A stretch of DNA of 64,000 nt from Candidatus Puniceispirillum sp. (GTDB lineage: Bacteria > Pseudomonadota > Alphaproteobacteria > Puniceispirillales > Puniceispirillaceae): NCBI GenBank assembly GCA_028382965.1, contig JAOEUK010000010.1, positions 1-64,000 on the forward strand, written 5' to 3'. A program made the position numbers and the translations under genes. Below the pieces are notes generated by a model. It worked only from the letters and a program-made list of their open reading frames with translations. It made no database searches and was not told the DNA's origin. Below, in pieces: positions 1-64,000 of this stretch (positions are counted from its first letter, which is position 1; the number at the start of each line of letters is the position of its first letter).

Positions 1-127
1 TAAAATTCTTGTGAGGCTTTTAACAAGCTTGCCGGGTTATCTAAATATTAAATATTTACTCTATTGACTTTACCCCTCTGTTTATGAGCAAAATAATGTA
101 TATTTTTTGATAGATAGAGGTTTGATT

Positions 128-238
128 ATGAATAAATCTGCATTGGCTGTTATTCTCTTAGCGAGTTGTTTGGCACTAGGTGCTTGTTCCAGCTACCCGA
201 CATGGGTTCCAGAATGGGCGCAAGTTGGCTCTGATTAA
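128..238 (+). CDS. Small entericidin-like lipoprotein, 36 aa
   Basis: A 36-residue ORF starts at ATG 128 with a GAGG ribosome-binding site seven bases upstream. It has a charged N-terminus (MNKS), a short hydrophobic stretch and a lipobox, LGAC, with the candidate lipidated cysteine at residue 20. The mature peptide would be only 17 residues, with two tryptophans (YPTWVPEWAQ). This resembles entericidin-type or other tiny alphaproteobacterial lipoproteins that sit in the inner or outer membrane; the function is unknown. A strong hairpin follows 75 bases downstream. The call rests on the lipobox plus a good ribosome-binding site. Confidence 0.6.
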   Translation: MNKSALAVILLASCLALGACSSYPTWVPEWAQVGSD

Positions 239-313
239 ATAGAATAAAATCTAACCATTGCTGGGATTTGTTAATAAATTAAATTTATAAAAAAACCCAG
301 TAAATTCGGTTGT

Positions 314-354
314 AAAGTATAATAGTACTGGCTTCGCCAGTACTATTATACTTT
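314..354. terminator. Perfect 19-bp stem-loop with a 3-nt loop
   Basis: Bases 314-332 are exactly complementary to 336-354, with loop TTC. The stem is AT-rich at its base and ends in GGC/GCC. It lies downstream of the small lipoprotein gene and could end its transcript, but only TAAAAAA follows instead of a clean U-run. A dispersed palindromic repeat element is the alternative. Confidence 0.5.
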
Positions 355-475
355 TAAAAAAGTAATTAAAATATCAATTAAGAAAAAATACTAAAAGGTA
401 TTCTTTTAAAAAATTTTAGGTAAAGAATCGCTATTTTTTCAGTACCTTTGGGATAATTTTGAATTAAGTAAATAA

Positions 476-1352
476 ATTATTTCTGTATTTGGGCTTGGAT
501 CTATGGGCTTTGGGATTGCAAATTCAGCGCTTGTTGCAGGGCATGAAGTTTATGGCTTCGATATTAATGCAAGAATTCAGGAAGCGTTTGTTGCAAAAGG
601 TGGCCAAAAATCTGGGATATCTATTGCTGGGGTAAAAACAGATTTTGTCGTTTTGGTTGTATTGAGCGAAGAGTAAACAGAAGACATTTTTTTGGTTTCA
701 ATGGTGTGGTTCAACACATGCGCCCAGGAACAGTTGCCTTATACTGTGTAACACACTCCCCAAATCTAGCACGTGAATTCGAAGAGAAGTGCGCTCAGAA
801 TGATGTTTTATACCTTGATGCACCTATTTCTGGTGCACCGGTGAAAGCATCAGAAGGAAATTTGGCTGTAATGGACTCTGGGTCTCGTAATGCATTTGAT
901 GCAGCTAGGCCAACTCTTAATGCGATTTCTTAGAGTGTTTTCGAACTGGGAGGCGAAGTTGGTTCTGGTTCAGCAATGAAAGCTATAAATTAATTCCTAG
1001 AAGGTGTTCACATTGCGGCGATGATGGAGGCATTGACTTTTGGCATAAGCCAGGGAATTAATCTGGTGCTAATAGTTGAAGTTATTTCGAAATGTGCGGG
1101 CACCAGTTGAATCTTTGAAAACCGGGCGCCTCATGTTGTTTCTGGTGATTGTTCCCCTTATTCTGCGATCAATATTTGGCTTAAAGAGCTAGGGATTGTT
1201 CTTGATGCGGCAAGAGGATCAGCATTTTCTGCAACGCCTGCCGCTACCGCTTTACGCAATTTTTTTCAGCAGCGGGACAAGGCCTCGGTTGGGAGGGCGA
1301 CGCAGCTATTACCAAGGTATACGCAAGAAATGCTGGGATTTCTTTGCCGTAG
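476..1352 (+). pseudogene. ltnD: Decayed L-threonate 2-dehydrogenase (LtnD-like, beta-hydroxyacid dehydrogenase family)
   Basis: Read across frames, this stretch gives a nearly full-length NAD-binding hydroxyacid dehydrogenase. An N-terminal GLGSMGFGIA dinucleotide-binding motif is followed by YLDAPISGAPVKA, a GSGSAMKAIN-like catalytic-lysine motif, FENRAPHVVSGD and a C-terminal AAGQGLGWEGDAA. The pattern matches L-threonate dehydrogenases as I remember them. It is broken by in-frame stops at 674-676, 931-933, 991-993 and 1108-1110, by a frameshift in the T-run near 684-693, and by another near 1255-1270. No normal start codon is left. All four stops fit C-to-T or G-to-A changes of CAA, CAG or TGG codons. 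The original gene would have oxidised D- or L-sugar acids such as threonate. Confidence 0.85.
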
Positions 1353-1424
1353 CTGCTTTTAACTAATATAATAAACTTATCCAAGCAATTGGTTGCGTGA
1401 ATCCTGATTTTGCAAAGCTGAAAT

Positions 1425-2288
1425 CTACGTTGATTTTCTAATCGGAGCATCAGATGCTCCCCACTCACTCCATGAACCATCATAAACTGCTACATTTTCA
1501 TTTCCTAAGATGGCTAGTCCAAGTGCGAGTCCACAGGCTGTAATGCCCGAACCGCAGGTTGTAATAACACTTTTTTTACAATCAATGCCTGCATTCACAA
1601 ATATTTCAGCTATTTCTTCCTTAGGTCGAAGCGATCCTTCTTTGTCAATCAGGTCCATAATTGGGACGTTGGATGCTCCAGGCATGTGGCCAGCTCTCAA
1701 TCCAGCGCGAGGTTCAGGGTCAATTCCAGCAAAACGACCAGGAGAGCGAGCATCCGCTATCTGCCCAGCGGTGCCATTTTCAATCAATTGACTTAAGCTA
1801 TCAATTGAAATGACCTGGGCACCAATAGCTGGTCTAGAAGTAAAACCACCTTTTTTAGCTTGCGCTAAAGGTCCACTATCAGTAGCACCGGATATTGCGA
1901 GCCATGACTTTAATCCACCAGATAAAACGCTGACACGTTCATGGCCAAAAAATTTTAGCATCCACCATGCACGCGCCGCACTTAAAAACATAGAGTTACA
2001 ATAGACAATCACATGATCCTGGTTCCAAAGTCCTAAATCCTGCATTTTTGACTGAAATAGCTCTGTTGATGGCAATGTATGTGGGAATTGTGAGGATTTA
2101 TCAGCAATTTGATTTATATCAAACCACTGCGCACCCGCAATACGGCAGTCTAGATGTTCTTCATTGGCATTGCGGCCCAATGTTGGGAGATGTGATGTTG
2201 CATCAAATACTTTAACATCTGTTTGTTTATGATTATTAGCTAACCATTCAGCATTAACAGTTAGAGGAATAGATAATGGGGATGACAT
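1425..2288 (-). CDS. sseA: 3-mercaptopyruvate/thiosulfate sulfurtransferase (two rhodanese domains)
   Basis: The 287-residue protein has tandem rhodanese domains. The C-terminal one carries the active-site loop CGSGITA, with Cys245 as the persulfide-forming residue; this CG(S/T)G(V/I)T loop is typical of mercaptopyruvate sulfurtransferases rather than thiosulfate-specific rhodaneses. The N-terminal domain has the usual YCNSMFLSAARAWWML loop. The ATG at 2288 is preferred over an upstream TTG because AGGTG precedes it at good distance. It follows the cysteine synthase gene by about 43 bases in the same direction, so the two probably form a sulfur-handling operon. Substrate preference cannot be settled from sequence. 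Confidence 0.85.
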   Translation of the reverse strand: MSSPLSIPLTVNAEWLANNHKQTDVKVFDATSHLPTLGRNANEEHLDCRIAGAQWFDINQIADKSSQFPHTLPSTELFQSKMQDLGLWNQDHVIVYCNSMFLSAARAWWMLKFFGHERVSVLSGGLKSWLAISGATDSGPLAQAKKGGFTSRPAIGAQVISIDSLSQLIENGTAGQIADARSPGRFAGIDPEPRAGLRAGHMPGASNVPIMDLIDKEGSLRPKEEIAEIFVNAGIDCKKSVITTCGSGITACGLALGLAILGNENVAVYDGSWSEWGASDAPIRKST

Positions 2289-2331
2289 CTTACACCTATT
2301 GTATTTAAACAAATTGTAGTGAATTAAAAGC

Positions 2332-3336
2332 TTAAAGCCAAGAAGGGACTGGCAAACCTTTTGACTTCAAAAAAACTGGATTCCAAACTTTTGACTGATA
2401 ACGCTGCCCAGAATCACACAAAATAGTTACTATTGTTTTATTCGGTCCTAATTCACGCGCCATCTCAACCGCACCTGCAATATTTATTGCAGATGAGCCG
2501 CCTAAGTAGAGCCCTTCATTCTGCATAAGATCAAAGATTAGGGGTAAAGCAATTTGGTCAGAAATGCAAAAGGCCATATCTATCGGGGCTTTGCTTAAAT
2601 TGTTGGTAATTCGTCCTTGACCAATACCCTCCGAAATTGAACTCCCTTCAGATTTCATCTCTCCATGATTGTAATGATTAAAGAGCGCTGATCCTTCAGG
2701 GTCCGCAATAGCGATTTTTATGTTATTGTTTTGTTCTTTAAGAAATTTGCTAACACCAGCAAGGGTGCCACCCGATCCCACAGCACATATAAATCCGTCA
2801 ATTTCATGGGATGTTTGCGCCCATATCTCCGGACCAGTTGTCTGATAGTGGCCTTGCAAGTTAGCAGTATTATCAAACTGATTAGCCCAAAGCACCCCGC
2901 CATCATGCGTTTTTGCTAGTTCTTTAGCCAGCGTTTCAGAGTAGCGAACATAGTTGTTTGGGTTTTTGTAAGGAACAGCTGGTACCAACCTAAGGTCTGC
3001 TCCACACACCCTAAGAACGTCCTTTTTTTCCTCACTCTGGGTTTCTGGCATGACAATTACCGACTTATAGCCCTTAGCATTACCAACCATTGTAAGACCA
3101 ATACCAGTATTGCCAGCAGTGCCTTCTACAATTATTCCACCTGGCCCGAGTGTTCCGCTCGCTTCCGCATCTTCAATAATAGCTTTTGCAGCGCGATCTT
3201 TAACAGACCCACCAGGGTTCATGAATTCTGCCTTGCCGTAAATTTCACACCCAGTGACCATTGAAACTGCGTTTAATCGGATCAATGGTGTATTGCCTAT
3301 TGCAGCAACAAACCCTGAAACACATAAATTTGACAT
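2332..3336 (-). CDS. cysK: Cysteine synthase-family PLP enzyme
   Basis: This is a 334-residue fold-type II PLP enzyme. PLP would bind Lys46 in NPGGSVKDR, the phosphate loop is GSGGTLAG, and the substrate loop is EGTAGNTGIG rather than the classical TSGNTG. The length and the IVMPETQSEEKKD and YKNPNNYVRYS segments match the alphaproteobacterial form usually annotated as cysteine synthase A. The TAGNTG variant also occurs in cysteine desulfhydrase-like relatives, so O-acetylserine sulfhydrylase versus desulfhydrase is open. The ATG at 3336 is chosen over a TTG four codons earlier. It is upstream of, and probably cotranscribed with, the sulfurtransferase gene. Confidence 0.85.
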   Translation of the reverse strand: MSNLCVSGFVAAIGNTPLIRLNAVSMVTGCEIYGKAEFMNPGGSVKDRAAKAIIEDAEASGTLGPGGIIVEGTAGNTGIGLTMVGNAKGYKSVIVMPETQSEEKKDVLRVCGADLRLVPAVPYKNPNNYVRYSETLAKELAKTHDGGVLWANQFDNTANLQGHYQTTGPEIWAQTSHEIDGFICAVGSGGTLAGVSKFLKEQNNNIKIAIADPEGSALFNHYNHGEMKSEGSSISEGIGQGRITNNLSKAPIDMAFCISDQIALPLIFDLMQNEGLYLGGSSAINIAGAVEMARELGPNKTIVTILCDSGQRYQSKVWNPVFLKSKGLPVPSWL

Positions 3337-3591
3337 AAAAGCACCCAATAAAATTAAGGAATGGATTTGTTAATACATTCTTTCAACTGTTTCACCAATG
3401 AAGAAAAGCTTTGACGAAGTGAAACTCTTATAAGCTTTGTAAATGGGAAAAAAAGATTTATAAAAACAAGCTTTTTAAATTGGTTGATTATATCCCTAGC
3501 ATGGCACTATGGTCTTGATAGGCTTTAATTACTCGAAGAGTTGTAAACTAGCCGTTTAGTTCAGAAATTAATTAGACGAGACGAACACATT

Positions 3592-4119
3592 ATGGCTCGG
3601 GTTACGCTCATTCGACATGGTAAAACCGAAATTAACGCGGTTGGGAAAGAAGATTTTGATAGGACATTAACCTTGCGCGGGCAAAAAAATGCTACAGCAG
3701 CAGGTAATTTTTTATTAGATCATAGAATGTTGCCCCAAATAGTTTTGGTATCATCAGCGGCTAGAACTCGCCAAACCTATGAATTGATGCAACTGCAATG
3801 GCCAGAAGATATTGCTGTAAAATTTTTAGATCAGTTATATGAGGCTTCTGCAGACACACTTATGAATCTGATTTTTGACAACTGCGGGCTCAAATCAAAA
3901 GTTGCAGTGATCGGTCACAATCCTAGCCTGGTTATCCTGTTAAATCATATGCTAGCTGAAAATCATCATGCTGCTTTCAATGGACGTGTTACGGAGCAAG
4001 ATCTTTCATATTTTCCGACATGTTGTTTCGCTGACATTGGTTTTGAAGCCTTTCACGTAAAAGATATTGTTACAGATAGTGGAAAATTATTATCAATGAA
4101 ACGTGCTAAAGACTTTTAG
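3592..4119 (+). CDS. SixA-like phosphohistidine phosphatase (histidine phosphatase family)
   Basis: The 175-residue protein opens with VTLIRHGKTE, where His9 in RHG is the phosphate-accepting histidine of the histidine phosphatase superfamily. A second catalytic histidine sits in VAVIGHNPSL, and SSAARTRQT gives the conserved arginine. Size and layout fit the small SixA branch, which removes phosphate from phosphohistidine in signalling proteins. The true substrate is unknown. It has its own promoter space after the divergent cysK gene and ends about 50 bases before the histidine operon promoter. Confidence 0.8.
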   Translation: MARVTLIRHGKTEINAVGKEDFDRTLTLRGQKNATAAGNFLLDHRMLPQIVLVSSAARTRQTYELMQLQWPEDIAVKFLDQLYEASADTLMNLIFDNCGLKSKVAVIGHNPSLVILLNHMLAENHHAAFNGRVTEQDLSYFPTCCFADIGFEAFHVKDIVTDSGKLLSMKRAKDF

Positions 4120-4123
4120 GATA

Positions 4124-4154
4124 AGCCTATCGGAGGCTATTTCAGCTTTTTTTT
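4124..4154 (+). terminator. Weak possible terminator after the phosphatase gene
   Basis: A 5-bp stem AGCCT/AGGCT (4124-4138) is followed eight bases later by a run of eight T (4147-4154). The gap makes it a poor intrinsic terminator, but it lies exactly between the phosphatase gene and the histidine promoter. Confidence 0.3.
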
Positions 4155-4165
4155 AAAAAGTACAG

Positions 4166-4194
4166 TTGACAACTTTGTTTTAGCGTACTAAAAC
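4166..4194 (+). promoter_or_regulatory. Sigma-70 promoter of the histidine operon
   Basis: TTGACA at 4166-4171 is a perfect -35 box. Exactly 17 bases later TAAAAC (4189-4194) can serve as the -10 box. The start codon of the first operon gene is 43 bases beyond. It is the best promoter match I found in the window. Confidence 0.65.
4177..4194. promoter_or_regulatory. Operator-like palindrome over the -10 box of the histidine promoter
   Basis: GTTTTAGCGTACTAAAAC is a perfect inverted repeat with 7-bp arms and a 4-bp centre. It covers the spacer and the whole -10 element, so a bound protein would block RNA polymerase. The first gene behind it encodes a TrpR-family DNA-binding protein, and TrpR binds similar short CTAG-type half-sites. 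Autoregulation plus control of the histidine genes is the simplest reading; binding itself is inferred. Confidence 0.55.
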
Positions 4195-4236
4195 GTTATC
4201 ACAAATTAGCTTTCTGGGCAGTTAAGGGGATAACCT

Positions 4237-4530
4237 TTGAAACGTAATCAAATAGATACCAATCATGAGGATGAACTTTTTGAAGCAATCCTTGCTTTAA
4301 AGACGTCCAACGAAACTCGCAGCTTTTTTTATGATTTGTGCACGCCAGCTGAACTGGAAGGTCTAGTCGACCGCTGGCGTGTTGCACAGATGTTGGTACA
4401 AAACACGCCTTATAGGAAAATCTCAGAAGAAACAAAAGTTAGTACGGCGACAATTGTGCGTGTCGCACGATTCCTAAATAATGGATTTAATGGCTATAAA
4501 ACGATTATGCAAAGACAGGGTAAGTTATGA
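4237..4530 (+). CDS. TrpR/YerC-family repressor, candidate histidine regulator
   Basis: The 97-residue protein starts at TTG, supported by AAGGGGA six bases upstream. It has the TrpR-type helical fold: FYDLCTPAELEGLVDRW in the N-terminal half and a helix-turn-helix around YRKISEETKVSTATIVRVAR. YerC-type TrpR relatives have been linked to histidine control in Gram-positive bacteria, under the name HisR. Here the gene is the first in the histidine operon, overlaps hisG by ATGA and lies behind an operator-like palindrome. I infer that it represses this operon in response to histidine or a related metabolite. The ligand cannot be read from the sequence. Confidence 0.75.
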   Translation: MKRNQIDTNHEDELFEAILALKTSNETRSFFYDLCTPAELEGLVDRWRVAQMLVQNTPYRKISEETKVSTATIVRVARFLNNGFNGYKTIMQRQGKL

Positions 4531-5417
4531 GTGAAGAAAAACGGCTAAAAATAGCCATTCAAAAATCCGGCAGACTTGCCGACATGTCATTACAGCTGCT
4601 TGAAAAATGTGGTATTTTTCTTGAGAAGAGTCGCGATCAGCTGTTATGCCGTGCGCAGAATTTTCCTTTGGATATATTTTTAGTACGTGATGATGATATT
4701 CCAGCCTTTCTTTCAACAGATGTGTGTCAATTGGGAATTCTTGGGCAGAATGCGCTGCTTGAAAAACAGGCCCTTGGAAACGGTAAGTTTAATGGTCTAA
4801 AACAACTTCTACCGCTTGGTTATGGAAAATGCCGGCTTTCCATCGCTGTGCCGCATGACTTTACTTACGACTCGATTACATCGCTGAAAGGAAAGGTGAT
4901 TGCCACTTCATACAAGGGGCTACTTAGTCAGTACCTTGCTAAGCAAAACATCAAGGCAGACATCGTCACGATGGAAGGTGCAGTTGAAGTGGCACCCCGC
5001 ACCCATCTTGCTGATGTTATTTGTGATCTGGTGTCAACAGGAAATACTTTGACTTCGAATGGGTTGGCTGAGAAGGACGTTATTCTGCACTCCCAAGCTG
5101 TCCTTGCGACAAACCAGATCATGGATTTAGAAATCAAATTGCTAGCAGATAAAATTACATCGCGTATCAAGGCGGTTCTGCGAGCTGAAAACAGCCGCTA
5201 TATCATGCTTAACAGCCCAACTGACAGTCTTGAGGCCATAAAAGCTGTTTTACCTGGGTCACAATCACCAACCGTTATGCCGCTGCAAGGTCGCGATGAT
5301 ATGGTTGCCGTGCATGCGGTCTGTGAGGAGGGAGTCTTCTGGGATACGATGGAAGAGCTGAAGGCCAATGGCGCCAAGTCTATTCTTGTTGTTCCTATCG
5401 AAAAAATGCTGGATTAA
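4527..5417 (+). CDS. hisG: ATP phosphoribosyltransferase, long form
   Basis: The first committed step of histidine synthesis joins PRPP and ATP to give phosphoribosyl-ATP. At 296 residues this is the long HisG type, with two catalytic subdomains and a C-terminal regulatory domain (about 220-296, ending GAKSILVVPIEKML) that normally mediates feedback inhibition by histidine. No HisZ partner is needed. Recognisable motifs are IAIQKSGRL at the N-terminus and DVICDLVSTGNTL in the PRPP loop. Many alphaproteobacteria instead use short HisG with HisZ. It is translationally coupled to the regulator gene (ATGA overlap) and lies four bases before the hisC-hisB fusion. Confidence 0.9.
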   Translation: MSEEKRLKIAIQKSGRLADMSLQLLEKCGIFLEKSRDQLLCRAQNFPLDIFLVRDDDIPAFLSTDVCQLGILGQNALLEKQALGNGKFNGLKQLLPLGYGKCRLSIAVPHDFTYDSITSLKGKVIATSYKGLLSQYLAKQNIKADIVTMEGAVEVAPRTHLADVICDLVSTGNTLTSNGLAEKDVILHSQAVLATNQIMDLEIKLLADKITSRIKAVLRAENSRYIMLNSPTDSLEAIKAVLPGSQSPTVMPLQGRDDMVAVHAVCEEGVFWDTMEELKANGAKSILVVPIEKMLD

Positions 5418-5421
5418 CATC

Positions 5422-7098
5422 ATGACATCTTCTTTAATACCTAACAATACTGGCATTTGCCAGCGTGCGCGTCCCGAAATTTTGGCAATGACTAGTTATA
5501 CGTCGGCAAGGTCACTGCAATTGCCGTCGGCGCAAACAATCTCCTTGGATGCGAATGAATGCGCATTCGAACCATTTGTCGGGTCAAATGGCCTTTCACG
5601 CTATCCATCGCAGCAGCCAGGATTGTTGGTTGACGCGTTTTGCTGTTGGCTGGATGTTTCATCCCGGAATTTAACGATTACCCGCGGTGCGGATGAAGCA
5701 ATTGATTGCCTGATGCGGGCTTTTTGTGTTCCAGCCGTTGATAATGTGGTGATTTGCCCACCAACATTTGGTATGTACGCGCAATCAGCAATGTTGCAAA
5801 GTGTTGCAGTCAATACCGCCATGTTAGACAAGAACTTTGGTCTTGATCTCAATGCCATTGCCAAAGCCGTTGATGATAAGACAAAGATGATTTTTGTTTG
5901 CTCTCCAAACAATCCGACGGGCAATCTTATGGATGCTGCAGCAATCACGACTTTATGCAAGACCTATCAGGATAAGGCGTTAATCGTTGTTGATGAAACC
6001 TATATTGAGTTCAGTGCACAGAAAACAGCCATTGCACAGCTTGATAATTTCACCAATCTAGTGGTGCTTCGCACTCTATCAAAGTCGCATGCTGCAGCTG
6101 GTTTGCGTTGCGGTGCAGCAATTGCGCATTCTGATGTTAGTGTGCTATTAAAAAAAGTATTAGCACCTTATCCGTTGGCTGTACCGGTAATGCAGGCAGC
6201 ATTATTAATCCTAAAACCAGAAAATACAGACAAGCTCGCCAAAAAACGGGCTGATATTATTGTCCGCCGCAATGAGTATGCTGCAATTATGTCTGATCTT
6301 GATGATGTTGTTTCTGTCTTACCATCCGATGCAAATTATCTGTTGTTGCTTGTTCGTGATGCCATGGGTTTGTGTAATCGTGCCCACGAGGCTGGTATTA
6401 TTTTACGGAACCAGTCTCATCAACCGGGCCTAGAAAATGCAGTTCGCATATCTATTGGCTCTAATGATGAGATGCAACAGCTATTAGCGGTTATGAAAGG
6501 AAAAGGCGCACCGGCACATGACACTCAACGTGTCCAATCAATCACCCGCAAAACCAGTGAGACAACAATTTCAGTTACCGTCAATCTGGATAAGACAAGT
6601 CCTGTCAGGATTAATACCGGCATTGGCTTTTACGATCATATGCTGGACCAAATTGCCAAACATGGTGGCTTTTCGCTTGAACTTGACTGTGATGGAGATC
6701 TGCATATTGACCCACACCATTCTGTTGAAGATTGTGCGATTGCCCTTGGGCAGGCTATTCGCTTCGCGCTTGGCGACAAGCGCGGCATAGGACGCTATGG
6801 ATTTATTTTGCCAATGGACGAGTCACTGGTACAGGTTGCGCTTGATTTTGGAGGTAGATTTTACCTTGATTTCAAAGCAGAATTTCCGGAAAGCCATGTT
6901 GGTGACCTGCCATGCGATATGGTGCCACATGTATTCTATTCGCTTGCAGAGCACATGCAGGTCAATTTGCATATCGCAGTAACAGGCAATAATACGCATC
7001 ATATGGTTGAGGCCTGTTTCAAAGGCTTTGGCCGCGCCTTACGACAGGCTATTCGAATTGAAGGAAGCGAAATGCCAAGTACAAAAGGTATTTTATGA
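5422..7098 (+). CDS. hisCB: HisC-HisB fusion: histidinol-phosphate aminotransferase + imidazoleglycerol-phosphate dehydratase
   Basis: One uninterrupted 558-codon frame holds two enzymes. Residues about 1-365 are a class I/II aminotransferase with CSPNNPTG, VVDETYIEF and the PLP lysine Lys221 in RTLSKSHAAAGLRCG. The HisC sequence is close in pattern to enterobacterial HisC (GADEAIDCLMRAFC, CPPTFGMY). Residues about 370-558 are the dehydratase, with GIGFYDHMLDQIAKH, DPHHSVEDCA and TGNNTHHMVE giving the metal-binding histidines. No histidinol-phosphatase domain is present, unlike enterobacterial HisB. The ATG at 5422, four bases after hisG, is chosen over an upstream in-frame codon inside hisG. 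A fusion of these two steps is unusual; the enzymes catalyse steps seven and six of the pathway. Confidence 0.9.
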   Translation: MTSSLIPNNTGICQRARPEILAMTSYTSARSLQLPSAQTISLDANECAFEPFVGSNGLSRYPSQQPGLLVDAFCCWLDVSSRNLTITRGADEAIDCLMRAFCVPAVDNVVICPPTFGMYAQSAMLQSVAVNTAMLDKNFGLDLNAIAKAVDDKTKMIFVCSPNNPTGNLMDAAAITTLCKTYQDKALIVVDETYIEFSAQKTAIAQLDNFTNLVVLRTLSKSHAAAGLRCGAAIAHSDVSVLLKKVLAPYPLAVPVMQAALLILKPENTDKLAKKRADIIVRRNEYAAIMSDLDDVVSVLPSDANYLLLLVRDAMGLCNRAHEAGIILRNQSHQPGLENAVRISIGSNDEMQQLLAVMKGKGAPAHDTQRVQSITRKTSETTISVTVNLDKTSPVRINTGIGFYDHMLDQIAKHGGFSLELDCDGDLHIDPHHSVEDCAIALGQAIRFALGDKRGIGRYGFILPMDESLVQVALDFGGRFYLDFKAEFPESHVGDLPCDMVPHVFYSLAEHMQVNLHIAVTGNNTHHMVEACFKGFGRALRQAIRIEGSEMPSTKGIL

Positions 7099-7107
7099 GA
7101 GTATGTA

Positions 7108-7701
7108 ATGATTGCAATTATTGACAGCGGTGGAGCCAATATCGCGTCGGTTAAATTTGCCCTTGAACGTTTAGGCGCAGATTCGGTTTTGACCGATGAC
7201 ATTGATATTATCCGTTCGGCTAAAAAGGTATTGTTGCCGGGGGTCGGGGCAGCGCCTGTTGCAATGCAACGCTTGCACAATGCTGGACTTGTTGATTGCA
7301 TCCAAAATCTTGAGCAGCCAGTGCTTGGTATCTGCCTTGGCATGCAATTGCTGTTCTCGTGCTCAGCCGAAGGAAATACTCCACTTCTTGGCCACTTTGA
7401 TGCAAGTTGCAATGCTTTTAAGCCCACCAAGCAGAGATCTGTACCACACATGGGCTGGAACCGTCTTGATTTTTGTCATGAACACCCCTTACTTAACGGA
7501 GTAGACAATGGCGCGCATGTGTATTTTGTTCACAGCTATTTTGCGCCGTTAATCCCAGAAACTGTTGCTGCATGTCAATACGGAAATAATTTTACTGCAA
7601 TTGTTGGTGATAAAAATTTCATGGGATGCCAGTTTCACCCCGAACGGTCGGGACCGGTTGGCGCCCGCATATTGCAAAATTTTTTGGAGATACCGTCATG
7701 A
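7108..7701 (+). CDS. hisH: Imidazole glycerol phosphate synthase, glutaminase subunit
   Basis: A class I glutamine amidotransferase of 197 residues that supplies ammonia to HisF. The nucleophile is Cys76 in GICLGMQLLF, and the catalytic His-Glu pair is in CQFHPERSG near the C-terminus. An oxyanion-type PGVGAAP segment is also present. It starts ten bases after the hisCB stop and overlaps hisA by ATGA, so it is translationally coupled. Confidence 0.93.
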   Translation: MIAIIDSGGANIASVKFALERLGADSVLTDDIDIIRSAKKVLLPGVGAAPVAMQRLHNAGLVDCIQNLEQPVLGICLGMQLLFSCSAEGNTPLLGHFDASCNAFKPTKQRSVPHMGWNRLDFCHEHPLLNGVDNGAHVYFVHSYFAPLIPETVAACQYGNNFTAIVGDKNFMGCQFHPERSGPVGARILQNFLEIPS

Positions 7702-8423
7702 TTATTTATCCAGCCATTGACCTAATTGATGGGAATGTTGTGCGCCTGCACAAGGGTGATTTCAACCAATTGACCAAATATGGCAGCGATCCTGTATCAG
7801 TAGCAAAGTCCTATGCAGATTCAGGGGCAAAATGGCTGCATTTGGTCGATCTCGATGGTGCAAAAAACCCAAAAAACAGGCAATTTAGCCTGATAGGTAA
7901 GATCATTGAGGGCAGCGGCCTTAAGGTTCAGACAGGCGGCGGTATACGGTCTTTTGACGATGTAAAAACACTTCTTGGTGCCGGGGCTAGTCGTGTAGTG
8001 ATTGGTAGCCTTGCGGTTAGTGATCCAAAGACAACAAAGGGCATTTTTAATGCTTTTGGGCCCGAGTATATCTGCCTTGCTGCTGATGTTATTTGGCAAA
8101 ATAACGGCTTTTATATCGCAGTTTCTGGGTGGCAAGAGGCCAGCAGCCTTGGCTTGTTCGACTTTATTAAAACATATCAAGATAATGGTTTACGGCACAC
8201 CTTATGCACCGATATTAACCGCGATGGCACCTTGGTTGGATGTAACCGAGACCTTTATCAAACAGTAAAGCAAAAATTTCCTGATTTACAATTGCAGGCA
8301 TCAGGTGGGATTAGCATCCTAAATGATCTGGTGGGATTAACTGCCAATGGTGTAATCATCGGCAAGGCCTTGTATGAGAAACGGTTTACTTTGAAGCAAG
8401 CTTTAGAGACAGTCGAATGCTAA
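7698..8423 (+). CDS. hisA: Phosphoribosylformimino-AICAR ribotide isomerase
   Basis: A TIM-barrel isomerase of 241 residues that opens the ribose of ProFAR. The N-terminal [16 protein letters not shown] carries the catalytic aspartate, and the second half has [11 protein letters not shown]. The phosphate-binding segments QTGGGIRS and ASGGIS are intact. The ATG at 7698 overlapping the hisH stop is chosen; an upstream in-frame codon inside hisH would add 24 unrelated residues. It overlaps hisF by seven bases. Confidence 0.93.
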
Positions 8424-9184
8424 CCAAGCGGATTATAGCCTGCCTAGATGTTAAAGATGGGCGCGTTGTGAAGGGGATTCAGTTTCGCAACCATGTTGAT
8501 ATGGGCGATATCCTTACATTAAGCCAACGCTATGCTGATGAAGGCGTTGACGAGCTAGTGTTTTATGATATCACTGCCAGCAGTGATGGGCGTGTTGTCG
8601 ATAAGAGCTGGGTAAATCAGATTGCCCGTCGAATCAATGTCCCGTTTTGCGTTGCCGGTGGTATACGCAGCATTGAAGATGCTAAAGCCATTTTAAATGA
8701 TGGTGCTGACAAAATCTCAGTGAATTCTCCAGCCTTAGAGCGCCCAGAATTTATATCCGAACTCGCATCAGTGTTTGGCACGCAATGCGTTGTTGCCGGA
8801 ATTGATAGCTGGCGTGAAAATAATAAAATGCAGGTTTATCAATACACTGGTGATGAAACTAAAACAATAAAGTCAAAGCGCAATACAGTGGCTTGGGCGC
8901 AGGAAGTAACTCGGCTCGGGGCTGGTGAAATTGTACTTAATTGCATGAATAATGACGGGGTGCGCCAAGGCTATGACATTGAACAACTTCTCTCTGTACG
9001 TAAAGCAGTTACTGTGCCGGTAATTGCATCTGGTGGAGCCGGTGATTACACCCATTTTGTTGATTTATTTCGTCAAACTGATATTGACGGCGCGCTTGCT
9101 GCATCGGTGTTTCACAGTGGAAAAATTTCCATTCCGAATTTAAAAGCCTATCTTCAAGCAAAATCAATCGAGGTGCGAGTATAG
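8417..9184 (+). CDS. hisF: Imidazole glycerol phosphate synthase, cyclase subunit
   Basis: A TIM barrel of 255 residues that, together with HisH, forms IGP and AICAR. The N-terminus [16 protein letters not shown] carries the catalytic aspartate, [14 protein letters not shown] the second, and CVAGGIRS and IASGGAG are the phosphate sites. It starts inside the end of hisA and stops two bases before hisIE. Confidence 0.95.
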
Positions 9185-9186
9185 CC

Positions 9187-9798
9187 ATGTTAAAGATCAA
9201 CCTTAATCAAATTGCCTGGAAAAAGGGTGATGGCCTTGTTCCTGCAGTAATTCAAAATCCAGATAACAGCCAGGTATTAATGCTTGGCTACATGGATCGG
9301 GCTGCACTAGTCCAGACAATTGACAGCGGCAAAGTAACCTTTTTCAGCAGGTCAAAAAAATGTCTTTGGACAAAGGGAGAAACCTCTGGAAATTGGCTTG
9401 ATTATGTTAGTCTTGAAATTGATTGTGATTGCGATACGATTCTTATTCAGGCACGCCCACAAGGGCCTGTTTGCCATACTGGAATGGTTAGCTGTTTTAA
9501 TGACATCAGCCCAGACCGCACGCTGTTTCTTTCATACCTTACAAAATTAATCGGTGAGCGCCAGGTGGCTATGCCCTCAGGCAGCTACACAACAAGCCTG
9601 TTTAACGAAGGCAAGGCCCGCATTGCTCAAAAGGTTGGAGAAGAGGGGGTCGAACTTGCGATAGCCCGAATGAAGGATGATAAAACTGAAATAGCTAGTG
9701 AGGCAGCAGATTTATTGTTCCACATGATGATATTACTTCAGGATGCTGACTTGACAATAAACGACGCTATCCATGTGCTAGAAACAAGGCATAAATAG
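9187..9798 (+). CDS. hisIE: Bifunctional phosphoribosyl-AMP cyclohydrolase / phosphoribosyl-ATP pyrophosphatase
   Basis: The 203-residue protein fuses HisI (about 1-110) and HisE (about 115-203). HisI motifs are MLGYMDRAALV, FFSRSKKCLWTKGETSGN and DCDCDTILIQARPQGPVCHTG in pieces, with zinc-binding cysteines in DCDCD and PVCHTG. HisE shows KVGEEGVELAIA and ASEAADLLFHM. Such fusions are common in Gammaproteobacteria and Bacteroidetes, while alphaproteobacteria usually keep hisI and hisE apart. It is the last gene of the operon. Confidence 0.92.
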   Translation: MLKINLNQIAWKKGDGLVPAVIQNPDNSQVLMLGYMDRAALVQTIDSGKVTFFSRSKKCLWTKGETSGNWLDYVSLEIDCDCDTILIQARPQGPVCHTGMVSCFNDISPDRTLFLSYLTKLIGERQVAMPSGSYTTSLFNEGKARIAQKVGEEGVELAIARMKDDKTEIASEAADLLFHMMILLQDADLTINDAIHVLETRHK

Positions 9799-10270
9799 GA
9801 TTTATTGAACAAAAATGTTTGAGGTCGCCAATGTACATATCAAAATATTAAAGCGACGCCTTGAGTTGTTGTGTCTATGCAATCGAGTACAGGTCAAGTC
9901 TTTCAAAAAAAGTGCTGTAACCGGCTTAGTCGCTGCAAGCTCATCCAAAAAGAAAACAATACGTGTCGCAAAGATAGTTTTCTATTCAAATTCAACTTTT
10001 TCTGAGATAACCAGATACAAATAAATAGCAGTAAAAAAACTGCAATCAACTCCAAGCAGAAGGCTATAAATGATAATTTTTATTGTTTTATCAATTGCCT
10101 AAATATCTATCTTCTATAAAAGGCCCATTTTTAGAAGTAATTAATACACCAGCTAATAATCGTGTCCTAAAAGAAAAATAAAATCGCAGTTAACACTTCA
10201 CGCGAGCCAACATAAAAGGAGATCTTGAGCACGAGCTAGACTTGCTTTTTAAAATCATAAAGGAAGAAAG
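9799..10270. other. Intergenic stretch with no recognisable gene
   Basis: About 470 AT-rich bases lie between hisIE and tRNA-Asn. I see a weak GCAGT/ACTGC hairpin around 10026-10041 that might help end the histidine transcript. Short open frames here have no ribosome-binding site or recognisable sequence. It may be decayed coding DNA. Confidence 0.5.
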
Positions 10271-10345
10271 TGGCTCCCCGGGACGGATTCGAACCGCCGG
10301 CCAGACGATTAACAGTCGTCTGCTCTACCGCTGAGCTACCGGGGA
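10271..10345 (-). tRNA. tRNA-Asn (GUU)
   Basis: Reverse-strand cloverleaf of 75 nt with encoded CCA. The acceptor stem TCCCCGG pairs with CCGGGGA, the T-loop is GTTCGAATC, and the anticodon stem-loop AGACGACTGTTAATCGTCT shows anticodon GTT. Confidence 0.95.
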
Positions 10346-10467
10346 TTAATGCCTTGCAAAGGTTTATACAGAACAAAATGGCAGATGCAAGCCTGTTTTA
10401 AAGCAAATACGTCTTCATTATCCCAAAATAAAAATCTGAAGTAATTATAAAGAATTTTGTAACCAAG

Positions 10468-11529
10468 TTAGTTTTGTAACGCTACAAGTTCCTTAGCTAA
10501 ACGCATGATATCGTTTTTATCAAGCCGGTTTGCCTGAAGAGAGAGAATATCGACTAGGGGACGTGATGCCATTGACCTTGCGTAGGACGGGTCATAGTGC
10601 GTTTCCAGGATAACCTCAACAAAACCATTCCAATTTTCAGCAATAATTGCCTCGTACCACTTGTTAAAGACCTCTGCACTATAACGTCGGCGCAGACTAG
10701 ATAAGAGCTGCATTAAATTATCACTCTTTTCAATAATATGTCGATAATCACGCTGCAGAAAGGCAACACGAGCCTCAAAAGGAGCATTAATTGAAATCCG
10801 GCGTGCTTGGCGCATCGACGCCCATAATGCTGATGGGATATGGATTTGACCAATTTTATTGCTTTCAGATTCAATAAAAACTGGCCGTGTAATATCAAAT
10901 GCTTGTAAACAAGTATTAAGACGTGATTCAAAAAGACGTTGAGCAGGTTGCGGCGACCCCGGCTCCCCACCAAGAAGCGAACCGCGATGATTGGCCAACC
11001 TTTCCAAATCAAGAACCTGAGCACCCATGCCGGCAGCAGCCCGTAAAATATGGGTTTTGGCAGTGCCAGTTGGTCCGGATAATACAATTAATTGAAACTG
11101 CCAAGGTAGATAGTCAAGTCCGTCTAACACAGTCTTTCGATAGGCTTTATAGCCACCAGCAATAACTGTGCTGTGCCATCCAATATCACTGAAGATTTTG
11201 GCCATTGCACAACTACGTTTTCCACCACGCCAACAATATATAAGGGGCCGCCAATTTCGATCCTTTCCCACTAGCTTAGTCTGCAGGTGCTCGGCGATAT
11301 TCTGCGCAACCAAGGCTGCACCAGTCCGTTTTGCCTCAAATGGATTAATTTTTTTGTATATTGTACCAACCAAAGCGCGCTGCGCATCTTTTAGAACCGG
11401 TAAATTAATTGCATTCGGCATATGATCGTCCAAGAATTCCGACGGTGATCGCACATCAATAATACTGTCAAAGGTGGCATCTTTGACTAGGCTTAATTTC
11501 GGATCCATACGAGTGATCGGTGCAGACAT
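10468..11529 (-). CDS. mnmH: tRNA 2-selenouridine synthase
   Basis: SelU/YbbB replaces sulfur with selenium at wobble position 34 of tRNAs for Lys, Glu and Gln, using selenophosphate. The 353-residue protein has an N-terminal rhodanese domain with active-site Cys99 in YCWRGGKRS. A C-terminal P-loop domain follows, with GPTGTAKT at 152-159. Both are characteristic of the family, and the length is normal. It lies 17 bases downstream of selD on the same strand, so selenophosphate maker and user are cotranscribed. No selA, selB or tRNA-Sec was seen, which suggests selenium is used here for tRNA rather than selenocysteine. Confidence 0.93.
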   Translation of the reverse strand: MSAPITRMDPKLSLVKDATFDSIIDVRSPSEFLDDHMPNAINLPVLKDAQRALVGTIYKKINPFEAKRTGAALVAQNIAEHLQTKLVGKDRNWRPLIYCWRGGKRSCAMAKIFSDIGWHSTVIAGGYKAYRKTVLDGLDYLPWQFQLIVLSGPTGTAKTHILRAAAGMGAQVLDLERLANHRGSLLGGEPGSPQPAQRLFESRLNTCLQAFDITRPVFIESESNKIGQIHIPSALWASMRQARRISINAPFEARVAFLQRDYRHIIEKSDNLMQLLSSLRRRYSAEVFNKWYEAIIAENWNGFVEVILETHYDPSYARSMASRPLVDILSLQANRLDKNDIMRLAKELVALQN

Positions 11530-11546
11530 TAATTTTTTCTCACGTT

Positions 11547-13808
11547 CTATGATTCAATGATTTTGTCGCTTAATTGAACAGATTCGTTATTGAAATCAAG
11601 ATGGCCAATAATTGCAGCATTATGTCCATCACTTTTTAAAAGTTCTACAAGGTGCTCCGCATTCCTGCGCGTTAATACGCCCAGTAAGCCACCACTTGTT
11701 TGTGGGTCAAACAGGGCTTCAGCATGGGCCGTAAATTCTGTATTTTCACTGAGCCTTTGGCTATCAATGACAACTGCGTCACAATTCTGATTATGTAGGC
11801 TGGAACGAACTCCAGATGAAAACAGTTGTGCCGCTCCAGCTAACAATGGTAAATAGCGCAAATTTAGAACACAGCCTTTTGCCCCAACACGCCTACTTAG
11901 GTTCAATGCATGCCGGGCAAGACCAAATCCAGTAATATCAGTTGCTGCGATCACATTTGTGCTATCAAAGTGCTTCGCAGCAAGCCGATTAGACTTAGCC
12001 ATCTGTAAAATAGCAGATTCAACCCACTTCGCCTTGGCAATCAGTTGCATATTAGCTGACATAATAACACCAGTGCCAATTGGTTTTGTTATAACAAGAA
12101 AAGCATCACCAGGCCTAGCCATGGCAGGCTTATCATTTTTTGCGTAACCTGTTACCGAAAATCCTACTGATAAAGTGCCCCCCTCACTGGTATGTCCGCC
12201 ATTTAACTTTACCCCTGACTCACTTAAGGCCAGAAGGCCTCCTGCAAGAATTTGGGTTAACTGATTTGTCTGTATTGACAGACTAGCTTCAGGCAAGTTG
12301 ATTATTGCTAGTGCCGAAGTTGGTTTTGCCATCACTGCATATAAATCGCTTAGTGCATGAAATGCTGCAATACGGCCCAACAAAAAAGGATCAGAAACAA
12401 TTTCAGATAAGACATCTACAGACTGTACAAGATTGTGGCCATGCGGCGGTCCAACCATTACTGCAGCATCAGTTTCAATGCCAATATCAGGAAGAAATAC
12501 TGGATCAGCGCCGGCCAAACGGGCAATGTTTGTTGCATCCTCTAGAGCAGACTCCAGTACCTTGTGCCCTGTCTTAGCTGCACAGCCAAGGCATCGCATC
12601 GCCGCAAAAGCCGGATCACTTCTATGTAAATCAGTTGGCAAAAAAATACCTTGGAATGCAACTGGAGCAGGAACTGTTGGCATTAATAGATTCTGATATT
12701 TTTCCATAAATCGTCGATCAATCCAGTATTTTAATTTCAGAAAAATTTTTGCCTTAAAACCGAAGTGTCCCCAGGAAGCGATTGCACTCCCATCTGATGT
12801 CCCTATAATAGCTAAGTAACGCTTTTGCGCGCTCCAACCCACTAAACGTTTTCCAAATAGTTTTTTACGTAAATTTTTTGACAAAACTGCCCCTGCACGA
12901 ACGGCAAAGACGCCAGCTTTTGGGCGCGGGTTGTTAATTACTGTTGCAATATCACCAGCAGCAAAAATATGGGGGTGGCTTGTAGACTGTAAAGTTGGAT
13001 GAACCTCAATAAACCCATTCTTATCAAGTTCAAGCGCGGATGACTTTAACCATTCTGGGGGCCTAACAGCAGATACTAAAAAACAAGTTTCATAGTTTGC
13101 CGTCTCCTCATTGTCAAAATATAAAGTTCCCTTATCAATTTTTTTAACAGCACGTTTTAGTTGAATTTTTATACCAGCATCGTGGAGAGCCTTCAGCATT
13201 AAATGGCTAGCTTTCGATGACATTTGTGACATCAATGTACTAGTCCGACTATAAAGAGTGATTTGTGGAGCCACACCATGGTAATGCCAGCGTTTATTTA
13301 GGGCTAAAACTAGCTCACATCCTGCTGCACCCCCTCCAATTACAGCAATTTTTTTAGGCAATCCTGATTCTAATAAGGAATGAAACAGAGCCTGAAAATT
13401 GGAAATTGGTTTTACTGGAATTACATTTTCTTTAGCACCGGTGATTGCGCTCAAATCAGGCTGCCCACCAATGTTAATTGACAAAAGATCAAAGTGGAGT
13501 GGCGGCCGATTATTAAAAAACAACTTATGCCTATCTGCATCAATCCCTGTGCAAGTCGAAACAACAAGCCGGGCACCAGCAAACTGGGCGAGGTGAGCAA
13601 GATCAATATGAATTTCATCATCATTCCACTTTCCCTCTACATATCCTGGAAGCATTCCAGAATAGGGAGTGAGATAATCAGAAGTGACAATCGTTAAACG
13701 TAGGCCTGGAACAGGAAACATCGCGAAGTTCTTGATGGCAGAGACTTGTGCATGTCCACCACCTAGAAAAACCAGTTCTCCTAAAGTAGGTGTGCTAGGT
13801 TTTTTCAT
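11547..13808 (-). CDS. selD: NDH-2-like FAD oxidoreductase fused to selenide, water dikinase
   Basis: This 753-residue fusion has an N-terminal pyridine-nucleotide disulfide oxidoreductase fold (about 1-375), with FAD and NAD(P) Rossmann motifs FLGGGHAQ and AVIGGGAAGCEL and the second FAD motif FAAGDIA. The C-terminal part (about 395-753) is selenophosphate synthetase. The motif CLGCAAKTG aligns Cys409 and Lys412 with Escherichia coli SelD Cys17 and Lys20; later motifs are GGHTSEGGTLSVG and DITGFGL. SelD makes selenophosphate from selenide and ATP. The oxidoreductase may keep selenium reduced or deliver it, which is inference. Such fusions are known in several bacterial groups. It lies just upstream of mnmH. 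Confidence 0.9.
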   Translation of the reverse strand: MKKPSTPTLGELVFLGGGHAQVSAIKNFAMFPVPGLRLTIVTSDYLTPYSGMLPGYVEGKWNDDEIHIDLAHLAQFAGARLVVSTCTGIDADRHKLFFNNRPPLHFDLLSINIGGQPDLSAITGAKENVIPVKPISNFQALFHSLLESGLPKKIAVIGGGAAGCELVLALNKRWHYHGVAPQITLYSRTSTLMSQMSSKASHLMLKALHDAGIKIQLKRAVKKIDKGTLYFDNEETANYETCFLVSAVRPPEWLKSSALELDKNGFIEVHPTLQSTSHPHIFAAGDIATVINNPRPKAGVFAVRAGAVLSKNLRKKLFGKRLVGWSAQKRYLAIIGTSDGSAIASWGHFGFKAKIFLKLKYWIDRRFMEKYQNLLMPTVPAPVAFQGIFLPTDLHRSDPAFAAMRCLGCAAKTGHKVLESALEDATNIARLAGADPVFLPDIGIETDAAVMVGPPHGHNLVQSVDVLSEIVSDPFLLGRIAAFHALSDLYAVMAKPTSALAIINLPEASLSIQTNQLTQILAGGLLALSESGVKLNGGHTSEGGTLSVGFSVTGYAKNDKPAMARPGDAFLVITKPIGTGVIMSANMQLIAKAKWVESAILQMAKSNRLAAKHFDSTNVIAATDITGFGLARHALNLSRRVGAKGCVLNLRYLPLLAGAAQLFSSGVRSSLHNQNCDAVVIDSQRLSENTEFTAHAEALFDPQTSGGLLGVLTRRNAEHLVELLKSDGHNAAIIGHLDFNNESVQLSDKIIES

Positions 13809-13852
13809 AAATAAATCCGAATTTTAGAAGGCCTAAAAGTTTTTTTCTGCCA

Positions 13853-14356
13853 TCAGATTTCATAATAACCAAGCTTTCCCTTGTAAAAAGCTGCAGCTTT
13901 CCCGTCAGTTTGCTCAATTGACATAACTTCACCAACAAAAATAGTATGATCTCCACCATCATATTCAGCCCAAGGCTTGCACTCTAGGCTTGCAAGAGCA
14001 TTGCTAAGAATAGGCTGCCCAAAAGGACCAAAATACCAATCACAATCCGCAAAGCGATCATTTTCTGCAGCCGCAAATTTTTGACACAAAGCCAACTGCC
14101 TAGCAGACATGATATTTACCGCAAACCCCCCAGCTTCGCTAAATAGCGGCAGCTTGTCGTTCCTCTTGTCAAGTGACCATAAAATTAATGGTGGAGAAAG
14201 TGATACAGAATTAAATGAATTTACGGTCAATCCATATGGTGTTTTGTTGGAGCCAGCCACAGTGACGATTGTCACGCCAGTCAAATAACACCCCATAGCA
14301 TCACGTAATTCTGCAATTGAAACGGGTTGATTAGGAAAATTACTGGTGTTTGTCAT
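13853..14356 (-). CDS. Flavin reductase family protein (FMN-binding split barrel)
   Basis: A 167-residue flavin reductase-like domain: MGCYLTGVTIVTV, GLTVNSFNSVSLSPPLI and FAVNIMSARQ are the usual FMN-binding landmarks of reductases that feed reduced flavin to two-component monooxygenases. No monooxygenase is nearby, so the partner is unknown. The ATG at 14356 is preferred over a TTG four codons upstream because TGAGG precedes it. It ends 44 bases before selD and may share its transcript. Confidence 0.8.
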   Translation of the reverse strand: MTNTSNFPNQPVSIAELRDAMGCYLTGVTIVTVAGSNKTPYGLTVNSFNSVSLSPPLILWSLDKRNDKLPLFSEAGGFAVNIMSARQLALCQKFAAAENDRFADCDWYFGPFGQPILSNALASLECKPWAEYDGGDHTIFVGEVMSIEQTDGKAAAFYKGKLGYYEI

Positions 14357-14458
14357 TAAAAACCTCAAAAAGAGACAATTTCCAAATACTTGTCATTATT
14401 GTATCCGGGCAAAAAAAAAATCTATAACAGGTTTAGCATGGGTACCCTTAGACAGTCA

Positions 14459-15373
14459 TCATTCCTTGAAAAAGATTCTTAAAGCCTTCCTTAAGTGACA
14501 TTCTGAAACCAACTCAGCAAGCACAATTGAAAGAAAAATTAGACTACAACCAATAATCGCGATAGTAATCAGAACCTCATTTAGCAACCACCAACCAAAA
14601 AATGCGGCAAACACTGACTCAAGCGATAGAATTAATGCAGCTGTGGCAGCAGTAGTGTGTCGTTGCGCCACGAGTTGCAGTGTATATCCAAGGCCAATAG
14701 CCACAATGCCACCAAAGGCGAGCTGCGGCAGCATTGGCAAAAAATCTGATGCTGCTGGGCTTTCCAATGGCACCATGATCACTCCAGCGATAACTGCAGT
14801 AATAATCGATTGCAAAACTGACAATTGGAATGGCGCGTTAATCTCACGTATCACTGTTTGAATAAGCAAAATATGACCAGCCCAAAAGAATGCGCCACCA
14901 ACGATCAACAAATCGCCGAATTGGGCTGAAAGGTTCGATGATCCGGAAAGGAGGTAACTACCAAGCAGTGAAACAACAACTGCAGGCCAAATATTTAGCG
15001 GAATATGACGGCTAAAAAAAAGTGCTGCAATCAGCGGAACCAAAGGCACATACAGTGCTGTTAAGAAAGCAGCATTTGCTATATTTGTATAAATGAGCGC
15101 TGTTTGTTGAAGACCAATTCCACCAAACATAAATACACCAAGCCCTAAAGCGCCCCAACGCAGCCTTTTATTTTGTATCATTGTATTTAGAAGATTAACT
15201 TTTGTTGCTTCATAGATTGCCAAGGGTAAAAGTACAAAGGTGCCTATCATGTAGCGACCGAAAGTAAAACCCATTGGGCCAATGGTTTCCATGCCAGTCT
15301 TCTGAGCTATAAATGTAGCCCCCCAAAAAAGGGCTGTGCAGCACATTAGTAAATTTGCCATCCCTCGCGACAT
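14459..15373 (-). CDS. DMT-superfamily permease (EamA type)
   Basis: A 304-residue inner-membrane protein with about ten hydrophobic segments arranged as two EamA repeats. The first repeat opens with MCCTALFWGATFIAQK and the second with GDLLIVGGAFFWAGHILL. GFTFGRYMIG and ALILSLESVFAAFFGWW are typical of drug/metabolite transporters. The substrate cannot be predicted. It is the first gene of a possible run leading into the flavin reductase and selD. Confidence 0.82.
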   Translation of the reverse strand: MSRGMANLLMCCTALFWGATFIAQKTGMETIGPMGFTFGRYMIGTFVLLPLAIYEATKVNLLNTMIQNKRLRWGALGLGVFMFGGIGLQQTALIYTNIANAAFLTALYVPLVPLIAALFFSRHIPLNIWPAVVVSLLGSYLLSGSSNLSAQFGDLLIVGGAFFWAGHILLIQTVIREINAPFQLSVLQSIITAVIAGVIMVPLESPAASDFLPMLPQLAFGGIVAIGLGYTLQLVAQRHTTAATAALILSLESVFAAFFGWWLLNEVLITIAIIGCSLIFLSIVLAELVSECHLRKALRIFFKE

Positions 15374-15511
15374 TTCAACTTTAACCCTTTAAAATTACAT
15401 TTTCTAAAAACAACAATATTTGGTCTTGATAGACCGATCAGAACCAGTGCCCATGAAGGCGTTCAAAATATCACCAAGGGCGAAAAAAAACTCAACTGAT
15501 GACATGAAGTA

Positions 15512-15585
15512 TGGAGGCCCGGACCGGAATTGAACCGATGTACACGGTTTTGCAAACCGCTGCATAACCACTCTGCCACCGGGCC
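15512..15585 (-). tRNA. tRNA-Cys (GCA)
   Basis: Reverse-strand cloverleaf of 74 nt with encoded CCA. The acceptor GGCCCGG pairs with CCGGGCC, the T-loop is TTCAATT, and the anticodon loop TTGCAAA within GCGGTTTGCAAAACCGT gives GCA. Confidence 0.95.
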
Positions 15586-15894
15586 CAAAGAAGCTTAATT
15601 CCGGTGATATACGATGATTTAAGTAAGGTCAACGATGTAAACCGGTGATTTAAAACAATTCTGACATAAATTATACAGATACATTTAAAAGTTGATTAAC
15701 ATTGATAAACATAAAAAAATTATAAAAATTTCAAATCTCATTGAATAACATCAGTCAAATAACATTGAAAAAATGTCAGCTTGTATAGGGGTAGAACTCA
15801 ACGTATAACAAAGCACTAAATATCGGTACTGTTTTGGTTTTTCAAATGCAAATAATACTTAATTTATTCTAACGAATTTACATGAGATCCAACA
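15586..15894. other. AT-rich intergenic region
   Basis: About 300 bases between tRNA-Cys and the PCMT-like gene, which diverge. It must contain promoters for both, but I could not single out a convincing pair of boxes. No ORF or strong hairpin was seen. Confidence 0.5.
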
Positions 15895-16560
15895 ATGAAC
15901 GAACTCCAGTTTGAAACTGCCCGTAAAATGATGGTCGATTGTCAAATACGACCATCAAAAGTCACGAATCAAAAGGTACTTGACGCTTTTTTATTGGTGC
16001 CACGCGAAGCATTTGTTGGAAAACACCAAAGAACAATTGCCTATATTGATGAAGACTTACCTTTGCCGGGTGGCCGCAACTTAATGGAGCCTATGGTTTT
16101 TGCACGCTTGGTCCAAGCATTAGAGGTGCAGGTTGGTGACAGTGTTCTTGTTGTTGGGGCAGCCAGTGGGTACGGCAGTGCAATTATGTCTCATTTGGCC
16201 GGTTCGGTTATAGCAGTTGAAACACGGACTCAGCTTGTAGAAAAAGCTCAAGAAATACTTGTTGCACATGGCATTGATAATACCGCGGTTATTAAGTCTC
16301 GACTTGTCGATGGCTATGCAGAAGAAGCTCCCTATGATCGGATTCTTGTTGAAGGAAGCGTTGAGACTATGCCCGCTACGCTACTTGAGCAGTTAACTAC
16401 AAAGGGCAAATTAGCAGCAATTTACAGGCCTCACGCAGCTCCAATTGGCACTGCATGCATTTGGACACGATCTGGAAAAAGTTTTGTCCGTAAATCACTT
16501 TTTGACGCATGTGTCCCGAATCTTGATGATTTTAACAAAAAATTAGAGTTTATCTTTTAA
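15895..16560 (+). CDS. PCMT-like methyltransferase paralog upstream of tolC
   Basis: A 221-residue Rossmann methyltransferase related to protein-L-isoaspartate O-methyltransferase. The SAM motif is altered (VLVVGAASGYGSAIMS instead of LEIGCGSGYQ), and the N-terminal QIRPSKVTNQKVLDAFLLVPRE replaces the usual PCMT opening. A separate canonical pcm lies at 34819. In alphaproteobacteria this paralog is regularly found directly before tolC, so it may act on the envelope or on TolC-related proteins rather than in general protein repair. That role is inferred from synteny only. Confidence 0.8.
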   Translation: MNELQFETARKMMVDCQIRPSKVTNQKVLDAFLLVPREAFVGKHQRTIAYIDEDLPLPGGRNLMEPMVFARLVQALEVQVGDSVLVVGAASGYGSAIMSHLAGSVIAVETRTQLVEKAQEILVAHGIDNTAVIKSRLVDGYAEEAPYDRILVEGSVETMPATLLEQLTTKGKLAAIYRPHAAPIGTACIWTRSGKSFVRKSLFDACVPNLDDFNKKLEFIF

Positions 16561-16577
16561 AGAATGGTCATACTTTT

Positions 16578-17957
16578 ATGCCAATAGTTAACATTCGTTT
16601 TACAGTTTTTTTTACAGTTTTATCAGGGTTTTTATTGCACTTTAGCACACCATCAATGGCAACATCTTTGAACGAGGTCATTCGTAATAGTCTCGCGAAC
16701 TCAATAACATTAGCTGCAGCTAGACAAAATTGGATAGCCACCCGTGAATCGATTGGCAGCAGTACATTAACTAGCGATTTATCTGCAAGGCTGACCTCAA
16801 CAGGTTCGCTAGGTCAAAGTGACAATAAAGGTGGTAGTGGATTTAAAAAGACACAGTCATTCACCACGGGAGTAACGCTGTCAAAAAATCTTTATGATGG
16901 AGGGCAAACCAATGAAACCACTCGCTTGGGCCAAATCAAGCTTCAGGCTTCATCAGCAAACTACGCAAAGGTAGAACAGTTAGTTATCCTGACTACCATC
17001 GAATCTTACCTTGATGTTTTGCAGGCAAGCCGTACAATCAAAATTCTTGAAAAAAACCGAACTCGCCTTGAAGCTCACGTAAATGCAACAAGGATCAGGG
17101 TCAAAGCTGGTGCTGTTACGCCGACCCGATTAGCAGAGGCAAAAGCAAGACATGCACGCGCTCAATCCGACGTGATTATAGCTAAAACCAGATTAGCCAA
17201 CGGCGAAGATAGTTTTCAGTCACTTACCAAAACAAATATTACTAGCTTTGTTATGCTTGAATCAAGTGGATTGTTGCCAATAGACATATCAGACGCTGAA
17301 ATAATGGCTCAAACCAGGCATCCCGACATGTTATCGGCAGTTGCTGGCGAACGAGCTGCCAATCAATCGTTTAAAACATTTAAGGCATCCGTAAAACCAA
17401 CGCTAACTTTTAATATTTTAGCGAATACAAAGCATACAAATGGTTCATCCTTAGACAAGAATGAAGTGGCAGCTCAGCTAGTTTTTTCTTCGCCGTTAAT
17501 ATCAACAAACGCAACCAGATCAACAGCTCGCAGTATAGCTGCTAGTTATCAAGAAGCTAAATTAAACCGCGCAGAAATAAAAAGAAAGATTAGTGTTACT
17601 GCTCGCGGTGCTTTCCGAAATTGGAAAACAACTAAAATTCGTTTAAATGCAGTTTTAAGCGAGGTTGAAGCATTTCGCCTTGTAGCAAAGGGCATTGCTA
17701 ATGAAGCGCAGCTTGGTCAGAAAACAACGCTCGACCTCCTTGATGCTGAAAAAGATGTAAATGATGCTGAACTCAACCTTGTTACTGCCGAACACAATCA
17801 AGTATTAGCCGCATTTAAATTAAAAGAAGCGATTGGTGATTTGACGGCTGAAAGTTTTGGGCTTGAAAACATTACTGGTAAGCTTGTTGGTCTACCCTCG
17901 CCAGAAGATCCATTCCACAACACTTTTCCCTTTCGTCGCCAGGTTACAGCAGACTAA
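16578..17957 (+). CDS. tolC: TolC-family outer-membrane efflux protein
   Basis: The 459-residue protein has a signal peptide (about 1-28, ending STPSMATS) and two repeats of long amphipathic helices and beta strands typical of TolC trimers. FTTGVTLSKNLYDGGQTNE and GQKTTLDLLDAEKDVNDAE are conserved landmarks. TolC forms the outer-membrane channel for type I secretion and for tripartite efflux pumps such as the RND pump at the end of this window. It starts 17 bases after the PCMT-like gene, probably in one operon. Confidence 0.9.
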   Translation: MPIVNIRFTVFFTVLSGFLLHFSTPSMATSLNEVIRNSLANSITLAAARQNWIATRESIGSSTLTSDLSARLTSTGSLGQSDNKGGSGFKKTQSFTTGVTLSKNLYDGGQTNETTRLGQIKLQASSANYAKVEQLVILTTIESYLDVLQASRTIKILEKNRTRLEAHVNATRIRVKAGAVTPTRLAEAKARHARAQSDVIIAKTRLANGEDSFQSLTKTNITSFVMLESSGLLPIDISDAEIMAQTRHPDMLSAVAGERAANQSFKTFKASVKPTLTFNILANTKHTNGSSLDKNEVAAQLVFSSPLISTNATRSTARSIAASYQEAKLNRAEIKRKISVTARGAFRNWKTTKIRLNAVLSEVEAFRLVAKGIANEAQLGQKTTLDLLDAEKDVNDAELNLVTAEHNQVLAAFKLKEAIGDLTAESFGLENITGKLVGLPSPEDPFHNTFPFRRQVTAD

Positions 17958-18443
17958 TTGGCACTGATTAAATTTAATAATGATATAATTAAGCCATTAG
18001 CTTTTCAAAATTATAAAGGATGTCAGTCAATCTCAAAAGAGCTATTTCAGTGCACTTTAGCACCCTAACTTGATTAATGCTGAGAGTGGTAATGGAATTG
18101 TGCTACATTTTTTCATTATTGAAATAAAATAGGCTTTTGCAAACACTAGAAACACTCTAAAAATTAATATCAATATCGCTGAGATAATTCACAACTGAAC
18201 AGTAAAACTTTATAAAATCTGAGTTAGACAAGGAGCATAACCAAAACATCAACCAAAGACGCAGACACAATTTAGCGGATTTGATTTAAGATGCGTTGCA
18301 AGGCAACTTACAAAGTCGTACAAGACCAATCAATAAACTTCAGTTCAGCGATAGCAATGTTAGCTAACCACATTTATACGCTGGCCTTTAAAGTTAATTT
18401 TAATTTCAGACGTGAAACTATCTAGAAGTAATCATCCAGAACC
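17958..18443. other. Long intergenic gap where popZ is usually found
   Basis: No frame of meaningful length runs through these 486 bases. In many alphaproteobacteria a DUF2497/PopZ gene sits between tolC and valS; I find no acidic, proline-rich PopZ-like reading frame. Promoter elements for valS are expected here but none stands out. Confidence 0.55.
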
Positions 18444-21101
18444 ATGATCAATCCAACATTAGAAAAAACCTATGATCCGAAATCAATCGAAACTAACTGG
18501 TATGATACCTGGCTAGATAGTGGTCATTTTGCCTGTGCACCAGACTCAACAGCAACGCCCTACACAATCATGATGCCTCCACCAAATGTGACTGGCAGCC
18601 TTCATATGGGGCATGCATTAACATTTACCTTGCAAGATTTGCTAATCCGTTATCATCGCATGGCAGGGCATGATGTTTTATGGCAACCAGGAACTGATCA
18701 CGCCGGCATTGCCACACAGATGGTTGTGGAACGCCAACTTGCCACACAGAACATTTCCCGACGCGACCTTGGGCGTGATGCCTTTATAAAAAAGGTATGG
18801 GAGTGGAAAGCAGATTCCGGCGGGATGATTTACAAACAACTTCGCCGTCTTGGCGCCTCTGCTGATTGGCAGCGTAACAGGTTTACCATGGATGAGGGGC
18901 TGTCAGACGCAGTGGTTAAAACCTTTGTCCAGATGCACCGTGATGGGCTGATTTACCGTGACAAGCGTTTGGTAAATTGGGATCCAAAATTAATGACTGC
19001 TATTTCTGATCTTGAGGTTGAGCAAATTGAACAAAAAAGCTCTATGTGGCATCTTAAGTATAGGATTGAAGGTACTCAGCATGATTATATTTCTATTGCC
19101 ACAACTCGTCCTGAAACTATGCTTGGTGACGGTGCTGTTGCGGTGAATCCTAGAGATGAACGCTATCAGAGTCTAATTGGCAAAATGGCCATTCTGCCTT
19201 TATCAAACCGATCCATTCCGATAATTGCTGATGAATATGCGAAAATCGATAAAGGGTCAGGGGCCGTTAAAATCACACCAGCTCATGACTTTAACGATTT
19301 TGAAGTTGGACGTCGACATAACTTGCCGCTGATAAATTTAATGACTGCGACTGCTACAATGGAATCAATTCCTGAAATCCCAAAAAAATATTGGGGCCTT
19401 GATCGGTATGATGCGCGACGTCAAATCTTGATTGATCTTGCTGATGAAGGATTAGTTCAACAAGAAGAGATTCTCGAAAATACAGTCCCTCATGGTGACC
19501 GGTCTGGTGTTGCTATTGAGCCGTGGCTTCTAGATCAGTGGTATGTTAACGCGGAAAAATTGGCCCAGCCTGCAATTAAAGCGGTTGAGGATGGCCGGAC
19601 TAAATTCATACCTGAGCACTGGAACAAAACCTATTTCGAGTGGATGCGCAATATCCAGCCTTGGTGTATCTCGCGCCAGCTTTGGTGGGGGCACCGTATT
19701 CCAGCATGGTATGGCCCGGATAATCACATTTTTGTTGAAGCCACAGAAGGAGATGCAAACGCGGCTGCAGCGAAGCATTATGGAAAAAACGTAAATCTGA
19801 TTCGTGATAATGATGTCCTCGACACTTGGTTTAGTAGCGGATTATGGCCATTTTCAACCCTAGGCTGGCCTGAAAAAACAGAAGAATTGGAGCGTTACTA
19901 CCCTGGTAATGTTCTGGTAACTGGTTTCGATATAATCTTTTTTTGGGTTGCCCGCATGATGATGATGAGTATGCATTTTATGGGTGGCGAGGTGCCTTTT
20001 CGTGAGGTTTATATTCATGCGCTGGTCCGTGACGAAAAAGGACAAAAAATGTCAAAGTCCAAGGGCAATGTTCTAGATCCTTTAGACTTAATTGATCAAT
20101 ACGGCGCTGATTCCTTGCGTTTCACCCTTGCTGCTATGGCAGCACAGGGACGCGACATTAAAATGTCGAAAACCCGCCTTGAGAGCTATCGCAATTTTAC
20201 CACAAAGATTTGGAATGCCTGCCGTTTCTTGCAAATGAATGGATGCACCAACACCGAGTCAATTGATTTATCGGCGGTTGATGAACCAGTGAATAAATGG
20301 ATTGTTTCAGAATACAATAACGCCATTAAAAAAACCACCAAGGCAATTGAGGTCTACCGGTTTAACGAGGCAGCTGATGCGCTATATCACTTTACCTGGA
20401 ACTCCTATTGCAACTGGTATGTTGAACTAATAAAACCAAGTCTGACCAATAGCGATGCCTCGGCAACTGCTGAAACACGTGCCACAGCTAGCGCTATTCT
20501 TGCCGGAACTTTGAGGCTGCTTCATCCGTTCATGCCGTTCCTAACAGAGGAACTAAATCTCAAAATTTTTGCCAGCAAGGAGTTGTTGATTTGCGCCCAA
20601 TGGCCGCAACTAATCATTGCTCATGATGGAGATGCGGTTCCTGAATTGCGGTTTCTAATTCAGCTTATTACAGAAATCCGATATATCCGGTCCGAAATGA
20701 ATGTACCACTATCAGCCAAACCAGTATTAAATGTGCGAGGCGTGACTGATCTTCATCAGCGAGCCATTGATAACCAGAAGGCCGCATTGCTGCAACTTGC
20801 AAGAATTGAGGGCATTACCAATGTTGATAGCTTTTCTAAGGGCAGTGCGCGTGGCAGCGTGGATGGACTAGAAATTGGTCTTCCGCTTGCTAATATTCTT
20901 GATGTGGTTGCAGAAGGAGTTCGGCTAAATAAGGAAATTAGCAGGGTATTAGCAGAAATTAAAAAAATTGCAAAAAAATTGGATAACCCAAGCTTTACTG
21001 CAAAGGCTCCATACGAGGTTGTGGAAGAAAACCGTCGTAGACTTGAAGAAGAAAAAACTCGATTAGATGGTTTGACTGCAGCGTTAGATCGGCTTCAGTA
21101 G
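18444..21101 (+). CDS. valS: Valyl-tRNA synthetase
   Basis: A class Ia synthetase of 885 residues that charges tRNA-Val. The HIGH-type signature is PPPNVTGSLHMGHA (HMGH at 54-57) and the second signature is KMSKSKGNV. The editing domain lies between them, with TTRPETMLGD and the TPAHDFNDFEVG segment. The anticodon-binding domain is followed by a C-terminal coiled coil (about 820-885) that ends the protein as expected. Confidence 0.97.
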   Translation: MINPTLEKTYDPKSIETNWYDTWLDSGHFACAPDSTATPYTIMMPPPNVTGSLHMGHALTFTLQDLLIRYHRMAGHDVLWQPGTDHAGIATQMVVERQLATQNISRRDLGRDAFIKKVWEWKADSGGMIYKQLRRLGASADWQRNRFTMDEGLSDAVVKTFVQMHRDGLIYRDKRLVNWDPKLMTAISDLEVEQIEQKSSMWHLKYRIEGTQHDYISIATTRPETMLGDGAVAVNPRDERYQSLIGKMAILPLSNRSIPIIADEYAKIDKGSGAVKITPAHDFNDFEVGRRHNLPLINLMTATATMESIPEIPKKYWGLDRYDARRQILIDLADEGLVQQEEILENTVPHGDRSGVAIEPWLLDQWYVNAEKLAQPAIKAVEDGRTKFIPEHWNKTYFEWMRNIQPWCISRQLWWGHRIPAWYGPDNHIFVEATEGDANAAAAKHYGKNVNLIRDNDVLDTWFSSGLWPFSTLGWPEKTEELERYYPGNVLVTGFDIIFFWVARMMMMSMHFMGGEVPFREVYIHALVRDEKGQKMSKSKGNVLDPLDLIDQYGADSLRFTLAAMAAQGRDIKMSKTRLESYRNFTTKIWNACRFLQMNGCTNTESIDLSAVDEPVNKWIVSEYNNAIKKTTKAIEVYRFNEAADALYHFTWNSYCNWYVELIKPSLTNSDASATAETRATASAILAGTLRLLHPFMPFLTEELNLKIFASKELLICAQWPQLIIAHDGDAVPELRFLIQLITEIRYIRSEMNVPLSAKPVLNVRGVTDLHQRAIDNQKAALLQLARIEGITNVDSFSKGSARGSVDGLEIGLPLANILDVVAEGVRLNKEISRVLAEIKKIAKKLDNPSFTAKAPYEVVEENRRRLEEEKTRLDGLTAALDRLQ

Positions 21102-21172
21102 AGATTGATCTACTTAATAAGTGGATAAGTTATAGCTAACAAAAACAATCGAACAGGGATTTGTTTAGTTAA

Positions 21173-21201
21173 TTGATCGTTATGCAAAAACACTTTATAA
21201 A
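21173..21201 (+). promoter_or_regulatory. Possible promoter of the dehydratase gene
   Basis: TTGATC (21173-21178) and TATAAA (21196-21201) are separated by 17 bases, 69 bases before the start codon. The match is fair, not decisive. Confidence 0.4.
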
Positions 21202-21269
21202 TTGAAGGCTACTCTGAGTTCTCATTAAATTAACATATTTTAGCAAATTCGGCTGAGGGTCTAAAGCTC

Positions 21270-23123
21270 ATGATCAAAAACAATCGCACAGTTTTAATAG
21301 ATAAAAACCCGGGAAGAAACTCTCAAAGTTATGGGATTGCCAGAGAACTTGGCACCGATGAAGAGTTGATACATGAACCTTCTGTCGGAGTAATTGGTAA
21401 TAAGGGTGACTCCCAATGTTATCTCGGAGTTTTAGACAAAGTCCAGTCAATCCAAGATGTATTACGGTCTAGGATTGGTTTGTCAGATGGCAAGCTTAAG
21501 CTGCGATTAGTGCAGCCAGAGTTCACTGTTGCAACCTCTGACGGCATCCGTAACGGAACAAAGGAAATGCGTTATTCTTTGATTGGTCGTGAAATAACTA
21601 ATGATAGCCTTTGTGAACACTTAAGCGCATCCGGTCTAGAAGGACTTATCGCAGTAGTAGCTTGTGATAAGCCCCCAGTGGGAACACTTTCAGCAATTCT
21701 AGAGCACAATAGGCCAGCAATAATAATGTCAGATGGCTCTATCCGCCCAGGAATAGACTCCGTGAGTGGTGAGGCAATCGATATTATATCAAGCTATCAA
21801 TTAGCCGGAAGTAGTAATGAAGATTTAAAACGCCGGATAGCCATGGAGTCATGTCCAGGGTTTGGAAGTTGCGGCGGAATGTTCACCTACAACACCATGC
21901 AGACTTTTCTTGGTGTTGTAGGTATGGAACCACTTCATATGGTTTCCCCGGCATCCCAAGACCCAAGGCGCTTAAACTTATTCCCAGAGCAATTGGTAGA
22001 GTATTTAGCAAACCTAATTTCAAACAATATCACTCCTAGAGAGATAGTCACCAGAGACGCAATTCGTAATGCTATAATAGTAGCTATGTCAGTAGGCGGT
22101 TCAACAAACGTTTTGCTTCATGCTCCTGAAATAGCTAGAGCAGCTGGTTATGCAGACTTTTATAAAGACATAATGAGTGTTGACGAATTTAATCATTTGT
22201 CAAAAAATGTTGTCCCGGTAATTGTTGATGCGCGTCCTTTTGGAAAGTTTTCAATGGTAGACATAGACGAGAAGGGAGGAATTCAAGTGTTTGTAAGAGA
22301 CCTGCTCGAAGCAGGTTTGATTAATGGCGAAGTGATGACATGCACAGGTATGACATTGTCTGATCAATTAGATGAGCTGGCTCCCCCTCGACCTGATGGA
22401 AAAGTAATTTATTCTATAAAGAATCCTTTTAAGCCTACCGGTGGCTTGAGGCTCCTAGGTGGAAACCTTTCAACCGATTTTAGCGCAGTTCTGAAGTTGG
22501 CTGGTGTAGAAGGCGGACTCGAGAACAATGTTTTCATTGGCTCAGCAAAAATCTTTGACGGTGAGGGCGCTCTTCTTAAATTTTTAGACACAACGCCCAA
22601 TGAGCTATCCAATTTAGATATGATAGTCGTCAGGTATGAAGGACCAGTTGGTGGACCAGGCATGCCAGAAATGCTTGACTCAACTTCACGTATTACAGCT
22701 ATTTGCCGAGAGAAGAATATTGTTGTTGGGCTTATGACAGACGGTAGATTCTCCGGCGGCTCTGTCGGACTAGTAATTGGGCACGTAGGTCCAGAAGCTG
22801 CTATTGGCGGAGCAATTGCATTTCTCGAGGACGGCGACACAATTGAGGTTAATCTCAATAATAACGAATTAAGCTGCAAACAATTGGATGATCCTAAAAT
22901 TTTTAGTAAACGGCAACAGAATTGGAAATCTAAGATAGATCACAAAAATAAATTTCATCCATCTGTTGGTCAGGCGGACACTAGACTGCTTAATAGAATG
23001 CGGTGCTCTGCAGTCTCTGCAGTGTATGGAGCTGGCATGCACCCAAATAGTTTGCTTTGGGTTCCCAATCCAAGAGATCCAGAAGTTTCAGACTTTAAAC
23101 CAAAAAATAAATTTCGGAAGTAA
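21270..23123 (+). CDS. IlvD/Edd-family dehydratase, substrate uncertain
   Basis: A 617-residue iron-sulfur dehydratase. Three cysteines match the cluster ligands of the family: Cys50 (GDSQCYLG), Cys132 (VACDKPPVG) and Cys201 (GFGSCGGMFTYNTM). The C-terminal DGRFSGGSVGLVIGHV is also conserved. The family includes dihydroxy-acid dehydratase (branched-chain amino acids), 6-phosphogluconate dehydratase and sugar-acid dehydratases. The N-terminal 120 residues differ from the usual IlvD opening (no TPCN motif), so I lean towards a sugar-acid or other branch. It stands alone between valS and the convergent xthA gene and carries its own possible promoter. Confidence 0.75.
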   Translation: MIKNNRTVLIDKNPGRNSQSYGIARELGTDEELIHEPSVGVIGNKGDSQCYLGVLDKVQSIQDVLRSRIGLSDGKLKLRLVQPEFTVATSDGIRNGTKEMRYSLIGREITNDSLCEHLSASGLEGLIAVVACDKPPVGTLSAILEHNRPAIIMSDGSIRPGIDSVSGEAIDIISSYQLAGSSNEDLKRRIAMESCPGFGSCGGMFTYNTMQTFLGVVGMEPLHMVSPASQDPRRLNLFPEQLVEYLANLISNNITPREIVTRDAIRNAIIVAMSVGGSTNVLLHAPEIARAAGYADFYKDIMSVDEFNHLSKNVVPVIVDARPFGKFSMVDIDEKGGIQVFVRDLLEAGLINGEVMTCTGMTLSDQLDELAPPRPDGKVIYSIKNPFKPTGGLRLLGGNLSTDFSAVLKLAGVEGGLENNVFIGSAKIFDGEGALLKFLDTTPNELSNLDMIVVRYEGPVGGPGMPEMLDSTSRITAICREKNIVVGLMTDGRFSGGSVGLVIGHVGPEAAIGGAIAFLEDGDTIEVNLNNNELSCKQLDDPKIFSKRQQNWKSKIDHKNKFHPSVGQADTRLLNRMRCSAVSAVYGAGMHPNSLLWVPNPRDPEVSDFKPKNKFRK

Positions 23124-23154
23124 ATTACATTATATACAAGTTGGTGTATTATAT

Positions 23155-23928
23155 TTAATTTACAACAAGTTCGCACCATATTGGTGTGTGGTCTGATGGT
23201 TTTTCTAGGCCTCGTGGTCCTTTGTCGACTCCAACATTAACCAATTTGTCTTGTGCCTCAGGCGAAATCAGTAAATGGTCAATCCGCACTCCATTATCAC
23301 GTTGCCATGCACCAGCTTGATAATCCCAGTAAGTATAAATTACTTCGCTTGGGTGAATCTCACGCAAAGCGTCACAAAACCCTATATAAACTAATTTTCT
23401 AAAAGCACTTATGCTTTCAGGATGGGTTAGTGCATCACCCGACCAGCCATCAGGATCATAACAATCAATATCGCTGGGAATAACATTGAAGTCACCCCCT
23501 AACACGACAGGGATTTCAGCTTTAAGAAGCTCTCGGGCCCGAACTTCTAGTCGTTTAAACCATGCGATCTTGTAATCAAACTTTTTTCCCTGTGTGGGGT
23601 TTCCGTTCGGTAAATAAATTGTAGCAACACGGATTCCACAAATGGTAGCTTCCATGTAACGTGCTTGATCATCTTCATCATCACCGGCAAGGCCAGCCGT
23701 TACATCCTCAATAGGAAACCGGCTAATAATGGCAACTCCATTATAGCTTTTCTGCCCATGAAACACTACATGCCATCCAAGATTTATAAAAGCTGAAACC
23801 GGAAAATTCATATCCTGCGATTTTGTTTCTTGGATTAACAAAATATCGCAATTATCAGCAACTACCCAGTCTGTCACTATCTCCAAACGCGCTTTAATTG
23901 AATTTACATTCCAACTAGCGATTCGCAT
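23155..23928 (-). CDS. xthA: Exodeoxyribonuclease III
   Basis: AP endonuclease/3'-exonuclease of the EEP superfamily, 257 residues, acting in base-excision repair. Landmarks are MRIASWNVNSIKAR, ILLIQETKSQD (metal-binding Glu), GGDFNVIPSD (catalytic Asp and Asn) and the C-terminal SDHTPIW (catalytic His). It starts four bases after the erpA stop, so the two are cotranscribed from the erpA side. Confidence 0.95.
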   Translation of the reverse strand: MRIASWNVNSIKARLEIVTDWVVADNCDILLIQETKSQDMNFPVSAFINLGWHVVFHGQKSYNGVAIISRFPIEDVTAGLAGDDEDDQARYMEATICGIRVATIYLPNGNPTQGKKFDYKIAWFKRLEVRARELLKAEIPVVLGGDFNVIPSDIDCYDPDGWSGDALTHPESISAFRKLVYIGFCDALREIHPSEVIYTYWDYQAGAWQRDNGVRIDHLLISPEAQDKLVNVGVDKGPRGLEKPSDHTPIWCELVVN

Positions 23929-23932
23929 TTAA

Positions 23933-24313
23933 TTAAACAGAAAAAGAAGTGCCACAGCCACAAGAGGCGGTGGCATTTGGGTTAGTTATAGCAAAATATG
24001 AACCCACCAAATCCTGCACATAATCAAGCTCAGCTTGATCAATCAGTTCCAAAGACATTTCATCCACAACAACCTCAACACCGTGTGCAATAAACACCAG
24101 ATCATCACCATTTCGCTTTTGATCAATACTAAAATCGTATTGAAACCCTGAACAACCCCCGCCCAGAACCATCACACGAAAAAAACTTTCAGCAGGTTCG
24201 CTGTCTAAAAGTTGTATGATACGGTTGGCTGCATTTTCGCTTAAACCAAACACACCTCTGGTTTCTCGCAAGGGCGACGCTGTGTCGTGCTGAGTATTGT
24301 TATGTTCACTCAT
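23933..24313 (-). CDS. erpA: Iron-sulfur cluster insertion protein ErpA
   Basis: An A-type carrier of 126 residues that passes Fe-S clusters to target enzymes. It has the three conserved cysteines, Cys54 in GGGCSGFQYD and Cys118/Cys120 in the C-terminal CGCG. The ATG at 24313 with AGGT upstream is chosen over an in-frame codon 16 residues earlier. It is divergent from dgt, an arrangement common in alphaproteobacteria. Confidence 0.92.
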   Translation of the reverse strand: MSEHNNTQHDTASPLRETRGVFGLSENAANRIIQLLDSEPAESFFRVMVLGGGCSGFQYDFSIDQKRNGDDLVFIAHGVEVVVDEMSLELIDQAELDYVQDLVGSYFAITNPNATASCGCGTSFSV

Positions 24314-24554
24314 TAACTTACCTGTCTTTAAATAAAGTCGAAAAAAACTTCTTACCAGCATTTTTTAATATGGTCTCAGATCAGTTTCAAATCAAGATTA
24401 ACCTTGCCCATAAATAAAGACCTAAAACTGGCCTCTGTGGCGATTGCAGTTTTATTGATCACAGCCTACATTGAAGTAGCAGAAAAGTGAGATGTAATTT
24501 CCAGCTGAAATGATTGTTTAATAAACAGGGTAATAAGACAAGGGTAGAAGCAAC

Positions 24555-25757
24555 GTGATCAATAATAACGAATATCGTAGCCTTGCTCCCTTTGCGTGTC
24601 ATGGGCCGGCAAGTCGAGGCCGCCTCCTTGATGAGGAAGATTATCAATCATCAACAAGTCGAACACCCTTCCAGCGCGACCGAGACAGGATTATTCATTC
24701 GGGTGCATTCCGGCGATTAAAACATAAAACGCAGGTTTTTGTTTATCATGAGGGTGATTATTTCCGAACCCGACTAACTCATTCTTTGGAGGTTGCCCAG
24801 ATTGCACGTTCAATGTCACGTGCACTTCACCTTAATGATGATCTGGCGGAGGCAGTAGCATTGGCGCATGACCTTGGCCATACTCCATTTGGCCATGCAG
24901 GTGAGGATGCTCTGAACAGGCTAATGCAAGATCATGGAGGCTTCGACCATAATGAACAAACCGTGCGAGTTCTTACCAAGCTCGAACAGCGTTACGCGGG
25001 TTTTAACGGGTTAAATTTATCTTGGGAAACCCTTGAAGGGGTTGTCAAACATAACGGACCTATCAAAAACTTTGATAAAGTTCGCCCAGCAATAACAAAA
25101 ATAGACACAGAGTTTGGTCTAAAACTCAAAAATCATTCATCAGCAGAGGCACAGCTTGCTAACCTCGCTGACGACATTGCTTACTTATCCCATGATTTTG
25201 ATGATGCGTTACGTGCTGAATTATTTACAATTAGTGACATCAGTTCGTTACCTCAGGTTGGTGAGGCTCTGGCTGATATTGAGGCACGCCATGGCACACT
25301 AGATTTAGGTCGGATCACTCATGAGCTGGTGCGCCGCCTGATTTCAGTTTTTGTTGAAGATCTACTAGCAACGTCAAATAAAAATTTATTAGCATTAGGT
25401 GCAACGCATCCTGATGATATCCGCTATCATAAAACACCCATAATTGGTTTTTCAACGAGCATGGCCAAAGATTTAGTAATTTTGCGCGGCTTTCTTTTTA
25501 CTAATATGTGGCGACATTATAAGGTAAACCGGATGACCAGTAAGGCAAAACGAGTGGTGACAGATTTATTCAATTTATTTATGTCTGAGCCGAATACTCT
25601 ACCAAATAATTGGCAATTTTATGACACAAAAGCTTTGAGTGACATGACAAAAACAGATCGTGCGCGTATTATCACTGATTACATAGCCTCGATGACAGAT
25701 CGCTACGCCATTATTGAACATGAACGTCTGTTCGACCTTGGCCCCATTTTAAGATAA
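24555..25757 (+). CDS. dgt: Deoxyguanosinetriphosphate triphosphohydrolase-like protein
   Basis: An HD-domain dNTP triphosphohydrolase of 400 residues. RTRLTHSLEVAQIARS and the metal-binding HDLGHTPFGHAGE are classic, as is the N-terminal RDRIIHSGAFRRLKHKTQVF. It hydrolyses dNTPs to nucleosides and triphosphate and so shapes nucleotide pools. The frame opens at a GTG. It is followed after 27 bases by argS, the conserved alphaproteobacterial order. Confidence 0.92.
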   Translation: MINNNEYRSLAPFACHGPASRGRLLDEEDYQSSTSRTPFQRDRDRIIHSGAFRRLKHKTQVFVYHEGDYFRTRLTHSLEVAQIARSMSRALHLNDDLAEAVALAHDLGHTPFGHAGEDALNRLMQDHGGFDHNEQTVRVLTKLEQRYAGFNGLNLSWETLEGVVKHNGPIKNFDKVRPAITKIDTEFGLKLKNHSSAEAQLANLADDIAYLSHDFDDALRAELFTISDISSLPQVGEALADIEARHGTLDLGRITHELVRRLISVFVEDLLATSNKNLLALGATHPDDIRYHKTPIIGFSTSMAKDLVILRGFLFTNMWRHYKVNRMTSKAKRVVTDLFNLFMSEPNTLPNNWQFYDTKALSDMTKTDRARIITDYIASMTDRYAIIEHERLFDLGPILR

Positions 25758-25784
25758 ACTCCTCTTGGGATAAAGAATTGATTG

Positions 25785-27515
25785 ATGAATATTTTTTCCT
25801 GCTTTGAAATTGCGTTTAAAAACATTGTCACCGAACTTACAGCTGATAATTTGTTACCACAAAATTTAGATACAAGTCGGGTGGTCTTTGAATTGCCTCG
25901 TGAAGAAAAACATGGCGACATTGCCACTAATGCGGCAATGGTTATGGCCAAACAGACTGGCACCGCACCGCGTGATCTTGCAGCGCTATTTGCACAAAAA
26001 CTAAACGACGTTGACGGTGTCACAAATATTGAAATTGCAGGTCCTGGCTTCCTGAATATTCGAGTTGAGCCAAGTCTTTGGACACGCGAAATTACGAATA
26101 TCCTGGCTGCAAAAAACTCTTATGGGAAGAAAGATATTGGTGCCGGTGCATCGGTAAATATTGAATTTGTTTCAGCTAATCCAACAGGCCCCCTACATGC
26201 TGCGCATGCGCGTGGCGCAGTGTTTGGCGATGCGCTTGCAGGATTGATGGAATTCTGCGGCTGGAACGTGACACGCGAGTATTACATCAATGATGCTGGG
26301 GGGCAGGTCGATGTCTTAGCGCAATCAACCTACCTCCGCTATTGTGAGGCACTGGGTCAGGATATTGGAGAGATTCCTTCCGGACTTTATCCAGGAGTCT
26401 ATCTAAAGGAAGTTGGCGATGCTTTAATGGCGCGCGATGGTGACATGTATCTTAACAAGCCAGAAAACGAATGGCTTTCTGAGGTGCGGGCATTCGCCAT
26501 TGACTGGATTATGCAAGGTATAAAGTCAGACCTCCAAAAACTCGGCATAAAGATGGACAGATTTTCATCTGAACGAGATCTTGTTAATTCTGGCGCGGTT
26601 CAGCACGCTATTGATAAACTACAAAAGAGCGGGCATCTCTACCAAGGGGTGCTTCAACCACCAAAAGGAAAAGAACCAGAAGGATGGGAGCCAAGAAAAC
26701 AATTGCTTTTCAAAGCCAGTACCTTTGGGGACGATACCGATCGACCTTTACAGAAGTCTGATGGTTCATGGACATATTTTGCTGCTGATGTGGCATACCA
26801 CCTTGATAAGCTAGAACGAACAGGTGGCCAGTTGATCAATATTTTTGGTGCTGATCATGGAGGTTATGTGAAACGCATGACCGCAGCCGTGAACGCGCTT
26901 TCGAGCATGCCTAACATGCTTGATATTAAGATATGCCAGCTGGTGAATCTTCTAGATGATGGCAAACCAGTAAAAATGTCCAAGCGCGCAGGGACGTTTG
27001 TAACCGTTGAAGATGTTGTTCGATCAGTTGGTGAAGATGTTATTCGATTTATCATGCTGACGCGGCGTAACGATCAAACATTGGACTTCGATTTGGCCAA
27101 AGTTACTGAGCAATCTAGAGACAATCCAATTTTCTATGTTCAATATGCCCATGCACGTGCCTGTTCGGTTATCCGTCAATTTGAAAAAGATATGCCTAGT
27201 TCTGAACTGGTCAATTTAGATTTACTCACAGATCCTGCAGAGCTTGCTCTTGTAAAAATACTTGTTTCCTGGCCAAAGTTAGTTGCTTCGGCAGCTAGTG
27301 CTCACGAACCACACAGGATTGCCTTTTATCTTTTAGATCTTGCGAGTGCCTTTCATTCGCTTTGGAACGCTGGACGAGAAAACCCTTCTTTACGCTTTAT
27401 CATTAATCGGGATGAGGAGATAACAGCAGCACGTTTGCAACTCGTCAAAGCAACAAGTTTCATTATTTGCACTGGCTTAAATGTGCTATCTATTGAAGCA
27501 CTAAACGAAATGTAA
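25785..27515 (+). CDS. argS: Arginyl-tRNA synthetase
   Basis: Class I synthetase of 576 residues. The HIGH-type motif is NPTGPLHAAHARG, the KMSKS equivalent is KMSKRAGTFV, and an N-terminal Add-1 domain and a C-terminal DALR anticodon domain are present. The ATG at 25785 is preferred to a TTG one codon earlier. It is followed ten bases later by the SPOR-domain gene. Confidence 0.96.
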   Translation: MNIFSCFEIAFKNIVTELTADNLLPQNLDTSRVVFELPREEKHGDIATNAAMVMAKQTGTAPRDLAALFAQKLNDVDGVTNIEIAGPGFLNIRVEPSLWTREITNILAAKNSYGKKDIGAGASVNIEFVSANPTGPLHAAHARGAVFGDALAGLMEFCGWNVTREYYINDAGGQVDVLAQSTYLRYCEALGQDIGEIPSGLYPGVYLKEVGDALMARDGDMYLNKPENEWLSEVRAFAIDWIMQGIKSDLQKLGIKMDRFSSERDLVNSGAVQHAIDKLQKSGHLYQGVLQPPKGKEPEGWEPRKQLLFKASTFGDDTDRPLQKSDGSWTYFAADVAYHLDKLERTGGQLINIFGADHGGYVKRMTAAVNALSSMPNMLDIKICQLVNLLDDGKPVKMSKRAGTFVTVEDVVRSVGEDVIRFIMLTRRNDQTLDFDLAKVTEQSRDNPIFYVQYAHARACSVIRQFEKDMPSSELVNLDLLTDPAELALVKILVSWPKLVASAASAHEPHRIAFYLLDLASAFHSLWNAGRENPSLRFIINRDEEITAARLQLVKATSFIICTGLNVLSIEALNEM

Positions 27516-27524
27516 GGTTAAAAA

Positions 27525-28391
27525 ATGGGTGATGATGAACAACAAATTAGCAGCGTTAAATGGGTTTGGTTTGGTATTCTTGCTGGGGTTGTGGTTTTGG
27601 TAGGTGCTTCAATCTATTTTGTATTGCCAAGTTTGATTTCAAAAACAACAAATGAAGTAAGGGTTATCAAAGCTTTAAAGGGACCAATTAAAGTAAAACC
27701 GGAGACTCCAGGTGGCAAAACTGTCGACCATCAAGATTTAATGGTTGTGGATATTTTAAAAGGGGGCGTGCAGACTGACGACCAGACTGAAACGCTTCGT
27801 GCAAACTCTTCAAACCCAGAGCCACCGCCTATCTCACTTGCTGAGAACACAGCGGCCAAAACAATACAAAATGCAGAGAGATCTGAGTCAATCATTAGCG
27901 ACCACGGTAAAAAAACTGTAATTCAGCCGCCTGAATTAAACCAAGATTCTTTAGCTAGTGCTAAAACGCAAAAAGTTGTAACTAAATCAATTGACTCTTT
28001 AGTCAAAAAAAATAAAGAATCAGAAGCTGTCCCAGAGGACTCTTCAAAAGATAAGCGTGGTCAAAAAAATGCTACAAAAACCACATCTTCAAAAATTAGA
28101 AAACATGTGGTTATCATTGAAGAAAAAATTCCACTTTACATGATCCAATTAGCAGCTTTTCGTAGCGCGGAGAGAGCGGCAGAAATAGCAAGGATACTGT
28201 CGCAAAAACATAAATCACGGCTGACTGATATCGATCTAAAAACAATGAAGGTTAATACGGGGACCAATGGTATTTTTCACCGCGTTGTGAGTGCCCCACT
28301 TCCAAGGAAAGACGCAGATAAAATGTGTAGCACCTTACGGCGTTCAGGACAGGATTGTTTCATTCGCAAACATTCAGCAATTAGCCCTTAA
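27525..28391 (+). CDS. Membrane-anchored SPOR-domain protein
   Basis: A 288-residue protein with one transmembrane helix (about 13-35), a long hydrophilic and low-complexity linker rich in Lys, Ser and Thr, and a C-terminal SPOR domain (about 205-285, MIQLAAFRSAERAAEIARIL). SPOR domains bind peptidoglycan strands without stem peptides at the septum. The layout, bitopic with a cytoplasmic N-terminus, resembles FtsN-type division proteins. Its place between argS and scpA is conserved in alphaproteobacteria; nagZ, which often follows, is not here. Confidence 0.85.
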   Translation: MGDDEQQISSVKWVWFGILAGVVVLVGASIYFVLPSLISKTTNEVRVIKALKGPIKVKPETPGGKTVDHQDLMVVDILKGGVQTDDQTETLRANSSNPEPPPISLAENTAAKTIQNAERSESIISDHGKKTVIQPPELNQDSLASAKTQKVVTKSIDSLVKKNKESEAVPEDSSKDKRGQKNATKTTSSKIRKHVVIIEEKIPLYMIQLAAFRSAERAAEIARILSQKHKSRLTDIDLKTMKVNTGTNGIFHRVVSAPLPRKDADKMCSTLRRSGQDCFIRKHSAISP

Positions 28392-28421
28392 TTCAAAAGA
28401 GACAATTAAATTAAGATAATC

Positions 28422-29210
28422 ATGAACGATTTACTAAATACAGATGAACATCAAGGAACTAACCTTAAAAATCCTAATCAACTGACTTTATTTGTTAATC
28501 TTGATGGCTTTGAAGGACCAATTGATCTGCTTTTATCCTTGGCACGTGAACAAAAAGTTGACCTAAAAAAAATAGCCATATTGCCATTAACAGAGCAATT
28601 TTTGGTTTTTGTTAACAATGCGCGCGAACTTGATTTAGAAATTGCAGCTGATTATTTGGTGATGTCCGCTTGGCTTGCTTATCTGAAATCACGCCTTCTG
28701 TTGCCGGATCCAGAACCTGAGAAAAATGAAGAAATAATTGATATGAGCGATGCACTTCGATACCAATTGCAGCGCCTTGAAGCAATGCAGAAAGCAGCCA
28801 AACGCTTATCATCACGGCCCAAACTTGGGCAGCAGAGATTTGTCCGCGGGGACCCGGAGCAGTTCACAAACACTAGTGAATCGACTTGGACCGCCACTTT
28901 ATATGACCTTTTGGCTTGCTATGGCGAAATTTGTTCCAAAAATGAAGTCGAAACACTAACAATTGCAGCAACACGTCTGTTTTCAGTAGAAGAAGCTGCG
29001 AAACGCCTTCGTAATCTAATTGGCAAAAGCCCTGGCTGGTCTGTTTTGCAACAGTTTCTTCCAGCTGGGCTAGAATCTCCAATGGACTTCCGGTCAGCTA
29101 CAGCATCACATTTTGTGGCCTCTCTAGAATTGGCCCGTGAAGGTGTGCTAAAACTGCGGCAGGACAATAACTTTGCGCCGCTTTACATGAAGGTAAAAAA
29201 TTCCCAATGA
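28422..29210 (+). CDS. scpA: Segregation and condensation protein A
   Basis: A kleisin of 262 residues that bridges SMC heads with ScpB. The N-terminal FEGPIDLLLSLAREQKVDL and AADYLVMSAWLAYLKSRLLLP are diagnostic. It shares four bases (ATGA) with scpB, so the subunits are made in coupled amounts. SMC itself is not in the window. Confidence 0.93.
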   Translation: MNDLLNTDEHQGTNLKNPNQLTLFVNLDGFEGPIDLLLSLAREQKVDLKKIAILPLTEQFLVFVNNARELDLEIAADYLVMSAWLAYLKSRLLLPDPEPEKNEEIIDMSDALRYQLQRLEAMQKAAKRLSSRPKLGQQRFVRGDPEQFTNTSESTWTATLYDLLACYGEICSKNEVETLTIAATRLFSVEEAAKRLRNLIGKSPGWSVLQQFLPAGLESPMDFRSATASHFVASLELAREGVLKLRQDNNFAPLYMKVKNSQ

Positions 29211-29884
29211 CTGTATTGTCACCTCTGCAAGATTGTGTCGCCACCATTGAGGCAATGATATTTGCTTCTAACCGCCCTGTTCGCGAACGCGAACTAGAAG
29301 TGCATTTACCCAATGGTGTTGACGTTTCAGAAGTTATTGCCATTATTGCCGCACGGTATAACGAAACCAGTGGCATTGAGCTAAGTCAAATTGCTGATTC
29401 GTGGGCGTTCCGCACAAAATCGAATATTGCCGAAAGATTAAGGCGGCATAAGAAAGTTGAGCGTCCATTATCCCGAGCGGCATTAGAAGTCTTGGCAATT
29501 ATTGCTTATCACCAGCCTATTACACGTTCTGAGATTGAAGAGATTAGAGGAATCAGTCTGTCAAGCGGTACAATGGATATTCTGCTTGAACTTGAGTGGA
29601 CGAAACCTCAAGGCAGACGACGTACACCGGGCAGGCCGTTAACTTGGGGAACAACTATTGCCTTTCTTGATCATTTTGGTCTGAATGATATAAATGATCT
29701 TCCCGGTATGGATGAATTGAAATCTGCTGGTCTGCTTCGTAAAGGCCAGATTATTGGTGCATTGATGGATTATTATCCACAAGGTGATAACCTTGATAAT
29801 GTTGATTCAGATCAAAGATCAGACTTTTTGGACGACGAGTTCCAAAACGTTGATTTTAATGGAGATGATGATGCTTCAGTTTAA
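29207..29884 (+). CDS. scpB: Segregation and condensation protein B
   Basis: A 225-residue winged-helix protein that dimerises and binds ScpA. RAALEVLAIIAYHQPITRSEIEEIRG is recognisable in pieces (VLAIIAYHQPITRSEIE), followed by GRRRTPGRPLTWGTT. The C-terminal tail is very acidic (SDQRSDFLDDEF, GDDDA). The 3' end overlaps the ABC ATPase start by 14 bases. Confidence 0.93.
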   Translation: MTVLSPLQDCVATIEAMIFASNRPVRERELEVHLPNGVDVSEVIAIIAARYNETSGIELSQIADSWAFRTKSNIAERLRRHKKVERPLSRAALEVLAIIAYHQPITRSEIEEIRGISLSSGTMDILLELEWTKPQGRRRTPGRPLTWGTTIAFLDHFGLNDINDLPGMDELKSAGLLRKGQIIGALMDYYPQGDNLDNVDSDQRSDFLDDEFQNVDFNGDDDASV

Positions 29885-30908
29885 TTCTGTTTATCACGCA
29901 TATAACGGCTCATCATCAGTTTGTAACGTTAGCTTTCAAGTTGAAGCGGGCGAAGTGGTGTCACTTCTTGGGCCATCGGGTTGTGGAAAAACAACTTTAC
30001 TGAGGCTGGCAGCAGGCCTTGAACAGCCCAAGGATGGCACCATAAAGCTTTATGATCAGGTTATTTCTTCAGTTGATTACCTTCAACCACCGGAACAGCG
30101 CGGAATCGGCTATATGTTTCAAGATTACGCTCTATTTCCACATTTAACTGTGATTCAAAATGTTGTGTTTGGCCTACCTCAGAAAGGCAGCATTGCAACA
30201 AAACGTGGCCTTGATGTGCTGGAAGAAGTTGATATCGACGCGCTGTCTGATATGTATCCGCATGAATTATCTGGTGGCCAGCAGCAACGTGTTGCCTTGG
30301 CGCGCGCTTTGGCCCCCAAACCAGCGGTCATTCTGTTGGATGAGCCTTATGCTGGACTTGATAGCCGCCTTCGTGAGCGGATCCGCGATCAGATGCTCCA
30401 TGTGTTAAAGGCATCTAATGCTGCTGCTCTAATGGTGACACATGATGCCGAAGAAGCGATGTTTATGTCAGACCGGATTGTTGTGATGCGTGATGGTCAT
30501 GTTGTACAGACTGGACGTCCCGTCAACCTCTATTGCCAGCCTAGTAGCGCGTTCGTTGCTGAGTTTTTTGGTGAGGTAAACCAGGTAGAGGGTATAGTAG
30601 TCAAAGACAAAGTTGTAACGTCAATTGGTGAATTTAGCGCGCCAAGGACATTAGCTGACGGTAGCCCTGCCATTGTGATTATTAGACATGAGGCATTGCT
30701 GATAGATGCCGGCAATGAAGGTGTTTTAGGAGAAGTTATGGAGTCTCGTCTACTCGGCCGAGCATCATTAATCCATCTATCAGTTCCAACAGGTCGGGAT
30801 GAAATTCACCTTCACGCCCGTATCCCTGGATTAAACTCTATTGAAGTTGGCAGTCAAGTTCGTGTAAGAGTTGATCCTGCCCAAGCATTCGTGTTTTCAG
30901 GGGAGTAA
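29871..30908 (+). CDS. ABC transporter ATP-binding protein of the ferric/spermidine/sulfate type, orphan
   Basis: 345 residues with an importer-type ATPase (Walker A GPSGCGKTT, Q-loop FQDYALFPHL, signature LSGGQQQRVALARAL, Walker B VILLDEPYAGLD, H-loop VTHD) and a C-terminal TOBE-like regulatory region (about 235-345). Closest in style to FbpC/PotA/CysA. The ATG at 29871 has GGAG six bases upstream and lies inside the end of scpB. No permease or binding protein is nearby, so it must work with components encoded elsewhere or share them. Confidence 0.85.
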   Translation: MLQFNSVYHAYNGSSSVCNVSFQVEAGEVVSLLGPSGCGKTTLLRLAAGLEQPKDGTIKLYDQVISSVDYLQPPEQRGIGYMFQDYALFPHLTVIQNVVFGLPQKGSIATKRGLDVLEEVDIDALSDMYPHELSGGQQQRVALARALAPKPAVILLDEPYAGLDSRLRERIRDQMLHVLKASNAAALMVTHDAEEAMFMSDRIVVMRDGHVVQTGRPVNLYCQPSSAFVAEFFGEVNQVEGIVVKDKVVTSIGEFSAPRTLADGSPAIVIIRHEALLIDAGNEGVLGEVMESRLLGRASLIHLSVPTGRDEIHLHARIPGLNSIEVGSQVRVRVDPAQAFVFSGE

Positions 30909-30985
30909 AGATTAAATTTTGCTGTTTCAGGTGAAATTAAGTAGTATTTTCAAGAAACGTCAAAATCTGCACTCGATATGCTAAC

Positions 30986-31028
30986 GAATTCTTGTAGAAT
31001 TCCAATGGCCTAGTTATAGTGGTCTAGG
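30986..31028 (+). promoter_or_regulatory. Likely promoter of the tat operon with flanking inverted repeats
   Basis: TTGTAG (30992-30997) and TATAGT (31015-31020) are 17 bases apart. The -35 box is embedded in GAATTCTTGTAGAATTC, and the -10 box is enclosed by CCTAG (31009-31013) and CTAGG (31024-31028). The inverted repeats could be operators or chance in AT-rich DNA. Confidence 0.45.
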
Positions 31029-31083
31029 AAAATGGTCATAAAAAGACATTGATCAAAACGAATTGAAAATAGGGACCTAAACT

Positions 31084-31362
31084 ATGTTTGGTGGTACATT
31101 CAGTATTTTACATTGGATCGTTGTTCTAGCTGTTGTTCTGTTGCTGTTTGGCGGCAGAGGTAAAGTTTCAGCGATCATGGGCGATTTTGGCAAAGGCCTG
31201 CGCAACTTTAAAACCGGTTTAAAAGGTTCAGATGAAGACTCAGGAACCGACGCTCTCCAAGATGAGCCAAAGGCAAGCCCAAAGGTGGCAGCCACTAAAA
31301 AAACGGCAGCAAAGAAAGCCACAGCCAAAAAAGCATTTGCAAAGAAAACTGCCAAGAAATAG
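31084..31362 (+). CDS. tatA: Sec-independent translocase subunit TatA with a Lys/Ala-rich tail
   Basis: A 92-residue pore-forming subunit of the twin-arginine system. It has one N-terminal transmembrane helix (HWIVVLAVVLLLFGG), a hinge, and an amphipathic helix with GDFGKGLRNFKTGLKG. The C-terminal 25 residues (KKTAAKKATAKKAFAKKTAKK in pieces) are a histone H1-like lysine/alanine repeat rather than the usual acidic or mixed tail. First of tatA-tatB-tatC. Confidence 0.92.
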   Translation: MFGGTFSILHWIVVLAVVLLLFGGRGKVSAIMGDFGKGLRNFKTGLKGSDEDSGTDALQDEPKASPKVAATKKTAAKKATAKKAFAKKTAKK

Positions 31363-31378
31363 GCATTAGGAGCAAGTC

Positions 31379-31822
31379 ATGCTTGATATTGGCGGCTGGG
31401 AGTTTTTAATTGTTGCCTTTGTGCTGATTATGGTAGTTGGCCCCAGGGAACTTCCCAAAATGCTACGCGGATTTACCCGAATTATTCGTCAGGTTAGGTC
31501 AATGGCGGCAGACTTTTCACAGGGTATGCAGAACATGGCTGATGAAGCCGATCTTGGTGATGTTAAAAGTACGTTAGAGGATGCAAGAAAAGGGAATCTA
31601 TCTGGCGTCGCGGAAGCCATTGATCCAACGGGTAATTTAAAAGAATCCTTTGAAGATATAAAGACATCTGCGAGCAAAACAGGCTTAGCTGAAGATGTTA
31701 CCGTTATCAAAAATCTTGCTGGGGAGACTGGGGATGGAATTGTCCGGACAGTTAACCAGACCTCGCCTGCTACTGAGCTGGCACATAAGATTGCTAAGCC
31801 AAGCAAAAAAGCAGGGAGCTGA
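31379..31822 (+). CDS. tatB: Tat translocase subunit TatB
   Basis: 147 residues: N-terminal helix MLDIGGWEFLIVAFVLIMVV, then the TatB hallmark GPRELPKMLRGFTRIIRQVRSMAADF in pieces, and an extended polar C-terminus. TatB forms the substrate receptor with TatC. Starts 16 bases after tatA and ends six bases before tatC. Confidence 0.93.
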   Translation: MLDIGGWEFLIVAFVLIMVVGPRELPKMLRGFTRIIRQVRSMAADFSQGMQNMADEADLGDVKSTLEDARKGNLSGVAEAIDPTGNLKESFEDIKTSASKTGLAEDVTVIKNLAGETGDGIVRTVNQTSPATELAHKIAKPSKKAGS

Positions 31823-31828
31823 GCCAGT

Positions 31829-32650
31829 ATGGCAGGTCAGGATTCAGATGGTTTAAAGACTGACGATGGTCGCATGACATTGATTGGTCATTTGACTGAG
31901 TTGCGAAATCGACTGGGCATAGCTGTTGCAGCATTTCTAGTGCTTTTTTTATTAAGCGTTGCTCCCTTGCCTGGCACAACAAGCAATAGCATTTCCTATC
32001 AGGTCTTTGTTTTCTTGCAAGCACCCCTAGCCGAAATTTTACAAGAAAAAGGTGGGGGACGAATGATTTTTACAGCCCTACATGAGGGTTTTTTTACCCA
32101 AATTAAGGTTGGATTTTTTACAGCACTTTGCATAACATTTCCAATCATAAGCATGCAATTATGGAAATTTATTGCACCTGGTCTTTACAAAAACGAGAGG
32201 AAGGCCTTCCTCCCCTTTTTAATAGCCACTCCAGTTTTATTTCTTTTGGGTGCTGCAATGGTTTATTATATAGTAACTCCCCTGGCGTGGGAATTTTTTG
32301 TTTCCTTTGAGATGCTTGGCGATGGTAATGCACTTCCTATCGAATTAGAACCAAGAATTAGTGAATATTTATCATTAATGATGCGATTGATTTTTGCCTT
32401 TGGATTAGCGTTTGAACTACCCGTGATTTTGTTACTGCTCGCGCGTGCAGGCCTAGTTACCCACCAGGGTTTGGCAGAAAAGCGTAAAATTGCTATTGTA
32501 GTGAGCTTTGTAGCTGCGGCAGTTTTAACGCCACCTGACGTAATTTCTCAATTACTATTAGCCATCCCAATCATCGTTCTTTATGAAATATCAATAATTG
32601 GCGCCAGATGGATAAGCACACCTGAGGAAAACGAGTTAAAGAAAAACTGA
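31829..32650 (+). CDS. tatC: Tat translocase subunit TatC
   Basis: A six-helix membrane protein of 273 residues that recognises twin-arginine signals. LIGHLTELRNRLGIA at the N-terminus and FTALHEGFFTQIKVGFFTAL in pieces are typical; the TPPDVISQLLLAIPIIVLYE region ends the core. Completes the tatABC operon. Confidence 0.96.
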   Translation: MAGQDSDGLKTDDGRMTLIGHLTELRNRLGIAVAAFLVLFLLSVAPLPGTTSNSISYQVFVFLQAPLAEILQEKGGGRMIFTALHEGFFTQIKVGFFTALCITFPIISMQLWKFIAPGLYKNERKAFLPFLIATPVLFLLGAAMVYYIVTPLAWEFFVSFEMLGDGNALPIELEPRISEYLSLMMRLIFAFGLAFELPVILLLLARAGLVTHQGLAEKRKIAIVVSFVAAAVLTPPDVISQLLLAIPIIVLYEISIIGARWISTPEENELKKN

Positions 32651-32748
32651 ATTGTCAGACCCTTACAGTTAAAGTCATTTAATTGTAGGTGGTTATTAGT
32701 ATATGATAATAAATGTAAAAACTTTACAGACAAGCTGAGTTTAAAACT

Positions 32749-34032
32749 ATGCATGATATTCGTTTCATTCGCGAGAGACCTGATGAATTTGATGCTGCAC
32801 TGCAGCGGCGTCAAATTGCACCGATGTCTCGCAGCATCCTAAAAATTGATAGTGATCGACGTGCCTTACAGGCCCAAATTCAGGATATGCAATCGCGGCG
32901 TAATATCGTGTCGAAGGAAATTGGGGCGTTAAAAGCTTTAGGCAGCGATTCAGATACACTGATTACCGAGGTCAACAACATCAAGTCCAAAATTCCTGAC
33001 CTGGAATCCAAAGAGTTATCCCTTGCTAAAGCTTTGGATTCACAGCTTCTTGAATTACCGAATATATTGAATCAATCTGTGCCAGCTGGCGATAATGAGG
33101 CGCAAAATCAGTTGATCCGAGCTGTTGGCAATATTCCTAAATTTACTTTTACACCGAAAGATCATGTTGTTTTGGGTGAAAACCTTGGACAGATGAATTT
33201 TGCCCTTGGAGCAAAACTTGCTGGAGCTCGCTTTGTAGTGCTCTCTGGTCAGTTGGCCCAGTTAGAGCGAGCTCTCGCGGCTTTTATGCTAGACACCCAT
33301 ACCAAAAAATTTGGCTATACTGAGACCCTACCTCCAGCGCTTGTAAATCGTAAGGCCATGACCGGTACCGGGCAATTGCCAAAATTTGAGGAAGACCTCT
33401 ATAAAACTGGCGATAAATGGCTCATTCCAACCGCCGAAGTACCATTAACAAATATAGTTGCAGATGAGATTACTGATAATACTGCATTACCAATCAGGAT
33501 GACTGCTTACACCCAATGTTTTCGGTCTGAGGCCGGTTCTGCAGGTCGTGACACTCGTGGCATGATCCGTCAGCATCAGTTCTCAAAAGTAGAAATGGTT
33601 TCAATTGTTCATCCTGATGAATCTTCAGCGGAACTAGAACGGATGACTTCCTGCGCCGAAACAATTCTACAATTACTTGAATTACCCTATCGGGTGATGA
33701 AGTTATGCAGTGGCGACACTGGATTTTCAGCTGAGCAAACTTATGATCTTGAAGTTTGGCTTCCAGGTCAGGACGAAGGACGAGGTATGTATCGTGAAAT
33801 ATCTTCATGTTCGAATTGTGGACCATTTCAAGCGCGCCGCATGAAGGCCCGTTTCCGTGATACAAAAACTGGTGACATACGTTTTGTTCATACTTTGAAC
33901 GGTTCAGGGCTTGCTGTTGGTCGAACCTTAATAGCAATTCTTGAAAATGGTCAACAAAAAGATGGTAATATTCTTCTCCCGAAGTCTTTACATTGTTACA
34001 TGGACACTGACTGTCTGTTGGCAGCCGTATAA
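32749..34032 (+). CDS. serS: Seryl-tRNA synthetase
   Basis: Class II synthetase of 427 residues. It has an N-terminal coiled-coil arm (about 30-110) that contacts the tRNA-Ser variable arm, motif 2 FRSEAGSAGRDTRGMIRQHQ and motif 3 NGSGLAVGRTLIAILEN. Its stop codon shares one base with the surE start (TAATG). Confidence 0.97.
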   Translation: MHDIRFIRERPDEFDAALQRRQIAPMSRSILKIDSDRRALQAQIQDMQSRRNIVSKEIGALKALGSDSDTLITEVNNIKSKIPDLESKELSLAKALDSQLLELPNILNQSVPAGDNEAQNQLIRAVGNIPKFTFTPKDHVVLGENLGQMNFALGAKLAGARFVVLSGQLAQLERALAAFMLDTHTKKFGYTETLPPALVNRKAMTGTGQLPKFEEDLYKTGDKWLIPTAEVPLTNIVADEITDNTALPIRMTAYTQCFRSEAGSAGRDTRGMIRQHQFSKVEMVSIVHPDESSAELERMTSCAETILQLLELPYRVMKLCSGDTGFSAEQTYDLEVWLPGQDEGRGMYREISSCSNCGPFQARRMKARFRDTKTGDIRFVHTLNGSGLAVGRTLIAILENGQQKDGNILLPKSLHCYMDTDCLLAAV

Positions 34033-34811
34033 TGTCAGGCATTGAGGACAAACCTATTGGTCGCATCTTAATCAGTAATGACGATGGTGTTGATGCAATC
34101 GGAATTGCAGTTTTGCAGGAAATTGCTTGGACTTTAAGTGATGATGTTTGGGTAATAGCCCCCAGCAATAATCGCTCCGGTGCGTCACGTTCCATCACCC
34201 TTTGCCAAGATGTTGTGATAGAGAAGATTTCTCACAAAATCTATAGCTGCTCAGGAACACCAAGTGATTGCATTATTTTTGGTATGACACAGATCCTCGA
34301 TCATCGGCCTGATCTAGTGCTTACAGGGATCAACAATGGTATGAATGTTGCTGATGATATTTTATACTCAGGAACGGTTGCGGGTGCTATGGAAGCATCT
34401 TTGCTTGGTGTATCAGCCATCGCACTTTCACAACAACATGGCCGTGATTCACCTATTGATTTCTCGGCAAGCCGTCTTTTTGGGAAGGAGGTAATCCATC
34501 ATATTTTGGATATGGGCATTCCAAATAGAACAGTAATGAATGTCAATTTTCCAAAAACAAATCCAAATAAGATAAAAGGCATGATGGCAGCTCACCTGGA
34601 CCGACATAAGCTAGGTGATGTGATTGTTGATGGCAATGCACCAAACCATTATCGACTTGGTCCATTACATAGTAATCCCAAAACTAGTGAGGGCAGCGAT
34701 CGTGCAGTTCTTGATGATGGCTGGATTTCCTTAACCCCCTTAATGATGGACGTCACATCACATTTGATGCTTGATCAAATGCCAGTTTTAAATTTTTCAA
34801 AAGTTGAATGA
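34032..34811 (+). CDS. surE: 5'/3'-nucleotidase SurE
   Basis: A metal-dependent nucleotidase of 259 residues that dephosphorylates nucleoside monophosphates. ILISNDDGVDA carries the paired metal-binding aspartates, followed by APSNNRSGASRSIT and TGINNGMNVADDILYSGTVAGAMEA in pieces. Coupled to serS upstream and pcm downstream, the conserved survival-gene order. Confidence 0.95.
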   Translation: MSGIEDKPIGRILISNDDGVDAIGIAVLQEIAWTLSDDVWVIAPSNNRSGASRSITLCQDVVIEKISHKIYSCSGTPSDCIIFGMTQILDHRPDLVLTGINNGMNVADDILYSGTVAGAMEASLLGVSAIALSQQHGRDSPIDFSASRLFGKEVIHHILDMGIPNRTVMNVNFPKTNPNKIKGMMAAHLDRHKLGDVIVDGNAPNHYRLGPLHSNPKTSEGSDRAVLDDGWISLTPLMMDVTSHLMLDQMPVLNFSKVE

Positions 34812-34818
34812 TTATAAC

Positions 34819-35451
34819 ATGACTCAGGATTTCCAACCTAAAAAGGCGCAGTTGATTATGACATTGCGTGGTATGGGGATCTTGGACTCGGCTGCCCTTG
34901 CAGCTTTAGAGCAGGTGCCACGCGAATTATTTATACCACAAGCTTTGCGCGCACATTCCTATGAAAATGCGTCGTTGCCTATTGCCTGTGACCAGACTAT
35001 CAGCCAGCCCTATATCGTTGCGCGTATGACTGAGGCCTTGCAGCTCCAAGGTCGTGAATTGGTACTTGAAATTGGTTGTGGAAGTGGTTATCAAGCTGCA
35101 GTTCTTGCTCATTTGTGTCGGCGCGTCTATTCCATAGAAAGGTTAAAACCACTACTTGTTGATGCAGAAAACCGGCTTAGAGATCTACGTATTTCGAATA
35201 TTAGTTTTCGTCTCGGTGATGGATCAAAGGGCTGGCCAGAAGTAGCCCCTTTCGACCGTATTATTTTAACCTGTGGATGTGATAAGATACCTGACATTTT
35301 GCTGCAGCAGTTAAAAATTGGCGGCATCATGGTAGCGCCAGAAGGAAATGGTAAAGCACAACAACTGGTTGTTGTGACCCGACACGAAACGACGGTTGTG
35401 CGTAGAGCTCTAATGCCCGTTACCTTTGTACCACTGATTGAAGGTGAATAA
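34819..35451 (+). CDS. pcm: Protein-L-isoaspartate O-methyltransferase
   Basis: The canonical repair methyltransferase (about 210 residues) that methylates isoaspartyl residues so that they can return to aspartate. SAM motif LEIGCGSGYQAAVLA, and SLPIACDQTISQPYIVARM is the substrate-side signature. The ATG at 34819 is chosen; a TTG start five codons earlier, inside the surE end, is possible. A divergent paralog is at 15895. Confidence 0.93.
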   Translation: MTQDFQPKKAQLIMTLRGMGILDSAALAALEQVPRELFIPQALRAHSYENASLPIACDQTISQPYIVARMTEALQLQGRELVLEIGCGSGYQAAVLAHLCRRVYSIERLKPLLVDAENRLRDLRISNISFRLGDGSKGWPEVAPFDRIILTCGCDKIPDILLQQLKIGGIMVAPEGNGKAQQLVVVTRHETTVVRRALMPVTFVPLIEGE

Positions 35452-36426
35452 ATGCCGCAAGCTATAAAGACTCACTCACCACTTTTTTACAAGGTAGCTG
35501 TACTTATTAGCGCAGCTTTAATTTTAACAGCATGTAAAGTACCAAATCTAACGCTAAATCGTACAACACCAGCAAGTTTAATCGTTGCTCCTTTACGCCA
35601 AGCAGTTGAACCTGTGCCCTCAACTGGCATCGTTGAAGTTCGAAAAAATGACAACGTTTTTGCCGTCGCAGCGCGTTATCAAGTAACACCACAATCAATT
35701 ATTAAAACAAATGCGCTGGAACCGCCTTTCACGCTTCGGAAAGGGCAGACTTTAGAAATTATTCCGCAACGCATGCACACTGTGCATCCAGGTGACTCAG
35801 TTTATGTTATTTCACAGCGTTATGCTGTTAGCCAATTTCAGCTAGCCCAACTAAACAATCTATCACCACCCTTTGAACTTGAGCTAGGGAAACTTCTTTA
35901 TTTACCTAATACTCTAGACTTTTCTGTTCTTGATGGTGGACTTCCCAATGAAGTTAAAAGCACGAATGTGGTGCAGCCGGTGTCTACTTCATTAAAAACA
36001 AACGATACACTTGCATCTTATAAACGCTTTGTTGCGCCAGCTCTTAACGCTTCCAATGGATTTACATGGCCCGTAAAAGGAGAAATTATTACAGATTTTG
36101 GTCCATCTCAACGAGGAGTGCATAATGATGGTGTGAAAATTGCAGCAGAAGAGGGGCTTGTTGTTACCGCCGCTGCCAACGGGCGGGTAGCCTTTGTCGG
36201 AACAAACATTAAAAGCTTTGGTAAGCTTGTGCTGCTAAAACATGATGGTGGTATTATAACTGCTTATGCTCATCTTGGAGAAATTACCGTTAAAGAAGGT
36301 CAAATCGTTAATGCCGGTCAGGCCATAGGAACAATTGGTAAATCAGGACGGGTTGAAACCCCCCAACTACATTTTGAGATACGAAAATCACGACAGCCTG
36401 TGGACCCAAGGCGACATATTTCCTAA
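35452..36426 (+). CDS. nlpD: NlpD/DipM-like lipoprotein: two LysM repeats and a degenerate LytM domain
   Basis: A 324-residue protein with a signal peptide and lipobox LTAC (Cys28), two LysM peptidoglycan-binding repeats (about 60-105 and 108-152) and a C-terminal M23/LytM domain (about 205-324). The zinc ligands are not canonical: HNDGVKIAAEEG has Lys where Asp is expected, and PQLHFEIR lacks the first His of HxH. Such proteins are not active endopeptidases but activate cell-wall amidases at division. Its place after surE-pcm is conserved, and the start codon abuts the pcm stop. Confidence 0.9.
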   Translation: MPQAIKTHSPLFYKVAVLISAALILTACKVPNLTLNRTTPASLIVAPLRQAVEPVPSTGIVEVRKNDNVFAVAARYQVTPQSIIKTNALEPPFTLRKGQTLEIIPQRMHTVHPGDSVYVISQRYAVSQFQLAQLNNLSPPFELELGKLLYLPNTLDFSVLDGGLPNEVKSTNVVQPVSTSLKTNDTLASYKRFVAPALNASNGFTWPVKGEIITDFGPSQRGVHNDGVKIAAEEGLVVTAAANGRVAFVGTNIKSFGKLVLLKHDGGIITAYAHLGEITVKEGQIVNAGQAIGTIGKSGRVETPQLHFEIRKSRQPVDPRRHIS

Positions 36427-36457
36427 CAAAATTAACTCAACATCCTCAAAAAATGTT

Positions 36458-37327
36458 TTAACAGCGTAATGATATTTTGCTACGTGCAGCAAGGTCAGTG
36501 ATAAATTGCCATGCAACACGGCCAGAGCGTGATCCGCGCCCGATTGACCATGCTAATGCTTCCTGTCGTACATCAATGCTTCCGGTTTTAATATTATAAA
36601 ATTTTATATATCCATCAACCATTTCTAAATAAGTATCTTGGTCAATTGAGTGAAACCCAATCCACAAACCAAAACGATCAGACAATGAGACAGTTTCTTC
36701 AGTGGTTTCTGACGGATTGATTGCTGTTGAACGCTCATTTTCAATCATTTGCCGTGGCATTAAATGCCGACGGTTTGATGTTGCATAAAATATGATGTTA
36801 TCTGGTCGACCTTCAATTCCACCCTCAAGCGCCGCCTTTAGAGATTTGTATGTACTTTCTCCACTCTCAAAAGCCAGATCATCAGAAAAGATGATAAAAT
36901 ATCGATCAATCTTAGCTAAAAATGACATAAGGTACGGTAAGTCTGAAATATCCTCACGATGTATTTCAACAAGACCAAGGTCAAAACCACGGTCAATAAC
37001 CGTTCCATGAACGGCCTTAACGAGTGATGATTTGCCAGTACCACGCGCGCCCCACAATAAAGCATTATTTGCTGAGAACCCTGCAACAAATCCCAAAGTG
37101 TTAGTAAGTAAATCGTTTCGCTGCTCGTTAATACCTTTTAACAACTCGATATCAAGGCGATTTACACAATTTACTGACACAAGACGCCGAATATCAGACT
37201 GCCAGACATAGGCATCAGCTTTCTTTAAGGCATCAAACGCCATATTTCTAGGAAACTGCCTTTCAAGTGCATCTGCAATCCGCGTTAGTTGGCTGAGAAG
37301 CGGCGTAATATCGTCTGACTTGATCAT
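36458..37327 (-). CDS. DUF815-family AAA ATPase
   Basis: 289 residues with Walker A WGARGTGKSS, Walker B FIIFSDDLAFE, and ATSNRRHLMPRQM as the sensor-1 and adjacent segment. DUF815 ATPases are widespread in Proteobacteria near nlpD and yajC, but their cellular job is not established. The gene faces the M23 gene and is divergent from yajC. Confidence 0.85.
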   Translation of the reverse strand: MIKSDDITPLLSQLTRIADALERQFPRNMAFDALKKADAYVWQSDIRRLVSVNCVNRLDIELLKGINEQRNDLLTNTLGFVAGFSANNALLWGARGTGKSSLVKAVHGTVIDRGFDLGLVEIHREDISDLPYLMSFLAKIDRYFIIFSDDLAFESGESTYKSLKAALEGGIEGRPDNIIFYATSNRRHLMPRQMIENERSTAINPSETTEETVSLSDRFGLWIGFHSIDQDTYLEMVDGYIKFYNIKTGSIDVRQEALAWSIGRGSRSGRVAWQFITDLAARSKISLRC

Positions 37328-37452
37328 TTTTTGCTTCGTCCTATTTTTTTTTCAGAAACTACATAAAAGGGAATATGGGTCATTGCAGCAAAGCGCAAGG
37401 GCGTTTATGGTCCAGTTTAGTATTTTTCAACGATAATTGGAGAAATTCCAAA

Positions 37453-37818
37453 ATGTTTATTACCCCAGCATTCGCGCAATCAGCCGGTGGATTTGCCGAG
37501 GGCGGCTTTGGCCTTTTACCCATCGTTTTTGTGATGGTAATTTTTTACTTCTTGCTAATCCGGCCCCAACAAAAGCGAGCTAAACAGCATAAGGAAATGT
37601 TGTCTGCTATTAGTCGTGGTGACAAAATTGTGACTTCAGGTGGATTAACCGGAACAATTATAAAGGTGGTTGACGACAGTGATACTGTTGAAATTGAAAT
37701 TGCCAAAGATGTAAAAGTTCATGTGGTCAGAGCAATGATTGCGGATGTCAAAAACAAAGCTGGACCCAAAAAAGAGGCGGTCAAAAACAAAGCTGGACCC
37801 AAAAAAAAATCAGTTTAG
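37453..37818 (+). CDS. yajC: Sec translocon accessory protein YajC
   Basis: 121 residues: a short N-terminal segment (MFITPAFAQSAGG), one transmembrane helix (LLPIVFVMVIFYFLLIRPQQKR) and a soluble domain with GDKIVTSGGLTGTI. The ATG at 37453 with GGAG upstream is chosen over an earlier in-frame codon. The C-terminus contains VKNKAGPKK twice, encoded by an exact 27-base repeat at 33-base spacing (37747 and 37780), a recent duplication. It precedes secD and secF. Confidence 0.92.
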   Translation: MFITPAFAQSAGGFAEGGFGLLPIVFVMVIFYFLLIRPQQKRAKQHKEMLSAISRGDKIVTSGGLTGTIIKVVDDSDTVEIEIAKDVKVHVVRAMIADVKNKAGPKKEAVKNKAGPKKKSV

Positions 37819-37922
37819 TTTAAATTAAACTGTCTGTGAAATGAGTGTTTTTTTTTCTTTGTCGTCATTCTATTCCGTTTGTTAAGTTTTTAAATATATC
37901 TACAGCCAAGAGTGCTTTCATT

Positions 37923-39476
37923 ATGTTGCAATTCGAGCTTTGGAAAAAACTGCTTGTACTCCTCATTGCGTTTGTAGGGATTGTTTACGCGCTTCCCAAC
38001 ATCGTTGGCAACAATGACGGTGCAGGTTTTTTACCTGGTAAGCAAATCAATCTGGGCCTTGATCTTCAGGGCGGATCACACCTTCTGCTGCGCGTTGACG
38101 TCGATGCGGTTAAGAAGGAACGGTTGGAAGATCTTGGCGAATCGATTAGGCGTGACTTTCGTGGTAAAAAAATTCGGTTTAGTGACCTTAATGTAGGTAG
38201 TGATGCGGTCTCCTTAACTGTTCGCGACATGGACGTGAATAAGATAGTCCAGAAGATCTTTACTGATTATGGTAATGATTTCAGTACAGAGAATGAAGGA
38301 CGGGTCTACAAACTTGTATTTAACGAGGTAGGATTTGCCGCCATGCAAACCCGTACAGTTGATCAATCAATTGAAATTATTCGCCGACGCCTTGATCCAG
38401 ACGGTACAAAAGAGCCGATCATACAGCGGCAAGGGCTTGACCGCATTCTGGTTCAACTTCCCGGAGTTGGCGACCCTGAAGCTGTAAAACGTCTTCTTGG
38501 ACGCACTGCAAAACTAACGTTTCAGCTCGTTGATATGCAGATGACCGCAGCCGAGGCAACGCAGCGGGGCCGTACTCCAGCTGGAACAATGCTGATGGAC
38601 AGCGAAAATGATGATGGCCGCAAATATCTGATTGAAAAACGCGTGATGGTTAGTGGTGAAATGCTAGATGGGGCAACGGCCAATTTTGATCAGAACAACC
38701 GCCCAGCTGTTAGCTTTACCCTTAATTCCAATGGTGCAAGACGGTTTGGCAAGGTGACCGGTGAAAACATTGGACGGCCCTTTGCCATTATTCTTGATGG
38801 AAAGGTTGTATCAGCACCAACAATTCAGTCACAGATTTTTGGTAACGGTCAGATTACAGGTGACTTTTCAGTTGCAGAAACGAACGAGCTGGCGCTCGTT
38901 TTGCGGGCAGGGGCGCTGCCAGCTCCTCTCATTATTCTGGAAGAAAGGTCAATTGGACCAGGCCTTGGTGCAGATTCAATTGCAGCTGGAAAATTTGCCA
39001 CAATTATTGGTCTTGTTCTTGTTGCGATATATATGGTGTTAAGCTATGGTTTTTTTGGTGGCTTGGCGGTTGGGGCTTTAACAGTCAATATCATCCTGAT
39101 CATAGCTGCACTATCTGCATTACAAGCAACTCTGACCTTGCCAGGAATTGCCGGTATTGTTCTCACTATGGGGATGGCAGTTGATGCGAATGTTCTAGTA
39201 TTCGAACGAATTCGTGAAGAGTTAGCCAAGGGACGGTCAGCCATAGCAGCGATTGAAAGTGGCTATCAGCGTGCTATTTCAACAATTATTGATTCAAACC
39301 TAACTACCTTATTTGCCGCATTATTTTTATATATTTTTGGGTCCGGACCGATTAAGGGTTTTGCAGTAACGCTTGGAATTGGAATTACAACATCCATGTT
39401 TACTGCGGTTATGGTTACACGTCTATTTATTGTCATCTGGGTTGAACGCAAACGCCCCACCAAGTTTGTGCTTTAA
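37923..39476 (+). CDS. secD: Protein translocase subunit SecD
   Basis: 517 residues of the proton-driven SecDF subcomplex that pulls secreted proteins across the inner membrane. INLGLDLQGGSHLLLRVD marks the first periplasmic region, ETNELALVLRAGALPAPL the middle, and GMAVDANVLVFERIREEL the membrane part with the conserved aspartate. Six transmembrane helices are expected. The ATG at 37923 is preferred over an upstream in-frame start that would add 26 residues. Confidence 0.95.
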   Translation: MLQFELWKKLLVLLIAFVGIVYALPNIVGNNDGAGFLPGKQINLGLDLQGGSHLLLRVDVDAVKKERLEDLGESIRRDFRGKKIRFSDLNVGSDAVSLTVRDMDVNKIVQKIFTDYGNDFSTENEGRVYKLVFNEVGFAAMQTRTVDQSIEIIRRRLDPDGTKEPIIQRQGLDRILVQLPGVGDPEAVKRLLGRTAKLTFQLVDMQMTAAEATQRGRTPAGTMLMDSENDDGRKYLIEKRVMVSGEMLDGATANFDQNNRPAVSFTLNSNGARRFGKVTGENIGRPFAIILDGKVVSAPTIQSQIFGNGQITGDFSVAETNELALVLRAGALPAPLIILEERSIGPGLGADSIAAGKFATIIGLVLVAIYMVLSYGFFGGLAVGALTVNIILIIAALSALQATLTLPGIAGIVLTMGMAVDANVLVFERIREELAKGRSAIAAIESGYQRAISTIIDSNLTTLFAALFLYIFGSGPIKGFAVTLGIGITTSMFTAVMVTRLFIVIWVERKRPTKFVL

Positions 39477-39491
39477 GAAGGGTCTTAGCCA

Positions 39492-40427
39492 ATGCGTCTA
39501 AAACTTGTGCCCAGCGATACCTCTATCAATTTTCTTAAATTTTACCGGTTTGCTGGAATTTTTTCTTCATTGCTTGTGTTGGGATCAATCGGTTTATTCG
39601 CCATTGTTGGTCTTAACCTTGGCATTGATTTCAGAGGTGGCATTTTAATTGAAGCCCGTCACAATTCCGGTAAAGCAGACATTGCCAAACTGCGAGGTGA
39701 GCTCGAGACACTGGGTCTTGGAGATATCAGCCTTCAAGGCTTTGGTACTGACACCGATATTCTAGTCCGTATACAGCGTCAGAATGGTGACGAGAAGGCA
39801 CAGATTGCCGCCATTCAACTTGTGAGCAAAACTTTAGGGAATGATTACGATGTCAGGCGTACGGAATTTGTTGGCCCAACCATCGGTGCAGAATTAGCTG
39901 AGAAAGGCATCATGGCTGTTGTCTGTGCCCTTTTAGCAATAATGGTCTATATCTGGTTCCGGTTTGAATGGCAGTTTTCAGTTGCAGCAATTCTTGCCGT
40001 TACGCATGACGTTCTCTCCACGATTGGTCTATTCGCCCTTACCAGTTTTGAGTTTAATCTCGCAACCGTTGCTGCCATTCTGACCATCGCAGGCTATTCG
40101 ATTAATGACACTGTAGTTGTATTCGACCGTGTGCGTGAAAATCTGCGACGTTATAAATCATTCAACCTTGTTGATATCTTAAACAAATCACTAAACGAAA
40201 CTTTGTCACGAACCGTGATGACCTCAGTCACAACCTTGCTAGCGCTTATAGCTATTGTTATATTTGGTGGGGCTGTACTTCGTGATTTTGCAATTGCCAT
40301 GATATGGGGCGTTTTGATAGGCACTTATTCATCAGTGTTTGTCGCTGTTGGATTGCTGTCGCGCTTTGATCTAAAACAGAATGATGATGATGATGGGGTT
40401 GAGACACCGCAATATGAACGGTCCTAA
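39492..40427 (+). CDS. secF: Protein translocase subunit SecF
   Basis: 311 residues, partner of SecD. GLNLGIDFRGGILIEAR is the SecF periplasmic signature, and YSINDTVVVFDRVRENLRRY the conserved cytoplasmic/membrane loop. The 3' end overlaps the following Mth938-like gene by 14 bases. Confidence 0.95.
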   Translation: MRLKLVPSDTSINFLKFYRFAGIFSSLLVLGSIGLFAIVGLNLGIDFRGGILIEARHNSGKADIAKLRGELETLGLGDISLQGFGTDTDILVRIQRQNGDEKAQIAAIQLVSKTLGNDYDVRRTEFVGPTIGAELAEKGIMAVVCALLAIMVYIWFRFEWQFSVAAILAVTHDVLSTIGLFALTSFEFNLATVAAILTIAGYSINDTVVVFDRVRENLRRYKSFNLVDILNKSLNETLSRTVMTSVTTLLALIAIVIFGGAVLRDFAIAMIWGVLIGTYSSVFVAVGLLSRFDLKQNDDDDGVETPQYERS

Positions 40428-40833
40428 TTTTCCAGGTGCACCAAACAAGCTTGTAGATATACAGCCCTTTGAAAATATTGGTGATCTGCAGCTTGTTAAT
40501 GGTTATGGTAATGATGGCTTTCGTGTTTCGGGTGACAGATACATAGGATCAATTCTTTTGTGCCCACGGCGCGTAATTCCCTGGCAGCCACCTGAACATG
40601 CAGATGATCTATCACTTGATTATATCATTCCGCATCTTGGCAAAAAACTGCCACCTTTGTTTATTCTTGGGACTGGTGGAGCTACAAGCGTACCACTAAT
40701 TAAGTTAGCAGAAACATTGAAAATGTTGGGCATTGCGCTGGAAATTATGTCAACCGCTGCGGCTTGCCGTACATGGAATGTGCTGATGAGCGAGGGGCGT
40801 GACGCGGCAACAGGTCTTTATGCGGTTGACTAA
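40414..40833 (+). CDS. Mth938-like domain protein (NDUFAF3 homolog)
   Basis: 139 residues starting at ATG 40414 inside the end of secF. The DGFRVSGDRYIGSILL, LFILGTGGATSVP and STAAACRTWNVLMSEGR segments belong to the Mth938-like/DUF498 family. The mitochondrial member is NDUFAF3, a complex I assembly factor. Linkage to secDF is conserved in alphaproteobacteria and hints at a membrane-complex assembly role. The bacterial biochemistry is unknown. Confidence 0.88.
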   Translation: MNGPNFPGAPNKLVDIQPFENIGDLQLVNGYGNDGFRVSGDRYIGSILLCPRRVIPWQPPEHADDLSLDYIIPHLGKKLPPLFILGTGGATSVPLIKLAETLKMLGIALEIMSTAAACRTWNVLMSEGRDAATGLYAVD

Positions 40834-40837
40834 CAGC

Positions 40838-40890
40838 AAACCACCAAATCATAAAAACCAAACCACCAAACCACCAAATCATAAAAACCA
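40838..40890 (+). repeat. Two copies of a 23-nt repeat at 30-nt spacing
   Basis: The 23-nt unit beginning AAACCACCAAATCATAAAAA occurs exactly at 40838-40860 and 40868-40890, joined by AACCACC. It falls between the Mth938-like and squalene-synthase-like genes. If the latter began further upstream the repeat would encode a KPPNHKNQ duplication. It looks like slippage. Confidence 0.75.
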
Positions 40891-40903
40891 AAACACCAGA
40901 ACA

Positions 40904-41632
40904 ATGACCAATAATTCAACCAAATCCCACTTAGTGAATCGTAATTTTTCAGCCAAGGTGGCTTTGAATGCTTTACGCAACAGCAATCATGAACTTGGCC
41001 GACCATTGGCCCTTTGCTTAATATTTGAATCAGCTGAAAATCAGGCTATGGCAGCATCTGTTTTTGAGCTTGCCATTACCCTTGATACAGCACTTAACAT
41101 TCCTAAAGAGACATTACTTGCCGCTATTCGCATTCAATGGTGGGCTGATGCGTTGAGCAAAACATTTAACGAAAATGTAACCTTGCTAAATCGGTTACAA
41201 GAACATTTTCAAATGCGTTGTGAATTTCAGCAACAGCTTCAGGATATGATTAGTAAGTTTCAAGCAGCTTGCCATAACGAAAATCGTAATAGCGTAGATG
41301 GTTGGGCAGAGGCATGGCGAATTGTTGCCATCCAACTTGGCCATGCAAATGCGTCTGACCTAGCAACGAAAATTGGCGTAAATATGCATTACAAAGTCCG
41401 TAAGAATAAAAGTATTGGACATTCTGCCAGCATTAATAGCGCCGGTATTAATGACCTGAAGAGAAATGATAAGGGAGAATTACGGAGCTGGCTATATATG
41501 GCTGCCTGCCTCAACTTAAAACTGCAAAACGATTTTTCGGACCTCAATCCAAGACGGGTATATTTGGGCTTTGATGATCCAACACTTGTCTGGCGAATTT
41601 TAGGCTGGCATTTCTTTGGCCCACCACGATAG
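40904..41632 (+). CDS. Divergent squalene/phytoene synthase-family protein (NDUFAF6-like)
   Basis: 242 residues from the ATG at 40904. The N-terminal RPLALCLIFESAENQ, LDTALNIPKETLLAAIRIQWWADAL matches the squalene/phytoene synthase-like proteins related to mitochondrial NDUFAF6, another complex I assembly factor. The aspartate-rich DxxxD motifs of true synthases are missing and the middle is shortened and poorly conserved, so prenyl condensation is unlikely. It follows the NDUFAF3-like gene, a recurrent pairing. An earlier start across the 23-nt repeats cannot be excluded. Confidence 0.7.
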   Translation: MTNNSTKSHLVNRNFSAKVALNALRNSNHELGRPLALCLIFESAENQAMAASVFELAITLDTALNIPKETLLAAIRIQWWADALSKTFNENVTLLNRLQEHFQMRCEFQQQLQDMISKFQAACHNENRNSVDGWAEAWRIVAIQLGHANASDLATKIGVNMHYKVRKNKSIGHSASINSAGINDLKRNDKGELRSWLYMAACLNLKLQNDFSDLNPRRVYLGFDDPTLVWRILGWHFFGPPR

Positions 41633-41674
41633 GATATTGAGAATTCGGATCGGGCATATCAAGTAAAACAAAAA

Positions 41675-43039
41675 CTAAACAGTTGTTGGTTCTTGCCGAC
41701 TCCAGTTTTCCATATATGCCAGTGCGCGTTCTGCATAGGCTGCTTTCCGGTCACGTCCTCGCAGACGCCGTCCACGGTCATTTAGCGGTAACTCAGGAAA
41801 CAGCCCAAAATTGACATTCATAGGCTGAAAACTGTCAGCCATCGCACCGCCCGTGATATGTGATAAAATTGCACCATGAGCCGTTTCAATTGGTGGACCT
41901 TGCCATTCAACCCCTTTCGCCTCAGCAGCAGCCATCCGGCCAGCAAGAAGACCAATAGCAGCCGACTCAACATAGCCTTCAACACCTGTGATTTGTCCAG
42001 CAAAACGCACGCTTGGCTTAACCTTTAGACGTAATTGGTTGTCAAGAAGACGAGGCGAATTAATAAATGTGTTGCGATGTAATCCGCCAAGACGCGCAAA
42101 CTGCGCATTCTCAAGGCCAGGAATTGTTTGGAAAACTCTAACTTGCTCTGCATATTTTAGTTTTGTTTGAAACCCAACCATATTGTAAAGAGTTCCAAGT
42201 GCATTATCCTGCCGCAACTGGATTACCGCGTGAGGGCGAGAACCATCATGTTCATTTGTGAGGCCAACTGGTTTCATCGGTCCCCAACGCAGCGTTTCCC
42301 GACCTCGAGACGCCATGATTTCAATTGGCATACAACCATCAAAATAAGGTGTACTTTCCTCCCACTCCTTGAATGACATTTTTTCACCATCCAACAAAGA
42401 ATCTATAAAAATTTCATATTGTAGCAATGTCATAGGACAATTGATGTAATCTTTCCCATCACCCCCATCTGTTGATTTATCATAGCGTGATTGGAACCAG
42501 GCTACATCCATATTTACACTGTCAAAGTGAACTATAGGTGCGATTGCATCAAAAAACGCTAAATCATCTTCACCACCCCATTGCCGAATGGATTTGGCAA
42601 GTTCGGGCGATGTCAAAGGACCTGTGGCAATGATTACCTGTTGCCAATCTTCTGGAAGATCACAAATTTCATCACGCACAACGGTGATCAAAGGATGAGC
42701 AAAAATTTTCGCTTCAACTGCCGCCGAAAATTGATCTCTATCAACCGCTAATGCCCCTCCAGCTGGGACTTTCTCAGCGTCAGCCGCACTCAAAATTAAA
42801 GATCCTAAAAGCCGCATCTCCTGATGAAGAACTCCGATAGCGTTCGCTGTGGCATCATCTGATCGAAATGAGTTTGAACAAACCAGTTCAGCGAGGCCGT
42901 CCCCGTGGTGCGCATCGGTTTTGCGCGTTGGACGCATTTCGTGAAGAACTACCGGCACACCCTTAATAGCGATCTGAAAGGCTGCTTCACAGCCCGCAAG
43001 CCCCCCACCAACAACATGAATAGGCAATAAATCACTCAT
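41675..43039 (-). CDS. trmFO: Folate-dependent tRNA (uracil-54-C5)-methyltransferase
   Basis: A 454-residue flavoprotein that makes ribothymidine at position 54 of tRNA using methylenetetrahydrofolate and FAD. The FAD motif is [12 protein letters not shown] at the N-terminus, followed by [14 protein letters not shown] and [12 protein letters not shown], with the C-terminal [15 protein letters not shown]. It begins six bases after the uvrA stop on the same strand. Confidence 0.95.
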
Positions 43040-43045
43040 AAATTG

Positions 43046-45946
43046 TCACCGTTTTAACACGCGTGCGAGAAAATTCCCAGTATGGGATTTAGCAACTTTA
43101 GCCACAGCTTCTGGCACACCCTCAGCAACTACAAATCCACCTCCATCGCCACCCTCAGGGCCAAGATCAATAACCCAGTCTGCAGTTTTAATAACGTCCA
43201 TATTATGCTCAATCACGATGACTGTGTTGCCCTGATCAACAAGCTCCTGAAGTACTTCAAGCAACTTGGCAATATCATGAAAATGTAAACCAGTGGTTGG
43301 TTCATCAAGAATGTAAATGGTTCGACCAGTGGCGCGCCGCGACAATTCCTTAGACAATTTAACACGCTGTGCCTCACCACCCGATAAAGTGGTTGCCTGC
43401 TGACCAATTCGCACATAGCCAAGCCCAACACGCAACATGGTCTCCAACTTTTCACGTATAGATGGAACCGCTTTGAAATAGTCAACACCTTCTTCTACAG
43501 TCATATCAAGTACGTCAGCAATAGATTTTCCACGCCATGTGATTTCCAAGGTTTCCCTATTGTAACGGCGTCCCTTGCATCCATCGCAAGTTACATATAC
43601 ATCCGGCAGAAAATGCATTTCAATTTTAATTAACCCATCACCTTGACACGACTCACATCGCCCCCCTTTAACATTAAACGAGAAACGACCAAGAGCATAA
43701 CCGCGCGCTTTTGATTCAGGGAGCCCTGCAAACCACTCGCGTATTGGCGTAAAAGCGCCCGTATAGGTTGCTGGATTAGAACGGGGGGTACGCCCAATTG
43801 GTGATTGATTAATATCAACCACTTTATCAAGAAATTCTGATCCATAAATCGCCTTGTGTGGTGCTGGCATCTCTCGTGCATTGTGAAGACTGCGAGCAAG
43901 AGACTTCCACAATGTTTCAAGGACTAGGGTTGATTTTCCTCCACCTGATACACCAGTAACACAAGTCATAACTCCAAGAGGGAAGCTTACTGTAACGCCT
44001 TGCAAGTTATTTCCAGTTGCATTTTCTATCCTGATGAACCGATTCTTGTTTGCCCCACGACGAATTTTAGGAATAGCGATTGCGAGCTTACCTGATAGAT
44101 ATTTTCCAGTAAGAGACTTGGGGTTATCCATCACAGCTTTTGGTGAACCGGCCGCTACAACATGACCACCATGAACGCCAGCACCAGGTCCCATATCAAC
44201 AACATAATCAGCTAACAGGATAGCTTCTTCATCATGTTCAACTACAATAACAGTATTACCAAGATCACGAAGTCGAACTAGAGTTGATAGTAAACGTTCA
44301 TTGTCACGTTGATGCAAACCAATGGAGGGTTCATCTAAGACATAAAGAACACCTGTTAATCCCGAACCAATTTGAGAAGCAAGACGGATACGTTGGGACT
44401 CCCCTCCTGACAAAGTGCCAGAATTACGAGACATAGATAAATAGCTAAGTCCAACATTAACCAGGAACCCAAGCCTTTCATTAATTTCCTTTAAAATACG
44501 CGCAGCAATTTCTGAGTCCTGACCAGTTAGTTTATCATTAAGGTCAATAAACCATTTACGAGTATCAGCAATTGACAAGCGCGCAACATCAGATATGTCA
44601 CATTGACTGATTTTAACAGCCAGTGCTTCATTTTTTAAACGTTTTCCATTACAGCCTTGGCAAGGCTGATTTGCACGAAACTTTTCCAGTTCATCACGTA
44701 CCCAAGACGAATCTGTCTCACGGTGTCTCCTTATCAAATTGGGCATTACTCCTTCAAAGGGTTTAGTAGTCCTGTACGATCGCATGCCATCGTCAAACTC
44801 CATTGTTACGGGTATTTTGCCAGAACCACTAAGGATAATAGACTGAACATCATTTTCTAAATCATCAAATGGCAAATCCAACGAAAACTTAAACTGTTTT
44901 GCCAACGATTCGAGAGTCTGAAGATAATAGCGAGAACTACTAGAAGACCAAGGTGCTAAAGCCCCATTCCGCAAGCTGATCTGTCGATCAGGAACAATGA
45001 GCTGTTCATCAAAGTGACTGCTTACTCCAAGACCATCACAAGATGGACAGGCCCCGTAAGGATTGTTAAATGAGAACAGACGCGGTTCAATTTCATCAAT
45101 GGTGAAACCAGACTCAGGACAAGCAAATCTTGCGGAAAAGACAATACGTTCATCCTGATCGGCGTAATCAGCGAATACTAGTCCATCACTGATTCCTAAT
45201 GCTGTTTCAAGGGAGTCCGCAAGGCGTGTTGCAAGCTCATCAAGATCTCCAACGATAACAACTCGATCAACAACAACTTCGATATCATGTTTCTTTTGTT
45301 TGTCCAGAGTTGGCGTATCATCAACATCATAAATTTCACCATTGATACGGACACGGCTAAATCCTTTGCGGTGAAGCTCCGCCAATTCTTTTCTATATTC
45401 ACCCTTTCGGCCCCGAACAATTGGGGCCAAGAGAAAAAGCCTTGTATCCTCATCAAGACCCAACAGAACATCAACCATTTGACTTACTGTCTGGCTACGT
45501 ATTGGCAAACCGGTAGCTGGGGAGTACGGAATCCCAATGCGAGCCCAGAGAAGACGCATGTAGTCATAAATTTCAGTGACTGTTCCCACGGTAGAACGCG
45601 GATTTCGTGAGGTAGTTTTTTGTTCAATTGCAATAGCAGGCGACAAGCCTTCAATTAAATCCACGTCAGGCTTATTCATCATATCAAGAAATTGTCGTGC
45701 ATATGCTGATAAAGATTCTACATAGCGACGTTGTCCCTCGGCATAGATAGTGTCAAATGCTAATGACGACTTCCCTGACCCTGACAAGCCAGTAAGAACA
45801 ACTAGTTGATCACGAGGCAGATCAATATCCACATTGGCAAGATTATGCTCGCGTGCACCACGTACCGAGATCACCCGTGGCTCTACAGCAGCGTCGATGC
45901 GGAACGTTTGCTTGGCTAGCTCTACTTTATTTTTTTTATTTTGCAT
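43046..45946 (-). CDS. uvrA: Excinuclease ABC subunit A
   Basis: Nucleotide-excision-repair damage sensor of 966 residues. It has two ABC modules (Walker [10 protein letters not shown] and GVSGGGKST; signatures [12 protein letters not shown] and [12 protein letters not shown]) and zinc-finger cysteines in CPSCDGLG and [14 protein letters not shown]. The ATG at 45946 is preferred over a TTG seven codons upstream. It is divergent from ssb. Confidence 0.97.
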
Positions 45947-45989
45947 GGGATTGTATAGACCAGCCAAGCAGCTATTTGCTAGTCTTTTT

Positions 45990-46017
45990 AATCACTTTTA
46001 TTCATGAAAAAGTGATT
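45990..46017. promoter_or_regulatory. 10-bp inverted repeat in the uvrA-ssb divergent region
   Basis: AATCACTTTT (45990-45999) and AAAAGTGATT (46008-46017) are perfectly complementary around an 8-base loop, 44 bases upstream of uvrA. I see no GTTC-N7-GTTC LexA box of the alphaproteobacterial type nearby. It could be an operator or a leader hairpin for uvrA. Confidence 0.4.
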
Positions 46018-46209
46018 TGCGGCTTTCACAAAGACCAGACTTTATGGATTGAACTTTCAAACCTAAAAAAATACTGTATCATATGAATTAGTGAGTACTT
46101 TTTTGGTCTTGTTATACACTTTGCAGTTTGTGTATTCTAAAATTCAATTTTTTTAATAAGTTCAGCTATAGTAGCTGAAAATACATCTTGAATTAGGAGT
46201 TAGATCTCA

Positions 46210-46704
46210 ATGGCGGGTAGCGTTAATAAAGTCATGTTGGTGGGTAATTTGGGACGCGATCCTGAAGTGCGTTCAACACAAGACGGAAACAAGATTGTTA
46301 ATTTGTCTCTTGCAACATCTGAGCGCTGGAAAGACAAAAATTCAGGGGAGCAAAAGGAACGAACCGAGTGGCACAGAGTTGTTATTTTTAATGAAAACCT
46401 AGCCCGGATTGCTGAACAATACCTTCGCAAAGGATCAACTTGTTATATAGAAGGCCAATTACAATCACGTAAATGGACAGATAATCAAGGTGCAGAAAAA
46501 TATACAACTGAGGTTGTTTTGCAACGATTTCGGGGCGAATTAACCTTGCTGGGTGGGCGCGCAGATACATCCAGCGTGAGTGATAGCGTTGGATTTGGCG
46601 CTGGTGAGGTCACCTATGACCAAACGCCGCCAGGAGGGGGTAGCCAATCAAGCCCACCTCCAATGCGCAGTACAAATGATATGGATGATGATATTCCTTT
46701 TTAA
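46210..46704 (+). CDS. ssb: Single-stranded DNA-binding protein
   Basis: 164 residues: OB fold (1-110; VNKVMLVGNLGRDPEVR, ERTEWHRVVIFNE), a glycine/serine/proline linker and the acidic tip DDDIPF that binds repair and replication partners. A clear terminator follows. Confidence 0.97.
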   Translation: MAGSVNKVMLVGNLGRDPEVRSTQDGNKIVNLSLATSERWKDKNSGEQKERTEWHRVVIFNENLARIAEQYLRKGSTCYIEGQLQSRKWTDNQGAEKYTTEVVLQRFRGELTLLGGRADTSSVSDSVGFGAGEVTYDQTPPGGGSQSSPPPMRSTNDMDDDIPF

Positions 46705-46728
46705 TTCAATGCATTAAAAGCTAAAGTT

Positions 46729-46769
46729 AAAGTGGTGTCTTGTAAGTCAATGCGGTCACCACTTTTTTT
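46729..46769 (+). terminator. Rho-independent terminator after ssb
   Basis: AAAGTGGTG (46729-46737) pairs with CACCACTTT (46757-46765), followed by further Ts to 46769. It lies 25 bases after the ssb stop. Confidence 0.75.
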
Positions 46770-46841
46770 ATGGAAAAAACAACTAAAAATACAATATTTA
46801 GTGTCCTATCCAGCCTAAATCATGTAAATATAGTGTTAAAT

Positions 46842-46856
46842 TAATGATCATCATTA
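46842..46856. promoter_or_regulatory. 15-bp palindrome upstream of gyrA
   Basis: TAATGATCATCATTA has 7-bp arms around a single base, 65 bases before gyrA. It could be a regulator site in the gyrA promoter; no regulator is suggested by the sequence. Confidence 0.3.
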
Positions 46857-46920
46857 TGATTGTTACCGACCCACGAAGGGGTCCTTAATTGAGGCTTTTG
46901 CAGGCAGAAAGAACTACAGC

Positions 46921-49605
46921 GTGAGCGACATAACTGAGCTAAGTAATCCAACCATTTCAATTTCAGAGGAAATGCGGAAATCCTATCTGGATTACGCAAT
47001 GAGTGTGATTGTCTCGCGCGCACTTCCAGATGTAAGAGATGGCCTAAAGCCAGTTCACCGCCGCATTCTCTATGCCATGATGGAAGGTAATTATGACTGG
47101 TCAAAGCAACCACGTAAATCAGCCCGTATTGTTGGTGATGTCATGGGTAATTATCACCCACATGGTGACTCATCAATCTATGAAGCTATGGTTCGTATGG
47201 CACAGGACTTTTCCATGCGCCTACCGTTGGTTGACGGACAGGGAAACTTTGGTTCAGTTGACGGTGATCCAGCAGCAGCGATGCGTTACACCGAATCACG
47301 GCTTGCAAGGGCAGCTGAAAGTCTATTAAGAGACATTGATAAAAATACTGTTGATTTTTCTGCAAACTACGACGAAACCCAGCTTGAACCAACAGTTTTG
47401 CCAGCTGAGTACCCAAACTTATTGGTAAACGGTGCTAATGGTATTGCTGTCGGCATGGCCACCAACATTCCACCCCATAACCCAGGGGAGGTAATTGCTG
47501 CTTGTGAAGCGTATATTGCTAACCCTGATATTAGTACAGATGCATTGACTGAGATTGTACCAGGACCCGATTTTCCAACAGGTGGTTTCATAATGGGGCG
47601 AATCGGTATACGTGAAGCTTACGCGACCGGTCGCGGATCAATCATCATGCGCGCTAGAGCTGAGGTGCAAACTAACGCCAAAGACCGTGAAGCTATAATC
47701 ATTCACGAAATCCCTTACCAAGTGAATAAAGCGCAATTACTTGAACGCATCGGGGAAATGGTTCGCGAAAAGACAATTGAAGGTATTTCTGATATCCGTG
47801 ACGAATCTGATAGAAATGGCATGCGCGTTGTTATCGAAATCAAACGCGATGCCGCAGGGGATGTGGTTCTTAACCAACTTTACCGTCACACAAGACTGCA
47901 AACCAGCTTTCCAGTTAATTTACTTGCAATGAATAGTGGACGCCCCCAGCAGATGGGGTTGAAAGATGTTATCACTGCATTTTGTGCTTTTCGTAAAGAA
48001 GTGGTGGTTCGCCGCACAACCTTCTTGCTATCAAAAGCACGAGATAGAGCTCACATTTTAGCGGGACTGATGGTAGCTTTGGCATCAATTGATGCAATCA
48101 TTGAGTTGATTAAAAAAGCACCGGACACCGAAACAGCCCGCAATGCTCTGTCTGAAAAAAATTGGCCGGCCTTTGAAGTAGGCGACTTTATCTCTTTGAT
48201 CGATGACCCTGGTCACGAAGTGATTGACGGACACTACCGCCTGTCTGAGACCCAAGCGCGCGCAATTTTGGAATTGCGCTTGCAGCGTTTAACCGGAATG
48301 GAGCGCAGTAAATTATCTGATGAAACTCGTGAACTTGCTGAGAAAATAGCCGATTATCTTGATACTCTTGGGTCTGAGACGCGCGTAAACCAGGTTGTTC
48401 TTGATGAATTAGCCGCAACACGGGAACGTCTTGCAAGTCCTCGCCGAACAGAAATCACAGACCAACTTGGAGATCAGGATGATGAGGATTTAATTCAACA
48501 AGAAGACATGGTCGTAACAGTTAGTCATCGTGGGTATATCAAACGGGTGCCATTATCTATTTACCGTGCTCAAAGGCGTGGCGGCAAGGGCCGTGCGGGA
48601 ATGAAGACGCGGGATGAAGATTTTGTCACAAGGTTATTTGTAACCAACACTCACACACCAATTCTTTTTTTCACATCACGAGGAATGGTTTATCAACTAA
48701 AATGCTACAAACTACCAGAAGCAGCGCCTCAATCACTTGGTAAGGCGATGGTCAATATTTTGCCTATTGAAACAGAAGAAACTATTAACACAGTTATGCC
48801 AATGCCGGAAGATGAAACGAGCTGGGCAGATTTGAATGTTATGTTTGCAACAGCATCTGGTAATGTTCGTCGAAATAATTTAAGCGATTTCACCAATATT
48901 AAGCGTAACGGCAAGATAGCTATGAAACTTCAAGATGGTGACGACCTAGTTGGTGTGTTGCCATGCAGCGATGACAATGATGTTTTGATGGCAACACGAA
49001 GCGGTAAAGCAATTCGTTTTGCTGCAAATGCCGTTCGTGTATTCCGCGGCCGAGACAGCACTGGGGTTAGAGGTATGCGGCTACTCAATGACGACAGTGT
49101 CGTATCAATGTCGATCATTACTGATGAAGCTAATGAGTTCATTTTGTCTGTGACTGAAAATGGATATGGGAAACGCACTCAAGTGAGTGATTACCGCCGC
49201 TCAGGACGCGGAGGACAGGGTGTTGCCAACATAGAGACAAGTAAGCGTAACGGCCAAGTTATGGCGTCATTTGCAGTGGTAGAAGAAGATCAATTGATGC
49301 TAGTGACAAATATGGGGCAAATAATTCGAATTCGTGTTCATGGGGGTGAGGGTGACTCAATTCGAATAGCTGGTCGAAAAACTCAAGGGGTAAGATTGTT
49401 TGACGTTGCTGATGACGATAATGAAAAAGTTGTTTCAGCAGGACTGGTTCGTGAATCAGTTAGCGATGATGATGAAAATGGAGATATTAGTGCCGATGAC
49501 TCTGAGCAAATAGAAAAAGCCTTTATTGGGACTGACGATGATCAATCAACTCCTTCAGACAAGACAAGTTCAACTAATCAACTTAACGATGAGACTCCAG
49601 AATGA
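46921..49605 (+). CDS. gyrA: DNA gyrase subunit A
   Basis: 894 residues; introduces negative supercoils with GyrB. The catalytic tyrosine is Tyr123 in [10 protein letters not shown], and the GyrA box is [10 protein letters not shown] in the C-terminal beta-pinwheel. The quinolone-determining region reads HGDSSIYE, with Ser84 and Glu88 at the positions of Escherichia coli Ser83 and Asp87, i.e. no typical resistance change at Ser. The start is GTG (MSDI) without a strong ribosome-binding site. The acidic tail is typical. Overlaps coaD by ATGA. Confidence 0.97.
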
Positions 49606-50114
49606 GTAAGAAAGTCATTATTTATCCTGGCACTTTTGATCCACTGACATACGGCCATATTGATATTATTGAAAGAGGAGCAAAGCTTGGTGATCAGCTG
49701 ATTGTTGCAGTGTCTTTAAATACAGGGAAACAGCCACTTTTTTCAATTAAAGAACGTGCTGCATTGGTCACAAGTGTTGTAGACCAAATTAACGCCTCAA
49801 AAAAAACAAGTTTACCCGTTTTAGTAAAAAGCTTTTCAGGTTTACTGACTGATTTTGCAACGGAGCAGGGCGCTAACTCAATTTTACGTGGATTGCGGGC
49901 CGTGGCTGACTTTGAATATGAGTTCCAGATGGCCAGCATCAATAAGCGGCTTCATGGGGAGTTAGAGACCATATTCTTAATGGCGGCAGAACAACAACAT
50001 TTTGTTGCATCCCGCTTTGTTAAAGAAATTGCTATTTTTGGTGGGGATGTGTCCAGTTTTGTTCCCCAAAATGTGTCTTTGGCTTTAGAGCTGAAGCTGA
50101 AAGCAACAAAATGA
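49602..50114 (+). CDS. coaD: Phosphopantetheine adenylyltransferase
   Basis: 170 residues; the penultimate step of coenzyme A synthesis. [15 protein letters not shown] is the nucleotidyltransferase motif with His19, and [18 protein letters not shown] is the second signature. Translationally coupled to gyrA (ATGA overlap), a common alphaproteobacterial arrangement. Confidence 0.95.
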
Positions 50115-50221
50115 ATATTTTTAACAAAAAATACATTCTATCACCCCAAACAAAATGATCTGTCACCCGAAACAAATCAATTTCTATGAATATTATAATC
50201 CTACATACTTAAACCGTTAGT

Positions 50222-50450
50222 TACGGCGAAAAAATTAGATAAGAGAACAGGCGTTGGCACTACTGTAGCTTCTAAGGTCACTTGCTCACAGTCTAAAGGT
50301 CACCGGGCCAAAGTTAAGCTACACGCAAACCATTGGTAGCCTTCAAGAAAAAAACTAATCATAAGGCAAAAAAGGGTTTACAGCGATTCACGCTTTAGGT
50401 AAGACAGGGACAAGTGACTTGTAGACACCAAACGTCACTTGTCCTTTTTT
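50222..50450 (+). ncRNA. Candidate structured RNA upstream of tRNA-Lys
   Basis: These 230 bases hold no ORF but strong pairing. GTAGCTT (50264-50270) pairs with AAGCTAC (50315-50321) with further outer pairs, and the region ends in an 11-bp terminator hairpin. A -10-like TATAAT at 50194-50199 lies just upstream. The 8-mer GTCACTTG or its complement occurs four times in alternating orientation (50277, 50411, 50434 and inside tRNA-Lys at 50499), allowing mutually exclusive stems. It may be a small RNA or a leader controlling the tRNA. I recognise no known family. Confidence 0.35.
50408..50450 (+). terminator. Strong intrinsic terminator before tRNA-Lys
   Basis: GGACAAGTGAC (50408-50418) pairs perfectly with GTCACTTGTCC (50434-50444), followed by six T. 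It sits only 24 bases before the tRNA-Lys gene. Confidence 0.85.
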
Positions 50451-50474
50451 ATGTACTTAAGTTCGCTTCAGTAC

Positions 50475-50550
50475 GGGCGCGTAGCTCAGTTGGTAGAGCA
50501 AGTGACTTTTAATCACTGGGTCACAGGTTCGAATCCTGTCGCGCTCACCA
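50475..50550 (+). tRNA. tRNA-Lys (UUU)
   Basis: A 76-nt cloverleaf with encoded CCA. The acceptor GGGCGCG pairs with CGCGCTC (one G-U), the D-arm is GCTCAGTTGGTAGAGC, the anticodon arm AGTGACTTTTAATCACT gives TTT, and the T-arm is CAGGTTCGAATCCTG. This tRNA is also a substrate expected for MnmH. Its 3' end is duplicated downstream at 51996-52021. Confidence 0.97.
50525..50550 (+). repeat. Left copy of a 26-bp direct repeat (candidate attL in tRNA-Lys)
   Basis: The last 26 bases of tRNA-Lys, from the T-arm to CCA, are repeated exactly at 51996-52021. Duplication of a tRNA 3' end is the signature of tyrosine-recombinase integration. Confidence 0.65.
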
Positions 50551-50666
50551 TTTTATATGGTAGTAAGCCACTGAAAGCATTAGCTTTTGGTGGCTTACTT
50601 TTTTTCTTGGTGAATTTTGAGATACCGTTTATATGTCAACATTCGAACGAATAGGGCAATTCTTTT

Positions 50667-51794
50667 ATGTACATAAAATATTTTTTTGTGCTTATGCACC
50701 TTTTATTTTTTACAAACATAGCCTTTGGTGATGAACGTATAAAAAGCATCACTCTTGGAGGTATGGAACTTGATAGAGCAAAATTCCACCTTATCGATGC
50801 GAATTTAGACAGAATTAAATCTTCAAATTTTAACTCTATTACCCTTATTGTAGATTGGTATGTAAATACGCATCGAGATCCAAAGATTTTGCCGCGCTAT
50901 CCTGGAGAGCCATTTCCTGACACCAACTGGTTTAAACCTACACTTACGCATGAAGAAATTATAGAAATTTCAAAAAAAGCTCGTTCAAGGGGTTTGGATG
51001 TAATTTTAAAAATGCATATAGAGCCTCTGGACTGGCCATTTGGGGGGCAAGGGCGCTATGCGATAAAACCGAGTAAGGTTTTGTGGGATCACTATGAAAA
51101 TTTTGCGATCGATACTGCTAAAATTGCAAATAAAATTAACGCTAAATTATTGTTTTTAGGAACTGAGACTGATCACTTAACAACAAACCCTGCTAAGTGG
51201 AAACAAATCATAAAGTCTGTAAAAAAATATTATTCTGGCCCTCTAAGTTATGCAGCATCATTTAATGGCAAACCCAATTTTTCAGCTTCTCAATGGTCGC
51301 CACCTGACAATTGTGGACCATGCAAAACTAAAATATGGGGAGAATTTGATTTCATTGGATTTGAACCATACGCTGCCTTAACTTCAAAAACAGACCCATC
51401 CCTCGATGAAATGAAGCGGGGTGTTAGGAGAATCATTGATCTGGTGATGCTACCGCTGAGCAAAAAATACAATAAAAAGCTTATAATTCCAGAGATTGCT
51501 TTTATGTCTTTTGATGGTGTAAACACCAATCCTATTTCGCTACATACCAGTAAATATAAAGTTGAGGATATGCCCCCTGATCATGAGGAGCAAGCTATGG
51601 CCTACCAAGCTTGGTTGGAAGTTTTGAACGAACAAAAATATAAAAGCTTAGTCTATGGAATAATTCTCTGGCCTGGTTTTTTAAGAGAGCCGAGTGAAGA
51701 TATGCAAAGTTGGATACAGCAGGAAAAATGGGATTTAATCTGGGGCAAAAAAGCTGAGAAAACTATCAGAAATGCTTTCAATGACTGGAATTAG
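50667..51794 (+). CDS. Secreted GH113-like TIM-barrel glycosidase
   Basis: 375 residues with a signal peptide (about 1-21) and a TIM-barrel resembling GH113 and related hydrolases. LLFLGTETDHLTTNPAKW gives the candidate acid/base Glu167, KKLIIPEIAFMSFDG the nucleophile Glu276, and GEFDFIGFEPYAAL the intervening strand. GH113 enzymes cut beta-mannan; the substrate here is unproven. It is the only gene between tRNA-Lys and the repeated tRNA end, more AT-rich than its neighbours and without functional context, consistent with acquisition by integration. Confidence 0.7.
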   Translation: MYIKYFFVLMHLLFFTNIAFGDERIKSITLGGMELDRAKFHLIDANLDRIKSSNFNSITLIVDWYVNTHRDPKILPRYPGEPFPDTNWFKPTLTHEEIIEISKKARSRGLDVILKMHIEPLDWPFGGQGRYAIKPSKVLWDHYENFAIDTAKIANKINAKLLFLGTETDHLTTNPAKWKQIIKSVKKYYSGPLSYAASFNGKPNFSASQWSPPDNCGPCKTKIWGEFDFIGFEPYAALTSKTDPSLDEMKRGVRRIIDLVMLPLSKKYNKKLIIPEIAFMSFDGVNTNPISLHTSKYKVEDMPPDHEEQAMAYQAWLEVLNEQKYKSLVYGIILWPGFLREPSEDMQSWIQQEKWDLIWGKKAEKTIRNAFNDWN

Positions 51795-51860
51795 GTATTT
51801 TATTCATGGACTTTGCTATGCATAGAGCAAAAGGCAAGAAAAAGAAAAAAGCATAGCCCA

Positions 51861-51901
51861 GTGCCAAGAGCTTTGGCACCAGCGGGTGCCAAGCTGGTGC
51901 C
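51861..51901 (+). other. Two mutually exclusive hairpins after the glycosidase gene
   Basis: GTGCCAA/TTGGCAC (51861-51879, 7 bp) and GGCACCAGC/GCTGGTGCC (51875-51901, 9 bp) share bases 51875-51879, so only one can form. No U-run follows. They could end the glycosidase transcript or mark element DNA. Confidence 0.45.
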
Positions 51902-51995
51902 CGACTACATGGGTGCAGGGGGGTTATAGTGGATTAAGTTTGACCCATAAGTATCTGTGATATATCACTTGAGGATATAGAAAGACGCTTTTTTT

Positions 51996-52021
51996 AGGTT
52001 CGAATCCTGTCGCGCTCACCA
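51996..52021 (+). repeat. Right copy of the 26-bp tRNA-Lys direct repeat (candidate attR)
   Basis: Exact copy of bases 50525-50550. The sequence upstream (a T-run and AAAGACGC) bears no resemblance to the 5' part of a tRNA, so this is a fragment, not a second tRNA gene. Confidence 0.65.
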
Positions 52022-52064
52022 CCATCCGATTTGTTGAAACCTATATCCTACAACAAAGAGGGTG

Positions 52065-52562
52065 ATGGCCTTACGGTTCTTAGTGGACTGTGTAGGACAG
52101 TGCTGGACATCCTACACCGAAAATTCCGGTGTATACCGGAAAAAACTGTGTATTTCACCGGAAATTAAAGACATCCTGCAAAGCTCACTAAACCAGAAAA
52201 TACACTGGAAAAACTTTTGTAGACTCGTCCTACTCAATTTGTTTTCATTGGATTATTTAAGACTTTTGCGCTGTATCACGTTCACCATTTTATATTTGGA
52301 AAGACTATTTTCTGAGAGCTTTGGGTTACTTAATATCCCTGACCAATATCTTAAAGAGGGAAAAGATTCACATAAACACATGTTGTCTGATTTAAGTAAA
52401 ACAGGGAATATGTTTAGAGCCTCATTAAAGTCAATATTTATAATAGGTTCATGCGTACTCTCACTGTTAGCTCTAATTCATTATCTTTCCTATTGTGAGA
52501 ATTGGATACCATGGCCAATTATGGCGGCTATTACACTGATACGAAGTGTGATTGGAATTTAA
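52065..52562 (+). CDS. Hypothetical, possibly remnant membrane protein
   Basis: An open frame of about 165 codons. The first 45 codons coincide with dense hairpins (52090-52141) and may not be translated. The second half has a clear hydrophobic segment (SIFIIGSCVLSLLALIHYL) and WIPWPIMAAITL. No family recognised and no good ribosome-binding site at the first ATG. An internal copy of the tRNA-Lys end (52282-52295) runs through it, which suggests composite or decayed DNA. Confidence 0.3.
   Translation: MALRFLVDCVGQCWTSYTENSGVYRKKLCISPEIKDILQSSLNQKIHWKNFCRLVLLNLFSLDYLRLLRCITFTILYLERLFSESFGLLNIPDQYLKEGKDSHKHMLSDLSKTGNMFRASLKSIFIIGSCVLSLLALIHYLSYCENWIPWPIMAAITLIRSVIGI
52090..52141. other. Cluster of adjacent hairpins
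   Basis: GTGTAGGA/TCCTACAC (52090-52117) is followed by TTCCGGT/ACCGGAA (52124-52141), and CACCGGAAATT recurs near 52156. Such stacked inverted repeats are unlike the rest of the window. Confidence 0.5.
52282..52295 (+). repeat. 14-nt copy of the tRNA-Lys end plus its flank
   Basis: TCACCATTTTATAT at 52282-52295 equals 50545-50558, i.e. the last six bases of tRNA-Lys and the eight bases after it. It may be the original downstream junction displaced by insertion. Confidence 0.5.
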
Positions 52563-52691
52563 TACTTAAGATCAATAGCCAAACGGGTATGGGTTAAAAA
52601 CGCGGAACCCACGGGCTATTGTAGTTATAAATCACCACACGAACAGGAGAGTGTTCCTTGGAAAATCAATTACCTAAACCAGAGCTACAAG

Positions 52692-52720
52692 AAAAAATGT
52701 CGCATAATGTATATTATGCG
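52692..52720 (-). terminator. Terminator of the tmk-holB-metG-tatD-MBL run
   Basis: On the minus strand CGCATAAT pairs with ATTATGCG (52701-52720, loop of four) and is followed by ACATTTTTTC (52700-52691). It starts 12 bases after the stop of the last minus-strand gene. Confidence 0.6.
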
Positions 52721-52731
52721 TATTTAAGTTT

Positions 52732-53508
52732 TTATAAATAAAAAGTCATCCCATCAACACCAGGTTCGGTACCCGCTGGGCAAATTGCAAGCAATGTCTC
52801 GTAATCCGCCGTAAGACCAAGATGAGTTAGTACTGCCCGCTGTGGCTTCACCCTTTCTATCCACTCAAATGTCTGTTCGTAATGACTATGGGACTGGTGC
52901 GGCGATGCGCGTAATGCCTCTACAATCCAAAGCTCAATACCGGCTAGCTTAGCTAACACCTCATCTTTCATACCCACAACATCAGTAGAGTATCCAAATT
53001 TTTTATCAAACAGAAAACCAAGTGAGCTAGTATTACCATGATCCTGCTTAAACAAATCAATCTTGCACCCGCCAATTTCCAGTCTACCACCAGCAACAAT
53101 ATGGTGCATCTTCATAGGCGGCACAAAATATGATGGAGACTTTAGGTGTTTCTCAAACAAATAGGGAAACCGCTCGATAATTTCGTCGCCATTCTGCTTT
53201 GTAGCATAAACAGGAATATCGTTACGCTCTGGCCAGTAAAAAGCCCGTAGATCGTCAAGACCAGCAACATGATCAGAATGAGTATGAGTAATCAGCAAGG
53301 CATCAATCCGCTCTAACCTCAATGGCAGAAGCTGGTTCCTAATGTCTGGTCCAGAATCAACCAAAATAATCTTATCATTCACCTCAACAAGAACGGCGCA
53401 CCGCTGACGTCGATTTCGAACATCACTTGGGTCACACTCACCCCAGCCAGCATGACCAAGCGCAGGCACCCCAACTGATGTACCACACCCAAGCATAGTT
53501 ACTTTCAT
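52732..53508 (-). CDS. MBL-fold metallohydrolase (PhnP-like)
   Basis: 258 residues with the metallo-beta-lactamase motif HTHSDH (75-80), an N-terminal MLGCGTSVGVP, and C-terminal THLGLTADYE. It resembles PhnP-type cyclic phosphodiesterases and relatives of RNase Z. In alphaproteobacteria it regularly follows tatD, so it may act on nucleic acid or nucleotide by-products. Overlaps tatD by four bases. Confidence 0.85.
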   Translation of the reverse strand: MKVTMLGCGTSVGVPALGHAGWGECDPSDVRNRRQRCAVLVEVNDKIILVDSGPDIRNQLLPLRLERIDALLITHTHSDHVAGLDDLRAFYWPERNDIPVYATKQNGDEIIERFPYLFEKHLKSPSYFVPPMKMHHIVAGGRLEIGGCKIDLFKQDHGNTSSLGFLFDKKFGYSTDVVGMKDEVLAKLAGIELWIVEALRASPHQSHSHYEQTFEWIERVKPQRAVLTHLGLTADYETLLAICPAGTEPGVDGMTFYL

Positions 53509-54308
53509 GATGCTACCATCCGGTTAAACAGACGCAATGTATTTTGTCGGGTAATATCCGCCATACAATCTATCTGTTTTCCTCGAACTGAGGCCAATTT
53601 TGTTAGTGTATGCACGGTATAGGCAGGCTCATTAGGCCGCCCACGATGCGGAACTGGCGCCAGATAAGGCGAATCTGTTTCCACCATTAACCGATCTTCA
53701 GGAATATCAGCAGCAATGGCCCGTAACTCTTCAGCTTTATTGAAGGTCAAAATACCCGAAAAGCTTATGTAAAAACCAATAGCAATTGCCCGCTGGGCAA
53801 GAACCGCTCCAGAACTAAAACAATGCAGAACGCCGCGAAACGCTCCCTTTTCCATTTCATCTTCTAGAATGGCCGCCACATCGTCATCAGCATCACGCGC
53901 ATGAACAATAATTGGCAAGCCAAGCTGGCGCGCGACCGCAATCTGGGCCCTAAAACTATCCTCTTGTTGTTTCGGTGTAGCGTAGCTATAAAAATAATCA
54001 AGCCCTGCCTCGCCAATAGCAACACATTTTGGATGATCTGCCGCTGCTAAAATGGCGCCAATATTGGCCGCATCTGGTTCACTAGCTGCCTCATGCGGAT
54101 GGATACCAATCGAGCACCAAATATTATCATAGGTTTCGGCTAAAGTCTTTGGCACATTAGATGTTGTTAGTTTCACACCAATAGTAATAATGTCGGAAAC
54201 ACCAGCACTGGCGGCCCGCGCCAGAACACCATCAATGTCGTCGGATAGCTGGGCATAATCAAGGTGAGCGTGGCTATCAATCATAATAGGTTTATTACCA
54301 TCTTTCAT
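53505..54308 (-). CDS. tatD: TatD-family metal-dependent deoxyribonuclease
   Basis: 267 residues; amidohydrolase-like barrel with DSHAHLDY (metal histidines 13 and 15), GEAGLDYFY, HARDADDD, LHCFSSG and VETDSPYLAPVPHRG. The family acts as a 3'-5' exonuclease/AP-type DNase. An internal ATG at 54284 directly before DSHAHLD is an alternative start. Follows metG after five bases. Confidence 0.93.
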   Translation of the reverse strand: MKDGNKPIMIDSHAHLDYAQLSDDIDGVLARAASAGVSDIITIGVKLTTSNVPKTLAETYDNIWCSIGIHPHEAASEPDAANIGAILAAADHPKCVAIGEAGLDYFYSYATPKQQEDSFRAQIAVARQLGLPIIVHARDADDDVAAILEDEMEKGAFRGVLHCFSSGAVLAQRAIAIGFYISFSGILTFNKAEELRAIAADIPEDRLMVETDSPYLAPVPHRGRPNEPAYTVHTLTKLASVRGKQIDCMADITRQNTLRLFNRMVAS

Positions 54309-54313
54309 TGTTT

Positions 54314-55855
54314 CTAGCTCTCGTCCAAATATCGGGGAAAGATAGGTTCGGGCTTAATGATTTTTTGACCATTGGCAAGCCGGGCTGCGCCACCAATAAC
54401 ACTAAAATCTCGTTCGTCACTATCAACCACTAACTGGTCCAGTATTTTTGCTGCAGACCTCGGCATTATTGGCTGAACTAGAATTCCAATTTGACGGATG
54501 GTTTCCGCCAGAACAGCTAGCACTTCTGCCATACGCAATGGATCAGTTTTTTTTAATGCCCAGGGCGCAACCGAGTCCACATAACGGTTTGCTTGCGATA
54601 CAACCTGCCAAATTACTCGTAATGCCTCGTGAAAAGCTTGATTATTGATATGTTGGCGAACTTTTTCTAGCAAGGCATCTGCGCTTGTCAACAGCGCTTT
54701 ATCTTCGTTTGTTAGGTTAATTGGCAAGGCTGGCATGATGCCATCGCAATTTTTAAAAATCATCGATAAAACACGTTGCGATAAATTTCCAAGATCATTT
54801 GAAAGATCACCATTCATTCGCTGGACCATTGCCTTGATTGAAAAATCACCATCATTGCCAAATGGAACTTCCCGCATCAAGAAATAGCGTGTCTGATCAA
54901 GCCCATAATTTTTAGCCAGCTGGTTGGGATCAATCGCATTTCCAAGAGACTTTGATATTTTCTGCCCATTATTTGTCCACCAGCCATGGGCATAAACACG
55001 GGTTGGCAATGGCAAGTCAGCAGCCATCAAGAATGCTGGCCAGTAAACAGCATGAAAACGCAAAATATCCTTGCCAACCATATGAAGATCCGCAGGCCAT
55101 AAGCGTGAATGTTTTTTGGCCTCGCCAGCCGGGCCATTAACTGGCCAACCCGTTGCAGTAAGATAATTTGTCAGCGCATCCAGCCAAACATACATCACAT
55201 GGTTATCATCACTGGGAACAGAAACACCCCATTTAAAGCTAGCACGGCTTATCGACAGGTCACGAAGCCCTCCTTTTACGAAACTTTTTACTTCGTTGAA
55301 CCGACTTTCTGGGCCAACAAAGCGAGGATTCTGCTCATAAAACTCCAACAACTTGACTTGCCATGCAGAAAGATTGAAGAAATATGACGGTTCCTCAACC
55401 CACTCAACAGGTGCACCAGTTGGGGCCTTCCCATCAACCAGTTCAGTTTCAGTGTAGAAAGCTTCATCACGGACCGAATACCATCCTTCATATTTTCCAA
55501 GCGTGATATGGCCATTTTTTTCTAAGATCGACCAAATTTCCTGGCATGCAGCTTTGTGTCTTTCTTCGGTTGTACGGATAAAATCATCATTCGAAAAATC
55601 CATACTTTTTGTTAAATCTTGAAAATTTTGGCTAACCTGATCAGTGAAAATTTGTGGGGTCAGGCCAGCAACTTCAGCTGCTTTTTCTACCTTTTGCCCA
55701 TGCTCATCAGTTCCTGTTAGAAAAGTCACATCATAACCATCAAGCCGCTTGAAACGCGCCAACACATCACAGGCAAGTGTTGTATAGGCGTGCCCAATAT
55801 GGGGCTTATCATTTACATAATAAATCGGCGTTGTAATGTAATAGCTTTTACTCAT
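54314..55855 (-). CDS. metG: Methionyl-tRNA synthetase
   Basis: 513 residues. HIGH at 19-22 (KPHIGHAYTT), second signature KISKSLGN. It is the short form without the C-terminal tRNA-binding (EMAP-like) extension, as in many alphaproteobacteria. Belongs to the conserved tmk-holB-metG-tatD-MBL run. Confidence 0.97.
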   Translation of the reverse strand: MSKSYYITTPIYYVNDKPHIGHAYTTLACDVLARFKRLDGYDVTFLTGTDEHGQKVEKAAEVAGLTPQIFTDQVSQNFQDLTKSMDFSNDDFIRTTEERHKAACQEIWSILEKNGHITLGKYEGWYSVRDEAFYTETELVDGKAPTGAPVEWVEEPSYFFNLSAWQVKLLEFYEQNPRFVGPESRFNEVKSFVKGGLRDLSISRASFKWGVSVPSDDNHVMYVWLDALTNYLTATGWPVNGPAGEAKKHSRLWPADLHMVGKDILRFHAVYWPAFLMAADLPLPTRVYAHGWWTNNGQKISKSLGNAIDPNQLAKNYGLDQTRYFLMREVPFGNDGDFSIKAMVQRMNGDLSNDLGNLSQRVLSMIFKNCDGIMPALPINLTNEDKALLTSADALLEKVRQHINNQAFHEALRVIWQVVSQANRYVDSVAPWALKKTDPLRMAEVLAVLAETIRQIGILVQPIMPRSAAKILDQLVVDSDERDFSVIGGAARLANGQKIIKPEPIFPRYLDES

Positions 55856-55924
55856 AAAATTTATCCATATAAAATCATTCTAAAAATGCAGTTGGTGTAG
55901 CAATGAGTTAGCCCAGCAACAACT

Positions 55925-57004
55925 TTAGGGCAAGGTTTTCTCATGTAATTTGATCATGTGCCGAAGCAGAAATTGGGAAAAATCTAGATAGAGCCTCTCA
56001 GCCCTTGCAGAATCTTGCAAAAATTTATCATGAAACATCGCCAGTTGGACAGGTGAATGCCGATCACATAACACGCTTATTGCCCGCGTCTCAAAAGCAC
56101 ATTGGGTAAGTGTATTGCCGCTGCATGCAGTTAAAGCCGACAACCTTAGCAACCGCTCTAGGCAAAAAACCGCTCCTTCACGATTTGCAAAACCGACTGC
56201 TGATCCCCTTCCCCATTTGCCAGTCAACGCTGACATCGCGCTGACATCTAGCTTAGGTGAGATGATCAGGGAACATGCAACCTGATAACATTCCAAAGCG
56301 CCACTGTCTGCAAGGCAAACCGCCCGGCCAGGTGCGCCCGCAGATAGTTTAGAGAGAAAATCAATGTTTTCAGGGTCAGTTTTTGGCAAAAGAGTTGTTA
56401 GCACACTGCGGCATAACGATTCTTCCAAACTAGAAAAACGAAAAACACGGCAGCGCGAACGAATAGTTGAAGGTAATTGGCCAGGACGAGATGAAATGAG
56501 AAAAATCACCACATTTTCTGGAGGCTCCTCAAGGAATTTCAGCATGGCATTGGCACCATTGCGGTTTACCTCATCCATAGAATCAATAAGTACAACCCGC
56601 CAGCGGCCACGCGATGGTTTATGTGCCATAAAAGGAATCATATTCCTGATTTGATCAATCTTAATTTGACCAGATTTGTTGTCATCAAGATTCGGTGAAA
56701 TTGATAAAAAATCAGGATGCGCACCATTAAAAACCTGATTGGCACCCGGGTCATTCACTGAGACAGAAAAATGGCCTGTTTCGGCACCAAAAAAACTCGA
56801 ATTAACGTCCTGCTCAGACAAAAGCCAAGCAGCTGCAAGTCTTGCGACGCTTGCTTTTCCAATGCCGCGTGGTCCAGTAAACAACCAAGCATGATGCATC
56901 TGCCCATTAACGACCAGCTTATTTAGCATATCAAAAAAAACATTATGACCAATGACCAGACTTGGATCGATTTTTTCTCTATGGTTCAAGAAAGCCTCAT
57001 TCAT
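55925..57004 (-). CDS. holB: DNA polymerase III delta-prime subunit
   Basis: A clamp-loader subunit of 359 residues. Walker A-like GPRGIGKAS (44-52) and the SRC motif in STIRSRCRVFRF are present. The four-cysteine zinc finger of classical delta-prime is absent, as often seen in alphaproteobacteria. Lies between tmk and metG. Confidence 0.9.
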   Translation of the reverse strand: MNEAFLNHREKIDPSLVIGHNVFFDMLNKLVVNGQMHHAWLFTGPRGIGKASVARLAAAWLLSEQDVNSSFFGAETGHFSVSVNDPGANQVFNGAHPDFLSISPNLDDNKSGQIKIDQIRNMIPFMAHKPSRGRWRVVLIDSMDEVNRNGANAMLKFLEEPPENVVIFLISSRPGQLPSTIRSRCRVFRFSSLEESLCRSVLTTLLPKTDPENIDFLSKLSAGAPGRAVCLADSGALECYQVACSLIISPKLDVSAMSALTGKWGRGSAVGFANREGAVFCLERLLRLSALTACSGNTLTQCAFETRAISVLCDRHSPVQLAMFHDKFLQDSARAERLYLDFSQFLLRHMIKLHEKTLP

Positions 57005-57063
57005 CTTTTATTGGACCGATCCTTATAAGACATAACAACTTTTCTAAATTAAAAATCTAACTA

Positions 57064-57723
57064 TTAGCAAGGCACCTTTAATAAAACCCCATTTGACAAT
57101 AGCAAACGCTTTACAGCATTAATAATATCTAGAGCAACATCATAAGTTGGTTGGTCGGCGTTAATTGTTACGATACGGTTTGGGTGCCGACCAGCGCGCT
57201 CAATGAAGCCTTTCCTTACTCTTTGATGAAAGGCCTTCCCTTTGATCTCAAAGCGATTTTCCTCAACGCCGCGTTCAACAGTACGGGCAAGCCCTTCATT
57301 ACTGTCAATATCCAACAATAATGTCAGATCAGGAACCAAGCCGTTGCAAGACAACTGATCAAGCCCCTCGAGTAATCTTTCATTAACACCACCAACATAT
57401 CCTTGGTAGACATGGGTGGAGTCTGTAAACCTGTCACATATAACGATATCACCACGGCCAAGTGCTGGCTGAATCACACTGAGAACATGTTCATGACGTG
57501 ATGCGGACATTAGCATTGCCTCAGTAGCCGGCTGCCATTTTCCAGCTGATCCATTCAACAATAGGTCGCGAATTGATTCTGCCCCGTGAGTGCCACCCGG
57601 TTCGCGGGTAAGACATAAATCACAAGATTCAACGTTATTTTTAAACCACTCCTTAAGACATTGTATTTGAGTCGTTTTACCACTTCCTTCACCCCCTTCA
57701 AATGTAATAAATAGACCGTCCAT
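57064..57723 (-). CDS. tmk: Thymidylate kinase
   Basis: 219 residues; phosphorylates dTMP to dTDP. P-loop FEGGEGSGKTTQ, DR motif CDRFTDSTHVYQGY, and TREPGGTHGAE. Starts eight bases after the carboxypeptidase stop. Confidence 0.96.
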   Translation of the reverse strand: MDGLFITFEGGEGSGKTTQIQCLKEWFKNNVESCDLCLTREPGGTHGAESIRDLLLNGSAGKWQPATEAMLMSASRHEHVLSVIQPALGRGDIVICDRFTDSTHVYQGYVGGVNERLLEGLDQLSCNGLVPDLTLLLDIDSNEGLARTVERGVEENRFEIKGKAFHQRVRKGFIERAGRHPNRIVTINADQPTYDVALDIINAVKRLLLSNGVLLKVPC

Positions 57724-57731
57724 TTCAATCG

Positions 57732-58907
57732 TTACTCGACTATTGGTTTAGAGATTGGCGCACCAAAAATTAGATACTTTACAGCGGCACTGATACGCTT
57801 AAAAATGCCAAGAGCCAAAACATCTTGTCCTGCATAAAGGGGTAATTTTTTGAAGTTCTTACCACTTATATCAACGATTAAAGTGCCAAGCTTATCACCC
57901 TTTTCTATGGGTGCTGGAATAGGATCAAGCCATTGGATTGATAATCTTAAATTTTGCCGTTCCTGATAGGCCAGCAATAAATGCAGCGGCTCGCTCAGAA
58001 TTAGATCCACCTTCGTAGCCTTGCCTAACCACACATTAGCTTGATCAACTGCCTGTCCATCGTCATAAAACCGGTATGTTTTAAATTCCCTAAACATCAA
58101 GTCCATCAATCGACGCGACTCAGTTGCACGTTCCTTAATGCCACTCATACCATTTAAAACCATAACAACGCGCTGATCCTTACGATTAGCTGAGCCTACG
58201 AGTCCATAACCTGATTCTTTTGTATGGCCTGTTTTCAGCCCATCAACTCCCAGACTGCCGTACATGAGTGGGTTTCGATTTGGTTGTTTAATCCTATTGT
58301 AGGTAAATACCTTTTTAGCAAAAATAGGAAATAATTCGGGATATTCATCTGCTGGAAAACGCCTTATCAATTCAGTTGCCATTGTATTGAGATCTTTCGC
58401 CGTTGTGGTCAGCTCAGGATCAGGCCAGCCAGTTGAATTACGGAAATTTGTATCGGTCATACCAATTTTTTTTGCCCAAAAATTCATTTCATCAGTGAAA
58501 GCATCTTCAGTACCGGAAATCCCTTCCGCCATTACAATGGCCGCATCATTGCCAGACTGAACTATGATCCCATGAAGAACATCACTTACCGAAACCTTAG
58601 TCCCAACTTCTAGAAATGTTCGGGAGCCACCTTTCTTCCAAGCTTTTTCAGACACAATAAATTCGTCGCCCATGCGCAGAGATCCATCAACTATACGCTG
58701 AAAGGCAACAAACACTGTCATAATTTTTGCCATCGAAGCTGGCTTCATTGGTTGGTCTGCATTCTTACTAAATAAAATTTTTCCAGTTGCAAAATCAGTA
58801 ATATGCACCTGCTGTGCTGAGGATCTGATTTCAGCAGACAGTACTGGAAATACACCAATTAACATTGTCACCACTATTATTGATTTTATCAAAAACTTTA
58901 GATTCAT
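57732..58907 (-). CDS. dacC: D-alanyl-D-alanine carboxypeptidase (PBP5/6 type)
   Basis: 391 residues with a signal peptide (about 1-25), SxxK motif SMAK (Ser58, Lys61), SGN in IVQSGNDAA and KTG in DGLKTGHT. A C-terminal beta domain and amphipathic end anchor such enzymes to the inner membrane. It trims the terminal D-Ala of peptidoglycan pentapeptides. It precedes tmk. Confidence 0.93.
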   Translation of the reverse strand: MNLKFLIKSIIVVTMLIGVFPVLSAEIRSSAQQVHITDFATGKILFSKNADQPMKPASMAKIMTVFVAFQRIVDGSLRMGDEFIVSEKAWKKGGSRTFLEVGTKVSVSDVLHGIIVQSGNDAAIVMAEGISGTEDAFTDEMNFWAKKIGMTDTNFRNSTGWPDPELTTTAKDLNTMATELIRRFPADEYPELFPIFAKKVFTYNRIKQPNRNPLMYGSLGVDGLKTGHTKESGYGLVGSANRKDQRVVMVLNGMSGIKERATESRRLMDLMFREFKTYRFYDDGQAVDQANVWLGKATKVDLILSEPLHLLLAYQERQNLRLSIQWLDPIPAPIEKGDKLGTLIVDISGKNFKKLPLYAGQDVLALGIFKRISAAVKYLIFGAPISKPIVE

Positions 58908-58995
58908 ATAAACATTCCTATACCTAAAATATTAAATTTATTTCCAGTTAAGTAATCACGTAAGCCCTTCACAAGGGGCTAAAAATTCAGTTTAA

Positions 58996-59970
58996 TCAAT
59001 CAACAATGATGCGTGCACCAGTGAAACCAGTATTAACAACTTTTTCCAACACAGTATCAGCTTTTGCAACATCATCCAGTGGCCCTAACCTTACACGGTA
59101 AAGCGTTTTTCCGCGATGATTGACGGTCGAAACTTCGCCACGTCCAACACCTTTAATCTTGGATAGCACTGTCATTGCGCTGGCATTAGCATGAAATGCA
59201 CCAACTTGGATCCAGATCCTAGTCTTAACCGGCGCAACTAAAATCACTTCGCCAACTCGTGATTGTGCCAAAAGTTCAATTGCTGATTGTTGCTTCTTAG
59301 CCGCCACTTTTGACTTTATCTTATTCGACTTAGCAATTATATTCACCTTGGGTTTTATAGCTGCCACCATTTTAGGCATCGCTCCCTGATCAGTCGCAGT
59401 CAAGGTTGGAAACTCACCTCTCTTTGCTAGATTTTCTAAGCGTAAGCTTTGTTCTGCCAAAACCTTCACGCGAACTTTTGCAATGCCATTCTCAACAAAA
59501 CCAAGTAGCCGTGCTCCTTCGTGAGACAAATCAACAATACGGCCAGGAGCAAAAGGCCCTCTATCATTAACCCGAACAACAAGGGATTTTCCGTTGTCAA
59601 GATTTGTAACCCGCACCACACTAGGCATCGGCAAAGTTTTATGCGCTGCAGTTACGACCTTTGGGTCAAACGCTTCACCGTTCGCAGTAGGACGGCCTAA
59701 AATGGCCGTTTCCTCTCCATACCATGAAGCAAGACCAGTTTCATCATAGGTTAGATCCCGCTTAGGGTAATACCAGATACCAAATTCTTGATAGGGATTA
59801 CCAATTTTGTAATGTGGCTTTGCCACAAAACTTTTAATAGCTTTAGAAGCTGCTTCCTTCCTCTGGTGTTGTTTTAGCAAATCAATGGCCAATTCAGCTG
59901 AAGTGCAGCCATTAAGCAACAGCAATAAGAGAATTGACCCAAATAGGTTTTTTCCAGTAAGACACATCAT
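58996..59970 (-). CDS. rlpA: RlpA-type septal lytic transglycosylase lipoprotein with SPOR domain
   Basis: 324 residues: signal peptide with lipobox LLNGC (Cys22), double-psi beta-barrel (about 75-165; GLASWYGEE, PTANGEAFD, VRVNDRGPFAPGRIVDLS) and a C-terminal SPOR domain (about 245-324). RlpA cleaves stem-peptide-free glycan at the septum. It lies between the lytic transglycosylase and the carboxypeptidase genes. Confidence 0.9.
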   Translation of the reverse strand: MMCLTGKNLFGSILLLLLLNGCTSAELAIDLLKQHQRKEAASKAIKSFVAKPHYKIGNPYQEFGIWYYPKRDLTYDETGLASWYGEETAILGRPTANGEAFDPKVVTAAHKTLPMPSVVRVTNLDNGKSLVVRVNDRGPFAPGRIVDLSHEGARLLGFVENGIAKVRVKVLAEQSLRLENLAKRGEFPTLTATDQGAMPKMVAAIKPKVNIIAKSNKIKSKVAAKKQQSAIELLAQSRVGEVILVAPVKTRIWIQVGAFHANASAMTVLSKIKGVGRGEVSTVNHRGKTLYRVRLGPLDDVAKADTVLEKVVNTGFTGARIIVD

Positions 59971-59996
59971 CTCAAATTATTCTCGATTCTCTGTGA

Positions 59997-60980
59997 TTAA
60001 CGCAATTTGTCAGACAAGTGCCCAATCGCTAATGCGTAGTAATTTGAACGGTTCCAATCAAGTATGGAATCAAAATTACTATAAACCAAAAATGCTGGCC
60101 CTGTTGGTCCTGCAGGAATAACAAGACGAGCTAACAGTTCCCTTGCAGGTAATTGTTTTCTTTCAACATTTAAAACACCAGCTTTAGACCATTCAGTTAA
60201 TTTTAAACGGGTTTTAGATTTAGACAACGCTTTGGCATTTTTTCCCATTATAGAAAAGTCAGCAGGCAATAATATTTCACGACCCCAGGTCAAATCACTG
60301 CGCCAGCCAGCTTTTGACAAATAATAAGCGGTTGAAGCAAAAACATCGGCCTTTGTTTTCCAAATATCACGCTTACCATCACCATCCCAATCAACGGCAT
60401 AAGATAAGAAGCTTGATGGCATGAATTGGCTTTGGCCCATAGCGCCAGCCCAAGACCCTTTCATTTTGTCAGCCACTATATGTCCTTCTTCTAAAATTTT
60501 TAGAGCATTTAACAACTCTTTTCTAAAATAAGCACTTCGCCTTCCATCAAAGGCAAGTGTTGCCAATGAATGCGGCACATTGAACGAACCCAAATATTTT
60601 CCAAAATTTGTCTCAACACCCCAGAAAGTAACAATAAAACGTTTCTGAACACCATACTTTTTGGAAACCTTAGTTAGTATTTCATCATGCTCAATTAGTT
60701 TCTTGGCCGCAACTCTAGCCCGCGTTGATGATGCTATCTTGCTCAAGTACTCATCAAAAGTCATCGTAAATTCTGGCTGCTTCCTATCGAGTTCAATTAC
60801 CCTTTTTATTGGCACAGCATCACCAAGCGCCGCATCAAAAACATAATCCGAAATCCCAAGCGCCTTTGCTTCTTTACGAAACTCAACAAGCCATTGATTG
60901 AAAGTTGGTTCATCCGCGTTGGCAGTTGATGGAGCTAGCAGGGCGAAAACAATGGAAAGCATTCGAATTCTAATTTTCAT
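59997..60980 (-). CDS. mltB: MltB-family lytic murein transglycosylase
   Basis: 327 residues from the ATG at 60980, which has GGAAGG upstream; an earlier GTG would add eight residues. Signal peptide (about 1-22, ending STANA), catalytic Glu123 in FWGVETNFG, and SWAGAMGQSQFMPSSFLSYA plus DWDGDGKRDIW are GH103 signatures. It cuts glycan strands with anhydro-muramic acid ends. First of the mltB-rlpA-dac group. Confidence 0.93.
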   Translation of the reverse strand: MKIRIRMLSIVFALLAPSTANADEPTFNQWLVEFRKEAKALGISDYVFDAALGDAVPIKRVIELDRKQPEFTMTFDEYLSKIASSTRARVAAKKLIEHDEILTKVSKKYGVQKRFIVTFWGVETNFGKYLGSFNVPHSLATLAFDGRRSAYFRKELLNALKILEEGHIVADKMKGSWAGAMGQSQFMPSSFLSYAVDWDGDGKRDIWKTKADVFASTAYYLSKAGWRSDLTWGREILLPADFSIMGKNAKALSKSKTRLKLTEWSKAGVLNVERKQLPARELLARLVIPAGPTGPAFLVYSNFDSILDWNRSNYYALAIGHLSDKLR

Positions 60981-61243
60981 TTTTGACCTTCCCTTTTTAA
61001 ACACTTGATTAGCTAATGCTGATCATGTGATCAGGCAACCGACATTTTTTATCGTAAAGCCTATGATAACAAAGGATCAACTGTGAATTTAAAAAAACAC
61101 GGTTCTTGAAAAAAATAGACAAGAAAAAGTAAAAAATCATGCAACCATACTTTGATCTAATCGGTTGATGGGCACGATACAAATAACAAAATTATTTGTC
61201 ATAGACAAAGAGACAAAGAGACAAAAAAACAAGAAACTATTTC

Positions 61244-64000
61244 TTATATTTTTTCTTTCAATTCACTCCCCAGATCAACCGACCAACCAAAGCGACTTTG
61301 CATTGCTACAGCTAGTAAAGGCGGCACTATGATCAAAGTGGCGAGTGTTGAGAGTGCCAATCCTCCAAACACAACGACGCCAATTCCTCGATAAAGCTCT
61401 GATCCTGCGCCTGGAAAAATAACAAGAGGCACTAAGCCAAAAAGTGACGTCAGAGTAGACATAAAAATTGGTCGAATACGGTTTCTAGTTGCCTCAACTA
61501 TTGCCTCATCAATCGACATTCCCTCCTCTTTTATTTGAAGAGTTGTTTGTTCGATCATTAGGATCGCATTATTGACTACCACACCAGTCAAAATCACAAA
61601 ACCAAGCATGGTTAACATATCAAGTGGCTGAGAAATCTGTGTATTTAGCAGCGCCAATCCAGCAACCCCACCAGCAGCAGACACTGGGATAGCTAAAATG
61701 ATAATCATGGGCAAAATGAAACTCCGCAGTAAGATCACCATCAATAAAAAGATTATAAAGATAGCAGTCAGAACATTAGACTTCATCGCAGTCCAAGTTT
61801 TTGCAAGTGCACTAGCAGCACCTTCAAGCTTGATATTTACTCCACTCTCTCTAGCTTCTGTACGAATTGATGGAAGAATTTCATTGTTAATCACGTCAAC
61901 AGCATCCTCAAGCGACAAACTTTCAAGCGGTCGCAGTTGAATCGATACCGCCTGTTGTCCACTCAGTCGTCTTATTTGCTCTGGAGCGCTGATTACTTCA
62001 ACTTTACCAAGTTGCCCAACACGAAGAACGCTTCCTGTGCGAGTGATAATTGGAATATTTTTAAGATCAGCAGCCGACAAATTTTGAGCATCTTTGCCAG
62101 AAACAACCATGTCCACAAGGCTCCCATCGATTGGAACTTGAGTTATGCTGGCACCATCATTGAAAATGTCAATTGCAGCAGAAAATTCACGGACAGTGAC
62201 CCCAGATCTAGCTAACGCAGTGAGATCAGGTGTGATCCGAATTTGTGGAGCACCAGAATCAAGTCCCGGTAAAGTTCTGATTTGGTGACCTTCACGACGC
62301 GGAAAACGAGCGGAGAGTCCTTTATTGACCAAAACTGCTATTGGCAGAACATCATTTGCGTTTGGTCCAACAATGTCGACTCTAATAACTCTTGAGCCTC
62401 CAACAGATCTGCCGAACAACGAGGCTTGGCTTACGAAGGCTCGGGCACCAGGCTCAGCAGAAATTGGCTTTGTTAGAACAGTTCGTAGTTCCAGAACGCG
62501 GTTAGGATCGACCGACGACGCGCCAGCGAATGCTCCTCCAGAGTAAGCAACAAAGAAAAATCTCGAAATTGCAGGCCCCTTCAAATCTTCACCAGCCCAG
62601 AGAGGTCTGGCAGCTTTTTCCATTCGCTCTGCAATACGCAAGGTCTCTTCCATTGAGTAGCCTGCTGGTACACTGATGCGTCCAAACATAAAATTTGCAT
62701 TGCCATCTGGGAGATAATCAAGTTTTGGCATAAGGGCATAACTTGAGGCAAATGAGGTAGACAAAACTGCTACAACTACTGCCACACCAAATAACTTCCG
62801 TTGGACAACAAATTTTGCGTAGATTACAAAAAATCCAGCAAACGTCTGAAATACAGAATCAAATAAGGGAATATATGGTAATTTTGAAAAGCGATCAGCT
62901 GATCCGCCAAGAAGGCGCGCCGCTAAAGCTGGTATAACAGTTACTGAGACCACCACAGAAATTAGTACCGAAACAGAAATGGCAATGCCAATATCACGAA
63001 ACAGTTGACCGACTGGCAAATTCAACATCAAAACTGGAATGAACACTATAACTGTTGTCAATGCAGAGCCAAGTATGGGAGCCCAAACTTGCCGTGCACC
63101 GTGATATGCCGCATTTTTTGCATCAATTCCACGTTGTCGTAATCGAAATATATTTTCCAATGACACAATTGAGGCATCTACAACCATGCCAACGGCAAAA
63201 GCTAGCCCAGCGAGTGAAATAACATTTATGGAAAGCCCAAGGCCAGCTATCGCAACAAATGTGCCGATAACAGAAACAGGTATTGCCGCAAAAATAATTA
63301 CTGTTGGAATAAAATTTCTTAGAAATAACATCAAGATTGAAAAAGCTAAGATTCCTCCAATCCAAATATTTTTTTGCACAAGGTCAATAGCCGATGCAAT
63401 GTAAGTTGTCTCATCATAGACAATTCGCAAGTCAAGACCGCGCGCATCTAATTCACTTTTGTTTAAATCATCAACAACTGAGCGTAGCTTTAACATTGTG
63501 GAAACAACGTTACTACCTTGTTCACGAATGGCGCTAAAAGTGACTGCTGGCTTTCCATTAAGTCGTCGAAAACTTGTTCGTTTTTGAGTTTTGAGCTCTA
63601 GTTGTGCTATATCGCCAAGTAGCAACGGAACTATTGTTCCAGATGGGGAAATATCAGTACGAACAACAATACTCTCAGCTGTCTCAGGAGTATAGTTTAA
63701 TGCCTCAGTTCTGACACTATAGGACCGCTTACCCTCAGTCACCATTCCAACACTCATCATCGTCGAGGATGTCTTTAAAGCCTCAACAACCTCTCCAAGT
63801 GTTATTTGATATTGGATGAGTTTTTCTGGATCAATAAACACCCTCATCTCATTGCGTCCACCGCCACGATAATCAACTTCGGCTATTCCCTTCACCCGTT
63901 GAAGCGGATCAACTATATTTGAGTCTAGATAATTTCCAAGTTTTTCAAGATCAACTTTTGCACCATCTTTTACAACTAATGCCAGCCTAGCGATCGGACT
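61244..64000 (-). CDS. RND efflux pump inner-membrane subunit, 5' end outside the window
   Basis: The frame is open from the right edge of the window through 61244, giving about 918 C-terminal residues. Features are RND porter domains (DYRGGGRNEMRVFIDPEKL), a membrane part with GMVVDASIVSLENIFR and the central GTVVNNAIL-like VVVNNAILMIEQ, and a repeat of both. The C-terminal GIGVVVFGGL is also typical. It belongs to the HAE1/AcrB-like proton-driven group, not the metal-specific one as far as seen. Partner fusion protein is not visible; TolC at 16578 could be the outer channel. Confidence 0.92.
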   Translation of the reverse strand, partial: SPIARLALVVKDGAKVDLEKLGNYLDSNIVDPLQRVKGIAEVDYRGGGRNEMRVFIDPEKLIQYQITLGEVVEALKTSSTMMSVGMVTEGKRSYSVRTEALNYTPETAESIVVRTDISPSGTIVPLLLGDIAQLELKTQKRTSFRRLNGKPAVTFSAIREQGSNVVSTMLKLRSVVDDLNKSELDARGLDLRIVYDETTYIASAIDLVQKNIWIGGILAFSILMLFLRNFIPTVIIFAAIPVSVIGTFVAIAGLGLSINVISLAGLAFAVGMVVDASIVSLENIFRLRQRGIDAKNAAYHGARQVWAPILGSALTTVIVFIPVLMLNLPVGQLFRDIGIAISVSVLISVVVSVTVIPALAARLLGGSADRFSKLPYIPLFDSVFQTFAGFFVIYAKFVVQRKLFGVAVVVAVLSTSFASSYALMPKLDYLPDGNANFMFGRISVPAGYSMEETLRIAERMEKAARPLWAGEDLKGPAISRFFFVAYSGGAFAGASSVDPNRVLELRTVLTKPISAEPGARAFVSQASLFGRSVGGSRVIRVDIVGPNANDVLPIAVLVNKGLSARFPRREGHQIRTLPGLDSGAPQIRITPDLTALARSGVTVREFSAAIDIFNDGASITQVPIDGSLVDMVVSGKDAQNLSAADLKNIPIITRTGSVLRVGQLGKVEVISAPEQIRRLSGQQAVSIQLRPLESLSLEDAVDVINNEILPSIRTEARESGVNIKLEGAASALAKTWTAMKSNVLTAIFIIFLLMVILLRSFILPMIIILAIPVSAAGGVAGLALLNTQISQPLDMLTMLGFVILTGVVVNNAILMIEQTTLQIKEEGMSIDEAIVEATRNRIRPIFMSTLTSLFGLVPLVIFPGAGSELYRGIGVVVFGGLALSTLATLIIVPPLLAVAMQSRFGWSVDLGSELKEKI

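Follow-up and report, generated by a model that had tools for sequence, protein, structure and literature searches.

Known histidine gene fusions and the hisC-hisB locus

In histidine biosynthesis, the hisIE, hisNB, HIS4 and HIS7 fusions all place several steps of the pathway on one chain, as does the gene described here. The closest described system is the bifunctional HisNB (E. coli HisB type, NF003937), in which a second histidine enzyme is likewise found at the N-terminus of the imidazole-glycerol phosphate dehydratase (IGPD). The N-terminal partner differs, being a HAD phosphatase (step 8) in HisNB and HisC (step 7) in the present protein. According to the parts of the literature available to us, HisNB is held to have formed in gammaproteobacteria (PMC8305728; PMC3896937) and might have spread by transfer (PMC8305728). 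The available sections of a 2007 survey and of a 2023 review do not list hisC among the fused his genes; for histidine, hisIE is named in the accessible part of a 2016 fusion survey, and HisIE and HisA/F fusions are named in that of a 2024 archaeal survey. We found no paper describing a HisC-HisB fusion among the open-access papers searched, and domain databases may well list the architecture. The string “histidin” is absent from the main text of two SAR116 genome papers.

The window (the whole stretch of DNA analysed, 64,000 nucleotides from Candidatus Puniceispirillum sp., contig JAOEUK010000010.1) contains the fused gene hisC~hisB at 5422..7098 of the forward strand, as identified from the ORF list, Pfam, NCBIfam and translation. 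The first-pass annotation had described HisC and HisB as a single 558-residue frame, which proved correct: positions 5422-7095 translate without an internal stop and the stop codon occupies 7096-7098, with the two remaining reading frames showing stops around the hisC/hisB junction. The ORF list opens the fused frame at 5368 (576 aa); since this position falls within hisG, 5422 is the better start.

The HisC domain (residues 12-359; 5455..6498, forward strand) was delimited by NCBIfam and by alignment to the stand-alone HisC of PDB 1fg3, in which it aligns with residues 6-352. It passed the TIGR01141 hisC cut-off at full length (residues 17-359, 292.3 vs. 276.55 bits) and has all eight checked positions, Y61, N164, D191, Y194, S220, K221, R229 and R342, which align with E. 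coli Y55, N157, D184, Y187, S213, K214, R222 and R335 and which we take to be the PLP lysine and substrate residues. Whereas stand-alone HisC ends with a stop, the fused HisC continues into a linker (residues 360-368; 6499..6525, forward strand), the fastest-diverging part by dN, and then into the IGPD (HisB) domain (residues 369-558; 6526..7095, forward strand; Pfam, NCBIfam and alignment). The latter passed the cut-offs of NF002111 HisB (residues 369-558, 253.3 vs. 231 bits) and PF00475 (IGPD, 202.4 vs. 27 bits), and 13/13 checked positions were present in the alignment, presumably the conserved His/Glu ligands, Arg, and Ser/Lys near the C-terminus. Pfam placed the aminotransferase class I/II match at residues 81-356 and the IGPD match at 399-540. 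Nearly all checked positions of both domains were invariant in a 24-row alignment of fused proteins.

The best NCBIfam match of the fused protein was to the IGPD part of HisNB (292.9 bits, below the NF003937 cut-off of 443), this profile being matched only at positions 164-355 of 355. The phosphatase domain of HisB had been called absent, and indeed no HAD/DDDD family was found among the Pfam and NCBIfam matches listed (for NCBIfam, the best 25 of 101). IGPD occurs once in the genome, within the fused gene, which is also the genome's only match above the hisC cut-off (next best, 115 bits). The IGPD and HisC steps are consecutive in the established histidine pathway, in agreement with the same annotation.

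The gene run in the window is yerC-hisG-[hisC~hisB]-hisH-hisA-hisF-hisIE, with all genes on the forward strand and the neighbours of the fused gene assigned from the ORF list, Pfam and NCBIfam. The operon starts with a yerC/hisR-like TrpR-family regulator (4237..4530) and the long form of hisG (4527..5417), the fused gene beginning four bases after the latter, and continues with hisH (7108..7701), hisA (7698..8423, a start chosen in our analysis; the ORF list starts at 7626), hisF (8417..9184) and hisIE (9187..9798). Sequence comparison revealed a palindrome, TTTTAGCGTACTAAAA (4178..4193, no strand assigned), which lies downstream of a TTGACA box and is a candidate HisR operator. Of 10 loci compared, the four closest have a similar palindrome upstream, accompanied in three of them by a TTGACA box; promoter and terminator scans gave results at chance level. 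hisD is absent from this operon, and two HisD-family matches are found on other contigs of the genome (G000:C7:5893-7110 and G000:C12:183977-185203; 547 and 445 bits). Elsewhere in the window (10468-13808), a rhodanese-type protein, presumably selenouridine synthase-like, adjoins an oxidoreductase joined to another domain, which we take to be selenophosphate synthetase-like.

Authenticity and distribution of the fusion

The HisC-HisB fusion is genuine and no assembly error. Reads showing a stop or frameshift at the junction had been proposed as its refutation; in the window and in eight sequences of its own genus, the frame stays open across the junction. A single stop-to-stop frame covers HisC and IGPD in 30 of the 80 loci from the named genome collection (the best 80 of at least 590 relatives), with 5-20 residues separating the aligned HisC and IGPD parts in the fused ones. 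The in-frame junction was also found in 20 genomes of the window's family. These cases include G004 and G020, each a genome in one contig, and the Sphingomonas sediminicola chromosome, titled complete. Because independent assemblies carry the in-frame junction, a sequencing or assembly artefact is refuted and, as an account of the junction, scarcely conceivable; an artefact or true frameshift does occur elsewhere, in the apparent fusion of genome G791, and there is none in the window.

When compared with the window, the IGPD part gave dN/dS values of 0.03-0.05 in 8/8 own-genus pairs. For the HisC part the values were 0.06-0.07 in three of the eight pairs, synonymous change being saturated in the remaining five. 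The highest dN of the fused protein in these eight relatives was that of the linker.

The fusion is common to many alphaproteobacteria, yet patchy. In the window's family (SAR116, judging by the nearest named relatives), 20 of 37 genomes were fused and 14 of 37 had a separate HisB, while three (G003, G006 and G010) lacked an IGPD match among the matches listed. Like the less complete G003 and G006, G010, which is of the window's genus and 98% complete, could be a histidine auxotroph or have missing contigs. Within the class sample (385 genomes, 344 with any match), we found 9 full and 4 partial fusions, 13 altogether, among the matches listed; the partial cases comprise a degenerate HisC part in G336 and G123, a contig end that cuts G148, and a remnant in G146. 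With MAG taxon labels taken as deposited, the nearest named loci among the best 80 of at least 590 were SAR116/Puniceispirillum and MAGs labelled Alphaproteobacteria (64-81% identity over the best segment), followed by MAGs labelled Alphaproteobacteria, Rhodobacteraceae or Micavibrio (55-57%, best segment) and then by Sphingomonas, Sphingosinicella, Sphingorhabdus, Sphingomicrobium, Peiella and a Brevundimonas MAG (43-46%). The first-pass annotation had supposed the fusion to be uncommon and had named many known examples as a ground for refuting it. This supposition was mistaken: dozens of alphaproteobacterial genomes have the same architecture, so that such examples do in part exist.

Two genomes outside the class had a match spanning both domains in the phylum sample (398 genomes), G791 and G723, among the matches listed. 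G791 was considered as a second independent fusion with a 594-residue frame and was rejected as a frameshift read-through, because its apparent HisC C-terminus lies in another frame and has its own stop before hisB. Joining G791 to the alphaproteobacterial fused rows was also rejected by the AU test (p = 3.15e-45). G723 was rejected since it has two separate frames, and G787 and G743, in which one tabulated frame length (716-786) covers hisC and hisB, showed a stop between the genes upon translation. Such a shared length was tabulated for several HisNB genomes and is unreliable for some; all fused assignments were made from stop-to-stop frames and are hence independent of it. The HisC part of locus L045 is interrupted by an N gap and a frame break, and this locus was counted neither for nor against fusion.

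The frame extends further in two Sphingomonas loci. No stop separates HisD, HisC and IGPD in L019 (7024-10662, labelled Sphingomonas parva) and L027 (7261-10638, labelled S. deserti), which would make these products candidate trifunctional enzymes with steps 6, 7 and 9-10 on one chain. In a Balneolales MAG (L076, 1143-3683), HisD and HisC share one frame; in its HisB frame, IGPD is preceded by about 154 residues with no HisN match.

Probable descent of the IGPD part and candidate resident histidinol phosphatases

Plain alphaproteobacterial HisB belongs to the same family as the fused IGPD; in the IGPD tree, for which the domains were thinned to 101 rows, a 100/100 branch lies between the two. 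This branch separates the fused proteins and HisNB from plain HisB, and the plain HisB of the window's own family falls on its far side from the fused rows. The number of aligned residues was mostly 194-198 in plain HisB rows and 187-194 in most fused and HisNB rows. The near side comprised 37 fused rows, 24 HisNB and four rows scored “B,” namely the G146 remnant, the gapped L045 and two Balneolota HisB. One clade (84/89, not starred) united all 37 fused rows with L045 and the G146 remnant, and the fused rows grouped with the non-Bacteroidota HisNB at 99/89.

The fused gene occupies the same place as HisNB within the same operon order. Most fused operons have the order of those in which hisN~hisB follows hisC, which were found in named Gammaproteobacteria, Bacteroidota and Serinicoccus and in further Pseudomonadota outside the class, and correspond to the HisNB operons L033, L197 and L208-L210 minus HisN. 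The exceptions are fused operons in which hisD is missing (SAR116) or downstream (L010, L029); in the fused genome G365, hisHAF look native.

The likeliest reading of these sequence comparisons is that the fused IGPD derives from a HisNB whose HisN part was lost, in one event or perhaps two. We consider it probable that an acquired hisC-hisNB operon lost a HisN redundant with the resident IMPase-type HisN, leaving a bifunctional HisC-IGPD as its product. The incoming operon would have been arranged hisG-hisD-hisC-[hisN~hisB]-hisH-hisA-hisF-hisIE. Once it was in alphaproteobacteria, a deletion would have removed the HAD phosphatase segment that separated hisC from the dehydratase part, presumably since an IMPase-type histidinol phosphatase was already present in the hosts. 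The analysis itself shows the architecture, the intact residues, the purifying selection, the operon order, the tree position relative to plain HisB and the candidate phosphatase genes, from which the deletion and its cause are inferred.

HisNB and HisC-HisB might instead be independent fusions, the latter formed when the loss of a stop codon joined an adjacent hisC and a HisN-less hisB, HisN never having been present. With IGPD alone the AU test is compatible with such a course, as it rejected neither HisNB as a single clade without the fused rows (p = 0.192) nor fused plus plain HisB vs. HisNB (p = 0.114). The linkers also favour it, because a HisN remnant was sought there and nothing convincing was found, and so do the two Balneolota HisB without recognisable HisN, which branch among HisNB in the IGPD tree, so that HisN-less forms exist near the base. 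However, HisNB was not one clade on two concatenations: HisNB as a single clade without the fused rows was rejected on IGPD+HisH+HisA+HisF (p = 1.4e-38; 58 hand-picked rows, 21 with odd composition) and on HisC+IGPD (p = 0.0064; 47 hand-picked rows, those with degenerate HisC omitted), in tests that were chosen after the trees had been inspected. G365 was omitted from the four-gene tree on account of its native-looking hisHAF, and the alphaproteobacterial HisNB of G166 shifts position between trees (L132 in the IGPD tree, L161 in the four-gene tree). Moreover, no adjacent hisC and plain hisB of the fused lineage was found among the annotated loci, the nearest to such a pair being Balneolota pairs with an N-terminal extension of their own. 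Independent fusion thus seems rather unlikely to us.

If HisN loss is the origin, loss and fusion may have taken place at least twice, in a SAR116-Micavibrio group and in a sphingomonad group, which we hold as a tentative sub-case. The four-gene tree splits the fused rows (p = 0.068 for one clade) and the HisC+IGPD tree has two supported fused groups, whereas the fused rows form the single clade mentioned above on IGPD alone, and one clade is compatible with HisC+IGPD (p = 0.357).

Candidates for another histidinol phosphatase were found in the fused genomes. The best TIGR02067 (HisN) match scored 229.6-293 bits in the 22 fused genomes tested, including five of genus g80 and G146, and 220-272 bits in 10/10 unfused relatives, while G166, the sole HisNB-carrying alphaproteobacterium tested, reached 106 bits. 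Twenty HisNB genomes outside the class gave 143-228 bits, 3/20 being above 200, in a comparison by score; 12 of these have the HisN domain by BLAST and 8 were assigned from the tabulated frame lengths, unreliable for some. As 27 of the 33 genomes tested fall below the TIGR02067 cut-off of 275.15 bits, we have examined the HolPase motif of the candidates. In the available part of the source, motif 5 with its aspartate is described as important for histidinol phosphatase activity (PMC5516325).

The motif-5 aspartate was present in 28 of the 29 loci L211-L239, the exception being L225, and in L115. In the window's genome, the top-scoring L114 (248 bits) lacks this aspartate and was set aside in favour of L115 (219 bits), which reads GGDCHNY; both score below 275.15. 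The best match of G192 is L225, and a second copy bears the motif as YGGDAYNY (170 bits); this IMPase-type HisN is located between hisD and the fused gene inside the his operon (L149, 10264-10920). With L115 and the G192 second copy, a motif-bearing candidate is found in all 21 fused genomes examined (G020 left out), the scores in the window's genome and G192 falling within the 143-228 range of the 20 HisNB genomes. A TIGR01656 match in the window's genome (C1:215768) is presumably a GmhB-type phosphatase. HisN orthologues are also reported for many gammaproteobacteria with HisNB (PMC5516325, in the part available), so redundancy by itself does not force HisN loss.

Channelling, structure and the lysine-less variant

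IGPD is known as a 24-mer and HisC forms dimers. In the fused protein, step 6, the dehydration of imidazole-glycerol phosphate, would fall to the IGPD domain and step 7, transamination of the product to histidinol phosphate, to the HisC domain, with an assembly that may combine an IGPD 24-mer and HisC dimers. The AlphaFold2 model showed two folded domains (mean pLDDT 85.8, pTM 0.68), the weak stretches being 361-370 (pLDDT 66), some of the N-terminal HisC region (31-60) and the very end of the chain. The fused protein matched 43 PDB sequences, the best stretch of each being confined to one domain; the IGPD entries 7oj5 and 6ezm among them have 24 chains each. Each chain would thus carry two active sites that work independently and are made 1:1.

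Selection for channelling the IGPD product, an enol ketonising to imidazole-acetol phosphate, to the HisC site is an improbable reason for the fusion. Ketonisation of the enol is reported to need no enzyme (PMC3896937, in the part available), so quick capture by HisC could matter. The steps are consecutive, the fusion has been retained across divergent lineages and both domains are under purifying selection in the window's genus, all of which would suit channelling. Against this, the linker is short and variable, with low pLDDT over 361-370, and a pTM of 0.68 does not fix how the domains are placed in the monomer model. Two lineages in which the HisC part has lost its lysine or shrunk to a remnant argue in the same direction.

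The first is genus g80 of family f67 (L152, L153, L194, L195 and L196), whose HisC-like part has 278-286 residues in 5/5 genomes. In this part K221 is replaced by Leu, Y194 by Leu, Ala or Pro, and N164 by Ser or Thr, whereas the IGPD part retains the 13 checked positions. The fused frame is open in all five genomes, each of which has a separate full hisC (296-312 bits). The dN/dS values were 0.15-0.51 for the HisC-like part vs. 0.09-0.16 for IGPD (10 pairs each). The predicted model of one g80 protein kept both folds (mean pLDDT 83.9), and Foldseek matched it to IGPD and HisC structures. The second is G146 (L155, about 8500-9700), in which IGPD is preceded by a stretch of ~200 residues without a HisC match, a mere remnant of the HisC part; its separate hisC (G146:C5:303455) scored 272 bits, under the cut-off. 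Because g80 and G146 keep a fused HisC part alongside a separate hisC, the attachment outlives HisC catalysis, an argument against explaining the fusion in general by channelling. In three divergent fused HisC parts (L147, L148 and L149), the column of E. coli N157 has Ala, Ala and Ser, respectively, the lysine column is kept, and the NPTG motif was not found.

The g80 and G146 proteins hint at a structural role of the HisC part, and slow decay fits too. It is conceivable, if unlikely, that the fusion builds a two-enzyme particle with an IGPD 24-mer core and HisC dimers, in which the HisC fold would have gained a further function apart from catalysis, in assembly or regulation. Such a particle would explain the lysine-less, folded HisC of g80 and the further fusing up to HisD-HisC-IGPD in Sphingomonas. 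Under the origin by HisN loss, history accounts for the juxtaposition of HisC and IGPD without any channelling advantage, and the benefit of the fusion is likely to be co-expression at a fixed stoichiometry.

If this account is true, hisC would be added to the list of fusing his genes, and the case would show that a new enzyme pair can arise from redundant domains once an operon has been transferred, with no need of selection for channelling. Automatic annotation may overlook hisC or hisB at such loci, or label a dead HisC part active. The natural variants, with a live HisC, a lysine-less HisC, a HisC remnant or an added HisD, make it testable in laboratory strains whether fusing consecutive enzymes matters.
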